A stretch of 64,000 nucleotides of DNA from Glycine soja (taxonomy: Eukaryota > Streptophyta > Magnoliopsida > Fabales > Fabaceae). The notes beneath the pieces were generated by a model that saw only the letters and a list, made by a program, of their open reading frames with translations, did no database searches and was not told where the DNA came from. Location of the stretch: NCBI RefSeq assembly GCF_004193775.1, contig NC_041007.1, forward strand, positions 29,414,850 through 29,478,849, read 5' to 3'. This document shows, in pieces, positions 1-64,000 of this stretch. Each line of letters starts with the position of its first letter. Within the stretch, counting starts at the first letter, position 1. Position numbers and translations under genes: made by a program.

Positions 1-514
1 GATCATTCAGTGTTTTGATCAAGAATGCAAAAAATACCAAAAAAGGGGGGGGGCAAAAGGGTCTTTTCGTTGGTTTTCCTGGAACCTAGCTCGCCCAGGC
101 TAGCCTCTGGCTTTCCTAGGCCACCAAATAGCTTCATGGTGAAGAAATCGGCTCGCCTGGGCGATCTCCAACTGCCCCAAAGTGACCCTTTGCCTATAAA
201 TAGGCCTCCTAGGGGTGTTTTAAAGGGTTCCAAGGGTCAGAAATGGAAAGAATTGAGAGAAGAGAGAAAGAAGAAGAAGAAGAGAGAAGAGGAAATGAAG
301 TCGAGGTGCTACCGAATCACGACCGTGATCATTCCCTACACCGTTCCTTGTTTGGTGTTCTTCGTTCGACTGACAGTTAGTTTTTTTTTAAGATTTGAAT
401 GTGATCTAGGTACCATTACGGGTCCCCCTTGTTATTATGTGAACATCCATCTTCTCCATCTATCATCGGCGATCTCGTTTTTCTTTGTAAAGTTCAATCT
501 TAACCGATCATTAG
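1..514 (+). mobile_element. LTR fragment of an Ogre-like retrotransposon (middle part)
   Basis: This stretch has the layout of the Ogre-like LTRs seen later in the window. It has a GC-rich dyad with GCTCGCCTGGGCGA, a TATA box, a purine-rich leader and the AACCGATC motif near its right end. It begins at the window edge without an LTR terminus and stops at 514, where a second LTR start (TGTCATACCC) abuts it. The long open frame across it (25-855) runs through non-coding LTR sequence and shows no protein-family resemblance, so I do not call a gene. Confidence 0.6.
151..202 (+). promoter_or_regulatory. LTR core promoter: dyad plus TATA box
   Basis: A near-perfect inverted repeat, GCTCGCCTGGGCGATC (151-166), lies about 28 bp upstream of TATAAATA (195-202). 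The same dyad-TATA spacing occurs in the Ogre-like LTRs at 7442-7492, 48499-48550 and 63108-63159. Transcription would start a few tens of bases downstream. Confidence 0.55.
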
Positions 515-870
515 TGTCATACCCTAATTTCATCCGGGGACCATTGTTTGTCGGCATGCGACCTTCGTTTGGCGACTTCAAAATGTTTAACACCCATCGT
601 CGTGGAATCCGTAAAGTTTTGGGATGTTTCAGAGAGAAACCGGCCAAAAACATGAAAATGGGAGTATATTTAGCAAAGTGGGGGGGGGGTGTAAATAGAC
701 TGTTACACCCTAATTTCATCCGGGGACCTTTGTTGATCGCTTCGGAAGGATTAACACCCATCGTCGTGGAATCTGTAAAGTTGTGTGAGATTTCGGAAGG
801 AAAACAACCAAAAAACACAAAAGCAGGGGGTGAACTTAACAGGATAGGGGTGTAAATAGCAATTTTCAGT
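515..870 (+). mobile_element. Ogre-like LTR, 5' terminal part
   Basis: The fragment starts with the family terminus TGTCATACCCTAATTTC. A second terminus-like copy, TGTTACACCCTAATTTC, lies at 701. The same paired arrangement occurs at 6671 and about 7003, so it is a property of the family. The fragment breaks off at 870, where gypsy-1 LTR sequence begins at a short shared TGTAATTTCA. I see no target-site duplication, so the junction looks like illegitimate recombination rather than a clean insertion. Confidence 0.6.
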
Positions 871-1532
871 GTAATTTCACCTGCACTAAGTGAATATTTG
901 ATGTGTGTGTTGGGAAATAAATTTATTTGAATGGTAGAAGCCCAATCCAATTAAATTTTAGAGGGGGAGGTGAGCATTTTCTTACTACACCCCATTGTCA
1001 CATCATATAGTCACACTTTGTGCATGTCCTTCATGGTTTACATGCCTCATAACACCTAAGCACACTTAGTGGAGAATCTTGGAATTGATCTTGGATTAGT
1101 GGGCTGAACCATAACTGAAATTCACTAATCATAATTAGTGAAATTTTGGCTCCATAAATTCAATTTCAAATTAAAGTGATTCAAATTTCCCTCCAATTTT
1201 GTGTGACTCTTAGGCTATAAATAGAGGTCATGTGTGTGCATTTTTTTCAACTTTGATCATTTGAGAATTAAACTTCAAAGTTCAGACTTCTTTAGAGGCA
1301 CTAAATTTCGTGCTCTTCTCTTCCTCTCCCTTCATTCATCTTCTTCTACCTTTAAGCTCTTATCCATGGCTTCCTATGGTGGTGAACTTCTTCTAGACTC
1401 ATCTTCTACTTGAAGTGGCGTCTCCATTCATCTTTCTCCTTCTCCATTCCGCTGCAATCAGACCTCAAGAAGCAAAGGAATCCATTTATGAAGAAGATCC
1501 AAGGCCTACAAGCTCCACATGGAACTACATCA
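871..1532 (+). repeat. Truncated 5' LTR of gypsy-1
   Basis: Homologous to 10472-11146 of the 3' LTR. The first 300 or so bases of the LTR are missing and replaced by Ogre-like LTR sequence. TATAAATA lies at 1215-1222. The LTR ends ACATCA just before the primer-binding site. The short open frame at 1415-1609 lies in LTR and leader sequence and is not a gene. Confidence 0.85.
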
Positions 1533-1534
1533 TG

Positions 1535-1546
1535 TGGTATCAAGAG
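1535..1546 (+). other. Primer-binding site, initiator tRNA-Met type
   Basis: TGGTATCAAGAG starts two bases after the LTR end. It is the plant retroelement initiator-Met site (TGGTATCAGAGC) with one extra A, so pairing with the primer is probably weakened. Confidence 0.75.
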
Positions 1547-3430
1547 TATCTTCATCTAGGTGATGTTCTTTTGCTTCCTCTATCTTTTTGTTTGGTGAAT
1601 TCTCTTTAATTCCTTGTTCTTCATATTATTCTCCATGTATATCCTCCATTGTCTTGTGGTTTGGTGTTGTTTAGAGTAGATTAAAAAAAATAAACCGATT
1701 AAATCTTAGATTTACACTTGTTCTTGCATTTCTATGGTTCAAATTTTGTTGATATACTCTTGAATCATGTTTTTGTGTTGATTTTAGGTTCTATCATTTT
1801 TCATTCATAATATTCTTGTGCTGAAACTTAGATCTAAATTTTCTTCCAAAATATTGATTAGAAAAAAAAACACAAAAATTTAAGTGTAAATCACTTAATC
1901 CATGTTGTCTTAGAATCATGTTTAGTCATAGTAATTGTCACATTATGTTCTAAGTTTGTGTTGAATTTTTATTTTGTTGATTGAATTCTAGATATATTTA
2001 TTCATGTATTCTTGTCATTCTTAGCCTATCTTTTGAATTTTGAGTCTAATTCATGCATATTATTTAGTTCATAACATGTTCTAAATCAATTCCTAGAAGT
2101 AGTCTTGTTGTTGAACTTTTTGTTTTCTAAGTTTCCTACATGATGCATATGATGAAGTTGAGTTGTGGTGCTGAGTTGTGGCTGGATTTGTGAATCAAAA
2201 TAAGTCTTAAGATCTCTTGATTTGTGTTATTCAAGATAATTGAGCATAAGCAAACACAAATTGTAACTATCCAAGCCTTAAGCAACATAAGCACTACTCC
2301 TGATTTCTAGGTTGAAATCGCTGGTGCTGGCAGCTTGAACATACAAACTTGTATAAATTACTGGGAATTGGTCACTACATGTTTTGAGCTGAAATTTTTA
2401 ATTAATTTTATAGACATCTGGAAAACAATTATGAAAAAAGAAACAAGCGATTTGGATTAAAGGAAAAAATAAGAAAAATCACACAAGTTGGCTGAAAAAT
2501 CAGTGTCCAGGAAAAATAAAGTGAAAGGGAAGTGTGCTTGTTGTTTTGGCTCAAAATTTGTTCTATAATTGGTGCCTATTTTCTATCAATCCTAGTTCTG
2601 AAATTTCAATGGAAAATTATTGTGAAAACAAGTGCCAAAACTAGAGGTTTCTTGAGTTTTTTTGTTTTTAGTTTTTCTACTCTACTCTAGAGCCATTCTA
2701 GGTTTCTCTTTGAGTCCTAGCTTGCTTTTGTGTGCTTCTCATTACTTTAATTGTTGAATAATCCTTGAAAATTTGTCTTGTTAAAACTCTATTGGTTTAA
2801 CTTTCATTTTGTTTTTTTTTGTCTTTGGTTATTGCTTCTTTTTTTCCTTGCTTGTGAGTTGCCATATAGGGAATTGGAAAGGAGGATTGGTGCCATCCCT
2901 TGAAGAATTTGAGTCAAGAAGCAAGGGGAAAACCACATTAAGAGCTATTGGACTAAGAAGCACTCCAAATTGAGTGAATTGCGAAAGAGAAAACAACCAC
3001 CAAAATTGAGGACTTTGTTGTAATTTTGTAATTGACAATTTACTTACTTTCATTGCTTTCAAATTTTGTAACAAAAATGCCTTTCATTGGAAGTAAGTTG
3101 GGAGCCTCCAATTGGTCACCCTACTTCCATTTGTGTGCAATAATTTTAGGCAATTTTCCCTTAGGATTGTGAGTGTTTTGTTGGGAACCTTAAATGCGGT
3201 CATCCAAACACTCTTAGGATTCGCCTAGTTTACATTTCATGCTTATTTCATAGCTTATTTCCTTTACCCTCCATTGTCAAACTGCCTAGATAGCTTGCCT
3301 TTTACCAATTAGTTTTTACCTTATCTTTCACACCTCTTTTAGTGTTTTTTTTGGCTAGTTTCAACCATAGTTTCTTTTACCTTTTGTTTTCAAACCCCCA
3401 ACAAGAAAGAACCATAACTTAGGAACCAAC
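1547..3430 (+). other. Long untranslated leader of gypsy-1
   Basis: AT-rich, with no supported coding sequence. It is closely matched by the leader of gypsy-2 (21957-23813), which confirms that it belongs to the element. The last 100 bases lead directly to the gag ATG. Confidence 0.7.
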
Positions 3431-5391
3431 ATGAGTCTTCATTCTTCATTTAGTGTTAATGGTGAGGGTTCTACTCCTAAGGACCCCTTGTATAAGATAT
3501 TATATGAGTTGAGATCCCTTAAGTAGTGGAAAGAAAAACAAGAGAGAAAAGAAAAAGGTAAAAAAAGAGTGGAAGAAATAAGTCAAGATGAAAGAGAGAA
3601 AATAAGAGAGGAAGAAAGAAGAAAAATAATGAAAGAAATGAAAAGAGAAAAACATGCCTCTTATAGTAGTCATGACTCTTGCAAGAGTTTAAGTGAAGAA
3701 CTTAGTGACTATTATAGACGGTGCCATAGTTCACATACTAAACATCACTCCCAAAGAAGAGAAAAGGATAGAAGGCCTCAAGAGGTTAACATTAGCCTCC
3801 CATATTTCCATGGAAAAGATAATGTTGAGGCCTACTTAGATTGGGAAATGAAGGTTGAACAACTCTTTGCTTGCCATCATATTAGCGAAGAGAGAAAAGT
3901 TCCATGGCTACCCTTAGCTTTCAAGGATAAGCCCTCTATTGGTGGACTTCCCTTGTTAGGGAACGAAGGATTCATGGGGATCCTCCAGTAGAGTATTGGA
4001 ATGATCTTAAGAGTGCCCTTAGGAAGAGGCACATTCCCTCCTACTATGAAAGGGAGCTTATGGACAAGCTCCAAAGGCTTAGACAAGGGAGTATGAGTGT
4101 TTAAGAATATAGACAACAAATGGAACTACTCCTTTTAAGAGCTGGACTTAGGGAGGAGGAAAGAACAAGCATAGCTAGGTTCCTTAGTGGGCTTAATATA
4201 GAAGTGAGGAACAAGGTTGAACTCCTTCCATATAGGGACCTAGATGACCTAGTCCAACTTTGTATAAGAGTGGAGCAACAACTTAAAAGAAAGCCTTCTT
4301 CAAAATCTTATGGCTCTCACTCTTATCCAAGGAAGGACCAAGCCCATGGAATTTTGGGGGCTGCACCTTCAAAACTCAAGGAAGATAAGGGTAAGACCGT
4401 AAAGAAATACACCCCTAAGACTAGTTCCCAAGAAAGGACTAGCAACATTAAATGCTTCAAATGTCTTGGGAGAGGTCACATTGCCTCTCAATGTCCCACA
4501 AATAAAACCATGATCATGAGGGGTCAAGACATTTATAGTAGTCAAGAGGAGACTACTTCTTGCCCTTCCTCTAGTGGAAGTGAAGATGAAGTAAGGGGTG
4601 TAGAGTCTAGTGAGGAAGTCCACCCCCATGAAGATTGTGACCTCTTAATGGTTAGAAGGCTCCTTGGAGGTCAATCTTGTGATCTATCTCAATCCCAAAG
4701 AGAGAACATCTTTCATACAAGATGCAAAATTTTAGATAAAACTTGTTCTCTCATTGTGGATAGTGGATCTTGTTGCAATTGTTGTAGCACAAGATTAGTT
4801 TCCAAATTGAACCTCACTATCATTCCCCACCCAAAACCTTATAAACTTCAATGGTTCAATGAGTAAGGGGAAATGATAGCTGACCAACAAGTGAAGGTAC
4901 CTTTCTCCATTGGGACATATAAGGATGAAGTTAATTGTGATATAGTTCCCATGGAGGCAGGACATATTATTTTAGGAAGGCCGTGGCAATTTGATAGGAA
5001 GATCATTTACAATGGCCTAACTAATGAGATTACCCTCACCCATCTTGGCACTAAATTTGTATTGCATCCTCTAACACCTTCACAGGTGGCCAAAGATAAA
5101 CTAACTATGAAAGATAAGAGGGATGAGGAAGAAAAACTAGAAAAACAAAAGAAAAAGAAGGATAGTAAGGCCTTGTCTTCAAAGGCCAAGGGGAAGGAAA
5201 AAGAGGAAAATGATTCCTCCAAGAAGATTGTTAAGAAGGAAAATCATCGTGCAACAAAAGGTGATATTAAAAGAGCACTCCTTCTTAAAAAATCTTTCTA
5301 CCTTCTCCTATCAAGGGAAACATCCCTTAGCACTGCCACAATTCCTACATTCGAGACCTTACCCCTAAATGTCCAAGAACTCTTACATTAA
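3431..5391 (+). pseudogene. gypsy-1 gag and protease, broken
   Basis: Gag begins at the ATG at 3431, with the same N-terminal peptide as the gypsy-2 copy (MSLHSS, then STPKDPLYKIL). An in-frame stop follows about 30 codons later. Further fragments cover 3569-3991 and 4120-4866. The nucleocapsid has one CCHC knuckle (CFKCLGRGHIASQC, about 4453-4494). The retroviral-type aspartic protease follows with LIVDSGS (about 4753-4773). The chain continues to 5391 with a lysine/glutamate-rich linker. Stops and frameshifts near 3524, 3960, 4104 and 4865 rule out a working polyprotein. Confidence 0.85.
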
Positions 5392-6669
5392 TTTGGTGAT
5401 ATATTTCCCAAAGAGACACCCCCTGGGCTACCTCCTTTAAGGGGAATAGAACACCAAATAGATTTAGTCCCAGGAGCAAGCCTTCCTAATAGGCCAGCCT
5501 ATAGGACTAACCCTTAGGAGACTAAGGAGATAAAGTCTTAGGTTAAAGAATTGTTGGAGAAGGGTTGGGTCCAAGAAAGCCTAAGCCCATGTGTTGTGCC
5601 AGTGTTGTTGGTGCCCAAAAAGGATGGTATGTGGAGAATGTGTACAGATTGCAGGGCCATTAACAACATCACTGTAAAGTATAGGCATCCCATTCCTAGA
5701 CTTGATGATTTGCTTGATGAGTTGCATGGTGCCAATATCTTTTCAAAAATTGATCTTAAAAGTGGTTATCACCAAATCAGGATGAAAAAGGGTGATGAGT
5801 GGAAAACCGATTTCAAGACCAAGTTTGGTTTGTATGAATGGCTAGTGATGCCTTTTGGGCTCACTAATGCACCAAACACCTTTATGAGGCTTATGCATCA
5901 TGTCTTAAGGGATTTCATAGGTAGATTTGTAGTTGTTTATTTTGATGATATTTTAGTGTATAGTAGGAGCCTAGATGATCACTAAGGACATCTCAGGCAA
6001 GTTCTTTCAGTCCTTAGGAAAAACACCCTCTCTACAAATATAGAGAAGTGTACCTTTTGTGTAGATAATATAGTTTTCTTAGGGTTTGTAGTTGGTAGAA
6101 ATGGGGTCCAAGTGGACCCTGAGAAAATCAAGGCCATCCAAGAATGGCCCACCCCAAAAAGTGTGGGAGATATTAGGAGCTTCCATGGGTTAGCAAGCTT
6201 CTATAGAAGGTTCGTTCCTAATTTCTCTACAATTGCATCACCTCTCAATGAGCTGGTGAAGAAGAATGTGACATTTACCTGGGGTAAAAAAATAGAGCAA
6301 GCCTTTGCTTTGCTCAAAGAAAAGCCTACTAAGGCACCTGTTCTAGCTCTTCCTGACTTTTCTAAAACTTTTGAGCTAGAAGAATGTGATGGCTCTGGAG
6401 TGGGAGTCGGAGCTGTATTGTTACAAGGTGGGCACCTTATTGCTTATTTTAGTGAAAAGCTTCATAGTGCCACCCTCAACTAACCCACCTATGATAAAGA
6501 GCTTTATGCCTTAATAAGAGCCCTCCAAACTTGGGAACATTACCTTGTTTCCAAGGAATTTTTCATTCATAGTGATCATGAATCACTTAAGCACATTAGA
6601 GGGCAAAGCAAGTTAAATAAAAGGCATGCAAAATGGGTAGAGTACCTAGAGCAATTTCCATATGTTATT
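5392..6669 (+). pseudogene. gypsy-1 reverse transcriptase and RNase H, broken
   Basis: The RT core is recognisable at 5551-5985: [44 protein letters not shown] and the catalytic YFDD in [15 protein letters not shown] at 5983-5985 follows RT. The thumb and RNase H part is at 6112-6483 (IRSFHGLASFYRRF, then an RNase H segment) with another TAA at 6481-6483, after which [10 protein letters not shown] and [10 protein letters not shown] continue in frame. The frame ends at EQFPYVI, where the Ogre-like LTR cuts in. The lysine-rich ADALSR-type stretch that normally follows RNase H in this family is missing. Confidence 0.88.
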
Positions 6670-6670
6670 T

Positions 6671-8894
6671 TCATACCCTAATTTCATCCGGGGACCATTA
6701 TTTGTTGGCATGCGACCTTCGCTTGACCACCTCAAAATGTTTAACACCCATCTTTGTGTAATCTGTAAAGTCTCGCAACATTCTGGAAGTCAAAACAAGC
6801 ATTGTTGCGCAATCCATAAAGTTCTGCAACATTCTGGAAGTCAAAAAGAGCATTGTTGCGTAATCCGTAAAGTCCCGCAATATTCCGGAGGGCAAAAAGG
6901 GTATTGTTGCGTAATCCGTAAAGTTCCAAGATGTTTCAGGAAGAAACCGGTCAAAAACACGAAAATGGGAGTGTATTTAGCAAAGTGGGGTGTGTGTAAA
7001 TAAACTGTTACACTCTAATTTCATCCGAGGACCATTGTTGATCGCTTCAGAAGGCTTAACACTCATCGCAGTGGAATCCATAAAGTTTTTGAGATTTCGG
7101 AAAGAAAACAGCCAAAACCACAAAAACGAGGGGGGGGGGTGAACTTATCAAGATCCTACACGTTTTGTTAATGGTTTCTGGGGCTTCCGTAATGCTTCTG
7201 TAAAATTTTCGAAAACCATAGGTAAGCATATTTCACTTGATATTGGTGAAAGGGAAGAGGAAAAAGAAGAAAATCAAGTCCTATATGCTTCCATAAGGCT
7301 TCTGTAACTTTTCCGTAAATTACGAAAAAGGGGGGGGTGAACTTATCAAGATGGGAATGCAAATAACAATTTTCAAATTTTCGAAACTGGACCCTTCTAG
7401 AACATTTTGGAAGCTGGGTTACTTAAGGAGGAAGCAACCTAGCTCGCCTGGGCGAGCTGGGCGGCAACCTCCTCTCTCTTTTCCTATAAATAGGCGAAGG
7501 GAGGCTGTTCCAAAGGGTTCCTAACCCCTATGCTATGCAATTTAGTTTTTTTAGGTGAAAAAAATTGTTTCCGTGAAGAAAATCCAAGCCGAGGTGCTTC
7601 CATAACGCTTCTGAGAAGTTTTCGTGAGTAAATCCGTGATGGTTTTCCGCCGTTCATCATCTGTTCTTCGTTCTTTAACTGGTAAGTTTTCGAATCCGAG
7701 ACTTTCAATTCATTTCTTGTTTTTTTGGCTTTCATCTTTATTTTGTTCACTTTTGGTTTTCTTTTCTTCCATTTTTAACGAGCTTTAACCGATCGTTTAA
7801 GCCGTTATCTCGCCTAATAAATGATAAAATGAATTTCAACCGATCATCTGCGTTGTAATCTCGTTTAATCACTGTTAAAGCAAAATCTAACCGATCGTTC
7901 AAACTGTAACCACGGTTAAACAAAAAAAAGGCAAAATAATAATAAAATAATCAAAATATCTTGAAAAAATAATAATAAAATAATCAAAATATCTTTGAAT
8001 AAAATAATAAAAAAAATCAATAGGACGTTTTTCTTTGGAAGTTTCCTTGAATGAATTGACTAATAACCAAAGTGAAACTAAAGCTAAAATTAACTCACAA
8101 ATCAAGCTTTGTCCGCAAAAATCACTAAAAACCGTTTAAAGGTCCAACGCCTTAAACGATCATCTTTTCTTTTATCAGTTAACATGAACCGTTCAAAAGC
8201 ATAAAATCAACATGTAACTTTACTGCTTTTGCAAGAACTACATTGGTCTGATTTCCTCATCACAATTGAGGATACGTAGGAGCAAAAACCCTGCTTTTGT
8301 CGATCACCCCAAGAGATCGTTAATGGTCCAATGCCTTAACGTTTCTCTCCTTTCAAAAACCAAGAAATCAGTAATGGTCCAACGCCTTAACGTTTCTCTC
8401 CTTTCAAAAATCGAAAGATCGTTTAATGGTCCAACACCTTGAATGACTTTTGTTCGGTTAAAATCGATCTTGAGGAAAAAGATCAAAACAAAGCAACGTT
8501 TAGTTCTAAAAGAACTACGTAGGTCTGATTTCCTCATCACAATTGAGGATACGTAGGAGCGAGGGAAACACCCTTGTCGACCACAAAAAGATAAAAAATA
8601 CAAAAAGCATAAAAAGCATAAAAACACAAAAAGACATAAAAAGGGAAAATAAAACATTTTGAAGTCATATTTGCACACTTGATTAAAGGCTACCATCCCT
8701 TGTGATGGACGCGTGGGGTGCTAATACCTTCCCCGTGCGTAAAAACAACTCATGAACGTTTCACACTTAAAGTTCGTAGACCACACCTTTTCCGGTTTTT
8801 CTGACGTTTTCCTTAAATAAACGTTGGTGGCGACTCCGCGCGCCTTCCTCCCTTGGAAGATGCACCCATGAGCCCCGCGTCGCCCTCCCGCCGA
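6671..8894 (+). mobile_element. Ogre-like LTR lodged in gypsy-1 pol
   Basis: About 2.2 kb. The left end (TTCATACCCTAATTTC) matches the family terminus except for its first bases. The right end stops at CCTCCCGCCGA, short of the family terminus GCGACA seen at 49672. It holds a three-unit repeat of about 62 bp in U3 (6770-6930), the dyad GCTCGCCTGGGCGAGC (7442-7457), TATAAATA (7485-7492), poly-AT stretches and two ACTACGTAGGTCTGA modules (8227 and 8509). There is no internal region, no target duplication, and gypsy-1 sequence is missing at the insertion point. Confidence 0.75.
7442..7492 (+). promoter_or_regulatory. LTR core promoter: perfect 7-bp-arm dyad plus TATA box
   Basis: GCTCGCCTGGGCGAGC is a perfect inverted repeat (7-bp arms, 2-bp centre). 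TATAAATA begins 28 bp after it. Arrangement and spacing are conserved in all four Ogre-like LTR copies of the window. Confidence 0.6.
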
Positions 8895-10065
8895 ATTTTA
8901 GGATTTGATAATATTAGGGACTCGTATGATTTAGATGAACATTTCTCTCCCATTTATGAGAGTTGTGGGAAAAAGGCCCAAGATGGATTCTATTTGGATG
9001 GGGGGTATTTGTTCAAAGAGGGAAAGCTTTGCATACCCCAAGGATCCATTAGGAAATTACTTGTGAAAGAGAACCGTGAGGGTGGGCTCATGGGCCACTT
9101 TGGGATAAACAAGACCCTTGTCTTACTCAAAGAAAAGTTTAATTGGCCCTATATGAAGAAAGATGTCCATAAGCATTGCACTAGGTGTGTGGCTTGTTTA
9201 CAAGCCAAGTCTAGGGTGATGCCTAATGGGCTATACACACCCTTACCCATCCCATCTGCACCTTGGGTAGACATTAGTATGGACTTTGTCCTTGGGCTTC
9301 CTAGAACCCAAAGAGGTGTAGACTCCATCTTTGTGGTGGTGGATAGGTTTAGCAAGATGACACACTTTATACCCTGCCACAAGGTGGATGATGCTTCCCA
9401 CATCTCAAACCTCTTTTTCAGGGAAGTTGTGAGACTCCATGGTTTGCCTAGGACCATTGTGTCAGATAGAGATGCTAAGTTCCTTAGCCATTTCTGGAAA
9501 ACCTTATGGGCTAAGCTAGGAACTAAACTTCTTTTCTCTACCACTTGTCATCCACAAACTGATGGGCAAACATAGGTAGTGAATAGGTCTTTATCCACCC
9601 TTTTAAGGGCTCTTCTGAAAGGCAACCATAAGTCTTGGGATGCGTATCTTCCTCATGTAAATTTGCCTACAACAGGGGGGTTCATAGAACCACCAAGCAA
9701 TCCCCTTTTGAGGTTGCCTATGGGTTCAATCCCCTAACACCGTTAGACCTCATTCCCCTTTCACTAGACACTTCTTTTATACATAAAGAAGGGGAATCTA
9801 GGTCAGAGTTTGTAAAGAAGTTTCATGAGAGGGTTAAGAACCAAATAGAGAACCAAACAAAGGTGTATTCAACTAAAGGCAATAGAGGAAGAAAAGAGCT
9901 AATTCTTAATGAGGGTGACTGAGTTTTGCTCCATCTTAGGAAGGATAGATTCCCTACTAAAAGGAAATCCAAGCTTAGATCTAGAGGGGATGGACCTTTC
10001 CAGGTTTTGGAGAGGATCAATAACAATGCCTATAGGTTGGACCTCCCAGAAGAGTAGGAGTCAGC
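8895..10065 (+). pseudogene. gypsy-1 integrase, broken
   Basis: After the LTR insert the frame resumes with ILGFDNI. The HHCC zinc-binding region ends [13 protein letters not shown] (about 9179-9217). The catalytic core has [11 protein letters not shown] and IVSDRDAKF. The third acidic residue normally follows HPQTDGQT; here that codon is TAG (9573-9575), so the catalytic glutamate has become an amber stop. Sequence resumes as VVNRSLSTLLRAL and FAYNRGVHRTTKQSPFEV. Another stop lies at 9919-9921. The C-terminal tail with FNISDLIPF reaches about 10095. No chromodomain is seen. Confidence 0.88.
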
Positions 10066-10157
10066 ACCACTTTTAACATTTCTGATTTAATTCCTTTTGC
10101 AGGTGGAGCTGATATTGAGGAGGAGGAACTAACAGATTTGAGGTCAAATCCTCTTCA

Positions 10158-10170
10158 AGGGGGGAGGGGA
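10158..10170 (+). other. Polypurine tract of gypsy-1
   Basis: The purine run AGGGGGGAGGGGA lies directly before the 3' LTR start TGATGCAATCC. It is the expected plus-strand primer site. Confidence 0.8.
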
Positions 10171-11146
10171 TGATGCAATCCTCCCTAGGAAGGGACCAGT
10201 CACTAGAGCCATGAGCAAGAGGCTCCAAGAGGATTGGGCTAGAGCTGCTGAAGAAGGCCCTAGGGTTCTCTTGAATCTTAGGGTAGATTTCTGAGCCCAT
10301 GGGCCAAGGTTGGGTCCAATTATCTTTGTACATATTAAATTAGGATATCATTATATTTGGTCCTTGTATTTAGGGCTCCATAATGTAGGTAGGGTACCCT
10401 AGAAATATAGGATTTTTCAGCCCTTGTATTTTAGGGCACCTAGACTAGTTTTTGTATTAGGGGTAGTTTTGTAATTTCATATGCACTAAGTGAATATTTG
10501 ATTGTGTGTTGGGAAATAAATTTAATTGAATTGGTAGAAGCCCAATCCAATTAAATTTTAGAGGGGGAGGTGAGCATTTGCTTACAACACCCCATTGTCA
10601 CATCATATAGTCACACTTTGTGCATGTCCTTCATGCTTTACATGCCTCATGACACCTAAGCATACTTAGTGGAGAATCTTGGAATTGATCTTGGATTAGT
10701 GGGCTGAACCATAACTGAAATTCACTAATCATAATTAGTGAAATTTTGGCTCCACAAATTCAATTTCAAATTCAAGTGAAATTTGAATTGGAACTCAAAT
10801 TTCCCTCCAATTTTGTGTGACACTTAAGCTATAAATAGAGGTCATGTGTGTGCATTTTTTTCAACTTTGATCATTTGAGAATTAAACTTCAAAGTTCAGA
10901 CTTCTTTAGAGGCACTAAATTCCGTGCTCTTCTCTTTCTCTCCCTTCATTCATCTTCTTTTACATTCAAGCTCTTATCTATGGCTTCCTATGGTGGTGAA
11001 CTTCTTCTAGACTCATCTTCTACTTGAAGTGGCGTCTCCATTCATCTTTATCCTTCTCCATTCTACTACAATCAGACCTCCAAAAGCAAAGGAATCCATT
11101 GATGAAGAAGATCCAAGGTCTACAAGCTCCACATGGAGCTACATCA
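10171..11146 (+). repeat. 3' LTR of gypsy-1 (976 bp)
   Basis: Runs from TGATGCAATC to CTACATCA (TG...CA ends), with TATAAATA at 10830-10837. It is homologous to 871-1532 and, in its first 800 or so bases, to 25494-26395. The 5 bp after it are CACAT; the left flank is lost, so no duplication can be confirmed. Confidence 0.85.
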
Positions 11147-13419
11147 CACATGGCTGTGTTTCAACATCCCAAACACTAATTCATCCTTTGCTACCCCCTC
11201 CGAGCCAAAGCATATTTGTTTTCTAAAAGAAACACAAAAAGCAAAATAGAAACCCTGAGTAGGAACCACTGCTAAACTAGCGGGAAGAAAGAACAATGCA
11301 AACAACACATGCATGGAGTTAGGCAACAATGAAAAGAAAAAAAGAAAAAAAAATCCGCCAAAGGCGAGTGAAGAAAAAAAGAGACAAAGATCTCCAATTT
11401 TTACAAGAAAGGAACAAAAGTGCAATGAAAGATTAATGTATAAGACAAAAAGAGTAGAGCCCAACCCAAGAGTCGAAAAGAACAAAAGTACAAGCAACGC
11501 TCTTGAGGTTCTTACTCAATATAACCCTCAAACACTCTTTGAGCCTCTCTAATCCTTTCTTTCATAGCTCTCTTACCCCTGACCACGTTACAAGCCCAAT
11601 AAAGCCCATGTGGATTAAGGAATGACTAATTTTGCTTTTAAGTTGAGATTCTGGAATGAAACCTGCACACGCTTGTGATTGTTGAAAAAATATACATATA
11701 TAAAAAAAGTAAAAAAAAACGAAGAGAAAACCCCTGAGGTTCACACTTGCACATTTGAGAAGAAAACTCATCCGGCCAGGAAATCATGGAAAATGCCTAA
11801 AGACAATTATGATAGTAAGGTACACTTGATGTTAGTCGCTCATGCAAAACTCCTTAGGATTCCTTTCGAATCCAAGGGTAGCCTTCGCTATATGAAAAAT
11901 TTAGGATCAGCCCATGTCATTGAGTTTCAATGGGATCGACAGACCCTTGACATTGGTCTATGACCTTAAATCAGGAAAGTTTCACTTGGTCATATACCAA
12001 AGTGTGACAATCCATTGCCATCCTTCAATGGGTCTCACTATCGATCCCAAAGCCTTGTGTTTTCTTCCTGTGCAGAATAATCAAAGTTTTTAAAAAGAAA
12101 GGGGAAAACCCTAGGATCAATATTTCAGTTGATTGATTAAATGTCAAAACGACTCCATTACCATAAATCCAAAATTGTAAAGTGACTAAATCAAACTAAA
12201 CATACACTCTGAGGGAGTCACCGAAGAGATTTGCTAAAAGATAGGATGAGGTTGCATGAGTTATCATATCTTTCAAAAAAGAGACAGTCAATCTGTGTTT
12301 TCCATAAACAAACAAAAAAGGAAAAAAAAATCAAATCACAAAAATAGGAAAGAATGTCATGAACATTGTACAATTTTCCATTGCATTGCATTTTTGCGTA
12401 CAAAGCCTGCATTTACTGCATTTCAAGATGAAGGTTGCATGCATCTGCATCCCAAAAATCATGTTCATATTAAGCTATATGTGCATAGTTTTCTCTTTAT
12501 ATACCAAATCTAATGTCCAATCTTTTGAGTTTGGGATGAAAGGCCCTCTCAAAGAGTCAACCTCTTGCTTTCTCATAAGGTTAAGCCCATTGGTACTAGT
12601 ACCTATTGGCATGTTTCACAGGACTCAAAGTCCTCACCTCTATCTTTCATAGGACTTAAAGTCCTCGCTTTTATCTTTCATAGGACTCAAAGTTTTCACT
12701 TTTATCCTTCATAGGACTCAAAGTCCTCACTTTATCTTTCATAGGACTCAAAGTCCCCACTTTATCTTTCACAGGACTCAAAGTCCTCACTTTATCTTTC
12801 ATAGGACTCAAATTCCTCGCTTTATCTTTCACACGACTCAAAGTCCTCGCTTTATCTTTCACACGATTCAAAGTCCTTGCTTTATCTTTCATAGGACTCA
12901 AAGTCCTCGCTTTTATCTTTCACAGGACTCAAAGTCCTCACTCAAAGTCCTCGCCTTTATCTTTCACAGGACTCAGTCCTCGCTTTTATCTTTCATAGGA
13001 CTCAATGTCTTCTCCTTTATCTTTCATAGTACTCAAAGTCCTCGCTTTTGTCTTTCATAGGACTCAAAGTCCTCCGCATTTATCTTTCCTTGGACTCAAA
13101 GTCCTCTGCCTTTACTTTTCAAAGACTATCAGAGTCTGTTGTCTTGCAGAGACTATCAATGTCTTCTGCCCTTTACATTTCAAAGACGATCAAAGTCTTT
13201 TGTCTTGCAGAGAATATCAATGTCTTCTGCCCTTTACTTTTCCAAGACTATTAAAGTCTGTTGTCTTCTGCCTTTACATTTCCAAGACTATCAAAGTCTG
13301 TTGTCTCGTAGAGACTTCAATGTCTTCTGCCTTTACTTACCAAGACTATCAAAGTCTGTTGTCTTGCAGAGACTTCAATGTCTTCTGCCTTTACTTTTCC
13401 AAGACTATCAAAGTTTGTT
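11147..13419 (+). mobile_element. Ogre-like 3' internal fragment, left half
   Basis: 12090-12530 is a diverged copy of 57350-57720 in the Ogre-like element at the right of the window (both hold ACACTCTGAGGGAGT and GGTTGCATGCATCTGCATCC), and both are followed by a tandem hairpin array. The fragment therefore belongs to the same kind of 3' region. 11147-12090 holds low-complexity A-rich stretches and no recognisable protein. Its continuation lies beyond the Calypso-like insertion at 47466-48049. Confidence 0.65.
12617..13094 (+). repeat. Tandem array of about 30-bp units with an AGGACT/AGTCCT hairpin
   Basis: About fifteen units. Each holds AGGACTCAAAGTCCT (6-bp arms, 3-bp loop) followed by a pyrimidine spacer, CTTTATCTTTCAT or similar. 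Unit length is 30-32 bp. Because the array has few stops, both strands show open frames (for example minus 12671-12901); these are repeat artefacts. Confidence 0.85.
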
Positions 13420-13424
13420 GTCTC
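13095..13424 (+). repeat. Tandem array of about 58-bp units with AGACT/AGTCT and AGAC/GTCT hairpins
   Basis: Units alternate AAGACTATCAAAGTCT with AGACTTCAATGTCTTCTGCC. The array is the continuation of the 30-bp array and resumes at 47461 after the Calypso-like element. The stems match those of the 30-bp array except for paired G:C to A:T changes. The open frames over it (13005-13477) are repeat artefacts. Confidence 0.8.
13420..13424. repeat. Target-site duplication GTCTC, left copy
   Basis: Matches 47461-47465. The joined target reads as an undisturbed repeat unit (TTGTTGTCTC then GCAGAGACTTC), which confirms the insertion boundaries. Confidence 0.85.
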
Positions 13425-14808
13425 TATTCAGGCTTCCGGCAAGTGCACCGGATCGCACAAGTAGTATAAAACGATAAGAACCGAGTATCGAACACTCAGG
13501 GAATTTGTGTTATTTGGTAAACTATTTCAGCAAATAGGCGTCTATTTTGTAAAACTAAGTGTGAATATGAACAAGTGTATAAACTATTTGTGCAAAAAGA
13601 AAGAAAAATCACGCGAGAGAAATGATGTGTAAAAACAAGTAGAGAACACGTTGGTCTTCCTAATAGGCGCCTGATGCTAAAAAGATATTCTCTATCTAAC
13701 AATGCTCATGTGTTCTTATGGTGTCTCCTGAAATACTAAACCCCGATTCCTCATGATAGCTTAGCTTAATCCTGATGAAGCATCATGCACAGATTCCTCT
13801 TGTAAGACTTAACTCAACCAGGACCACATTAAGACACACATACTCAACTAACTTATTGCACACTAATTCCTCATGAAAGCACGATAACTCATCCCTGCAC
13901 TATCAAGGACTTTAGAGTCACACCAGTTTCCACTGTTGAATGACCCTAACAAAGCATGCATCTACGTGATCAAGGTAAAGGCATACTGGAATGAGAAGCA
14001 GATAGCACAGAGAACACACAAAACATCATTAAATAGATAAACATATATTTACATCAGGTACCTACAGGGAAGATCCAACAGAGGATTTAGCTTTCTATAC
14101 CAGGAAGCCTTCTTAAGTACAAAGAGAAGAACAAGATGAAAGATTGCAAAACTACAAGTGGTGAAGATGTCTCCTTCACCTCTAGGATCTCACAATCACT
14201 TACAAACTCATCTCAAGCTTTCAAACTGGCTCTTGCTTCGAGCTTTGGTCTTTGCAGATCTTCACATAGCAAAATCTCTCAAAACTCTCTGGAACTTGGA
14301 CCTTTCTCTCTCTAGAAACCCTAGACATGCAAAGCTCTGAATCCCAGTCCAAACTCTCCTCACAAAATCTGATTTCAGGCTTAAATAGGTGGCCTTATTC
14401 GTGCTCGTGCGCTTAGCGCGCGTATGGACCGCTTAGCGCACGTTAGTATTTTTGGCTTAGTGCGCCTTTCTCGCTTAGCGGATGAACTGAAGTGGTGCAC
14501 TTAGAGAGATGAAGTGGTGCGCTTAGTGAACCTGTACAACTCATCTTCTTCTGGATTCTTCCTCGCGCTTAGCCCAGGAATGTTGCGCTTAGCGAGAAGG
14601 TGAAAACAACCTTTTCCAAAGCTTACCTAATTAACCTGAAATAGAGAGAAAACGATTATTAAACACACAAAATGGAAATACTAAGTATTTATAACCTATA
14701 CTTAACAAAAAATACTTATAACATTACAAAATAACAATAAATTGGGAGAGTTTGATACAATTTATACAAGTTTTATACACAAAAGTTAGTCGTTTTCATC
14801 GACTAACA
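13425..14808 (-). repeat. 3' LTR of the Calypso-like element
   Basis: About 1.38 kb, homologous to 46044-47460. On the minus strand it starts TGTTAGTCGATG directly after the polypurine tract. Holds about eight CGCTTAGCG-type motifs (14400-14610). An AT-rich TATTTAA (14381-14387, minus) is a possible TATA box. The short open frames in it are not genes. Confidence 0.85.
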
Positions 14809-14822
14809 ACTCCCCCAAATTT
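14809..14822 (-). other. Polypurine tract of the Calypso-like element
   Basis: On the minus strand AAATTTGGGGGAGT lies directly before the LTR start TGTTAGTC. A second copy of the same run lies at 15471-15484. Confidence 0.75.
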
Positions 14823-16139
14823 ACAGTTTTGCTTGTCCTCAAGCAAAAAGAGAACAACTAACTTGTCCTCAAGTGACAATGACATGTAGTGACTATGTAC
14901 AAATGCTACAAAGTGACTAATTGCATGATAAGAGAATGGAATAAAATGCTCTCATCACTTGTCTTTCACAAGGTATGCAGTTATCCAAAGAGAAGAATAA
15001 AATGTAACCTGAACAGATAGATGAAGTTAGGCATAAGACAGATATCAAAGAAAGTAGCTTAAACCACAGTCTCACGGTTACTGTTTCACTCAAGCACAAG
15101 TTTTTAAGCTATTCATTAATAACAACTAGCAGGAGGTCCAATGTTTGAATTTCATCTCATGTCATAAAGTCATAAATGTATAAACAGAATCAGAAGGACT
15201 TTCTCAGGTTTGTAGTGAGGCTTGGGTACAAAAATTCATTGGTTTTTCTAGGATTCAAAGGCTTAGATTCTAACAGAGCACAAATCCTTAACTTATCCCA
15301 ATGGTCTTGTATTATACCAGTAGCTTTCTCACTATCTTTTCCTTTCAAGTTGCTTTTGACCTTATTGTAACAACACAATTTATTCTTTTCTTTCTCTTTT
15401 TTTTAACATACAACTTATTTGTTGTGTGTGCTGATGCTTAACCTTTTTCTTTTTATTCGAATTGACTTCCCTCCCCCAAATTTAGAGTAAATTTTCCTTG
15501 AACCATATGCTCTTCTAAAATCTAAACAAGGTATCAGGAGGTAATTATTTAAGTTCAGGGTTCAATTTTTTTTTTTTTGACAATATCATTCAACTCAAAA
15601 AGGGAGCAAAGGATGCAATTATCATTCAAGGTAAGTTGTTTGGTCAAAAGAGCTTGTGAATGTACAATCATGGCCTTCATCATGTCCTCATTTATACATT
15701 TCATTCTAAAATTAAGAGATTCATGCAAAGATTATCACTCACAGCTAGTCGTTCACTCACAGTTTAAGGTCACACTCTCACCGGTTTTGGTTCAAGCTTT
15801 TCTTTCACAATCAATCTGTCTATTGACTAACAATTCTAATAGCAAGTTCACATTCTTGTTCTTTCTTTGTCTAACATACACACTTGCTCAAAATCATGAA
15901 AGAAAACACAAACTTCATCACAATCATGCATTCAATTCAAAATAAAGTCATACACCCATTTTTCACAGAAAGATAAAAGTGTTTCACTGTCATGTCATAA
16001 AAAATAAGTTAAACTATTCAAAATGCTTCAGGATGAACAAACTAATTACCCATATATAAAACTACCAGTATATGTAGATATAACGAAAATACTATACGAA
16101 AACCAAAATTTAATAATAATAAATCAAAAAGCAAAAAGT
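14823..16139 (-). other. 3' untranslated region of the Calypso-like element
   Basis: AT-rich, with no coding signal I trust. It contains a second polypurine-like run (15471-15484). Open frames at 15176-15378 and 15577-15945 lack family resemblance. Confidence 0.5.
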
Positions 16140-16577
16140 ATCATCAGGAATCAAAATTCCTGTGACTAGTCCTGTGTGTCATGTGTCTGACCATCCTCCT
16201 CATCTGTCAGCTGAAGCACTGGAGTAGTGGGAGGAGAAGTGTCCACAACTAGGACTGGTGTAGTTGGGTCCTTTGGCATCTGTAGAAGAGGAGTGGAGGG
16301 TTCTACTGTAGGCTAAGGTGAGGATAGATTTACCACTGGTGCAGATGGTGGCTCTGAAGTAGCCTCAAGGGATCGCTCAGGAGTGGTAGCAGCTACTTGT
16401 CTCACCTGTGTCTCTTCTGCCTCTTCTCCTATATGCTGAGGTACCTGGGCTGTGGGACCTTCGTGTTCCTTATGAAGAGAAGATTGGGTCCCGGGCCAGG
16501 CTACCATCTCATTAAACTACTCTACTGTAGGAATAGAGTCTGGAGGTGCCATCATCTGTAAACTCTATGGTAAAATG
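16140..16577 (-). pseudogene. Calypso-like accessory ORF, C-terminal part
   Basis: Minus-strand Pro/Ser/Thr/Glu-rich tail (clearest at 16313-16507) that continued from 20496 before the 3.9-kb insert split the ORF. A stop lies between the insert and 16507, so the tail is degenerate. No domain is recognised in it; low-complexity tails of this kind commonly follow the accessory domain in these elements. Confidence 0.5.
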
Positions 16578-16582
16578 ATCTG
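16578..16582. repeat. Target-site duplication ATCTG, left copy
   Basis: Matches 20491-20495. The boundaries restore the accessory ORF region of the Calypso-like element. Confidence 0.85.
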
Positions 16583-18959
16583 TGTGACATCCTGGAAATT
16601 TCTACCCGAAATTTTTGAAAAACGATGTATTTTGAATGATTATATATATAAGTATTATTCAGTGTATATGCCTATGTGTTCTTGGTAGAAGTAGGGATAG
16701 TGGGGGCAAGATACGCGGGTTAGGCTAATTAAGGAAGAGAAGTCCATAACTGGGAGGTTATGGGTTAATTCTTAATTAATTAGTCTAAAAATCATCGTTT
16801 TGCGTACGACTTAAAATTTAACGAAACCAACCTCTGAACCACGCTCGGGGTTTTATTTTGAGCGTTTTGATATATATATTGGTTACTTTCGAAAACTGGC
16901 CCCGACGGACGCAGAGAAACGCGAGGAACTGGAACCAGAGAAATGGCACGCAAACCGAGGCAGGATTTTAGCGTTTCAAAGGTCAGATTTTTCTCACTTT
17001 TGTGGCTGAGTATGGGTCACAGTCAAAAGGGAAAGTGGGCCCTTTTTGCTCCACTCAAATGGAGACATGTGGCATAGTTTATAATAAAATAATAGAAAAA
17101 GAGGAAACCTTTTTTTTTTAAAACCAAAAAGCTGTATTCTCTCTCCTCACTCAGCCCAGAAATTTCAGAAGCCTTCTCTCTCCCTCTCCCTCACGTTGCC
17201 TTTCTTTCTCCCTCATTCTCCATTGAAGCTCCAAACAAAGCTTCGACCTTTGGTGCCCATTTCTGCTCCAAATCGCGAAAGGAGGGCATTTTCGGAGTCG
17301 TGAAGTGCGTGTCTACGAGTGGGACTTCGAAATTTCAGGTTTGGGTGGACTTCTTTCCCTCTTGATTTTCGTGGGTATGGGGTTTTGGGAGATATGATGG
17401 GTAGTCTTGCTAGTTTTCTGCTTCATGATAGTTATTTGTGAAGAAACTTGTTGAAAGCATGTTGAAATTGCCATGTTTGGATGAGTTAAACATACCCATT
17501 CTGTTTTAGGGTTTTTATGATGATGCTTGTGATGTTCATGTGCTGAATTGCTTATGGAAAACTGTTAGAGATGAAGGGTAGAATTAACCTAGGGTTAGAA
17601 AGTGAGAATGTGGTGTTGTGAGTGGAAAAAGAGTGAATTTTTTAGGGCTGGAAGGCCAAATCTGGAATTGGTAGTATTTAGAGGTTAGAGTGAGTTAATC
17701 TTAGCTTGAAATGCCATTTAGGACTTATGAGAAAGGTTAGGCTGTGCTAGAGAGAAAAACAAATGACCAAAGTGAACAAAGAGCCATTTCTAGGGCAAAT
17801 TTGGGTGTTGAAGAGTCAAATTTTGATTCGGTGAGATTCTAAGTGTAAATCCAGTTTAAACAAGTTTAAATTGATGTTATAGACTTGTGTGAGGTGAGAG
17901 TTTGCCTCAAATTTGTCCCATTCTCAATTTCACTTCTCAAGCCTAGAAAATCCATTAAATTGAGGGGTTTTGGACACCTAGATTTTGTGTTGCTGTGGTT
18001 TGAAGCTTGACTTTGGTTTAGACATGATCGATACCTGATTTGGGACTTGTAGGATTTGATTTGGGAAAGATTGGATGAGGGGAAGTGTGGTTTTCGAAAT
18101 CTGCACTTTGTGCAGATTTTTGCTGTGAAATTGTGCAGCAGAATTTTGCACAAGTGCAGAAAAATGCTATGCATTTGCTGGTTGTGGAAAGAGCAGTTCT
18201 GAATGAGTTCTGGGTGTTTGCTAGTAGATCCCAACGGTCAAAATGTAGGCATATGTACTAGAGACTTCCAGTAAAATTTTCGAGTCGATCCAACGGTTAG
18301 CGAACTGGAACGAAGGAATTGTTACTGGGGTCTTTAAGTGAGAAAAGCTGTGATTTTTGGTTGGTGTTTTGGGCAGAGTTTTCTGCCTTTGCCCTGTTTT
18401 TCTTGGCTGTGATGGTTTGTGTTGTTTGAATGTTGAGTTACTTGGATGTTGGGGAAGCTTGGGAGGATTGATGGGGACCCGGTGTTGAGAGAAACGAGGA
18501 TATGGGCTACGTGGGAGTACGTGAGCTCAGTTGGAGGTGGGCAACAGGGGATGGTGGGTTTATGCACGCTTTGTGGATGTGGAAAACTTGTTGTGCACCA
18601 TCGCTCGACCGCCACCTAGTACCACATGTGATGGGTACCCCATAATCCTACAAGCTTGAGATGAGGAAGTGTAGAAGGGTGAAACTTCCTGCTTTTATTC
18701 GTTGACCACAGAGTGGTACCTGAAGATATGTCGCGGGGGTCAGGAGACCTTGGGGACGTCAGGTGGGGTGCTATTGCCCAAAACCAAGCTTGACCAATCC
18801 CGACCCAACCCGGGCATAGTCGGTCAGTGAGAACCTGTGATGTACCTAAACAGGCGAGCTCCTAGCAGTCAACAGATAAAAGGAACAAAGACCACAAAGC
18901 AAGGAGGCTTGTGGTGGCTGGCCAGCCATGAACTTGATTGATGTGTGAGATATGGCCTC

Positions 18960-19357
18960 TGGTAATCGATTACCAAGGGTGGGTAATCGATTACAAGGCT
19001 TAAAAATGAAGACAGGAGGCTAAGATAGTCTCTGGTAATCGATTACCACGGGGTGTAATCGGTTACCAGGCTTGAAAACGAGGTCAGGAAACTAGGGGAG
19101 CTTCTGGTAATCGATTACCAGGGGATGTAATCGATTACCAGGCTTAAAAAGGGAACTGGGAGACTGTGGAGGCCTCTGGTAATCGATTACCAGCCTGTGT
19201 AATCGATTACACAGAGGAATGGGTCACTGGTAATCGATTACCAGGTATGTGTAATCGATTACACAGTGCATTTTTGCAGATTTCATGTCCTGAGGCTGTG
19301 TAATTCGAGTTTAGCCTCTGGTAATCGATTACCAAGGCCGTGTAATCGATTACCAGA
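18960..19357 (+). repeat. Six pairs of GGTAATCGATTACC palindromes
   Basis: Twelve copies of (TG)GTAATCGATTAC(CA), a perfect 14-16-bp palindrome. They are arranged as pairs about 20 bp apart, with pairs 50-90 bp apart. Starts are near 18961, 18982, 19034, 19052, 19106, 19126, 19176, 19199, 19229, 19250, 19320 and 19342. The right-hand member is more often imperfect (GTAATCGGTTACC at 19052, ATTACACAG at 19199 and 19250). Confidence 0.85.
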
Positions 19358-19476
19358 GATGAAAAGCCTTAAGATGCCCCTTTTACTTGCATGTAGTGGT
19401 TATGAGACGCATTGTGTTGCGGCATAGTTAGATTCTTGTGAAAGAGTCTACCCCTTTCTTTTCTTCCTTGTAGATC

Positions 19477-19911
19477 GTGATGGCGGCGCAGCTAATCCAT
19501 GATCGAGTAGAGATGGAGTGCCTAGAGGGAGCCTGGGAGACCCTCGAAGGCAACACGAGGTGCCGATTTCGGGGCACTATTCGATTCACGGCTACTTCTT
19601 TGGTGCATCCAGATGAACCTGCACGGACGCTTCAGCGCACGGTGGAGTGGATACTACCCACGCCTACACCATATCGTCTAGTGGAGCCAGTCCAAGTGAT
19701 CGAGGTGACGTCATCCGAGGAAGACCCTGAGGAGGATCCCGAGGAGCTACCCCCCGAGCCTGCTGTGGATGCTCTTGACTTTCTAGAGGGTGATGAGGAC
19801 CCACTTCCTGAGGTGGATTCTCTCGAGGAAGTCATGTCGGCATCTGAGGCAGACTCTACGGAGGATAGTGGCCTGGGGGAGATGGCGATCAGCGGAGGCT
19901 CTTCATCCTAG
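19477..19911 (+). CDS. Acidic ORF inside the 3.9-kb LTR, unknown function
   Basis: A 144-codon ORF, beginning MMAAQLIHDRVEMECLEGAW. The first 60 residues are mixed and folded-looking. From about residue 75 the chain is Glu/Asp/Pro-rich (SSEEDPEEDPEELPPEP) and ends in a Ser run. I see no signal peptide, membrane segment or retroviral motif. The sequence before the ATG (TTCCTTGTAG) resembles a splice acceptor. It looks like a family ORF carried in the LTR, but it may not be translated. Its antisense frame (19632-19835) is a shadow. Confidence 0.4.
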   Translation: MMAAQLIHDRVEMECLEGAWETLEGNTRCRFRGTIRFTATSLVHPDEPARTLQRTVEWILPTPTPYRLVEPVQVIEVTSSEEDPEEDPEELPPEPAVDALDFLEGDEDPLPEVDSLEEVMSASEADSTEDSGLGEMAISGGSSS

Positions 19912-20490
19912 TGGACAGCTCTTTGGATTAGTTTTGTATACTTTTGAGGGTGGGTGTATCTAGGACTGACTGTTAGGTTTACTCTTTTGTTTTTTTATGG
20001 GTAGACCTGATGTATAGGAATTTGATGATTGTATACATGTGGCTGAAGCCACCACTGTGGACACCTTTGCTCTGGATGACACTATGTATTTTGTAAAACT
20101 CCTATATTTTGGACAGCTTTAAATGATGAATGCATTTATGATCGATCTTGTTATTTGAAAATAAAGCATTAGCAACTTTATTTGTAAAAGAGTTTATCGA
20201 CCGTATTTTATTCTTTTATTTTCACGTGATGACCTAAAGTAATGACTGATACATTCTTCCTTTTGAAACAGCAAAATAGTTTAGAGATTATGAGCGGTAA
20301 GAAAGAAATGACTCCGAATAGAGTTGTGAACTGGCCATTCAGGACTCTATAGTGAGGATTTTCCTTCTAAACCTAGTTATGGTAAAAAGAGAAAGAAATG
20401 AAAAAGAAAAAGAAGAAAAAAAAAATTTACCATGGTTTTTGTTATTTAAATTATTACTATTAAACCAGTCATTAATTTAGGGACGCCACA

Positions 20491-20495
20491 ATCTG
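20491..20495. repeat. Target-site duplication ATCTG, right copy
   Basis: Pairs with 16578-16582. Confidence 0.85.
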
Positions 20496-21492
20496 TCCCT
20501 GATGAATGCTTTGGAGCATGGCTTCAAAGCGCTGAGAATTTATCTGAGCTAGGACAGAAGGGGCTACTGAAGTGGATGCTGGAGTAGGAGCTGCAGAAGT
20601 AGAAGGAAGCTCAGTTGGCCTTGCCCTCACCCTCCTAGCCCCTCGGATAGAGACTGTTAGATCTTTGGGGTTCCAACAGTTCTTCTTGATGTAGGCTAGG
20701 TTAATGACCGGGCTCATGTGCTCGAAGGTAAGGCTGTCAGATACAACCCCTCTGGCTCTGCATAATGCGGTGATTATAGCAGGGCACCCAAGTCTAGAGG
20801 TGTTAGACTGGGCTATAGAAGTCATCTGGCTTGAAATCAGCGCTCTTATGTTCATATCCAAATGAGAGACTAGGCCAAAGATCAGCCTAGCTCTGTTCAC
20901 TGTCAGATCAGAGGTATGTGATGTGGGGGCCAAGTTGGAGTATGAGAACACTCCACACCTGAGCTAGTGTAGTCAAATCTTTCCTAAGAATCCTCCCAGG
21001 ATGGCCCTCAGAGTTCAAGATGAACCCTCGACTAGGTATGCATAAGGTAGCCTCTATCTCTCTGAAGTCTGTAGGCAACCTACAGTATCTAGAGTATGCG
21101 GGTAGAGTCTCTCCCTTTGCTAATACCACAGGTGTCTCCAGGAATGCGTTGAGACTGTCAGCATCAGTCTTCACCAAATGACCTCTGACTCTGGACTGTT
21201 TTGGTGGATGATCCTCAGAACTGAGTAAATTTGCATAGAACTCTTTCACCAAAGCCAGGTCTATGCTCCCATCAGCTAAATTGGTGAGGCGTTTATGAAA
21301 ATTACGCCTCTCCAGCTCGGCCTTAAAGTCATCTAGCTCAGTGTGATATAGTTCTACTTTCCTCTCAGGTAAAATGTTTCTTCCCAGGACATTATCAGTG
21401 TATTTGGTCCAAGCATCTAATGAAGAGAATCTCCTTGTGTCATATTGAGATGTGGGCCTTGTACCAATGCTTTTTCTCTTTCTGGAATCCAT
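20496..21492 (-). pseudogene. Calypso-like accessory ORF (putative plant transposon protein type), frameshifted
   Basis: Starts at the ATG at 21492 (MDSRKRKSIGTRPTSQYDTR), directly after TCTGTCCACAG, a splice-acceptor-like sequence. The first frame (21492-20908) has a basic N-terminus, LCIPSRGF and RKDLTTLAQVW. A one-base shift near 20950 moves the chain into a second frame with NLAPTSHTSDL, HLDMNIRALIS, LGCPAIITALC and IKKNC. This matches what I know of the 'putative plant transposon protein' family (PF20167, accession from memory), found in retroelements and of unknown function. The 3.9-kb insert removed the rest of the chain. It sits where Athila/Calypso elements carry env-like ORFs. Confidence 0.7.
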
Positions 21493-21956
21493 CTGTGGAC
21501 AGAGGAATCCAACAATTAATCAGGACACAGTTATTCAAATTTTAAAAACTGAAAAATAAAACTGAGAAAGACACTAGTCGCTTAGCGCCCAACCCTTGCA
21601 TCTGAGGCTGATTTGGTCCGCTAAGCTGGCCAAGGTTGAGCTAAGCTAACTTCGATTCAATCTGAATTCAGCTAAGCTTTAGCCTAATCGCTAAGCGACA
21701 ACCTATCCATGGCTAAGCGAGACCTATTGCCACCAAGCGCAATTCCTTACGGCCTTAATTGGGGTCCAAGACACTAAGCGCCAGTCATGGCAGCTAAGCA
21801 AGATTCATTTTGGCAATGTGAGCACTAAGCGAGTCCATCTCAGCTAAGCGCATGCTCCTCTGTACTTAAGATGCATCATTTTAGCTAAGCTGGCCAGAGC
21901 CAGGCTTAGTGAGAGTTGCAGGTTTTTTAATCTGCAGACCTCGCTAAGCGCATGCT
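21493..21956 (-). other. CGCTTAGCG-rich non-coding stretch upstream of the accessory ORF
   Basis: Contains many CTAAGC/GCTTAG motifs spaced 20-40 bp apart. From 21579 on it is duplicated in inverted form at 42736-43113. It ends abruptly at about 21956, where gypsy-2 leader sequence begins at a shared CCTTGTT-like stretch. Confidence 0.6.
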
Positions 21957-23813
21957 CCTTGTTTTTCATCTTATTCTCCATGTATATCCTCCATTGTCTT
22001 GTGGTTTGGTGCTGTTTAGAGTAGATTCAAAAAAAATAAACCGATTAAATCTTAGATCTACACTTGTTCTTGCATTTCTATGGTTCAAATTTTGTAGATC
22101 TACTCTTGAATCTTGTTTTTGTGTTGATTTTAGGTTCTATCAATTTTCATTCATAATATTCTTGTGCTGAACTTTTAGATCTAAATTTTGTTCCAAAATA
22201 TTGATTAGAAAAAAAAACACAAAAATCTAAGTGTAAATCACTTAATCCATGTTGTCTTAGAGTCATGTTTAGTCATAGTAATTGTCACAGTATGTTCTAA
22301 GTTTGTGTTGAATTTTATTTTGTTGATTGAATTCTAGATACATTTGTTCATGTATTCTTGTCATTCTTAGCCTATCTTTTTAATTTTGAGTCTAATTCAT
22401 GCATGTTATTTAGTTCATAACATGTTCTAAATCAATTCCTAGAAGTAGTCTTGTTCTTGAACTTTTTTTTTGCTTTCTAAGTTTCCTACATGATGCCTAT
22501 GATGAAGTTGAGTTGTGGTGCTGAGTTGTGGTTGGATTTGTGAATCAAAATAAGTCTTAAGCTCTCTTTAATTGTGTTATTCAAGATAATTGAGCATAAG
22601 CAAACACAAATTGTAACTATCCAAGCCTTAAGCAACATAAACACTACTCTTGATTTTTAGGTTGAAATCGCTGGTGCTGGCAGCTTGAACATACGAACTT
22701 GTATAAATTACTGGGAATTGGTCACTACGTTTTTTGAGCTGAACTTTTTACTGAATTTTCTAGACATCTGGAAAAAAATTATAAAAAAAGAACCAAGCGA
22801 TTTGGATTAAAGGAAAAAATAAGAAAAATCTCACAAGTTTGCAGAAAAATCAGTGTCCAGGGAAAAAAAAAAAGAAAAGTGAAAGGAAAGTGTGCTTGTT
22901 GTTTTGACTCAAAATTTGTTCAATAATTGGTGCCTATTTTATACCATTCCTAGTTCTGAAATTTCAATTGAAAATTATTGTGAAAACAAGTGCCAAAACT
23001 AGAGGTTTCTTGAGTCTTTTTTTTTAGAGTTTTTCTACTCTACTCTAGAGCCATTCTAGGTTTCTCTTTGAGTCCTAGCTTGCTTTTTTGTGCTTTTCAT
23101 TGCTTTAATTGTTGAATAATCCTTGGAAATTTGTCTTGTTAAAACTCTATTGGTTTAGCTTTCATTTCATTTTTTTTTTTGGTCTTTGGTTATTGCTTGT
23201 CTCTTTGTTTCCTTTCTTGTGAGTTGCCATATAGGGAATTGGAAAGGAGGATTGGTGTCATATCTTGAAGAATTTGAGTCAAGAAGCAAGGGGCCAACCA
23301 CCTTAAGAGCTATTGGACTAAGAAGCACTCCAAATTGAGTGAAACACTAAAGAGAGAATAGCCACCACAATTGAGGACTTTTTTTTTTTTTTTTGTAATT
23401 TTGTAATTGGCAATTTGTTTTGCTTTCAAATTTTGTAAGAAAAAGGCCTTTCATTGGAAGTAAGTTGGGAGCCTCCAATAGGTCACCCTACTTCCATTTG
23501 TGTGTAATAATTTTAGGCAATTTTCCCTGAGGATAGTGAGTGTTTTGTTGGGAACCTTAAATGAGGTCATCCAAACACTCTTAGGATCCGCCTAGTTTGC
23601 ATTTCTTGCACTTTAATTTCTTGCTTATTTTCATAGCTTATTTCCTTTACCCTCCATTGTCAAACCGCCTAGATAGCTTGCCTTTTACCAATTAGTTTTT
23701 ACCTTATCTTTCACACCTCTTTTAGTGTTTATTTTGGCTAGTTTCAACCATAGTTTATTTTACCTTTTGTTTTCAAACCCCCAACAAGAAAGAACCGTAA
23801 CTTAGGAACCAAC
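21957..23813 (+). other. Untranslated leader of gypsy-2
   Basis: Close match to 1611-3430 of gypsy-1. No gene seen. A T16 run lies at 23379-23394. Confidence 0.75.
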
Positions 23814-24327
23814 ATGAGTCTTCATTCTTCATCTAGTGTTAATGGTGAGGGTTCTACTCCTAAGGACCCCTTGTATAAGATATTAGATGAGTTGAGATCC
23901 CTTAAGTTGTGGAAAGAAAAACAAGAGAGAAAAGAAAAAGGTAAAAAAAGAGTGGAAGAAATAAGTCAAGATGAAAGAGGGAAAATAAGAGAGGAAGAAA
24001 GAAGAAAAATAATGAAAGAAATGAAAAGAGAAAAAACATGTCTCCTATAGTAGTCATAACTCTTGCAAGAGCCTAAGTGAAGAACTTCGTGACTATTATG
24101 AAGGAAGGCATAGGTCACATCTTAGACCTCACTCCCATAGGAGAGAAAATGAAAGAAAGCCTCAAGAGGTTAACATTAAAATCCCATACTTCCATGGGAA
24201 GGACAATGTAGAGGCTAATTTAGATTGGGAAATAAGGGTAGAGCAACAACTTAAAAGGAAGTCTACTTCAAAATCTTATGGCTCTCACTCTTATCCAAAG
24301 AAAGACCAAGGTCAAGGAATCTTAGGG
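23814..24327 (+). pseudogene. gypsy-2 gag N-terminus, one-base frameshift
   Basis: The ATG at 23814 starts MSLHSSSSVNGEG. The frame runs through a Lys/Glu-rich helix and is shifted near 24040 by one extra A in an A-run relative to gypsy-1, giving a stop at 24048-24050. In the shifted frame the chain (SCKSLSEELRDYYEG, then IPYFHGKDNVEA) stays open into the ORF below. A deletion joins LDWEIRVEQ to QLKRK, removing most of the capsid found in gypsy-1. Confidence 0.75.
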
Positions 24328-25527
24328 GTGAGACCTTCTAAGCCCAAAGATGATAAGGGGAAGACAATAGAAAAGCAACCCCTTAAGGCTAGTATGCAAG
24401 AGAAGACTAGCTCCATGAAGTGCTTTAAATGTCTTGGAAGAGGACACATTACTTCTCAATGCCCCACCAAGAAAACCATGATTATGAGGGGCCAAGACAT
24501 TTATAGTAGCCAAGATGAGGCTACTACTTCACCTTCCTCTAGTAAAAGTGAAGAAGCAAAAGGGGAAGAATCTAGTGAAGAGATCTACCTCCAAGAAGAA
24601 GGACAACCTTTAATGGTTAAGGAGGAGTGTAAGGAGGTAAGTGTCTCCTCCAAGAGGTTAGCTAAGAAGGAAAAACATTTTGAAATCAAGACAAATATTA
24701 AAGAAATTTCCCTTCTTAGACAACCTCCACATTTTCTCCTTTGTAAAAAGACACTTGTTAGCATTGCCACATCTCTTAGGCCTGAGTTTATTCCTCAAGT
24801 AAAGGAGTTGTTGGATGAGGGTTTGGTTCGCAAGAGATTAAATCCTTGTGCTTTGTTGGTGCCCAAAATAGGTATTATTAGGCACCAAATCCCTAAAATA
24901 GGTGGTGTGATGAATTTTTTGGGTGGTTCAACACTCTTTTGTAAAATCACTCGTGCACCCAACATCTTCATGATTTGTGTACATAGGGACTCATTAGGTA
25001 GGTTTGTTCTTATTTTTAGTTTCAATACAAACTTAGGCACTCATATGGGACACCTTAGGTTTGTCATACTTTTTGGTAGGAATAATCAACATGAAAATAC
25101 AGAAAAAGGTATGTTCTATTGCTTTACTTTTCTTAATTTTTTAAATTGTGATCAAGGGGTTCCCATGAACCCTAAGAGAATAAAGGTCATTCCTGAGTGG
25201 CCCGCTCCACCAAGTGTAAGAAAAATTTGGGGCTTCCAAGACTTAACAAACTTTTACAAAAGGTTTGCCCCATATTTTTCTATACTTGTAGCACCACTCA
25301 TTGAGTTGTTGAGGAACCATGTTCCTTCATGGGAAGATGCCCAGGAAATGAGTTTTCAGACCTTACCTTACTTCAACATACTAAACACCACTAATACATA
25401 TGTTTTTGTTCTTTTTATAGGTGTTGAGGAAAAAAGCCCAGAGTTTCAAGAACCTCGGGATTTGAGGTCAAATCCTTTTCAAGGGGGAGGGAATGATGCA
25501 ATCCTACCTCGCAAGGGCATTGGATAG
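24328..25527 (+). CDS. gypsy-2 shrunken gag-pol ORF (399 codons from the first ATG)
   Basis: Keeps the CCHC knuckle (CFKCLGRGHITSQC, about residues 31-44). It then jumps to RT-N-terminal-like VKELLDEGLVRKRLNPC, a vestige of RT, an RNase H-side segment (GFQDLTNFYKRFAP) and the gypsy C-terminal tail (DLRSNPFQGGGNDAILP). There is no protease DSG, no YxDD and no integrase. Despite these deletions the frame is open throughout and actually extends upstream to about 24040. It could act only as a nucleocapsid-like product, if at all. An identical copy is on the minus strand at 39165-40364. Confidence 0.55.
   Translation: MRPSKPKDDKGKTIEKQPLKASMQEKTSSMKCFKCLGRGHITSQCPTKKTMIMRGQDIYSSQDEATTSPSSSKSEEAKGEESSEEIYLQEEGQPLMVKEECKEVSVSSKRLAKKEKHFEIKTNIKEISLLRQPPHFLLCKKTLVSIATSLRPEFIPQVKELLDEGLVRKRLNPCALLVPKIGIIRHQIPKIGGVMNFLGGSTLFCKITRAPNIFMICVHRDSLGRFVLIFSFNTNLGTHMGHLRFVILFGRNNQHENTEKGMFYCFTFLNFLNCDQGVPMNPKRIKVIPEWPAPPSVRKIWGFQDLTNFYKRFAPYFSILVAPLIELLRNHVPSWEDAQEMSFQTLPYFNILNTTNTYVFVLFIGVEEKSPEFQEPRDLRSNPFQGGGNDAILPRKGIG
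25480..25493 (+). other. Polypurine tract of gypsy-2
   Basis: CAAGGGGGAGGGAA directly precedes the LTR start TGATGCAATCC, as in gypsy-1. Confidence 0.75.
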
Positions 25528-26395
25528 AAGACTCCAAGTAGAATGGGCCAAAGATGCAAGAGAAGGCCCTAGGGTTCTTATGAGCCTTAGGGTAGATTTC
25601 GGGCCCATGGGCTAAGTACGAGCCCACTTATCATTGTACATATTAGAATAAGGTTTCATTAATTTTGGGTCTTGTATTTTGGGCTCCATAATGTAGGTAG
25701 GGTACCCTAGAAATATAGGATTTTTCAGCCCTTGTATTTTAGGGCACCTAGACTAGTTTTTGTATTAGGGGTAGTTTTGTAATTTCACATGCACTAAGTG
25801 GATATTTGATGTGTGTGGTTGGAAATAAATTTAATTGAATTGGTAGAAGCCCAATCCAATTAAATTTTAGAGGGGGAGGTGAGCATTTGCTTACTACACC
25901 CCATTGCCACATCATATAGTCACACTTTGTGCATGTCCTTCATGCTTTTCATGCCTCATGACACCTAAGCACACTTAGTGGAGAATCTTGGAATTGATCT
26001 TGGATTAGTGGGCTGAACCATAACTAAAATTCACTAATCATAATTAGTGAAATTTTGGCTCCAAAGTTTGGCTCCACAAATTCAATTTCAAATTCAAGTG
26101 AAATTTGAATTTCCCTCCAATTTTGTGTGACACTTAGGCTATAAATAAAGGTCATGTGTGTGCATTTTTTTCAACTTTGATAATTTGAATATTAAAATTC
26201 AGATTTCAAAGCTCATTTAGAGCACAAAATTTCGTGCTCTTCTCTTCCTCTCCCTTCATTCATCTCCTTCTTCCTCCAAGCTCTTATCCATGGCCTCCTA
26301 TGGTGGTGAGATTCTTCTAGACTCATCTTCTCCTTGAAGTAGCGTCTCCTCTCTCTCTTCCTTCGCCATTCCGCTGCCATTTCTCCTCTCTCTCT
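25494..26395 (+). repeat. 3' LTR of gypsy-2, truncated at its right end
   Basis: Homologous to 10171-11060 or so. It breaks off in a CTCTCTCTC run, where the sequence turns back on itself in inverted orientation at 26396. Confidence 0.8.
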
Positions 26396-26566
26396 AAAAT
26401 TTAATTGGATTGGGCTTCTACCAATTCAATTAAATTTATTTCCAACCACACACATCAAATATCCACTTAGTGCATGTGAAATTACAAAACTACCCCTAAT
26501 ACAAAAACTAGTCTAGGTGCCCTAAAATACAAGGGCTGGAAAATCCTATATTTCTAGGGTACCCTA
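26396..26566 (-). repeat. Inverted gypsy LTR fragment next to the SIRE1-type LTR
   Basis: Reverse complement of about 25700-25870 and collinear with 38823-38992, with at least one mismatch (GGCTGGAAAA here, GGCTGAAAAA there). With 25494-26395 it makes a fold-back around the CT run. It ends at GTACCCTA, where the SIRE1-type 3' LTR starts. Confidence 0.8.
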
Positions 26567-27758
26567 TGAAATTCTGATACTGGGGACAGATGTCGTACCG
26601 GATGTCACGACATCACGCTTCAGAACATGCAGATTATATTTGGGAGTATGAACAGATTAAACAAGTAAATAACACAAGAGAATTGTTAACCCAGTTCGGT
26701 GCAACCTCACCTACATCTGGGGGCTACCAAGCCAGGGAGGAAATCCACTAAAATAGTGTTAGTTCAAGGTCTAACAGCCACTGTTTACAACCTTCTCACC
26801 TAACCACTACCCGTGCGACCTCTACCTAAGAGCCACTCTTAGATATGAGAACCCCGCTCACTCCCTCTCAATCACACTCCCGTGTTTACAATCAAATCAA
26901 AAACACACCAGAGATTGCTCTCTGAACAATAGAGATCAACTCCACACACTAGAGATCAACTCTACACACTAGAGATCAACTCTACACACTCAGGTCCAAC
27001 ACTTGATGTTAGGGTACCATCAAGGTGGCTCACAAAAGACTCAAGTCCCAAAACTCACAAAATAACTCTTCAATCCCGGACTTGGTAGTAAACTCGTGCA
27101 GCCTTCATGTTTATATAGCAGTGTGCGTTTCTGGGCTGCAACTACTTGTGCTGGATGAGATCTATCTTCTTCCTGAAAATCTGCACTTAAAGATCTAAAA
27201 GATACAGTTTGATCTTTTAGTTTTTATCTTTAATCTTTAATCCCTGAACGAACTCTTCTACTTTGAAATTCGAACTTTAATTATCTTTTAATTCGTTCCT
27301 AAAGATAGATCGTCTAATCTGTTGCTAACTGCACAATAATCTGTTAAAGATATAACAGATTTATATGTCCAGTATTTTCGGGCCAGATGTCCTGGACATC
27401 GTATCCGACATCGTGGATCCTGCAGCTTCAATGCTTTTAGCAACTCCAGTATTTTCGGGCAGGATGTCCTGGACATTGTATCCGACATCGTGGATCCTGC
27501 AGCTTCAATGCTTTTAGCAATTCCAGTATTTTCAGGCAGGATGTCCTGGACATTGTATCCGACATCGTGATTCCTGCAGCTTCAATTCTTCATTTGACAT
27601 TTCATCTTGCCTTGTGCATTGTGCAGCCCGATCTTATTCTTTGACATAACGTTGGACATCATGTGCAGCAACTCCAGCTTTCCTTCATTGTCTAAGTGCT
27701 TATGTTTTAACAAAATCTTAGCCAATCTTTTAAAACTCAGTAGAGCTAAGCACTAACA
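26567..27758 (-). repeat. 3' LTR of the SIRE1-type element (1,192 bp)
   Basis: Minus-strand TGTTAGTGCTTAGC to CAGTATCAGAATTTCA. Contains three tandem units of about 77-84 bp (27368-27600), each with GATGTC...GACATC dyads, and a 20-bp AGAGATCAACTCTACACACT repeat in three copies (26930-26990). Identical by eye to 35243-36434. Confidence 0.92.
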
Positions 27759-28408
27759 ATCTCCCCCTTTGGCAAATTTTGTCTAAAACATACTTAGACA
27801 CTTCCTGAGTAGGTACGAGCAGTTATGCAAGTGGGATCAGCAACTTTCATTATCAGAGTAATCAAGCACAGCGGAATCTGTAGTTTAGACAAGTTGCAAG
27901 TCGTTTCCAGGATGTCAAGACATCTCACGTGACATCAGCTTTCTGCTCCCCCTGTCTTCATGCTCTTACTGCAGCATCTTCTATCAGCTACTAGTCTTTT
28001 CCAGGATGTCGAGACATCTCATGTGACATCAGCTTTTTGCTCCCCCTGTCTTCATGCTCTTACTGCAGCATCTTCTATCAGCTACTAGTAGCTTACATCA
28101 GTCATCATCAGCAGCAGTCTCCCCCTCAAAGTCATATACATACAACTCCCCCTCAAAATCATGAATCATGCATACATCGTATCCTACTGCCATACATCGT
28201 ATCAATCATGCATGCATACATCGTATCCTACTTCAAAATCATGCATAATACATACATACTACTACTCCCCCTTTTTAGACATAAATTTGGCAAAAGTAGA
28301 ATGCATGAAATTAATGTGCAAATATTACAGACCAATAACAATCTATTGTTCAAAGGGACATGCCCTTATAGCTAGTAAAAGTAAAAGGCAAAAGTAAAGG
28401 TCTGATGG
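27759..28408 (-). other. 3' untranslated region with multiple polypurine tracts
   Basis: The tract abutting the LTR reads CCAAAGGGGGAGAT on the minus strand (27759-27772). Further GGGGGAG runs lie at about 27948, 28040, 28119, 28147 and 28265. Multiple tracts are a known Sirevirus trait. Two copies of the GATGTC dyad module lie at 27911-27936 and 28005-28030. The plus-strand open frames here (28037-28397) are shadows. Confidence 0.8.
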
Positions 28409-29503
28409 TCATGGGGTGGCTTCAGAATCATCATCTGATTCAGTATCCTCTGCTGCATCTTCCTCTTCCTCAGCAGCTTCTTCTTCTTCCTCGGCTGCTT
28501 CTACCTCTTCCTCAGCTGCTTCATCTTCTTGCTCAGCTGCTTCTCCATCATCAATGCCACTTTCTGAGAGCCTTTTGATCAGCCGTTCCAGCTCCATCTT
28601 CTTCTCTGTGGTGGCTTTGATGGTTGCTTCCAGCACCTTGCATGTGTCCTTGAGTTCAGCAATCAGAGCATCCTTGGACACAGCACCTGAAGCAGCAGCT
28701 TTCCCTGATGTCGAGACAATGTCTGGGACATGTGTCCCCTCAAACAATTTGTAATGCAGGGATAAAGGAGATTCTCTCTTCATCACAGAGTCAGTGTAGT
28801 TTAAAATATTGGGATGTTGACTTAACATAATGCCACACAATACAGTTGGGAAGGCAATGGGTAATTTGACAGCAAATGATTCTGAATGCTTAACAGTTTG
28901 ATCAAAAATATAGTTTCCAAAATTAAATTTGGACTTGGTTCCAACAGCATACAGAAATTTACCCAAACCTGTGGCAACAGTGGAAGTATGATTGGTGGGT
29001 ACCCAGTTTGCAGCTCCAATCCTGTGCAGGATTGCATATTTCACACTAAGCTTCCCTGCAGACAGCTTCCCTTTCTTTGGCCAATGCTGGACTTGTTTGG
29101 CAGTGATTTCCTTGGCAATTTGATGTTCAGAGACAGCAATATCGACCACTCCATCTGTTGGTCTGTCCAGGTATTTGTTGATCACAGCAGGGGAGAATCT
29201 AACACATTTTCCTCTGACAAACACTCTTTGATACTCATCACTCTTTCTGTTTGTTATGTCAGAGGGAATGTTGACAATGAATTCCCTTACTAGACTTTCA
29301 TAGCAATCTCCCAACTTGGTGACAGTCTTCAGCAGTCCAGCAGCCGTGATGAGGTCCATGATCTCCTTGCAATCCAAGGCAGCTCTTCCCAGTTCTCTTT
29401 CCAAGGCAAGTCTGCGTTGATACACGAATTTCCACCTTTCAGCATTGCCAATGGAGTGGAATGAGATGTTGTCCAATGGTGCATCAGGGACATTACCAGG
29501 CAC
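28409..29503 (-). CDS. SIRE1 env-like protein, C-terminal frame
   Basis: 364 codons in a frame shifted relative to the N-terminal part. The central part holds KYAILHRIGAANWVPTNHTS and a following helical region that resemble the accessory proteins of the Calypso-like and Ogre-like elements in this window. Next comes a predicted coiled coil (about residues 280-315, ALIAELKDTCKVLEATIKAT), then a Glu/Ala-rich acidic tail. In SIRE1 this region belongs to the env-like ORF downstream of pol. An identical copy lies at 37085-38179. The antisense Ser-rich frame is a shadow. Confidence 0.75.
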   Translation of the reverse strand: MPGNVPDAPLDNISFHSIGNAERWKFVYQRRLALERELGRAALDCKEIMDLITAAGLLKTVTKLGDCYESLVREFIVNIPSDITNRKSDEYQRVFVRGKCVRFSPAVINKYLDRPTDGVVDIAVSEHQIAKEITAKQVQHWPKKGKLSAGKLSVKYAILHRIGAANWVPTNHTSTVATGLGKFLYAVGTKSKFNFGNYIFDQTVKHSESFAVKLPIAFPTVLCGIMLSQHPNILNYTDSVMKRESPLSLHYKLFEGTHVPDIVSTSGKAAASGAVSKDALIAELKDTCKVLEATIKATTEKKMELERLIKRLSESGIDDGEAAEQEDEAAEEEVEAAEEEEEAAEEEEDAAEDTESDDDSEATP

Positions 29504-30321
29504 CTTCTCCCAGATTTCTTGGCCCTCTTTGATGTCGAGACATCTAGTTCGACATCATCATCAGATGAGGAAATTTCTTTCCTCTTCTTGGAGGGGACTG
29601 CAACTTTGCTCCATCTGGATGTGGTAGGAGTGATTGGAGTGCTCTTTTTCTGTGCCATAGTTTTGATTCGTCCAGACCTCTTAACGGGGGTTTTCCCTTT
29701 TCTGCTTTGTAACCTTTCTGCAATGCCAGGTGCCAACCTGTTGGCAATGGGTTCCTCATCAGATTCTACTTCTTCAAGGTCAATGAGGTCACCTGGAGCA
29801 GGTTCTGGTGCCCGTGGTGCAGGGGTCTCCTCTGAGGCTTGATCCTCTTCTTCTGTTGATTCCTCTTCACTGGGTGAAGGGAGGGCTTCAGCATTTGGAG
29901 CGGAAGATGTTGGAACATCTTTATCAACATCAGGAACAGCAACATCTGGGGTGGAAGATGTTGGAACATCTTTCTCAGCATCAGGAACAGAGGCGTCTTT
30001 CAAAATGCTACTCACAATACTGCGGATCTTCTTATCCATCTCCGGGTCTACTTCCCTAGGACTTGTTGCAATGCTAGGGTTTTCAGAAATCTTCACTCCC
30101 TGTTGTCGTTTGGGAACCAGTTTTTCAGGAACAGGGGCTTGACCAGGAATCATCTGTATGGGCTGGATATTGAATTCAGGTCGTTCCTGGTTTGATGGTG
30201 CAGAGGGTGAACCAGGAGCTGAAGTTTCTTTTGGTGAGGTAGCCATGGAGAAGCAGAGCGTTTGGAATGATTTCGTAAATCTCAGAGAGCTGTTAGGGAA
30301 TGCTGAAAACGAGATTACCAC
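29329..30321 (-). CDS. SIRE1 env-like protein, N-terminal frame
   Basis: This frame is continuous with gag-pol across the UAG at 30453-30451. The first ATG in it is at 30246 (MATSPKETSAPGSPSAPSNQ). The chain is Pro/Ser/Glu-rich, with two DVPTS repeats and a basic stretch (SKRAKK) before it runs out of frame near 29540 and stops at 29329. The downstream frame (28409-29503) carries the rest, so a shift separates the two. I do not see a convincing signal peptide in the part shown. The envelope role is inferred from SIRE1 literature, not from a fusion-protein motif. Confidence 0.7.
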   Translation of the reverse strand: MVISFSAFPNSSLRFTKSFQTLCFSMATSPKETSAPGSPSAPSNQERPEFNIQPIQMIPGQAPVPEKLVPKRQQGVKISENPSIATSPREVDPEMDKKIRSIVSSILKDASVPDAEKDVPTSSTPDVAVPDVDKDVPTSSAPNAEALPSPSEEESTEEEDQASEETPAPRAPEPAPGDLIDLEEVESDEEPIANRLAPGIAERLQSRKGKTPVKRSGRIKTMAQKKSTPITPTTSRWSKVAVPSKKRKEISSSDDDVELDVSTSKRAKKSGRRCLVMSLMHHWTTSHSTPLAMLKGGNSCINADLPWKENWEELPWIARRSWTSSRLLDC

Positions 30322-30444
30322 GAAAATATAAGTTTGAATGAGGAATGTAGAGGGGCGTGTGAAGCAACGGTCGAATTTGTTTTGGCTTTGTAGTGAACGT
30401 GCTATTAATGTTAAGTGAGACGTTTGAGCACGTTCAGATAGCAG

Positions 30445-30453
30445 TAGCTGCTA
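30445..30453 (-). promoter_or_regulatory. UAG stop with CARYYA readthrough context
   Basis: The gag-pol stop is TAG followed by CAGCTA, an exact match to UAG-CARYYA, the tobamovirus-type leaky context. The frame stays open for 44 codons to 30321 and on into the env-like ORF. Stop-codon suppression of this kind has been reported for SIRE1. Confidence 0.85.
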
Positions 30454-33400
30454 TAATTCCTCTAGCAGACAAATGCCCAGCTTGCCCCTCAGTTTTTCAA
30501 ACTGATTTGCATCCAATGCCTTTGTGAAAATATCTGCTATTTGTTCCTCAGTGTCAACATGCTCCAGTGTGATAACTTTATCATCAACAAGCTCTCTGAT
30601 ATAGTGATGTCTAATGTCAATGTGCTTGGTTCTGCTGTGTTGCACAGGATTTTTAGAAATATTAATAGCACTCAAGTTGTCACAGTATAATGTCATGACA
30701 TCTTGTTCGACATTGTACTCCTTGAGCATCTGCTTCATCCAAACTAGTTGTGAACAGCTGCTTCCTGCTGCAATATACTCGGCTTCTGCAGTAGATAGGG
30801 ACACACAGTTCTGCTTCTTGCTGAACCATGAAATAAGATTGTCGCCCAGATAGAAGCATCCACCAGAAGTGCTTTTTCTGTCATCTGCACTTCCAGCCCA
30901 ATCAGCATCACAATACCCAACCAGCATTGAATCTGAACAATGACAGTACATAATCCCATAGTCACTGGTGCCATTTACATATTTCAGAATTCTCTTTACT
31001 TGAGTCAAGTGACTTATCTTAGGATTGGCTTGATATCTTGCACAAACACCTACTGCATAGGTGATGTCGGGTCTGCTAGCTGTTAAATATAGTAAGCTCC
31101 CAATCATGCTTCTGTACAGACTTTGATCAACACTGGTGCCAGCTTCATCTTTTGACAGCTTCAAGTGAGTAGGTGCAGGTGTTCTTTTATGGCTGGCATT
31201 CTCCATCCCAAACTTCTTGACAATGTTCTTTGCATACTTGCTTTGTGAGAGAAATATGGAGTCTTCCATCTGCTTCACTTGAAGTCCCAGAAAATAAGTC
31301 AGCTCTCCAACAAGACTCATCTCAAATTCAGATTGCATCTGTTGAACAAAATGTCGAAGCATCTCATTCGACATCCCTCCAAACACAATGTCATCAACAT
31401 ATATCTGTGCTATCATCAAGTTTTCAGCATCTTGCTTGACAAAGAGAGTCTTGTCAATTCCTCCCTTCCTATACCCTTGCTGAGTAAGGAACTCTGTTAG
31501 CCTTTCATACCAAGCTCTTGGAGCTTGCTTCAATCCATAGAGAGCCTTCTTGAGCCTGTATACATGATCTGGATGAGTTGGATCTACAAATCCCTTTGGC
31601 TGCTCCACGTAGGCTTCTTCATTCAGGTATCCATTCAGAAACGCGCTCTTCACATCCATCTGGTACAGCTTGAATTTGAGGATGCAAGCTACACCAAGTA
31701 ACAATCTGATGGATTCAAGTCTAGCAACAGGAGCGAAAGTTTCATCAAAGTCTACACCTTCAATCTGAGTGTAGCCTTGAGCAACAAGTCTGGCCTTGTT
31801 TCTGGTTATAACACCTTCTTCATTGGTTTTGTTCTTGAAGATCCACTTGGTGCCAATCACATTAGTTCCCTCGGGTCTCGGAACTAGCTCCCAGACTTCA
31901 TTCCTTTTGAATTGCTCCAATTCTTCTTGCATAGCATTGATCCAGAACTCATCAGTCAGTGCCTCTTTCACATTCTTGGGCTCAATTTTGGAGACAAAAC
32001 ATGAGTTGGAGACAATCTCAATCTCCCTTGATCTTGTAGTGACTCCTCTGTTTGGATCTCCTATAATCAGCTCCTTGGGGTGCATCTTCTGGATTCTAAT
32101 GGAGGGTCTCTTGTCAGGTTGGTTGATGTTTGATTCATCTGTAGCAGAATCAGAGTTTTCTGCATTTTCTCCACTTTTAGCTGCATCTGCTACATTGTCT
32201 CCCGATGTTCTGACATCTTCTTCGACATCATTCTTTCTTGCTGGAGTTAGATCATCAACAACCACATTGATGGATTCCATCACAGTTCTGGTTCTGGAAT
32301 TGAATACTCTATATGCTCTGCTGTTTGTAGAGTATCCCAGGAATATTCCTGCATCACTCTTGGGATCCATCTTTCTCCTTTGCTCTCTATCTGCCAAAAT
32401 GTAACATGGACTTCCAAAGATGTGGAAGTGCTTGACAGTTGGCTTCCTCCCTTTCCAGATTTCATACAGTGTGGTTGGAGTCCCTCTTCTAAGTGTGACT
32501 CTGTTGTGGATGTAGCATGCTGTGTTCATGGCTTCAGTCCAGAGATTATAGGGAAGTTCTTTGGCATGAAGCATGACCCTAGCAGCCTCTTGCAAAGTCC
32601 TGTTTTTCCTTTCAACTATGCCATTCTGTTGTGGTGTAATGGCTGCAGAGAACTCATGAGTGATGCCTTCAGATGTGCAGAATTCAGTAAACTTGCTGTT
32701 TTCAAACTCTCTGCCATGGTCACTCCTGATTCTCTTGATCACACAGTCTTTTTCTCTTTGAAGTCTTAGACTCAACTCCTTGAATACTTCAAAGGTGTCT
32801 GATTTTTCTCTGATAAAGTTGACCCAGGTAAATCTAGAGAAATCATCCACAACAACATAGGCATACCTTTTTCCTCCAAGGCTTTCAACTTGCATAGGCC
32901 CCATCAAGTCCATGTGAAGTAGTTCCAGCACCCTGGAAGTGGTCTGATGTTGAAGCTTCTGGTGGGACATCTTGACTTGCTTTCCAATCTGACATTCACC
33001 ACAGATTCTGCCTTCTTCTATTTTCAGATTGGGGATGCCTCTAACAGCACCTTTGTCAATGATTTTCTTCATACCTCTTAGGTGCAGATGTCCAAATCTT
33101 TGATGCCATATTTTGACTTCATCTTCTTTGGAGGATAGACATGTGGAGGAGTAACTGGTTTCTTGAGGTGTCCATAGGTAACAGTTGTCCTTTGACCTGC
33201 TGCCCTTCATTAGGACATCACTCTTCTCATTTGTCACCAAGCATTCTGACTTTGTGAAGTTTACATTGAATCCTTCATCACACAACTGACTGATGCTGAT
33301 CAGGTTTGCAGTCAGTCCCTTCACCAGCAGTACTTTGTTCAGACTAGGAAGTCCATCATGAACTAGCTTTCCCATTCCAATGATCTTTCCTTTAGAGCCA

Positions 33401-35184
33401 TCTCCAAATGTCACATAGCTAGTGGAGCAGGGCTCAATGTTCACCAGGAATTCTTTAACTCCTGTCATGTGTCTGGAACAGCCGCTATCTAGGTACCAAT
33501 CTTCCTTAGCTGATGCTCTAAGTGAAGTATGAACAACAAGACTAACAGTCTTGTGTTTTGGAACCCACACCATCTTCCTTCCGCTGTTGCTGCTTTGAGT
33601 TCCATGATGTGGATGGCCATGTAAATGATAGCAAAAGGGCTTTATGTGACCATACTTGCCACAGTAGTGACACCTCCGCTTCTTTCTTTTGCTCTTTTTC
33701 TGCTGCGTTCCAGGATGTCGAGACTGATGTTGTGACATCGTGGCTCCAGTGCTGTTTTTGGCAGGAACAAATTCTGTCATGGTTGTTCTGCCAGCAGACT
33801 TATGATTGAATCCAAGTCCTCTCTGGTTTCCAACATTCTTCCCAAGCTGTAGCACCTCATCAAGCATATCTGAGCCTTTATTCAGCATCTTTATTGATTT
33901 GGTCATGTTTTCCAGTTTAGAGTTCAGAAAACCGACTTCTCCTTTAAGCTCAGAGATCTCCTCTTCATGTGCCTCCTTCTCAGCCTCCAGATTTGCAATG
34001 ACCTTCTTCAGTTGTGCTTCTTGCTGAAGAATCTTCTCACTTTTGATGCATAGTTCTCTATAGGATGTAGCAAGCTCATCAAAAGTGATTTCACTGTCTG
34101 TATCACTTGAATCTTCAGCAGATTCAAATCTCCCAGTGAGTGCATTCATATCTCTGTCAGAATCACTTTCTTGTTCACTCTCTGTATCATCAGATCGACA
34201 TACAGAAAGTCCTTTCCTCTGCTTCTTGAGATGAGTGGGACATTCGGCTTTGATGTGCCCATAGCCTTCACATCCATGGCATTGAACTCCTTTGCTGAGG
34301 CTGGACTTTTCATCTGACCTTTTCTGGTATTCACTTCCTTTCCTGATGTCGAAAGAGATGTTCCGGACATGTGGTTTCTGCCTCCTGTCCATTCTGTTCA
34401 GCACTTTGTTGAACTGTTTTCCAAGGAACACAACTGCATCAGTCAGACCTTCATCAGTATCCAGGTCATACTCATCTTCTTCTCCTTCATCATTGGACAC
34501 GAAAGCCAGATTTTTGCTCTTCTTTTCAGCCCTATCCGAGAGTCCTAGCTCAAAGGTTTGAAGGGAACCAATGAGTTCATCTACTCTCATGTTGCAAATG
34601 TCTTGGGCCTCCTCTATTGCAGTGACTTTCATGTAAAATCTCTTAGGCAAGGATCTGAGGATCTTTCTCACCAGCTTTTCATCTGTCATCTTCTCTCCCA
34701 AGGCAGTGCAAGCATTGGCAATTTCAAGAATGTTCATGTGGAAGTCATGAATACACTCTTCCTCCTTCATCTTCAGATTTTCGAATTTTGTAGCCAATAG
34801 TTGCAATCTGGACATCTTCACTTTGGAGGTTCCTTCATGAGTGGTTTTCAGGATCTCCCATGCATCCTTGGCCACTGTGCATGTGTTGATCAGTCTGAAG
34901 ATATTCTTGTCAACTCCATTGAATAGAGCATTCAAAGCTTTGGAGTTTCCAAGTGCCAATTTGTCTTCTTCTTTTGTCCAGTCTTCTTCTGGCTTCAATT
35001 CATCAGTGGGCTTTCCTTCTGTGTCCAGCATCTTGGGATGTTCCCAGCCTTTGATGACAGCTTTCCAGGTTCTGCTATCCAGTGATTTGAGGAAGGCCAC
35101 CATCCTTGCTTTCCAGTATTCATAGTTGGTTCCATCCAGAATTGGTGGTCTGTTCACTGGTCCTCCTTCTTTCTCCATGTTCAT
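30451..35184 (-). CDS. SIRE1-type gag-pol polyprotein (1,577 aa), intact by eye
   Basis: Copia order. Gag (1-about 540) has CCHC knuckles at 302-315 and 505-518 with a coiled coil between them (about 365-445). Protease has [13 protein letters not shown] (DSG at 566-568). Integrase has an HHCC region (H694/H698, C728/C731) and catalytic D759, D822 and E858, with the D-35-E spacing. RT has [15 protein letters not shown] and YVDD at 1262-1265. RNase H has [23 protein letters not shown] and YCDNLSAI. The ATG at 35184 lies about 40 bp after the primer site. No stop or missing catalytic residue is seen, so the product may be active. Pol also contains five copies of a GATGTC dyad module. Confidence 0.95.
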
Positions 35185-35222
35185 CAGAATTTATCTCCCT
35201 AGATCTCACTCAGTGATTTCGA

Positions 35223-35240
35223 GTGCCCGCTCTGATACCA
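35223..35240 (-). other. Primer-binding site, initiator tRNA-Met
   Basis: Minus-strand TGGTATCAGAGCGGGCAC, two bases after the 5' LTR end. It is a perfect initiator-Met site. Confidence 0.93.
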
Positions 35241-35242
35241 AT

Positions 35243-36434
35243 TGAAATTCTGATACTGGGGACAGATGTCGTACCGGATGTCACGACATCACGCTTCAGA
35301 ACATGCAGATTATATTTGGGAGTATGAACAGATTAAACAAGTAAATAACACAAGAGAATTGTTAACCCAGTTCGGTGCAACCTCACCTACATCTGGGGGC
35401 TACCAAGCCAGGGAGGAAATCCACTAAAATAGTGTTAGTTCAAGGTCTAACAGCCACTGTTTACAACCTTCTCACCTAACCACTACCCGTGCGACCTCTA
35501 CCTAAGAGCCACTCTTAGATATGAGAACCCCGCTCACTCCCTCTCAATCACACTCCCGTGTTTACAATCAAATCAAAAACACACCAGAGATTGCTCTCTG
35601 AACAATAGAGATCAACTCCACACACTAGAGATCAACTCTACACACTAGAGATCAACTCTACACACTCAGGTCCAACACTTGATGTTAGGGTACCATCAAG
35701 GTGGCTCACAAAAGACTCAAGTCCCAAAACTCACAAAATAACTCTTCAATCCCGGACTTGGTAGTAAACTCGTGCAGCCTTCATGTTTATATAGCAGTGT
35801 GCGTTTCTGGGCTGCAACTACTTGTGCTGGATGAGATCTATCTTCTTCCTGAAAATCTGCACTTAAAGATCTAAAAGATACAGTTTGATCTTTTAGTTTT
35901 TATCTTTAATCTTTAATCCCTGAACGAACTCTTCTACTTTGAAATTCGAACTTTAATTATCTTTTAATTCGTTCCTAAAGATAGATCGTCTAATCTGTTG
36001 CTAACTGCACAATAATCTGTTAAAGATATAACAGATTTATATGTCCAGTATTTTCGGGCCAGATGTCCTGGACATCGTATCCGACATCGTGGATCCTGCA
36101 GCTTCAATGCTTTTAGCAACTCCAGTATTTTCGGGCAGGATGTCCTGGACATTGTATCCGACATCGTGGATCCTGCAGCTTCAATGCTTTTAGCAATTCC
36201 AGTATTTTCAGGCAGGATGTCCTGGACATTGTATCCGACATCGTGATTCCTGCAGCTTCAATTCTTCATTTGACATTTCATCTTGCCTTGTGCATTGTGC
36301 AGCCCGATCTTATTCTTTGACATAACGTTGGACATCATGTGCAGCAACTCCAGCTTTCCTTCATTGTCTAAGTGCTTATGTTTTAACAAAATCTTAGCCA
36401 ATCTTTTAAAACTCAGTAGAGCTAAGCACTAACA
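35243..36434 (-). repeat. 5' LTR of the SIRE1-type element (1,192 bp)
   Basis: Offset exactly 8,676 from 26567-27758, with no difference seen by eye. It also serves as the right-hand boundary of the partial second copy. Confidence 0.92.
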
Positions 36435-37084
36435 ATCTCCCCCTTTGGCAAATTTTGTCTAAAACATACTTAGACACTTCCTGAGCAGGTACGAGCAGTT
36501 ATGCAAGTGGGATCAGCAACTTTCATTATCAGAGTAATCAAGCACAGCGGAATCTGTAGTTTAGACAAGTTGCAAGTCGTTTCCAGGATGTCAAGACATC
36601 TCACGTGACATCAGCTTTCTGCTCCCCCTGTCTTCATGCTCTTACTGCAGCATCTTCTATCAGCTACTAGTCTTTTCCAGGATGTCGAGACATCTCATGT
36701 GACATCAGCTTTTTGCTCCCCCTGTCTTCATGCTCTTACTGCAGCATCTTCTATCAGCTACTAGTAGCTTACATCAGTCATCATCAGCAGCAGTCTCCCC
36801 CTCAAAGTCATATACATACAACTCCCCCTCAAAATCATGAATCATGCATACATCGTATCCTACTGCCATACATCGTATCAATCATGCATGCATACATCGT
36901 ATCCTACTTCAAAATCATGCATAATACATACATACTACTACTCCCCCTTTTTAGACATAAATTTGGCAAAAGTAGAATGCATGAAATTAATGTGCAAATA
37001 TTACAGACCAATAACAATCTATTGTTCAAAGGGACATGCCCTTATAGCTAGTAAAAGTAAAAGGCAAAAGTAAAGGTCTGATGG

Positions 37085-38179
37085 TCATGGGGTGGCTTCA
37101 GAATCATCATCTGATTCAGTATCCTCTGCTGCATCTTCCTCTTCCTCAGCAGCTTCTTCTTCTTCCTCGGCTGCTTCTACCTCTTCCTCAGCTGCTTCAT
37201 CTTCTTGCTCAGCTGCTTCTCCATCATCAATGCCACTTTCTGAGAGCCTTTTGATCAGCCGTTCCAGCTCCATCTTCTTCTCTGTGGTGGCTTTGATGGT
37301 TGCTTCCAGCACCTTGCATGTGTCCTTGAGTTCAGCAATCAGAGCATCCTTGGACACAGCACCTGAAGCAGCAGCTTTCCCTGATGTCGAGACAATGTCT
37401 GGGACATGTGTCCCCTCAAACAATTTGTAATGCAGGGATAAAGGAGATTCTCTCTTCATCACAGAGTCAGTGTAGTTTAAAATATTGGGATGTTGACTTA
37501 ACATAATGCCACACAATACAGTTGGGAAGGCAATGGGTAATTTGACAGCAAATGATTCTGAATGCTTAACAGTTTGATCAAAAATATAGTTTCCAAAATT
37601 AAATTTGGACTTGGTTCCAACAGCATACAGAAATTTACCCAAACCTGTGGCAACAGTGGAAGTATGATTGGTGGGTACCCAGTTTGCAGCTCCAATCCTG
37701 TGCAGGATTGCATATTTCACACTAAGCTTCCCTGCAGACAGCTTCCCTTTCTTTGGCCAATGCTGGACTTGTTTGGCAGTGATTTCCTTGGCAATTTGAT
37801 GTTCAGAGACAGCAATATCGACCACTCCATCTGTTGGTCTGTCCAGGTATTTGTTGATCACAGCAGGGGAGAATCTAACACATTTTCCTCTGACAAACAC
37901 TCTTTGATACTCATCACTCTTTCTGTTTGTTATGTCAGAGGGAATGTTGACAATGAATTCCCTTACTAGACTTTCATAGCAATCTCCCAACTTGGTGACA
38001 GTCTTCAGCAGTCCAGCAGCCGTGATGAGGTCCATGATCTCCTTGCAATCCAAGGCAGCTCTTCCCAGTTCTCTTTCCAAGGCAAGTCTGCGTTGATACA
38101 CGAATTTCCACCTTTCAGCATTGCCAATGGAGTGGAATGAGATGTTGTCCAATGGTGCATCAGGGACATTACCAGGCAC
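37085..38179 (-). CDS. SIRE1 env-like C-terminal frame, second copy
   Basis: Same 364-codon translation as 28409-29503. It has no upstream gag-pol in this partial copy, so expression is unlikely. Confidence 0.6.
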   Translation of the reverse strand: MPGNVPDAPLDNISFHSIGNAERWKFVYQRRLALERELGRAALDCKEIMDLITAAGLLKTVTKLGDCYESLVREFIVNIPSDITNRKSDEYQRVFVRGKCVRFSPAVINKYLDRPTDGVVDIAVSEHQIAKEITAKQVQHWPKKGKLSAGKLSVKYAILHRIGAANWVPTNHTSTVATGLGKFLYAVGTKSKFNFGNYIFDQTVKHSESFAVKLPIAFPTVLCGIMLSQHPNILNYTDSVMKRESPLSLHYKLFEGTHVPDIVSTSGKAAASGAVSKDALIAELKDTCKVLEATIKATTEKKMELERLIKRLSESGIDDGEAAEQEDEAAEEEVEAAEEEEEAAEEEEDAAEDTESDDDSEATP

Positions 38180-38678
38180 CTTCTCCCAGATTTCTTGGCC
38201 CTCTTTGATGTCGAGACATCTAGTTCGACATCATCATCAGATGAGGAAATTTCTTTCCTCTTCTTGGAGGGGACTGCAACTTTGCTCCATCTGGATGTGG
38301 TAGGAGTGATTGGAGTGCTCTTTTTCTGTGCCATAGTTTTGATTCGTCCAGACCTCTTAACGGGGGTTTTCCCTTTTCTGCTTTGTAACCTTTCTGCAAT
38401 GCCAGGTGCCAACCTGTTGGCAATGGGTTCCTCATCAGATTCTACTTCTTCAAGGTCAATGAGGTCACCTGGAGCAGGTTCTGGTGCCCGTGGTGCAGGG
38501 GTCTCCTCTGAGGCTTGATCCTCTTCTTCTGTTGATTCCTCTTCACTGGGTGAAGGGAGGGCTTCAGCATTTGGAGCGGAAGATGTTGGAACATCTTTAT
38601 CAACATCAGGAACAGCAACATCTGGGGTGGAAGATGTTGGAACATCTTTCTCAGCATCAGGAACAGAGGCGTCTTTCA
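38005..38678 (-). pseudogene. SIRE1 env-like N-terminal frame, truncated second copy
   Basis: Matches 29329-30002 and is cut at the 38675-38678 junction. The start region and pol are missing. Confidence 0.75.
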
Positions 38679-39164
38679 GCCCACTAATCCAAGATCAATT
38701 CCAAGATTCTCCACTAAGTGTGCTTAGGTGTCATGAGGCATGAAAAGCATGAAGGACATGCACAAAGTGTGACTATATGATGTGGCAATGGGGTGTAGTA
38801 AGCAAATGCTCACCTCCCCCTCTAAAATTTAATTGGATTGGGCTTCTACCAATTCAATTAAATTTATTTCCAACCACACACATCAAATATCCACTTAGTG
38901 CATGTGAAATTACAAAACTACCCCTAATACAAAAACTAGTCTAGGTGCCCTAAAATACAAGGGCTGAAAAATCCTATATTTCTAGGGTACCCTACCTACA
39001 TTATGGAGCCCAAAATACAAGACCCAAAATTAATGAAACCTTATTCTAATATGTACAATGATAAGTGGGCTCGTACTTAGCCCATGGGCCCGAAATCTAC
39101 CCTAAGGCTCATAAGAACCCTAGGGCCTTCTCTTGCATCTTTGGCCCATTCTACTTGGAGTCTT

Positions 39165-40364
39165 CTATCCAATGCCCTTGCGAGGTAGGATTGCATCATT
39201 CCCTCCCCCTTGAAAAGGATTTGACCTCAAATCCCGAGGTTCTTGAAACTCTGGGCTTTTTTCCTCAACACCTATAAAAAGAACAAAAACATATGTATTA
39301 GTGGTGTTTAGTATGTTGAAGTAAGGTAAGGTCTGAAAACTCATTTCCTGGGCATCTTCCCATGAAGGAACATGGTTCCTCAACAACTCAATGAGTGGTG
39401 CTACAAGTATAGAAAAATATGGGGCAAACCTTTTGTAAAAGTTTGTTAAGTCTTGGAAGCCCCAAATTTTTCTTACACTTGGTGGAGCGGGCCACTCAGG
39501 AATGACCTTTATTCTCTTAGGGTTCATGGGAACCCCTTGATCACAATTTAAAAAATTAAGAAAAGTAAAGCAATAGAACATACCTTTTTCTGTATTTTCA
39601 TGTTGATTATTCCTACCAAAAAGTATGACAAACCTAAGGTGTCCCATATGAGTGCCTAAGTTTGTATTGAAACTAAAAATAAGAACAAACCTACCTAATG
39701 AGTCCCTATGTACACAAATCATGAAGATGTTGGGTGCACGAGTGATTTTACAAAAGAGTGTTGAACCACCCAAAAAATTCATCACACCACCTATTTTAGG
39801 GATTTGGTGCCTAATAATACCTATTTTGGGCACCAACAAAGCACAAGGATTTAATCTCTTGCGAACCAAACCCTCATCCAACAACTCCTTTACTTGAGGA
39901 ATAAACTCAGGCCTAAGAGATGTGGCAATGCTAACAAGTGTCTTTTTACAAAGGAGAAAATGTGGAGGTTGTCTAAGAAGGGAAATTTCTTTAATATTTG
40001 TCTTGATTTCAAAATGTTTTTCCTTCTTAGCTAACCTCTTGGAGGAGACACTTACCTCCTTACACTCCTCCTTAACCATTAAAGGTTGTCCTTCTTCTTG
40101 GAGGTAGATCTCTTCACTAGATTCTTCCCCTTTTGCTTCTTCACTTTTACTAGAGGAAGGTGAAGTAGTAGCCTCATCTTGGCTACTATAAATGTCTTGG
40201 CCCCTCATAATCATGGTTTTCTTGGTGGGGCATTGAGAAGTAATGTGTCCTCTTCCAAGACATTTAAAGCACTTCATGGAGCTAGTCTTCTCTTGCATAC
40301 TAGCCTTAAGGGGTTGCTTTTCTATTGTCTTCCCCTTATCATCTTTGGGCTTAGAAGGTCTCAC
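39165..40364 (-). CDS. gypsy-2 shrunken gag-pol ORF, inverted copy
   Basis: Identical 399-codon translation to 24328-25527, with the same knuckle and the same loss of protease, RT core and integrase. Confidence 0.5.
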   Translation of the reverse strand: MRPSKPKDDKGKTIEKQPLKASMQEKTSSMKCFKCLGRGHITSQCPTKKTMIMRGQDIYSSQDEATTSPSSSKSEEAKGEESSEEIYLQEEGQPLMVKEECKEVSVSSKRLAKKEKHFEIKTNIKEISLLRQPPHFLLCKKTLVSIATSLRPEFIPQVKELLDEGLVRKRLNPCALLVPKIGIIRHQIPKIGGVMNFLGGSTLFCKITRAPNIFMICVHRDSLGRFVLIFSFNTNLGTHMGHLRFVILFGRNNQHENTEKGMFYCFTFLNFLNCDQGVPMNPKRIKVIPEWPAPPSVRKIWGFQDLTNFYKRFAPYFSILVAPLIELLRNHVPSWEDAQEMSFQTLPYFNILNTTNTYVFVLFIGVEEKSPEFQEPRDLRSNPFQGGGNDAILPRKGIG

Positions 40365-40878
40365 CCCTAAGATTCCTTGACCTTGGTCTTTCTTTGGATA
40401 AGAGTGAGAGCCATAAGATTTTGAAGTAGACTTCCTTTTAAGTTGTTGCTCTACCCTTATTTCCCAATCTAAATTAGCCTCTACATTGTCCTTCCCATGG
40501 AAGTATGGGATTTTAATGTTAACCTCTTGAGGCTTTCTTTCATTTTCTCTCCTATGGGAGTGAGGTCTAAGATGTGACCTATGCCTTCCTTCATAATAGT
40601 CACGAAGTTCTTCACTTAGGCTCTTGCAAGAGTTATGACTACTATAGGAGACATGTTTTTTCTCTTTTCATTTCTTTCATTATTTTTCTTCTTTCTTCCT
40701 CTCTTATTTTCCCTCTTTCATCTTGACTTATTTCTTCCACTCTTTTTTTACCTTTTTCTTTTCTCTCTTGTTTTTCTTTCCACAACTTAAGGGATCTCAA
40801 CTCATCTAATATCTTATACAAGGGGTCCTTAGGAGTAGAACCCTCACCATTAACACTAGATGAAGAATGAAGACTCAT
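40365..40878 (-). pseudogene. gypsy-2 gag N-terminus, inverted copy
   Basis: The ATG at 40878 starts MSLHSSSSVNGEG. It has the same extra-A frameshift as the plus-strand copy, so that lesion predates the duplication. Confidence 0.7.
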
Positions 40879-42735
40879 GTTGGTTCCTAAGTTACGGTTC
40901 TTTCTTGTTGGGGGTTTGAAAACAAAAGGTAAAATAAACTATGGTTGAAACTAGCCAAAATAAACACTAAAAGAGGTGTGAAAGATAAGGTAAAAACTAA
41001 TTGGTAAAAGGCAAGCTATCTAGGCGGTTTGACAATGGAGGGTAAAGGAAATAAGCTATGAAAATAAGCAAGAAATTAAAGTGCAAGAAATGCAAACTAG
41101 GCGGATCCTAAGAGTGTTTGGATGACCTCATTTAAGGTTCCCAACAAAACACTCACTATCCTCAGGGAAAATTGCCTAAAATTATTACACACAAATGGAA
41201 GTAGGGTGACCTATTGGAGGCTCCCAACTTACTTCCAATGAAAGGCCTTTTTCTTACAAAATTTGAAAGCAAAACAAATTGCCAATTACAAAATTACAAA
41301 AAAAAAAAAAAAAGTCCTCAATTGTGGTGGCTATTCTCTCTTTAGTGTTTCACTCAATTTGGAGTGCTTCTTAGTCCAATAGCTCTTAAGGTGGTTGGCC
41401 CCTTGCTTCTTGACTCAAATTCTTCAAGATATGACACCAATCCTCCTTTCCAATTCCCTATATGGCAACTCACAAGAAAGGAAACAAAGAGACAAGCAAT
41501 AACCAAAGACCAAAAAAAAAAATGAAATGAAAGCTAAACCAATAGAGTTTTAACAAGACAAATTTCCAAGGATTATTCAACAATTAAAGCAATGAAAAGC
41601 ACAAAAAAGCAAGCTAGGACTCAAAGAGAAACCTAGAATGGCTCTAGAGTAGAGTAGAAAAACTCTAAAAAAAAAGACTCAAGAAACCTCTAGTTTTGGC
41701 ACTTGTTTTCACAATAATTTTCAATTGAAATTTCAGAACTAGGAATGGTATAAAATAGGCACCAATTATTGAACAAATTTTGAGTCAAAACAACAAGCAC
41801 ACTTTCCTTTCACTTTTCTTTTTTTTTTTCCCTGGACACTGATTTTTCTGCAAACTTGTGAGATTTTTCTTATTTTTTCCTTTAATCCAAATCGCTTGGT
41901 TCTTTTTTTATAATTTTTTTCCAGATGTCTAGAAAATTCAGTAAAAAGTTCAGCTCAAAAAACGTAGTGACCAATTCCCAGTAATTTATACAAGTTCGTA
42001 TGTTCAAGCTGCCAGCACCAGCGATTTCAACCTAAAAATCAAGAGTAGTGTTTATGTTGCTTAAGGCTTGGATAGTTACAATTTGTGTTTGCTTATGCTC
42101 AATTATCTTGAATAACACAATTAAAGAGAGCTTAAGACTTATTTTGATTCACAAATCCAACCACAACTCAGCACCACAACTCAACTTCATCATAGGCATC
42201 ATGTAGGAAACTTAGAAAGCAAAAAAAAAGTTCAAGAACAAGACTACTTCTAGGAATTGATTTAGAACATGTTATGAACTAAATAACATGCATGAATTAG
42301 ACTCAAAATTAAAAAGATAGGCTAAGAATGACAAGAATACATGAACAAATGTATCTAGAATTCAATCAACAAAATAAAATTCAACACAAACTTAGAACAT
42401 ACTGTGACAATTACTATGACTAAACATGACTCTAAGACAACATGGATTAAGTGATTTACACTTAGATTTTTGTGTTTTTTTTTCTAATCAATATTTTGGA
42501 ACAAAATTTAGATCTAAAAGTTCAGCACAAGAATATTATGAATGAAAATTGATAGAACCTAAAATCAACACAAAAACAAGATTCAAGAGTAGATCTACAA
42601 AATTTGAACCATAGAAATGCAAGAACAAGTGTAGATCTAAGATTTAATCGGTTTATTTTTTTTGAATCTACTCTAAACAGCACCAAACCACAAGACAATG
42701 GAGGATATACATGGAGAATAAGATGAAAAACAAGG
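40879..42735 (-). other. gypsy-2 leader, inverted copy
   Basis: Reverse complement of 21957-23813. No gene seen. Confidence 0.75.
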
Positions 42736-43404
42736 AGCATGCGCTTAGCGAGGTCTGCAGATTAAAAAACCTGCAACTCTCACTAAGCCTGGCTCTGGCC
42801 AGCTTAGCTAAAATGATGCATCTTAAGTACAGAGGAGCATGCGCTTAGCTGAGATGGACTCGCTTAGTGCTCACATTGCCAAAATGAATCTTGCTTAGCT
42901 GCCATGACTGGCGCTTAGTGTCTTGGACCCCAATTAAGGCCGTAAGGAATTGCGCTTGGTGGCAATAGGTCTCGCTTAGCCATGGATAGGTTGTCGCTTA
43001 GCGATTAGGCTAAAGCTTAGCTGAATTCAGATTGAATCGAAGTTAGCTTAGCTCAACCTTGGCCAGCTTAGCGGACCAAATCAGCCTCAGATGCAAGGGT
43101 TGGGCGCTAAGCGCTTAAGACTCACAGCTTAGCGCATGAACAGAGATGCGCTTAGTGAAAGGACTATTTTTCAGAAAATATTTTCTAAGTTATTTTGCAG
43201 TCCTTTTTCCATGAAATTGAAACCCTTATGTTAAGCATTCAAAGATTGACTGATATATTCCTATGTACAAATTACATAGCAAGTTCCAAATGATTTAAAT
43301 GCATTAAACAAAAAACAAAAATAGCAGAATTTAAAACTGGGTTGCCTCCCAGGAAACGCTTCTTTAACGTCATTAGCTTGACGCTTTTACCTCACTGGGT
43401 GATC
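42736..43404 (-). other. CGCTTAGCG-rich spacer between protease and the inverted arm
   Basis: 42736-43113 is the inverted copy of 21579-21956. 43114-43404 is unduplicated Calypso-like sequence with more GCTTAGCG motifs. In an autonomous element RT-RH-INT would follow the protease; none is present. Confidence 0.6.
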
Positions 43405-43932
43405 TTATGTTTTGGTTCCTACCTTCAGAACCTCTTGGCCTCCTTCCATTACCTGTAAGCAAACATTGTGTTCTGGAGCAGCCTTGTCTTCAACAAACAA
43501 ATCAAAATCAATTTTTTGATCTTCAAAACCTAGCTCCAACTTCCTCATCCCCATATCAACTATACAACTTGTGGTCAACATGAATGGCCTTCCCAATATT
43601 ACAGGGATGTCAGTATCTTCAGAGATATCCATTACCACAAAGTCTGCTGGGAAGATAAAATGTTTTACTCTGACCAAAATATCTTCAATTACTCCATATG
43701 GCCTGGTAATGGAGTGGTCAGCTAATTGTAAAGTCATTCGAGTGGGCATTATTTCCAACTTTCCCAATCTTCTGCACATGGAGAGTGGCATCAAATTGAT
43801 ACTGGCTCCCAGGTCAATAAGAGCTTTTCCCACATTGACTTCTCCAATTGAACAAGGAATCATTACACTCCCAGGATCTTTATGCTTGGGTGGAAGGATC
43901 TTCTGGATCACAGCACTGCAATTTCCTTCCAC
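43405..43932 (-). pseudogene. Calypso-like aspartic protease region
   Basis: 175 open codons with KALIDLGASINLMP and PVILGRPFMLT. The DLGAS active-site variant and the LGRPF flap are typical of Athila/Tat gag-proteases. The frame ends (VLKVGTKT) without reaching RT. The piece is uninterrupted, but gag upstream is broken, so I class the polyprotein as dead. Confidence 0.8.
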
Positions 43933-43944
43933 TATGATGTTTTC

Positions 43945-45814
43945 CTAATGAATGTATTTGTGCTTCCTTATTAATATATCTTTCAAAAATTTAGAGTAGA
44001 GTGGCATCTGCTGCAAAGCTTCTCCGGAGGGCATGGTTATTTCCAGTTTCCTGACAATATCTAAAAATCTCATTAGATGACAATCTTTTTCTTTCTTGGA
44101 AGGTACCATAGGATATGGTACTTCCACACCTTCATCCATAGCTTTTTCTTTCCTACTCTTCTTTGTAGTCATATTATTTTTTTCTTCTTTTTCATTTTCT
44201 TTTTCTTTTTCTTTTTCTTTTTCTTAGTCCTTCAATTCTTTATTCTTGACCATTATTTGTTCCTCTTTTTCTTGATTACTTTCACCTCTCACCTCATTTT
44301 TCTTCTCATTAGTACTTTTCTTGTCAGCATTTTTCTTCTTATGCACAACACTATCATCGTCCTTAACTTCCACAAACCTTTTACTCCTTGTCATCACAGT
44401 TTTGCATTCCTCCTTGGGATTCTGTTCCGTATTTGCCACAAAACTGTTGGATGACTTGTCAGCTATCTGCTTGGCCAATTGTCCCACCTGGACTTCAAGG
44501 TTCTTCAGTGCTGACTCAGTGCTTTTATGATTTGACATTGTTACCTACATAAACTGAGTCAAGGTCTCCTCCAGCTTAGTAGTTCTCTAGAATATGTTAG
44601 GTCCTTGTTGAATTGGCCTGTTTAAAGGCCCACTCTGGTCTTTGTTGAACTGATTGCCAGGGTGTGTCCTCCATTGCCCTTGTTGATTATATGGACCCTA
44701 CTAGAAGCCTGAAAATCCTCCTTGAGTATACCGTTGTCGCTGTTGATTTCCTATATAATGAATTTCTTGAGTGTTTTCTTCAGTGGGAGTACATTGGCCT
44801 GTTTCATGAGCTTCACCATAGATGGTACAACTTGCAACTTGCAAAATAGAAGAGTGTGTAGGTTGACCCATAGACAACTTAGTTGGAAGCTTATCAAGTG
44901 TTTCTGTTAAAATTTCTTGTTGCTTAGAAAACAACTTGTTCTGTGCCAATAACGTGTCATGTGATGATAGCTATATCAATCTTTTCTTCGTGGGTTGGTG
45001 GGTTCTGTCTCGTAGAATGACATGATCACTGGCTAACATATTCTCAATTAGCTCTATTGCTTCTTCTGGGGTCTTCAGTTTTATCTTTCCCCCTGCAGAA
45101 GCATCTAACAGTTGCTTGGTTTGTGGTCTTAGCCCATCTATAAACATATTCAATTGGATTGGCTCAGAAAACCTATGAGTGGGAGTTTTTCTTAACAAGC
45201 CTCTGAATCTTTCCAATGCTTCACTCAAAGATTCATTAGGAAACTAATGAAATGAAGAGATTACAGCTTTCCCTTTTGCAATCTTGGACTCTGGGAAGTA
45301 TTTCTTTAGGAACTTTTCAACAACTTTTTCCCAGGTTTTCAGACTGTTGCCCTTGAATGAGTGGAGCCACCTCTTGGCCTCTCCTGCCAATGAGAATGAG
45401 AAAAGGCTGAGCCTAATAGCTTCATCTGGTACACCGGCAATCTTAACAGTGTTACATATTTCAATGAACGTTGCCAAGTGTGCATAGGGGGTCTTCATTA
45501 GGTAATCCTTGAAATAAGTTCCCCTATATTAAATGAATTATGGAATGCGGATAGTTGATGTTGTTAGCTAGCACTTCAGGACGTGCAATGCTGGTAAAAA
45601 ATTATGGTACTAAACTACTTGAATAATCCTCAAGGGTAATCCTCTGGTCATGCTCTTCTGCCATGGTAATGGCTTTAGGTAATTGAGTGGCAGGTTCCCT
45701 TGATGATGGTGAATCAGGTGATAATAAGTTGGAGAAATGAGTCTCCTCCTCAAGAATGGATGCAACTGTTCTGTCTTGCAGAAGTTTCCTTCTCCTTCGG
45801 CCCTGTTCCTTCAC
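43945..45814 (-). pseudogene. Calypso-like gag, broken
   Basis: Fragments in order on the minus strand: a basic N-terminus (45814-45602), the retrotransposon gag core (45498-45244: RLSLFSFSLAGEAKRWLHS, FLKKYFPESK), its continuation (45228-44971: QLNMFIDGLRPQTKQLLD), a Gln-rich linker (44949-44701), a coiled segment (44538-44224: ALKNLEVQVGQLAKQI) and a linker to the protease (44172-43945). Stops and shifts separate each piece. A long Lys/Glu-encoding CT-rich run lies at 44180-44225. Confidence 0.8.
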
Positions 45815-46020
45815 AACGTAGCTTCAATTTCTAAGTCCAGAGGAACTAAATTGCCTATGGGAGATCTATGCATATAAAATACTAACAGAACAATGGTTAT
45901 CCAGGTAAACAGAAAAAGACAAATAGAATTTATGAACGAATATTCACAAAAATAATCAAAGAATAACAAATAAAGAATAGACACCTAAAAACGAGCTAAC
46001 TTCCCAAATAAAAAGAAGTT

Positions 46021-46037
46021 CCCCAGCAATGGCGCCA
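46021..46037 (-). other. Primer-binding site, tRNA-Asp type
   Basis: Minus-strand TGGCGCCATTGCTGGGG. It differs at a few bases from the TGGCGCCGTTGCCGGGG site used by Athila-type elements (from memory). It lies six bases after the LTR end. Confidence 0.75.
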
Positions 46038-46043
46038 AAAACT

Positions 46044-47460
46044 TGTTCGGGCTTCCAGCAAGTGCACCGGATCGCACAAGTAGTATAAAACGGTAAGAAC
46101 CGAGTATCGAACACTCGGGGAACTTGTGTTATTTGGTAAGCTATTTCAGCAAATAGGCGTCTATTGTGTAAAACTAAGTGTGAATATGAACAAGTGTATA
46201 AACTATTTGTGCAAAAAGAAAGAAAAATCACGCGAGAGAAATGATGTGTAAAAACAAGTAAAGAACATGTTGGTCTTCCTAATAGGCGCCTAATGCTAAA
46301 AAGATATTCTCTATCTAACAATGCTCATGTGTTCTTATGGTGTCTCTTGAAATACTAAACCCCGATTCCTCATGATAGCTTAGCCTAATCCTGATCAAGC
46401 ATCGTCCGCAAATTCCTCTTGTAAGACTTAACGCAACCAGAACCACATTAAGACACACATATTCAACTAACTTATCGCACCCCGATTCTTCGTGAAAGCA
46501 CGACAACTCAGCCTTGCACTATCAAGGACTTTAGAGTCAGACTAGTTTCCACTGTTGAATGACCCTAACAAAGCATGCATCTATGTGATCAAGGTAAAGG
46601 CATACTGGAATGAGAATCAGATAGCTCAGAGAACACACAAAACATCATTAAATATATAAACATATATTTACATCAGGTACCTACAGGGAAGATCCAACAG
46701 AGGATTTAGCTTTCCATACCAGGAAGCCTTCTTAACAACAAAGAGAAGAACAAGATGAAAGATTGCAAAACTACAAGTGGTGAAGATGTATCCTTCACCT
46801 CTAGGATCTCACAATCACTTACGAACTCATCTCAAGCTCTCAAACCAATTCCTACTTCGAGCTCTGGTCTCTGCAGATCTTCACATAGCAAAATCTCTCA
46901 AAACTCTCTAGAACTTGGACCTTTCTCTCTCTAGAAACCCTATACATGCAAAGCTTTAAAGTCCAGTCCAAACTCTCCTCACAAAATCTGATTTCAGTCT
47001 TAAATAGGTGGCCTTGTTCGTGCTCGTGCACTTAGCGCACGTATGGACCGCTTAGCGCATGTTAGTGATTTTTGGCTTAGCGCGCCTTTCTCGCTTAGCG
47101 GTTGAACTAAAGCGGTGCGCTTAGAGAGATGAAGCGGCGCGCTTAGCGAACCTGTAAAACTCATCTGCTTTTAGATTCTTCCTCGCGCTTAGCCCAGGAA
47201 TGTTGTGCTTAGCAGATGCTCGCTAAGCCAGCAAGTTGGCTTAGCGAGAAGGTGAAAACAACCTTTTCTAAAGCTTACCTAATTAACCTGAAATTGAGAG
47301 AAAATTATTATTAAACACAAAAAATGGAAATACTAAGTATTTATAACCTATACTTAACAGAAAATACTTATAACATTACAAAATAACCATAAATTGGGAG
47401 AGTTTGATACAATTTATACAAGTTTTATACACAAAAGTTAGTCATTTTCACCAACTAATA
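46044..47460 (-). repeat. 5' LTR of the Calypso-like element
   Basis: About 1.42 kb, homologous to 13425-14808 with many substitutions and an extra CTTAGC-bearing segment near 47205-47240. CGCTTAGCG-type motifs cluster at 47020-47245. Short open frames (45956-46506) are LTR sequence. Confidence 0.85.
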
Positions 47461-47465
47461 GTCTC
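47461..47465. repeat. Target-site duplication GTCTC, right copy
   Basis: Pairs with 13420-13424. Confidence 0.85.
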
Positions 47466-48049
47466 GCAGAGACTTCAATGTCTTCTGCCTTTACTTTTCA
47501 AGACTATCAAAGTTTTTTGTCTTGTAGAGACTTCAATGTCTTCTGCCTTTACTTTTCCAAGACTATTGAAGTATGTTGTCTTGCAGAGACTTCAATGTCT
47601 TCTGCCTTTACTTTTCCAAGACTATCAAAGTCTGTTGTCTTTCAGAGACTTCAATGTCTTCAGCCCTTTACATTTCCAAGACTATTAAAGTTTGTTGTCT
47701 TGCAGAGACTTCAATGTCTTCTACCTTTACATTTCTAAGACTATTAAAGTCTTTTGTCTTCAAAAGGCTACAATGTCTTCAGTCATTTTACGCTTTCAAA
47801 AGACTTCAATGTCTTCTATCTTTTACGCTTTACAAGACTTCAACGTCTTTTGTCTTTTGTAGGACTCAATGTTCTTGTATTTGTGCTTCATAGGACTCAG
47901 CATCCTCTGTTTCTATGCTTTAAAAAAAATTCTGATGTTTTCCACTCTATAGAACTTCAATGTCCTCATGTTTTCTCGGTTTCACTTCCTTGGTTCACCA
48001 GTTGCCCGGTCGAATAGCAAGATCGCTCGAACAAAATTAGTGTCCTTAT
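47466..48049 (+). mobile_element. Ogre-like 3' internal fragment, right half, with hairpin array
   Basis: Continues the AGACT/AGTCT array of 13095-13424 for about 300 bp (to 47760). It then degrades into variants (AGGACTCAATGTTC, AGGACTCAGCATCC). It ends at 48049 against the LTR start. No polypurine tract precedes that LTR, so this fragment is the target into which the element at 48050 went, not its own 3' end. Confidence 0.65.
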
Positions 48050-49672
48050 TGTCATACCCTAATTTCTTCCAGGGACCTTTGCTTGATGACATGCGACTTT
48101 TGTTTGGTCCTTGTAAGGTGCTTGGCACCCATCATTAGGCAATTTGTGAAATTTCGGGACCTGCCAGAAAACAAAAGAAAATATTGATGCACAATCCGTA
48201 AGGTTCCGTGACACACCGGAAATCAAATGGAAGCATCGTTGCACAATTAGTGAGGTTCCGTAACATTCCGTAAGTCAAAAAGGGGATGATTATGTAATCC
48301 ACAAGGTTCCGTAACATTACAGAAATAAAACAAGTATCGTTACGAAATTCGTAAGTTTCCGTAACTTTACGAAAAAGAATCACAAAAAAAGGCAGGGGGT
48401 GTACTTCGTAAAAATGGGGGTGCAAATAACAACCAGGCCCACTTGGGCCCTCCAGAAGATTCCTCCAAAAGGCTGTTGCTTCTGGAGGAAGCAACCCTGC
48501 TCGCCTGGGCGAGCTGGGTGGCAAGCTTCTCCCCCAATTTTCTCTAAATAGGGGGAGAAGTGAAGTGAAAAAGGGTTCAGCCCCTTAGGCACTTCTCTCT
48601 CTTTCGAATTTGCTTGGAAAAATTGTTTCCGTGAAGAAAATTCAAGCCGAGGCGCTTCCGAAACGTTTCCATAAAGTTTCCGTGAGGAATTTTGCAAAGG
48701 TTTCGACCGTTCTTCGACGTTCTTCATTCGTTCTTCGATCTTCAACGGGTAAGTACCTCGAACCAAGCTTTTCGATTCATTCTATGTACCCGTGGTGGTC
48801 CACATTGTGTTTCGTGTATTTTTATTCTCGTTTTATTTACTTTTTATACCCCCTTTTGACGTGCTTAAGCCATTTTATTTAAGTCATTTCTCGCTTAAAC
48901 TAAAAATAAAATAAATTTCCACCGATCGTTTGAATTGTATTATCCGTTAACTTCGGTTAAAATGGATTCCGACCGTTCGGTCGTGCCGTAACCACGTTGG
49001 AAATCAAAAAGAGGTAAAATAATAATATAATACCTTTTAGTAAAATAAAGCAAAAAATCAATTGGACGTTTTCTCTTTGGGATTTCTCATTCTTAATCGA
49101 ATTGACTAATAACTAAAGTGAAACTAAAGCTAAAATCAACTCGCCTAGTCAAGCTCGTCCATAAAAATAGGTTTTTGAAGTTTGTCATTTCAATTTCTTA
49201 CTAAGTAAAATGGATCATTTTCAAGGTCCAACGCCTTAAAATGATCACCTTTTAAGTAAAAAAGAATCACTTGATAAAAAAGAACTACGTAGGTCTGATT
49301 TCCTCATCACAATTGAGGAATACGTAGGAGCAAAGGGAAACACCCTTGTCGACCACAAAAAGAGAAAAAATATAAAAAGGGTATAAAGGATATAAAGACA
49401 TAAAAAGGGAACATAAAAAATCAAAGTCATGTTTGCACATTCGATTAAAGGCTGCCGTCCCTTGGGATGGACGTGTGGGGTGCTAATACCTTCCCCGTGC
49501 GTAAATACAACTCCCGAACCTTTCACTTAAAAATTCGTAGATCGCGTCTTTTCCGGTTTTTCCGACGTTTTCCTCAAATAAACATTGGTGGCGACTCTGC
49601 GCGTATTCTTTTCGTGGAACATGCATCCCGCGAGTCACGCGTCGCCCTCCCGCCGAAGGGTAGGTTGCGACA
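48050..49672 (+). repeat. 5' LTR (1,623 bp)
   Basis: TGTCATACCC to GGTTGCGACA. U3 has four repeats of about 60 bp around GGTTCCGTAACATTCCG (48200-48370) and a 10-bp inverted repeat CCTCC(A)GAAG/CTTCTGGAGG. R/U5 has an ACTACGTAGGTCTGA module (about 49286). Confidence 0.9.
48499..48550 (+). promoter_or_regulatory. LTR core promoter with mutated TATA box
   Basis: Perfect dyad GCTCGCCTGGGCGAGC (48499-48514). The TATA position reads TCTAAATA (48543-48550), while the 3' LTR has TATAAATA at 63152-63159. Confidence 0.6.
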
Positions 49673-49674
49673 GT

Positions 49675-49692
49675 TGGCGACTCCACTGGGGA
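49675..49692 (+). other. Primer-binding site, Ogre type
   Basis: TGGCGACTCCACTGGGGA starts two bases after the LTR. Ogre elements are reported to use tRNA-Arg; I could not verify complementarity here. Confidence 0.7.
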
Positions 49693-50678
49693 CTATTTTT
49701 AGAGAGTTAGGCCGTTTAATCTTGTGCAATGTTTTATCATGACTTTCTCCTTTGTTGGTTTCCCTTTATTTTTTATGTTCTTGTGAATATAAACTCTTTG
49801 TTGCTTTTAGTGCGTTTTAAAATGTATGCATGAGGTAAATATTTATTCATTTGATGCACACAAACACCAACACTATTTGCACACACTGTGAGTTGAAAAA
49901 GGGACCTATACCCGGGTTCATGGGAACATAAGGAGTGGAGGTGAATTTGTGATCATGCTAGGTCTCCGACTTGCTTGATTACAGTGAACCCTCATCTAGA
50001 GTTTTTCTCTTTGAAAACATATTGTTGCTAGTAATCCCTATTGCTGCAGTATGTTCTTCGAAGGGGATGATACCTCTAGAAACCATCAAGAGAGATATGA
50101 CTACCTTGGGGGTTATCACTAAAAGCCTAGTTAGCTCTCTCCCTTATAGGTCCCTTAAATAGGGGCACGGAGCAAACACGCTGCGTGCCATTTTTCACAC
50201 TGCCATGCATAAGTATCATATACCCTTTTGCTTATATTTGTTTGTGAATATTGTCGTACTATGTACATCCCCGTGTTATGCCTTTCGCATATACATCATG
50301 CGTGGGTTTCGTCTTTGATCCCCTCACTTTAGCAAACCGACGGAGGGTCCGTGTCGCCTTCTTAAAAACATACGTTGGGTGCCATGCTGCCCAAACGTTG
50401 TATCCAAGAAGGAAACAATTTCTCGGGCTCTCGTATTCGTAAATTGCATCTGTGTCATATGCATTTCTTCATGCATTCATCCATTCCACCCATGATAGAT
50501 GTCAGAGTTTTGATTCGCACTAGATTTTATTTCACTTTAGTAAAACATGGGATCAAGTCAAAAGCCTTCGCTTAAAAAGAGGTTTTATCAAGTCAAAATC
50601 AAGAGCTTAGAGGTCACCAGTTTACGAAGTTGGGGCAATTAATGGGTCAACTTCAACGGCAAGCCTTCCGCAAAGCCA
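49693..50678 (+). other. Leader with a pre-ORF module
   Basis: No gene. 50310-50470 (CCGACGGAGGGTCCGTGTCGCC ... TCTCGGGCTCTCG) and 50580-50640 (TCAAGTCAAAATCAAGAG ... GTTGGGGCAA) recur in similar form and order before gag. Confidence 0.55.
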
Positions 50679-52417
50679 ATGGTAAGCATTTGGGACCTAG
50701 CTAGGGTAGAAGTCTCCATGGAACCAATTGCATCCCTTGCCCAGTATTATGACCAGCCCCTAAGGTGCTTCACATTTGAGGACTTCCAGCTAGTGCCGAC
50801 TGTGGAAGAGTTTGAAGAAATCCTTGGATGCCCACTGGGAGGAAGGAAGCCATATCTTTTCTTTGGGTTCTATCCCTCCACGACAAGAGTTGCCAAGGTA
50901 GTGAAAATCTCAGCACAAGAGTTGGAACGTGTAAAGCAAAACAGAAATGGAGTAGTCGGAGTACCAAGGAAGTGTTTGGAGGAAAGGGCAAAGGCCTTGG
51001 CAAAATCAAGGCGAATGGGCTTCTTTTTTTGACATCTTGGCGCTTTTGATCTTTGGAGGTGTCCTCTTTCCAAATATGGAAGGGTTAGTGGACCTAGCAG
51101 CGATTGACGCTTTCCTCATCTTTCATCATGGCAAGGAAAGCCCGGTCGTCGCCATTTTGGCCATGCATGACACGTTCGACCAGAGATGTGAAAAGAGCGG
51201 CGCAAGAATTGTTTGTTGCACACCGGCTCTCTATGTGTGGCTGGTTTCGCACCTTTTTCTCCAAGAAGGTAGGCCCGTCTATCCGCTACAAGGTCACCGC
51301 TCGTGCGTCGAGAAAAGAAAGACGAATTGGGAACAACTCTTGGCTAGCATAGAGGGGCGTCTATTAATTGGTTCCCTTGTTAGAAGGAAGGAAGAATCAG
51401 GATTCTATCTTCATGCGAAGGATTTCCAAATGTTCCCTTAATGGGAACAAGGGGTTGTATAAATTATAATCCTGTCCTTGCCATAAGACAGCTTGGCTAC
51501 CTCATGTGAGGAGCGCCATTAGACGAAAGCATCACGCCTTTCATTACACGGGGTTTCAGTGATCCCAATGCAAAGGTACTCCAAGGAGTTCGCAAGGCAT
51601 GTGATGCGGTGTGAAGAAAGGACAGAGAGCTTAGGGGAAGTAGTAATGGGATCATCGGCGGCTATCATAAGTGGCTGAGAGTCCGGACACAAGGATTGGA
51701 TTGGCTCCCAAATCTAAAGACTGTGAGAGACGAGGAGGTTAAAGCTTCGGAAGAAAGTAATGAGGTACAAGCCCTAAAGGCAGAGCTTGAAAGAGCCCGG
51801 GTAGTCAAAGAGAAGTTCAAGTCCATAGCCATCAAAGTCTGAAGAGAGTATGATGAACTAAGGGACGTCAATATGGCCACTGCTGAAGCCTTGGAACAAG
51901 AAACCAAGAAGGCCCGAAAGGAAGAACACAACCAAAACAAAGTTTTGAGGGGCTTTATAGGGCAGCAATAGTGAGCTCAAGCTCCAAAGCAGTAAAAGAA
52001 TCATCACGGGTCAAAGGCATGATCTTGAAGGACGAGCTAAAGGCTTGCCTTAGGTCGAAAAGAAATTTGTCCCAACAGTTAAGCGAGACTGAAGGGAATA
52101 TGTGGGCCATCATCGATGAGTGCAAATAGAAGCTAAATCTAGCAGCGACTCACGAGCAAAGGCTAGAGGATGAGTACGCCAAGATATCAGCAGAAAGGGA
52201 AGCAAGGGAAAGGGTAATTGATTCATTGCACCAAGAGGCAACAATGTGGATGGACCAATTTGCTCTTACTTTGAACAGGAGTCAAGAACTTCCCCGATTG
52301 CTAGCCAAGGCCAAAGCAATGGCGGATACCTACTCCGCCCCCGAGGAGATCCACAGACTTCTCAGCTATTGTCAGCATATGATAGACTTAATGGACCATA
52401 TGATTAGAAACCGCTAG
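50679..52417 (+). pseudogene. Ogre ORF1, degenerate
   Basis: The ATG at 50679 starts MVSIWDLARVEVSMEPIASL. The first piece (to 51032) has LRCFTFEDFQLVPTVEEFEE and GRKPYLFFGFYPS, as in the unknown-function ORF1 of legume Ogre elements. A shift near 51020 leads to a second piece (51037-51441: DAFLIFHHGKESPVVAIL). After more stops, coiled-coil pieces follow (VQALKAELERARVVKEK near 51770) and the conserved C-terminus SYCQHMIDLMDHMIRNR ends at 52417. The function is unknown; coiled coils suggest self-association. At least five lesions make it non-functional. Confidence 0.75.
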
Positions 52418-53605
52418 GAAGTTTGTATTGTCGCTCAAATCTTGACTAGTTATAACTTTTTGAATAAAATGAGTTTATCCCACGTTTTTACTCCAAAAAT
52501 CAGTGCGAATCAAGTCACTCCCGCATTTTATCTCTAGCATGCATTGTATGTTGGTCTCGTCCTTTATGACGGGAAGCCGGAAGGTCCATATCACCTTCTT
52601 AACTGTACACATAGGACACTGCGCCCCCAAATGCGCAAGTAAGAAGAGATAATTTTTCGGGCTCTCGTGTCCGTAAATGCATTCATATCATGCATCGCAT
52701 AAACATTTCTTCATGGCATCATAATGAACATATCGTTCCTGCATTTGTCTGTTATCATATTACAGCCTCACATTTTGCATGAGTCATGGCATCATCATGC
52801 ATATGCGTTCAACAAACTTTTTGATCTGCAAAATTGCATACCATTTGTTTTCATGTTTGCTCATCCTTGCGTTTTCCTCTACAAAACAAAAACAAAAAAG
52901 GGGAAGCGTGAAACTTCACACTACATTCTTAGTTGCATGTGTTAGGCACCATGAGCCAACCATGTTGGGATCATAAACCCATTTCTAAAAGAAAACACAC
53001 AACAACAAAACAAAATAATTGAACATGGTACCTAATGCATGGTTAACTAGGAAATGGTGTTTCTTCGGACATCTCAATTTCATAATTACATTTTCCGTGC
53101 ATAAGCTTAAAGTATGCCCGAGTCATTCATCCCTATGAGATGTTGTTGAAGTATTGGCGATCAGAATTGCCATTCCTTGGATTATAGGGTTGAACCAAGC
53201 TCATGCTTTTACAAAAAGGTTCATCAAGTCAAGTTGAAATATGGAAGTAACCGTCTTGCAAAATTGGGGCAAAAGATGAATCGAGTCACATCACTGCTTC
53301 GTCTACTGCCAAACATATTTAGGATTGTTGATGTCCTTGTTACTTCCAGTTTCACCTTGACAAAGATGTCATGGACCATGTTGAAAATCTAAATTGATTC
53401 AACCCCATATCCTGCGTAAAAATTCGCAATATTTCAACTGTACATCATTCGCATGCATCCATGCTTTTCATTGGTTGCATTGCTCATTGCATTCTTTCCT
53501 TGAAAAATAAAATAAAATAAAATAAAATGAACTTAATCATTGTTATCAAAAAGAAAAGGACACGCTTTACGGCGCCCTTACCGAACTCGTGCTAGAGCTA
53601 GAGTA
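52418..53605 (+). other. Spacer between ORF1 and gag, with second pre-ORF module
   Basis: No gene. 52555-52690 and 53210-53280 mirror the leader modules at 50310-50470 and 50573-50640. The likely gag start (MGEAEEVQEKMKAEMEAMKE) is at 53606. Confidence 0.55.
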
Positions 53606-55326
53606 ATGGGTGAAGCAGAGGAGGTGCAAGAGAAGATGAAGGCCGAAATGGAGGCCATGAAAGAGCAAATGGCCACAATGATGGAGGCCATGATGAGCAT
53701 GAAGAAGATAATGGAAGCCAATGCGGTTATAGTTGCCGCTACTAGCGCTGTCGCTAAGGTGAACCCGATGCTCCCATCTGGCCTCAAGCAAATGAATCAT
53801 CCAATCTCAAATATGGTAGGCAAAGATTTGGGAAGTACGAATGACCCCATGATGTGCAAATTCAAAACAAGCACGCCTTCCCGCCATATGGCTTGCCTCC
53901 CAAACTATACACCACCCAATGTGGCGTACATTCCCAATAAGGATGTCAATAACTCCACACCCATACTCATTAAGAGCCAACAACCTCAATCTGATCATGC
54001 ACATGTCTCTCGACCCATGGAGGAGACACATGGAATGCCCCACCACAATCTAGCCGACTTCGAGCCTTGCCTCGGATATGCCACTGAAGGGCAAGCAGTT
54101 GGTGGTATACCCCTGCAAAACACTTTGGAGGGCCCTCAGTGTCACCCACAACCACAACCCTCACATTCCACAGCGGATAAAAACCCTCATGCTATGGCAG
54201 AAATGGGAAGGAGGAAAGGCTCAGGGCCATTGAAGGAGGTAAAGATTATGCCTTTGCTAACCTAGAAGAGTTGTTCCTAGTACCCAATATCATCACCCCT
54301 CCCAAGTTCAAGGTGCTGGACTTTGACAAGTACAAGGGGACTACTTGCCCCAAGAACCATCCAAAGATGTATTGTCGGAAGATAAGGGCATACGCAAAGA
54401 TGAGGAATTGCTAATACATTTCTTCCAAGAAAGTCTTACTGGGGTAGCTGTTACCTGGTACACTAACTTGGAACCTTCCCGAGTCCATACTTGGAAGGAC
54501 CTAATGGTTGCCTTTGTTAGGCAGTATCAGTACAATTTTGATATGGTTCCGGATAGGATGCAATTACAGAACATTTGCAAAAGGGGGACGGATCTTTCAA
54601 AGAACACGCCCAAAAGGTGGAGGGATCTGGCGGCCCAGGTGGTACCCCCAATGATGGAAAGGGAGACGATGATCGTGATGGTAGACACATTATCGATACT
54701 CTACTATGAAAAGATGGTGGGCTACGCACCCTCAAAGCTTTGCGGATTTGGTCTTCGCCAGTGAAAGGATCGAAGTGGATCTGAAAAGAGGCAAATTTAA
54801 TCATCCTGATTGGACGAATGAGAAAATTGGGGCAAATAAAGAGGGTGACGATGAGGGAGAAACCCATGCTGTGACTGCCATTCCTGTACGACCAAGTTTC
54901 CCACCAACCCAACAATGTCATTACTCAACCCTTCTCCTTACCTACCGCCCATTTATCCACAAAGGCCATCCCTAAATCAACCACAAAGTCTGTCTACCGC
55001 ACTTCCAATGACGAACACCACCTTTAGCACAAACCAAAAACACCAACCAAAAAATGAATTTTGCAGCGAGAAAGCCTGTAGAATTCACCCCAATTCCAGT
55101 GTCCTATGCTGACTTGCTCCCATATCTACTTGATAATTCAATGGTAGCCATAACCCTAGCCAAGGTTCATCAACCTCTATTTCTCCGAGAATACGACTCG
55201 AACGCAACGTGTGCTTATCACGGAGAAGCCCCGGGGCGTTCCATTGAGCATTGTAGGGCTTTGAAGCGTAAGGTGCAAGGTCTAATTGATGCGGGCTGGC
55301 TGAAATTTGAGGAGAATTGCATGTAA
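53606..55326 (+). pseudogene. Ogre-like gag, degenerate
   Basis: The N-terminus is a Met/Glu/Lys-rich coiled coil (53606-53730). A Pro-rich linker follows (NYTPPNVAYIPN). The frame breaks near 54230. The capsid core is at 54345-54764 (LIHFFQESLTGVAVTWYTNL, AFVRQYQYNFDMVPDRMQL), then a shift to 54706-54975 (FADLVFASERIEVDLKRGKF) and another to 55054-55326 (PVEFTPIPVSYADLLPYLL, CAYHGEAPGRSIEHCRALK). CAYHG...H-C is the zinc-knuckle-like end of this gag type. A stop follows at 55324, and pol does not continue. Confidence 0.85.
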
Positions 55327-55839
55327 ATCCTGACATTGACAAGAGATGCCACACATGGGGCAATTTTGAAGGCTGTTGTTAGGTGTCTCTAATGACTCAT
55401 CAGGATTTCCAAGTTTATGCCATTATTGTAAACCACAGTTACAATGTTAAATGAAATGGATAAAGTTGATATCTTTGTCCCTCATCCTCTCACAAACGCA
55501 TGTTTGCTTATTCAACTTTCACTGGAATGTGGGTGCAAGCCATTGGTCTGTTTGCTCAAGCGACCTGCGCTCCTGAGTGTTGACTTCTAAGACTGTTCAA
55601 TCAGAGATTACTCGTCTTGCACGTTGGTGGGGGTTGCCGTAAAACAACGAGTAAAGTTCAAAACAAATAAGTTCCAAAATAAAAAAAAGGGGTTCAAAAA
55701 GAAAAAGGGCATTTGATTGACTGTGTTTTCAAGACGTTCATGTGACCTCATTTTATCATTCCGGAAAGTTTGTCTTCTTAGAGAAGCGAGTTATCAAGAA
55801 TAGGATATTGGACAAATGGCCTCAGTTACCTTAAGAAAA
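55327..55839 (+). other. Stretch after gag, no gene seen
   Basis: Where protease-RT would begin in an autonomous Ogre I find only short, stop-rich sequence. It marks the pol deletion. Confidence 0.5.
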
Positions 55840-56953
55840 AAAGGGGTTGAATTAAGATGCAAAGACTATTCCCCAATTGAACTATCACTCTTTCTTTTTG
55901 GATTAACAATGCACCCTTAACATGAATTACTCAAAAGACAATTCAAAATAAACTTCTTTAAAGCAAAAGATAAATAGCAATAAATAAAAGAAGTTTAAAG
56001 GAAGAGAGGAATGCAAACTTGATTTATACTGGTTCGGCCACTTCCCGCGCCTACGTCCAGTCCTCAAGCAACCCACTTGAGATTTTCCACTCTCTTTGTA
56101 AAACTCCTTTTACAAAGTCTGAACCACACAGGGACAACCCTTCCCTTGTGTTCAGGAATCCTCTACAACAAGAGACCCACGGTCTCTTAATCCCTTTTCA
56201 GAAATAAGAAGAAGAAATCTCTCTTAAAAGAGATAGATTGTACAATGAAGATCAATCAAAATTCCTTATTGAATATGCAAGTGGTTGACCAAGGAATCTT
56301 TTTGAGAGGATAAGACATTTCAGTTCAGAAAAACTCTTAATCTTTTGAGAGGATAAAACTTTTTGGGCAATGAAAACTCTCTTTAAATTCGTGTTTCCAA
56401 ATCACCTTTGATGGCCATTCATAAACCATTTGAATAGATGTGACTCTTGGAAATTATTTTCTGAGAATCTCCTCTGGTAATCGATTACAAAACTTGTGAA
56501 ATCGATTACAGGCTTTAAAATTTGAATAAACTGCTGGTAATCAATTACCATCCATGTGTAATCGATTACACATTATAAATTTTGAATTCAAATTTCTAGT
56601 GACTATTCTAAACATTTTCAGCTGCTGGTAATTGATTACCAGAGAGTAAATCTCAATTTAAAATGATTTAGATAGAATTCTTTGGCCAAACCTTTTGCTT
56701 TTTCAATTTGGAAACTTCTTCCTAAGATTCTAGAGATCAACTTGATCATATATCTTGATTTTCTTGGATTCTTGGATTCTTGTCTTGAATAAAACTTGGA
56801 AGCACTTGATCCTTTGGCATCATCAAAACATCAAAACATCTTGCTTCTACATCGAAGTCATTTGACTTAATCCATCAAAAAATCCTTCAACTATTTCTCG
56901 TCCTTGGAAAAATTCTTTTTGCAAGAATCAACTGCTTCTTTCATTCTTCCTCA
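55840..56953. mobile_element. Probable foreign insert with TAATCGATTAC palindromes
   Basis: Composition and content differ from the flanks: GGGGTTGAATTAAG at the left, CTGGTTCGGCCACTTCCCGC (about 56028-56047), CAAGCAACCCACTTGAGA, and five TAATCGATTAC-type palindromes (56475-56645). Such sequence is common in soybean repeats. I could not find clean ends or a target duplication, so a solo LTR and another repeat type both remain possible. The boundaries are approximate. Confidence 0.45.
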
Positions 56954-57341
56954 CTACGAGGCTATGAAAACAAGACAACGATGGTTACCTCATAGCCCTA
57001 CACTGGGGCAATGAAAGGCACCATGCATAAACCTCAAGCGAACCTAAGGGCAGATTAGAAGTTCTCACCCAATAGGTTCCCTCCTACAAGGTCATGACGA
57101 AAGACAACGATTGGTACCTCAAAGCCTTACACTGGGGCAATGAGGGGCATCGTGCATGAGCCTCAAGTGAACCTAGGGGCAGATTAGAAGTTCTCACCCA
57201 ATAGGTTCCCTCCTACAAGGTCATGATGAAAGACAACGATTGGTACCTCAAAGCCTTACACTGGGGCAATGAGGGGCACCGTGCATGAGCCTCAAGTGAA
57301 CATAGGGGCCGATCAAAAGTTCTCACCCATCGATGTTTTCA
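56954..57341 (+). repeat. Three tandem units of about 129 bp
   Basis: Units start CTACGAGG (56954), CTACAAGG (57084) and CTACAAGG (57213). Each contains TTACACTGGGGCAATGA and TTCTCACCCAATAGGTTCCC. The last unit is diverged at its end. Non-coding. Confidence 0.85.
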
Positions 57342-57830
57342 ACAAAAAAAAAAAGGGGATAAACCCTAGGATTTCAATGGATTGATTAAACATCAAACGA
57401 CTCCATTGCCGTCACTCCAAAATGGTCAAATGACTAAATCAAACAGAACACACACTCTGAGGGAGTTCTCGGAGAGATTTGCAAAAGATAGGATAAGGTT
57501 GCATGGACTATCACCTCTTTCAAAAGGATAGTCAATTTGTGTTTTCCAAAAAAAATCAAATCAAAATCAAAATCACAAAATAGGGAAAGAATGTCATGAA
57601 CATTGTACAACTTTCCATTACATTGCATTGTTTCATATGAAGTCCGCATTTACCAAATTTCACGACAAAGGTTGCATGCATCTGCATCCCTAAAAATTAT
57701 GTTAACTACATAGATTTCCTACATCTAATGTACAAATCTTGTGGATTTGGGATGACCGGCCCTCTCGATGAGTCGATCTCTTGCTTTCTCATAAGGGTGG
57801 ACCCTTGGGTACTTGTACCTATCACCTTTA
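57342..57830 (+). other. Conserved segment before the hairpin array
   Basis: Matches 12090-12600 of the other Ogre-like fragment (ACACTCTGAGGGAGT, GTTGCATGCATCTGCATCCC). It contains the dyad AAGGGTGGACCCTT (57793-57806). No gene. Confidence 0.65.
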
Positions 57831-58550
57831 GAGGACTACACGTCCTCAACTTCAGAGGACTACACGTCCTCGCCGTCAAAGGGTCATGTACCTTCACCTT
57901 TGTAGGGCGACATGTCCTCACCTTCAGAGGACTACATGTCCTCACCTTCGTAGGGCTACACGCCCTCGCCATCAGAGGACTACATGTCCTCACCTTCAGA
58001 GGGCTACACGCCCTCGCCATCAGAGGACTGCATGTCCTCACCTTCAGAGGGCTACATGCCCTCGCCATCAGAGGACTGCATGTCCTCACCTTCAGAGGAT
58101 CACACGTCCTCACCTTCAGAGGGCTACACGCCCTCGCCATCAGAGGACTACATGTCCTCAACTTCAGAGGGCTACACGCCCTCGCCATCAGAGGACTACA
58201 TGTCCTCACCTTCAGAGGGCTACATGCCCTCGCCATCAGAGGACTGCATGTCCTCACCTTCAAAGGGCTACACGCCCTCGCCATCAGAGGACTGCATGTC
58301 CTCACCTTCAGAGGGCTACACGCCCTCGCCATCAGAGGACTGCATGTCCTCACCTTCGTAGGGCTACACGCCCTCACCTTTAGAGGACTACACGTCCTCG
58401 CCAACAGAGGGCTGCACGCCCTCACCTTGAGAGGACTACACGCCCTCACCTTGAGAGGACTACACGCCCTCACCTCCAGAGGACTACACATCCTCGCCTT
58501 GAGAGGGCTGCACGCCCTCACCTTTAGAGGGCTACGTGTCCTCATTTTCA
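57831..58550 (+). repeat. Tandem array of about thirty 24-bp hairpin units
   Basis: Units alternate GAGGACTACATGTCCTC and GAGGGCTACACGCCCTC (6-bp arms, 5-bp loop), separated by ACCTTCA or GCCATCA. The 24-bp length is a multiple of three and avoids stops, so long open frames of about 290 codons appear on both strands. I treat them as artefacts. Confidence 0.92.
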
Positions 58551-58639
58551 GTGTGCTCCACATCCACACCTTAAGAGAATTTAAGGTCCTCTATCCTTAA
58601 ATGCTTAACCGAGACTTGCACTCCCGGTTAAGGGACCAG

Positions 58640-59423
58640 TAGTTTCCTTTTAACGGTTCCTGGGCCACCCCCTAATATTGGAGGGCGACCAACTGTGCAA
58701 GCACAACTAGAGAGGGAGGCTATCACGCAGCTACTATGCATACCGAGGCAAGATTTCACCCGGGCCGCTGCAAAGAGACGAGTGTGGATCATGCGCACCA
58801 ACATGACCACTCTTACACAGATATAAATGACGTTGTTACTTAGCAACATTCTGCCCAGTGATCGTAATGCCGATCTCCCCCTGCGGAAGTATCAGTTGGT
58901 CTGTGTCGTCCCGACATAGGTAGGTATGCATTATTTCCAACTAATTTATAATGCCATCTACTATTTGCAGGGATCGCACCCACAAGACACCCAGTGGACC
59001 CGGAAAAGTCCAATAGGGCCCTGGGGTTTCCAGCTCTGGTTACGGGCCTCTATTAGTCCTACAGGGTGCCCGTACCCCCCCGGCAAGGTCACGTCATCAT
59101 AGGTAAGTATGCACATCGCTCAACTGATTTCTGATTTCATCTATTGTTTGCAGGGATCGCGCCTGCAAGACACCCAGTGGACCCGAAGAAGTCCAACAGG
59201 GTCTTGGAGTTGTCAAGCTCTAATTATGGGTCTCTGTCAGTTCTACGGAGTACCTGTCACCTCCAGCAAGGGCATTAGGCCCCCTACTAATCGAGCTTTC
59301 ATCAAGAAGTACTGCGTCTCCAGGCAGGCGCAGGGCGAAACACCACAGCAGCCTGGGGATGGTCGGCAGCGGGCAATAGACACACCGCCACCACCTCTAG
59401 AGTTCACCTCAGCTCATCCATAA
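58640..59423 (+). pseudogene. Accessory-domain remnant in the Ogre-like element, internally duplicated
   Basis: Translated pieces: QLLCIPRQDF, RTNMTTLTQI then a stop, TLLLSNILPSDRNADLPLRK, and later MHIAQLISDFIY (59109), SNRALGFPALVTGL, MGLCQFYGVPV and RPPTNRAFIKKYC. This is the same domain type as the Calypso-like ORF at 20496-21492 ('putative plant transposon protein'). A segment of about 180 bp is duplicated in tandem (GGATCGC-CACAAGACACCCAGTGGACC at 58970 and 59152). The stops (58826 and 58918 region) make it non-functional. Confidence 0.7.
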
Positions 59424-59686
59424 AAAGGTTAGAGCGTTGCCTACGACACATGGCCGACCCATAGGCGACCAAGTCCAAAGCCAAAGGTAAGCAAAGTACT
59501 AGGTCAGTGACCGACAAGTCATAAGGCGTCCAGCTCAAGACGTTAAAGAAGCGCTACTAGGAGGCAACCTAGTACCTTTTGAATCTATGCTTGTTATTTG
59601 ATCACTTTTTATAGTAGGACGCACCTAGTTGCTCATGATCCTGGGAATTTAAATAAAACAAGCGCAAGCTCGGAAGGTAGTCATAC

Positions 59687-60090
59687 CTCACAAAATATAT
59701 ATATGTATGTTTAGGTAGTGAAAATACCTTAGATATGCATGTATGTAAACAGAAAAACACTTCACAAAATATATATATGTATGCTTAGGTAGTGAAAATA
59801 CCTTAGATATGCATGTATGTAAACAAAAAAACACTTCACAAAATATATATATGTATGTTTAGGTAGAAAGATACCTTAGATATGCATGTATGTAAACAAA
59901 AAATACTTCACAAAATATATATATGTATGTTTAGGTAGAAAGATACCTTGGATATGCATGTATATAGCAAAAATACCTTAACAAAACATATATATGTATG
60001 TTTAGGTAGCAAGATACCTTGGATATGCGTGTGTATAGCAAAAATACCTCACAAAAATATACACATGTTTAGGTAGCAAAATACCTCATG
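59687..60090 (+). repeat. Six AT-rich tandem units of about 60-76 bp
   Basis: Each unit has AAAATATATATATGTATG, then AGGTAGTGAAAATACCT or AGGTAGAAAGATACCT (AGGTA/TACCT hairpin), then GATATGCATGTATGTA. The last units are shorter. Non-coding. The 59424-59686 flank holds nothing recognised. Confidence 0.88.
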
Positions 60091-60639
60091 AAAAAAAAGG
60101 AAAGAAAAAACAACAAAAAAAACAAACAAGAAAAAGAAATAAACAAATGATAAAAAAAAGAGAAAAAAGAAAAATAAGTTGTCTAGCTGAAAAACCAACA
60201 TGCTTTTGAAAAGAGATGACTTCCAACTTTTCTTTGAAAAAATTCATTGATCATAACTAGTTTTTGAAAAAATGTGTATACACCTGAAGGGTGAATGCTG
60301 TGAAAATTTTCCCGGACGCCCGAAATGGACTTGGATGAATGCACAAATAGATAAAGGAACATATTTTGGAAACATTGGGTTGACTAAAATAGAGGAAATG
60401 AATCCTGAGCCCTAGCATCACATGACCATAAAAATTTGACACTTGAGTGTCCGCATAGGTGCATGCATGACCAGTTTTGCATAAAATTTCCAAATCATCA
60501 TCTTTGCATTTGTGTCATGGAAATAATGTGGGGCATCCCTTTTTATCCTTGAACCAAACCAAACCCTGACATGTATCATGTCTAGCCATTCTGCAAGCCT
60601 TGAGCCAAAATCCTAACTCACCATAAACCTTGACCCAGG
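60091..60639 (+). other. Non-coding stretch
   Basis: An A-rich run at 60090-60170, then ordinary AT-rich sequence. No gene or repeat recognised. Confidence 0.4.
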
Positions 60640-60945
60640 GTGAGAATGTCAATCCTTACCCTCGGAAGCAAAAAAGAAGGAAAGGAAATTTCCAATCAAA
60701 GAGAAAGCAAAAAAGAAGGAAAGGAAATTCCCAATCAAAGAGTGGGAGAAAGAAAAAAGAAAAGAAAGAAAATTCCCAACCACAGAATGGGAGAAAGTAA
60801 AAAAGGGAAGAAGAAGAAGGAAAGAAAGCTCCTGGTCAAAGAAACCAGAAGAAATGTGCAGAAAGGTCTTTTGACCGGACAATATCTGTACAATACAGAA
60901 TTGTCACCAAATGAACAAAAGGAAGGAAAGGAAACCATGACCTAA
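60640..60945 (+). repeat. Purine-rich degenerate tandem repeat
   Basis: About four or five units of 45-56 bp with AAGAAGGAAAGGAAATTCCC and AATCAAAGAGTGGGAGAAAG. GGAAATTTCC is a short dyad in each. Lys/Glu-rich and Phe/Leu-rich open frames on either strand follow from composition. Confidence 0.7.
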
Positions 60946-61440
60946 AAGTGGTCTTCTCCCTTTGATTACCAACCAAAATCCTTTGCGTCGGTGACTTGTT
61001 CGCCTCGCGCAAAACAAAAACAGAAAAGGAAAAGGCCAAAAACATACAAAAGCCGAAAAAACCACCAAAAGAACCCATTCCCAAGGGAAGTCCTATTGAT
61101 CCATGACCATGCATGTAATTTTTGATTTGATAGGAAATAATTTGCAAAGTCAAGTCATGACGTATCTATGGTTCGGAATTAGGATGAAACACTTACCTGT
61201 GCGAGATTGATACACTTTGAGTGATTTTCTTCCATTTTTGTCGAACCCGATGTTTCCTCTAAATGGTCATTTAGAAACGAAATGCTAAACATCCAAAATC
61301 TCATTTGTGGTTATGAGAAAATTTCATCAGCAGATTCTCCTTCCCCGGTAGACACATTGTTTTTTGTACGAAAAGCATATGTTGATCTGATTAGTTGGAA
61401 GTTTTATCTCTTTACTAAAGCACGTTCGCATTTTAGCGAA
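60946..61440 (+). other. Non-coding stretch
   Basis: No gene recognised. It leads into the module repeats that follow. Confidence 0.4.
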
Positions 61441-61810
61441 GAAAACATCGAGACTATTTCTAGTCTCGCAAGTTATCAAGAACTACGTAGGTCTGAGTTC
61501 CTCATTGGAGGATATGTAGGAGCAAGAACCTCGCTTTTGTCGACCACACCGCTTTTTGTTACCATGACCCAAGAGCTGGTAGCCTGCGGAGACACCTTAC
61601 GGTTATCCACGCCTCGTCATTCAGTGACCCCAAGTGTGATTGATGAGCGGAGGCCAATGTGGTCATCTGCGCCCTTTCCAGAGATGTCAGCATCTTCCGG
61701 TGGAGACTTTTTCAAGTCTCACAAGTTATCTAGAACTACGTAGGTCTGAGTTCCTCATTGGAGGATACGTAGGAGCAAGAGCCTTGCTTTTGTCGGCCAC
61801 CCCACAATCT
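61441..61810 (+). repeat. Two ACTACGTAGGTCTGA modules outside the LTR
   Basis: Copies at about 61480-61555 and 61733-61800 contain ACTACGTAGGTCTGA, a CCTCAT...GAGG dyad, TACGTAGGAGCAAG and TTTTGTCG-CCAC. The same module is in R/U5 of the Ogre-like LTRs. Confidence 0.75.
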
Positions 61811-61844
61811 CTGTCATACTGACCCTAAGGTCATGTGACATGCA

Positions 61845-62340
61845 GAGACAAATTATGGTCATTCCGCACCCCTTTGCCATTCAGACACAGTCGTGTCTAA
61901 TGGCACGCAGAGACAAATTATGGTCATTCTGCACCCTTTTGTCATCTAGAGGCGGCGGGCCCGATGACATGCGGAGACAAATTATGGTCATTCCGCACCC
62001 CTTTGCCATTCCGACACAGTCGTGTCCGATGGCACGCAGAGACAAATTATGGTCATTCTGCACCCTTTTGTCATCCAGAGGCGGCGGGCCCGATGACATG
62101 CGGAGACAAATTATGGTCATTCCGCACCCCTTTGTCATCCAGAGGCGGCAGGCCCGATCACATGCAGAGACAAATTATGGTCATTCTGCACCCTTTTGTC
62201 ATCCAGAGGCGGCGGGCCCGATGACATGCGGAGACAAATTATGGTCATTCCGCACCCCTTTGCCATTCAGACACAGTTGTGTCCGATGGCACGCAGAGAC
62301 AAATTATGGTCATTCTGCACCCTTCGTCAATCACGGCCGA
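61845..62340 (+). repeat. Tandem array of about 62-bp units with nested hairpins
   Basis: About eight units, each with GGAGACAAATTATGGTCATTCC or the AG/CT variant, followed by TGCCAT...ATGGCA or GTCATC...GATGAC stems. The open frames over it on both strands are repeat artefacts. Confidence 0.9.
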
Positions 62341-62643
62341 CAAGCCCGTTGACACACGGAGATTTACATCATCTTCCGCACTTACAAGATCTGTCATACT
62401 GACTTTTGAGTCACGCTGACGGGCGGAAATACCCGAGTGGTTATCCGTATAAACATTCTTTTGCTATCTGTAAGACAGAACGCTTGATAGCAGGCAGAGA
62501 CTGACATCGTCTTCTACACCTTTTGTTCTCCCGGGAACAACGAGTCATTTGCATGCGGAAATTTTATGGTCACCCGCGACTCTCGTCAACCGAGAGGAAC
62601 GAAATTAGCTTTACTTTCCTTTTATCTCCAATAAAAGACAAGT
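62341..62643 (+). repeat. Diverged hairpin units before the polypurine tract
   Basis: Single units continue the pattern: GTCAA...TTGAC, CGGA...TCCG, TGCTATC...GATAGCA and GTTCTCCCGGGAAC. No gene. Confidence 0.6.
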
Positions 62644-62652
62644 AAAGAGGGG
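62644..62652 (+). other. Polypurine tract of the Ogre-like element
   Basis: AAAGAGGGG lies four bases before the 3' LTR start. Confidence 0.7.
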
Positions 62653-62656
62653 CAAC

Positions 62657-64000
62657 TGTCATACCCTAATTTCGTCCGGGGACCTTTGCTTGATGACATG
62701 CGACTTTTGTTTGGTCCTTGTAAGGTGCTTGGCACCCATCATTAGGCAATTTGTGAAATTCCGGGACATGCCAGAAAACAAAAGAAAATATTGATGCACA
62801 ATCCGTAAGGTTCCGTGACACACCGGAAATCAAATGGAAGCATCGTTGCACAATTAGTGAGGTTCCGTAACATTCCGTAAGTCAAAAAGGGGATGATTAT
62901 GTAATCCACAAGGTTCCGTAACATTACGGAAAGAAAACAAGTATCGTTATGAAATTCGTAAGTTTTCGTAACTTTACGAAAAAAGAATCACCAAAAAAAG
63001 GCAGGGGGTGTACTTAGTAAAAATGGGGGTGCAAATAGCAACCAGGCCCACTTGGGCCCTCCAGAAGATTCCTCCAGAAGGCTGTTGCTTCTGGAGGAAG
63101 CAACCCTGCTCACCTGGGCGAGCTGGGTGGCAAGCTTCTCCCCCAATTTTCTATAAATAGGGGGAGAAGTGAAGTGAAAAAGGGTTCAGCCCCTTAGGCA
63201 CTTCTCTCTCTTTCGAATTTGCTTGGAAAAACTGTTTCCGTGAAGAAAATTCAAGCCGAGGCGCTTCCGAAACGTTTCTGTAAAGTTTCCGTGAGGAATT
63301 TCGCAAAGGTTTCGACCGTTCTTCGACGTTCTTCATTCGGTCTTCATCGTTCTTCGATCTTCAACGGGTAAGTACCTCGAACCAAGCTTTTCGATTCATT
63401 CTATGTACCCATGGTGGTCCACATTGTGTTTCGTGTATTTTTATTCTCGTTTTATTTACTTTTTATACCCCCTTTTGACGTGCTTAAGCCATTTTATTTA
63501 AGTCATTTCTCTCTTAAACTAAAAATAAAATAAATTTCCATCGATCGTTTTAATTGTATTATCCGTTAACTTCGGTTAAAATGGATTCCGACCGTTCGGT
63601 CGTGCCGTAACCACGTTGGAAATCAAAAAGAGGTAAAATAATAATATAATACCTTTTAGTAAAATAAAGCGAAAAATCAATTGGACGTTTTCTCTTTGGG
63701 ATTTCTCATTCTTAATCGAATTGACTAATAACTAAAGTGAAACTAAGGCTAAAATCAACTCGCCTAGTCAAGCTCGTCCATAAAAATAGGTTTTTGAAGT
63801 TTGTCATTTCAATTTCTTACTAAGTAAAATGGATCATTTTCAAGGTCCAACGCCTTAAAATGATCACCTTTTAAGTAAAAAAGAATCACTTGATAAAAAA
63901 GAACTACGTAGGTCTGATTTCCTCATCGCAATTGAGGAATACGTAGGAGCAAAGGGAAACACCCTTGTCGACCACAAAAAGAGAAAAAATATAAAAAGGG
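62657..64000 (+). repeat. 3' LTR, cut at the window edge (1,344 bp visible)
   Basis: Homologous to 48050-49393. The start TGTCATACCCTAATTTCG matches the 5' LTR. It contains TTCCGTAACATTACGGAA, a dyad of 8-bp arms, and the R/U5 module near 63901. Confidence 0.9.
63108..63159 (+). promoter_or_regulatory. 3' LTR core promoter: dyad plus intact TATA box
   Basis: GCTCACCTGGGCGAGC (one mismatch) at 63108-63123 and TATAAATA at 63152-63159. This TATA is intact, unlike the 5' LTR, so read-out transcription into flanking DNA is possible. Confidence 0.6.

Follow-up and report, generated by a model that had tools for sequence, protein, structure and literature searches.

A 26-bp dyad module with a third half-site recurs in the LTRs, linker and genes of a SIRE1 retrotransposon and shows nucleotide-level constraint within coding sequence

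A 26-bp module, GATGTC-N2-GACATC-N6-GACATC, occurs in about 15 copies in one SIRE1 element within the window, a stretch of 64,000 nucleotides of Glycine soja DNA. It consists of a dyad of GACATC half-sites separated by 2 (or 3) bp and a third half-site 6 bp further on. In the coding copies, the half-sites are about four times less variable among SIRE1 copies than the spacers and flanks, a difference that persists at third codon positions and when CG/CHG contexts are set aside. We propose with moderate confidence that a single nuclear protein with sequence-specific DNA binding recognizes the module as a composite site, and that some 15 such sites would allow the element to be coated along its entire length and its transcription to be kept.

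The complete element lies on the minus strand. It has the copia gene order (gag_2, integrase and RVT_2, then env-like ORFs), the Sirevirus attachment site (the LTR end CA, then AT, then CTCCCCCT) and six copies of the Sirevirus PPT octamer AGGGGGAG at 27761-28265, adjoining the LTR. The features are as follows, with mismatches to the 18 fixed bases given for the best register:

26567..27758, minus strand: LTR, 3' of the complete element, near-identical to the LTR at 35243-36434, with TG/CA ends and AT plus CTCCCCCT adjoining
26589..26614, minus strand: module, N2, 0 mismatches, in the LTR 22 bp from its U5 end, inverted relative to most copies
27386..27412, plus strand: module, N3, 0 mismatches, U3 portion of the LTR
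27463..27489, plus strand: module, N3, 1 mismatch, LTR, unit 2 of a 77-bp tandem repeat
27540..27566, plus strand: module, N3, 1 mismatch, LTR, unit 3 of the 77-bp tandem repeat
27911..27936, plus strand: module, 0 mismatches, in the non-coding linker that separates the env-like ORF from the LTR
28005..28030, plus strand: module, 0 mismatches, non-coding linker
28707..28732, plus strand: module, 3 mismatches, env-like ORF, HVPDIVSTS, internal 12-bp duplication in 2 of 20 copies
29531..29556, plus strand: module, 0 mismatches, env-like ORF, DVELDVSTS, one extra base (N3-like) in 12 of 20 copies
29906..29931, plus strand: module, 3 mismatches, env-like ORF, DVDKDVPTS
29957..29982, plus strand: module, 4 mismatches, env-like ORF, DAEKDVPTS, 51-bp tandem duplicate of the 29906 copy
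30689..30714, plus strand: module, 2 mismatches, RNase H part of pol, NVEQDVMTL
31350..31375, plus strand: module, 3 mismatches, RT domain directly after YVDD, MSNEMLRH, other frame
32204..32229, plus strand: module, 1 mismatch, integrase-RT linker, DVEEDVRTS
33714..33739, minus strand: module, 1 mismatch when read on the minus strand and 3 when read on the plus strand, C-terminal region of gag
34345..34371, minus strand: module, N3, 2 mismatches, gag, HVRNISFDI, third frame
30451..35190, minus strand: gag-pol ORF, 1579 aa, with gag, integrase and RVT_2 domains
29329..30450, minus strand: env-like ORF, first part, no Pfam family
28409..29554, minus strand: env-like ORF, second part, other frame, PF20167 domain and acidic tail

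An earlier note on this DNA had reported the module at these 15 positions, and the sequence is indeed present at each of them. Its statement that there are few substitutions fits the 11 copies with at most two mismatches and is weak for the other four. Not only the three N3 copies but also 26589 are inside the LTR, 33714 and 34345 belong to gag and not to pol, and the supposed looser copy at 34345 is in fact an N3 copy in reverse orientation.

At a threshold of three mismatches in the 18 fixed bases, the window contains 19 matches on both strands versus 0.05 expected from shuffles, a count that includes overlapping minus-strand readings and copies in a second, truncated element at 35265-38607. 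When half-sites with up to one mismatch each are counted in pairs, the arrangements FR20 (12 pairs), FR8 (10), RR12 (10) and FR21 (6) stand out against 0.22-0.36 expected. The modules occur in both orientations, with 26589, 33714 and 34345 opposite to the rest, and therefore double-stranded DNA fits better as the target than a stranded RNA signal. Nine copies are located within ORFs, four of them with 3-4 mismatches.

The spacing is also rigid across the host genome, where the exact module occurs 5,703 times and the reversed pattern not once. With a gap of 0-30 bp allowed, the second gap is 6 in 5,703 of 5,748 exact matches. The first gap is 2 in 5,703 of 6,496, and the others have 3 among the matches listed. 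SIRE1-type spacers were recognized by eye in all 100 of the 5,703 exact matches that were listed, and the eight genomic loci examined all match the window element at the module site. For the coding sites 31350 and 32204, 1,184 and 1,187 genomic copies, respectively, were found with up to three mismatches. Among 30 further copia RT loci (L030-L059; RT identity 41-51%; fragments of 3.7 kb with LTRs unchecked), none carries the module at up to three mismatches on either strand. A collection of viral contigs yielded an exact module match in one contig and no relative of P0009.

Constraint within the genes was assessed by comparing the window element with 20 further SIRE1 copies. Nucleotide diversity (pi; inserted bases, which occur at 29531 and 28707, are omitted from this and the third-position and CG/CHG counts) amounts to 0.013 in half-sites, 0.043 in spacers and 0.044 in flanks. 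At third codon positions the half-sites reach 0.018 vs 0.079, and in gag-pol only 0.003 vs 0.060 (P=1.5e-4); outside CG/CHG, the gag-pol third positions still give 0.004 vs 0.056 (P=0.002). Without the two indel-bearing sites the values are 0.014 vs 0.048 (P<5e-5) overall and 0.023 vs 0.072 (P=0.004) at third positions. Note that all these P values overstate independence, because the sampled copies are mutually related, stem from a single contig and were chosen via exact non-coding or env modules. In 20 copies from another contig, the 33714 site gave a similar picture (0.011 vs 0.037). A low mutation rate due to the scarcity of CG/CHG in the half-sites was considered and rejected, since the constraint persists outside these contexts. 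Individually, only 29531 and 32204 are strong sites (local percentiles 0.9-26%).

The comparison with codon-shuffled gag-pol that had been suggested in the earlier note points in the same direction. The gag-pol ORF contains four modules at up to three mismatches, whereas synonymous codon shuffling yields 0.66 on average (at most 3 in 1000 shuffles) and shuffling of codon order 0.004; at up to four mismatches there are five, a count reached by 0.5% of the synonymous shuffles. Together with the fixed spacing and the peptide shadows in several frames, the conservation controlled for codon position bears out the note's view of a dispersed cis-element in which nucleotide rather than peptide sequence is kept. 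Cis-elements of LTR retrotransposons are usually sought in the LTRs. If selection keeps such a site at synonymous positions in gag, env and the reverse transcriptase and RNase H regions, a transposon can carry a control array inside its genes.

In principle, the coding copies could reflect a functional short linear motif, DVxxDVxTS, in the polyprotein and the env-like protein, to which the DNA similarity would be secondary. Six of the nine coding copies do share one reading frame relative to the module, synonymous shuffling still yields the 0.66 modules mentioned above, and the RNase H peptide is not confined to legumes (a Rhodiola-labelled protein has GVKQDVMTL). Nevertheless, we regard this explanation as extremely improbable: third codon positions of the half-sites are conserved, and the peptides at 31350, 33714 and 34345 are read in other frames and bear no relation to the motif. 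As a full explanation it is refuted by these other-frame copies and by the non-coding ones in LTR and linker. The other-frame forms moreover recur among relatives. A set of 152 pol and gag proteins, 80,706 aa in total, contains 21 module-compatible peptides with 0-1 mismatch; 15 come from outside the soybean-like rows, and shuffled proteins totalling 807,060 aa gave three. In some legume relatives such peptides occupy homologous places, in three reading frames. The linker shadow peptide is absent from several Trifolium-labelled relatives, and the collections searched contained no nucleotide sequences of other legumes. Another explanation is a small spreading insert, as the earlier note also considered, comparable to palindromic elements that insert into genes, or gene conversion from the LTR. 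Tandem duplication has indeed played a part in variable regions: it is visible in the LTR as the 77-bp triplet, at 29906/29957 as a 51-bp pair and, over 12 bp, inside the 28707 module (copies L025 and L027). However, alignment is gap-free for 115 of 119 relatives at the position of the RT module and for 107 of 109 at that of the RNase H module, so that these two copies arose by substitution and not by insertion; spreading thus finds no support at the two testable sites. Spacers and flanks are dissimilar between most sites, and we hold spreading or conversion to be a highly implausible origin of the array.

An RNA signal, in which the genomic RNA dimerises, is packaged or is bound by Gag through its GAUGUC/GACAUC repeats, would agree with the distribution of copies along the whole transcript; the self-complementary 14-mers could pair between RNA molecules, and some modules form short local stems (z down to -2.36). 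This reading was not adopted and appears unlikely to us: local folding of 12 sites is inconsistent (z -2.4 to +0.8), a hairpin cannot close over a 2-nt loop, the third half-site has no role, orientations are mixed, and all three half-sites hold one sequence, without covariation between them. The palindromes might instead be targets by which the host recognizes the element through small RNAs or a repressor. Clusters of palindromic motifs in maize Sireviruses do attract small RNAs, according to the available part of PMC10760457, which cites a 2016 paper for this, but a harmful target should be lost, whereas the module is constrained inside genes. Host defence is a quite improbable reason for the module, and such recognition could be a side effect of a module kept for other purposes.

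Returning to a protein-bound DNA site, we infer that double-stranded DNA is the target, that a single binder would be common to all modules and that binding would affect expression or methylation, by activation or anti-silencing. The putative binder probably acts as a dimer or higher oligomer. SIRE1 would have built its approximately 15 sites in U3 and U5 of the LTR, in the linker, the env-like gene, pol and gag, and the bound protein might cover the element throughout and sustain its transcription, with the sites acting as enhancer array, anti-silencing platform or both. The module, with its three half-sites and gaps of 2/3 and 6, is a precise probe for a protein on which plant Sireviruses would depend. 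TGTC cores of the ARF, GRF or IDD-like type were considered as a transcription-factor identity for GACATC and not adopted, because the bases past TGTC vary.

Related motifs are known. The available part of PMC2829016 describes RM boxes, palindromic repeated motifs in the LTRs and linkers of Sireviruses, with at least eight copies per element, dyad symmetry, family-specific sequence and a possible regulatory role. They lie in the upper half of the LTR, the first ones 200-400 bp past the junction, share a CGG-CCG core in 12 of 13 tabulated elements (Tnd-1 being the exception), form clusters that mark CpG islands and are missing in classic copia elements. Linker copies sit upstream of ENV in ENV-bearing elements, and boxes are found at the ENV start in two published elements. 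In that part of the article, SIRE1-1 is included in the PPT table and not among the 13 box-bearing elements. The SIRE1 module resembles these boxes as a palindromic dyad present in 15 copies, 11 with at most 2/18 mismatches, and its N3 triplet begins at a similar place, 192-372 bp from the LTR start. In contrast to the boxes described there, one LTR copy is at the far U5 end, the linker copies (27911, 28005) come after the env-like ORF while pol and env are adjacent, and the core is GATGTC-GACATC. What appears new relative to that description is the third half-site at a fixed 6 bp and the nine copies in ORFs (gag, pol, env), constrained at third codon positions. No published description of the SIRE1 motif was found in the literature searched, which covered neither the supplements of PMC2829016 nor a 2016 Genome Research paper on maize Sirevirus LTR palindromes. 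Six 14-mer variants gave 0 matches there, and the main text of a soybean small-RNA paper containing the hexamers mentions neither SIRE nor retrotransposons. The earlier remark that the module is undescribed thus holds, within this literature, for the SIRE1 sequence and the pol and gag copies and not for Sirevirus palindromic motifs in LTRs and linkers as such.

A second soybean Sirevirus family (locus L060) has its own palindromic box, GTAATCGATTAC, unrelated in sequence to the SIRE1 module. Its 12 perfect copies, six upstream of an ENV-like ORF with a PF20167 domain and six in the LTR region, form six doublets at 20 or 21 bp. Unlike SIRE1, the approximate gag-pol part contains one box match at three mismatches versus 2.2 expected. 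Another parallel is provided by VANC and the VANDAL motifs of Arabidopsis, which the accessible part of PMC5735166 describes as short, dense in their family, rare elsewhere, spread by tandem repeats, mainly non-coding and in a single orientation, and bound by a demonstrated TE-encoded, sequence-specific protein that acts element-wide. The SIRE1 module is likewise concentrated in its family and rare elsewhere; it differs in occurring in both orientations and in coding as well as non-coding sequence, and its binder is only putative.

The module makes both the role of Sirevirus RM boxes and the purpose of the plant retrotransposon "envelope" gene testable. We tentatively raise the idea, which we consider rather unlikely, that the env-like gene of ENV-bearing Sireviruses encodes a nuclear PF20167 DNA-binding protein instead of an envelope and that this protein recognizes its own family's box. 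SIRE1 would then have gained boxes all along gag, pol and env in spite of coding constraint, and the protein would coat the element and block silencing, as a retrotransposon counterpart of VANC whose coding sequence has itself become a binding array. A counter-argument is that four env-less Sireviruses also carry LTR boxes (PMC2829016, same part), and half-site stability across legumes seems to fit a host factor equally well. AlphaFold2 gave an uninformative model of the env-like part (20-sequence alignment, pLDDT 34). In favour of an env-encoded binder, a nuclear signal is predicted for a PF20167-containing Athila ORF (available part of PMC11728184), the SIRE1 env-like protein combines basic stretches with an acidic tail, and both soybean Sireviruses pair very different PF20167 ORFs (22% identity) with different boxes.

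The SIRE1 element of the window lies on the minus strand and is organized as follows.

26567-27758, minus strand, LTR
from 27761, minus strand, PPT octamers
28409-30450, minus strand, env-like ORFs
30451-35190, minus strand, gag-pol ORF
35243-36434, minus strand, second LTR, followed by a truncated second element

Region 26567-38678 comprises two tandem SIRE1 elements with LTR 35243-36434 common to both, and the truncated one is 99.97% identical to the first over 3.4 kb. The env-like ORF reaches 97% identity to Glycine max and Glycine soja proteins. In this copy the env-like gene (28409-30450) consists of two overlapping ORFs in different frames; Glycine homologues have about 600 aa.

The module GATGTC-N2-GACATC-N6-GACATC was found at every position where the earlier note had placed it. 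Four copies (27386, 27463, 27540, 34345) have a first gap of 3 (N3 form), and three (26589, 33714, 34345) have the opposite orientation. At up to 3 mismatches, the window contains 19 matches versus 0.05 expected. Half-site pairs prefer three geometries, FR20 (12), FR8 (10) and RR12 (10) versus 0.25-0.36 expected, and one-base variants are also in excess (FR21, 6 versus 0.22; FR9, 5 versus 0.49). The exact module occurs 5,703 times in the 1.01-Gb host genome, the reversed pattern never. Matches rise to 5,748 when the second gap may range from 0 to 30 instead of the fixed 6, and to 6,496 when the first gap may vary; among the 100 of these 6,496 that were listed, first gaps differing from 2 are 3. 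Spacers of SIRE1 site types, judged by eye, were present in all 100 exact matches listed of the 5,703, and all eight exact-match loci fetched agree with the window element at the module site. Searches allowing up to 3 mismatches to the window sequence gave 1,187 genomic matches for the integrase-RT linker copy (32204) and 1,184 for the RT copy (31350), with none for either reversed control. A single contig among 2.9 million viral ones carries an exact module (L029:5364-5389), plausibly by chance.

Codon shuffling, proposed earlier as a check, was applied to the gag-pol ORF, whose 4 modules at up to 3 mismatches exceed both controls: synonymous shuffles that keep the protein gave a mean of 0.66 (maximum 3 in 1000), codon-order shuffles a mean of 0.004. 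At up to 4 mismatches the ORF has 5 modules, a count reached by 0.5% of synonymous shuffles. The synonymous mean does not approach zero, as the motif is already favoured by the peptides (DVEEDVRTS etc.), and this control is therefore conservative.

Constraint on the nucleotides was assessed in 20 SIRE1 copies from contig 1, located via exact modules in their LTR, linker or env and mapped onto the window, which two of them cover partially (L021, L028). Over nine coding modules, mean pairwise diversity (pi) was 0.013 in half-sites, 0.043 in spacers and 0.044 in flanks with minus-strand sites in plus register; half-site pi became 0.011 once registers were corrected. For codon positions 1, 2 and 3, respectively, it was 0.004, 0.012 and 0.018 in half-sites, 0.049, 0.028 and 0.065 in spacers, and 0.040, 0.028 and 0.079 in flanks. 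In gag-pol alone, half-site third positions had a pi of 0.003 versus 0.060 expected (30 positions, P=1.5e-4); as the copies are interrelated and partly selected, this and the following P values are guides. Mutation in plant transposons occurs largely at methylated CG and CHG, and the half-sites contain few of these. Such a bias as the cause of low half-site diversity was rejected, since the effect persists in context-matched comparisons excluding CG and CHG (0.011 versus 0.041, P=1e-4; third positions 0.022 versus 0.069, P=0.005; gag-pol third positions 0.004 versus 0.056, P=0.002). The counts omit inserted bases, which is relevant at env sites 29531 and 28707; leaving both out gave 0.014 versus 0.048 (P<5e-5), and 0.023 versus 0.072 at third positions (P=0.004). 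Constraint is uneven between sites, with local percentiles of 0.9% (29531), 3% (32204) and up to 26% (29906). Site 33714 had a pi of 0.011 in half-sites versus 0.037 in flanks in 20 contig 2 copies chosen via the exact 32204 site, 1.5 kb away.

One extra base in 12 of the 20 contig 1 copies, a subfamily, converts the first gap of 29531 from 2 to 3, which makes the module N3-like with one mismatch; 28707 carries an internal 12-bp tandem duplication in two copies (L025, L027). First gaps of 2 and 3 may both be tolerated, the LTR also using 3. CG within half-sites (28409-35190) had a pi of 0 at 11 positions, while flanking CG was the most variable class (0.14, 40 positions); protection from methylation or selection could account for this.

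The idea of a small module spreading inside genes is not supported at the two sites that allow a test. Relatives align without gaps at the RT site (MSNEMLRH; 115 of the 119 covering it) and at the RNase H site (NVEQDVMTL; 107 of 109), so both modules arose in place by substitution, not by insertion. Tandem duplication added copies in variable regions, namely the LTR (77 bp), 29906/29957 (51 bp) and, in L025 and L027, 28707 (12 bp). The RNase H peptide is old, with the counterpart GVKQDVMTL in a Rhodiola-labelled protein; the GGMS form of the RT site is found mostly in rows at or above about 75% identity.

Peptides compatible with encoding the module recur in relatives, a compatibility seen at the protein level in non-independent sequences, with DNA from this genome only. 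Between integrase and RT, where the protein is hardly alignable, D-V-x-x-D-V-x-[T/P]-S is kept in all 5 soybean-like rows and in 8 of 37 others (P0007, P0008, P0009, P0010, P0014, P0017, P0020 and P0041; Trifolium where named). It is absent in 29 of 42 rows, including four labelled Trifolium (P0013, P0016, P0025, P0062) and those named Acer, Rhodiola, Prunus or Rubus. The Lotus-labelled P0070 has a fully compatible DVKQDVMTS at the RNase H site. In gag, the other-frame reading MSxxMSxH lies upstream of the second CCHC in 4 of 32 relatives (P0248, P0250, P0254, P0263), P0248 having a second copy with one residue different, and a third reading, [H/N]VxxIxxDI, is kept in 9 of 18 rows aligned at 34345. 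Altogether, 152 pol and gag proteins (80,706 aa) contained 7 compatible peptides at 0 mismatches and 14 at 1 mismatch, versus 0 and 3 in shuffled proteins (807,060 aa); 6 of these 21 are in soybean-like rows and 15 elsewhere. With half-site third positions constrained and other-frame readings recurring, the earlier claim that nucleotide sequence rather than peptide is conserved is supported.

The half-sites are constant while the spacers vary freely, the gaps are fixed, and the module occurs in both orientations and in LTR, linker and genes alike; together these features point to double-stranded DNA as the target, read by a putative oligomeric protein. Because the sites are kept, the beneficiary should be the element. 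We consider it fairly probable that the module forms a putative DNA-binding platform along SIRE1, which would support its expression. In PMC2829016, palindromic RM boxes are described for 13 Sireviruses; they occupy the LTR and positions upstream of ENV, most have a CGG-CCG core, and a regulatory role is suggested. The PPT table of that paper includes SIRE1-1, whereas its RM table does not. We liken the module to these boxes, and its LTR copies are placed where RM boxes sit, but three stated features, i.e., core, upstream-of-ENV position and non-coding location, have no match. The module is therefore regarded as a new variant of the RM box. The nearest functional model for such a whole-element array is provided by VANC proteins, which bind to short sequence motifs and make VANDAL elements lose methylation over their whole length (PMC5735166).

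With a distant Sirevirus-like protein as query, a second Sirevirus family was detected in the same genome; one stretch of it, L060, contains 12 perfect copies of its own box, GTAATCGATTAC.

1926-2057, first six boxes, upstream of the ENV-like ORF
2140-3396, ENV-like ORF
4132-4327, other six boxes

The boxes are paired into six doublets with a spacing of 20 or 21 bp; the approximate gag-pol part showed no excess (1 match at 3 mismatches versus 2.2 expected). Genome-wide, this 12-bp palindrome occurs at 100,301 places and its reversal at 109. Doublets with gaps of 0-30 number 40,358, of which gap 8 alone contributes 8,900, and a gap of 8 or 9, equal to a distance of 20 or 21 bp, is seen in 45 of the 50 doublets listed. 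Among ten papers containing the string or its 10-mer, no title indicated a soybean paper. In SIRE1 the outer half-sites likewise stand at a distance of 20 or 21 bp, roughly two turns of the helix, a parallel and no proof of one mechanism. The SIRE1 env-like ORF 28409-29554 (minus strand) contains Pfam domain PF20167 (Transposase_32) above cut-off and also has stretches of basic residues and a long acidic tail. That this env-like protein itself binds the module is a bolder and rather unlikely proposal, for which it is a candidate. PF20167 also scores above cut-off in the ENV-like ORF of L060, which is otherwise barely like that of SIRE1 (22%, E=0.13).
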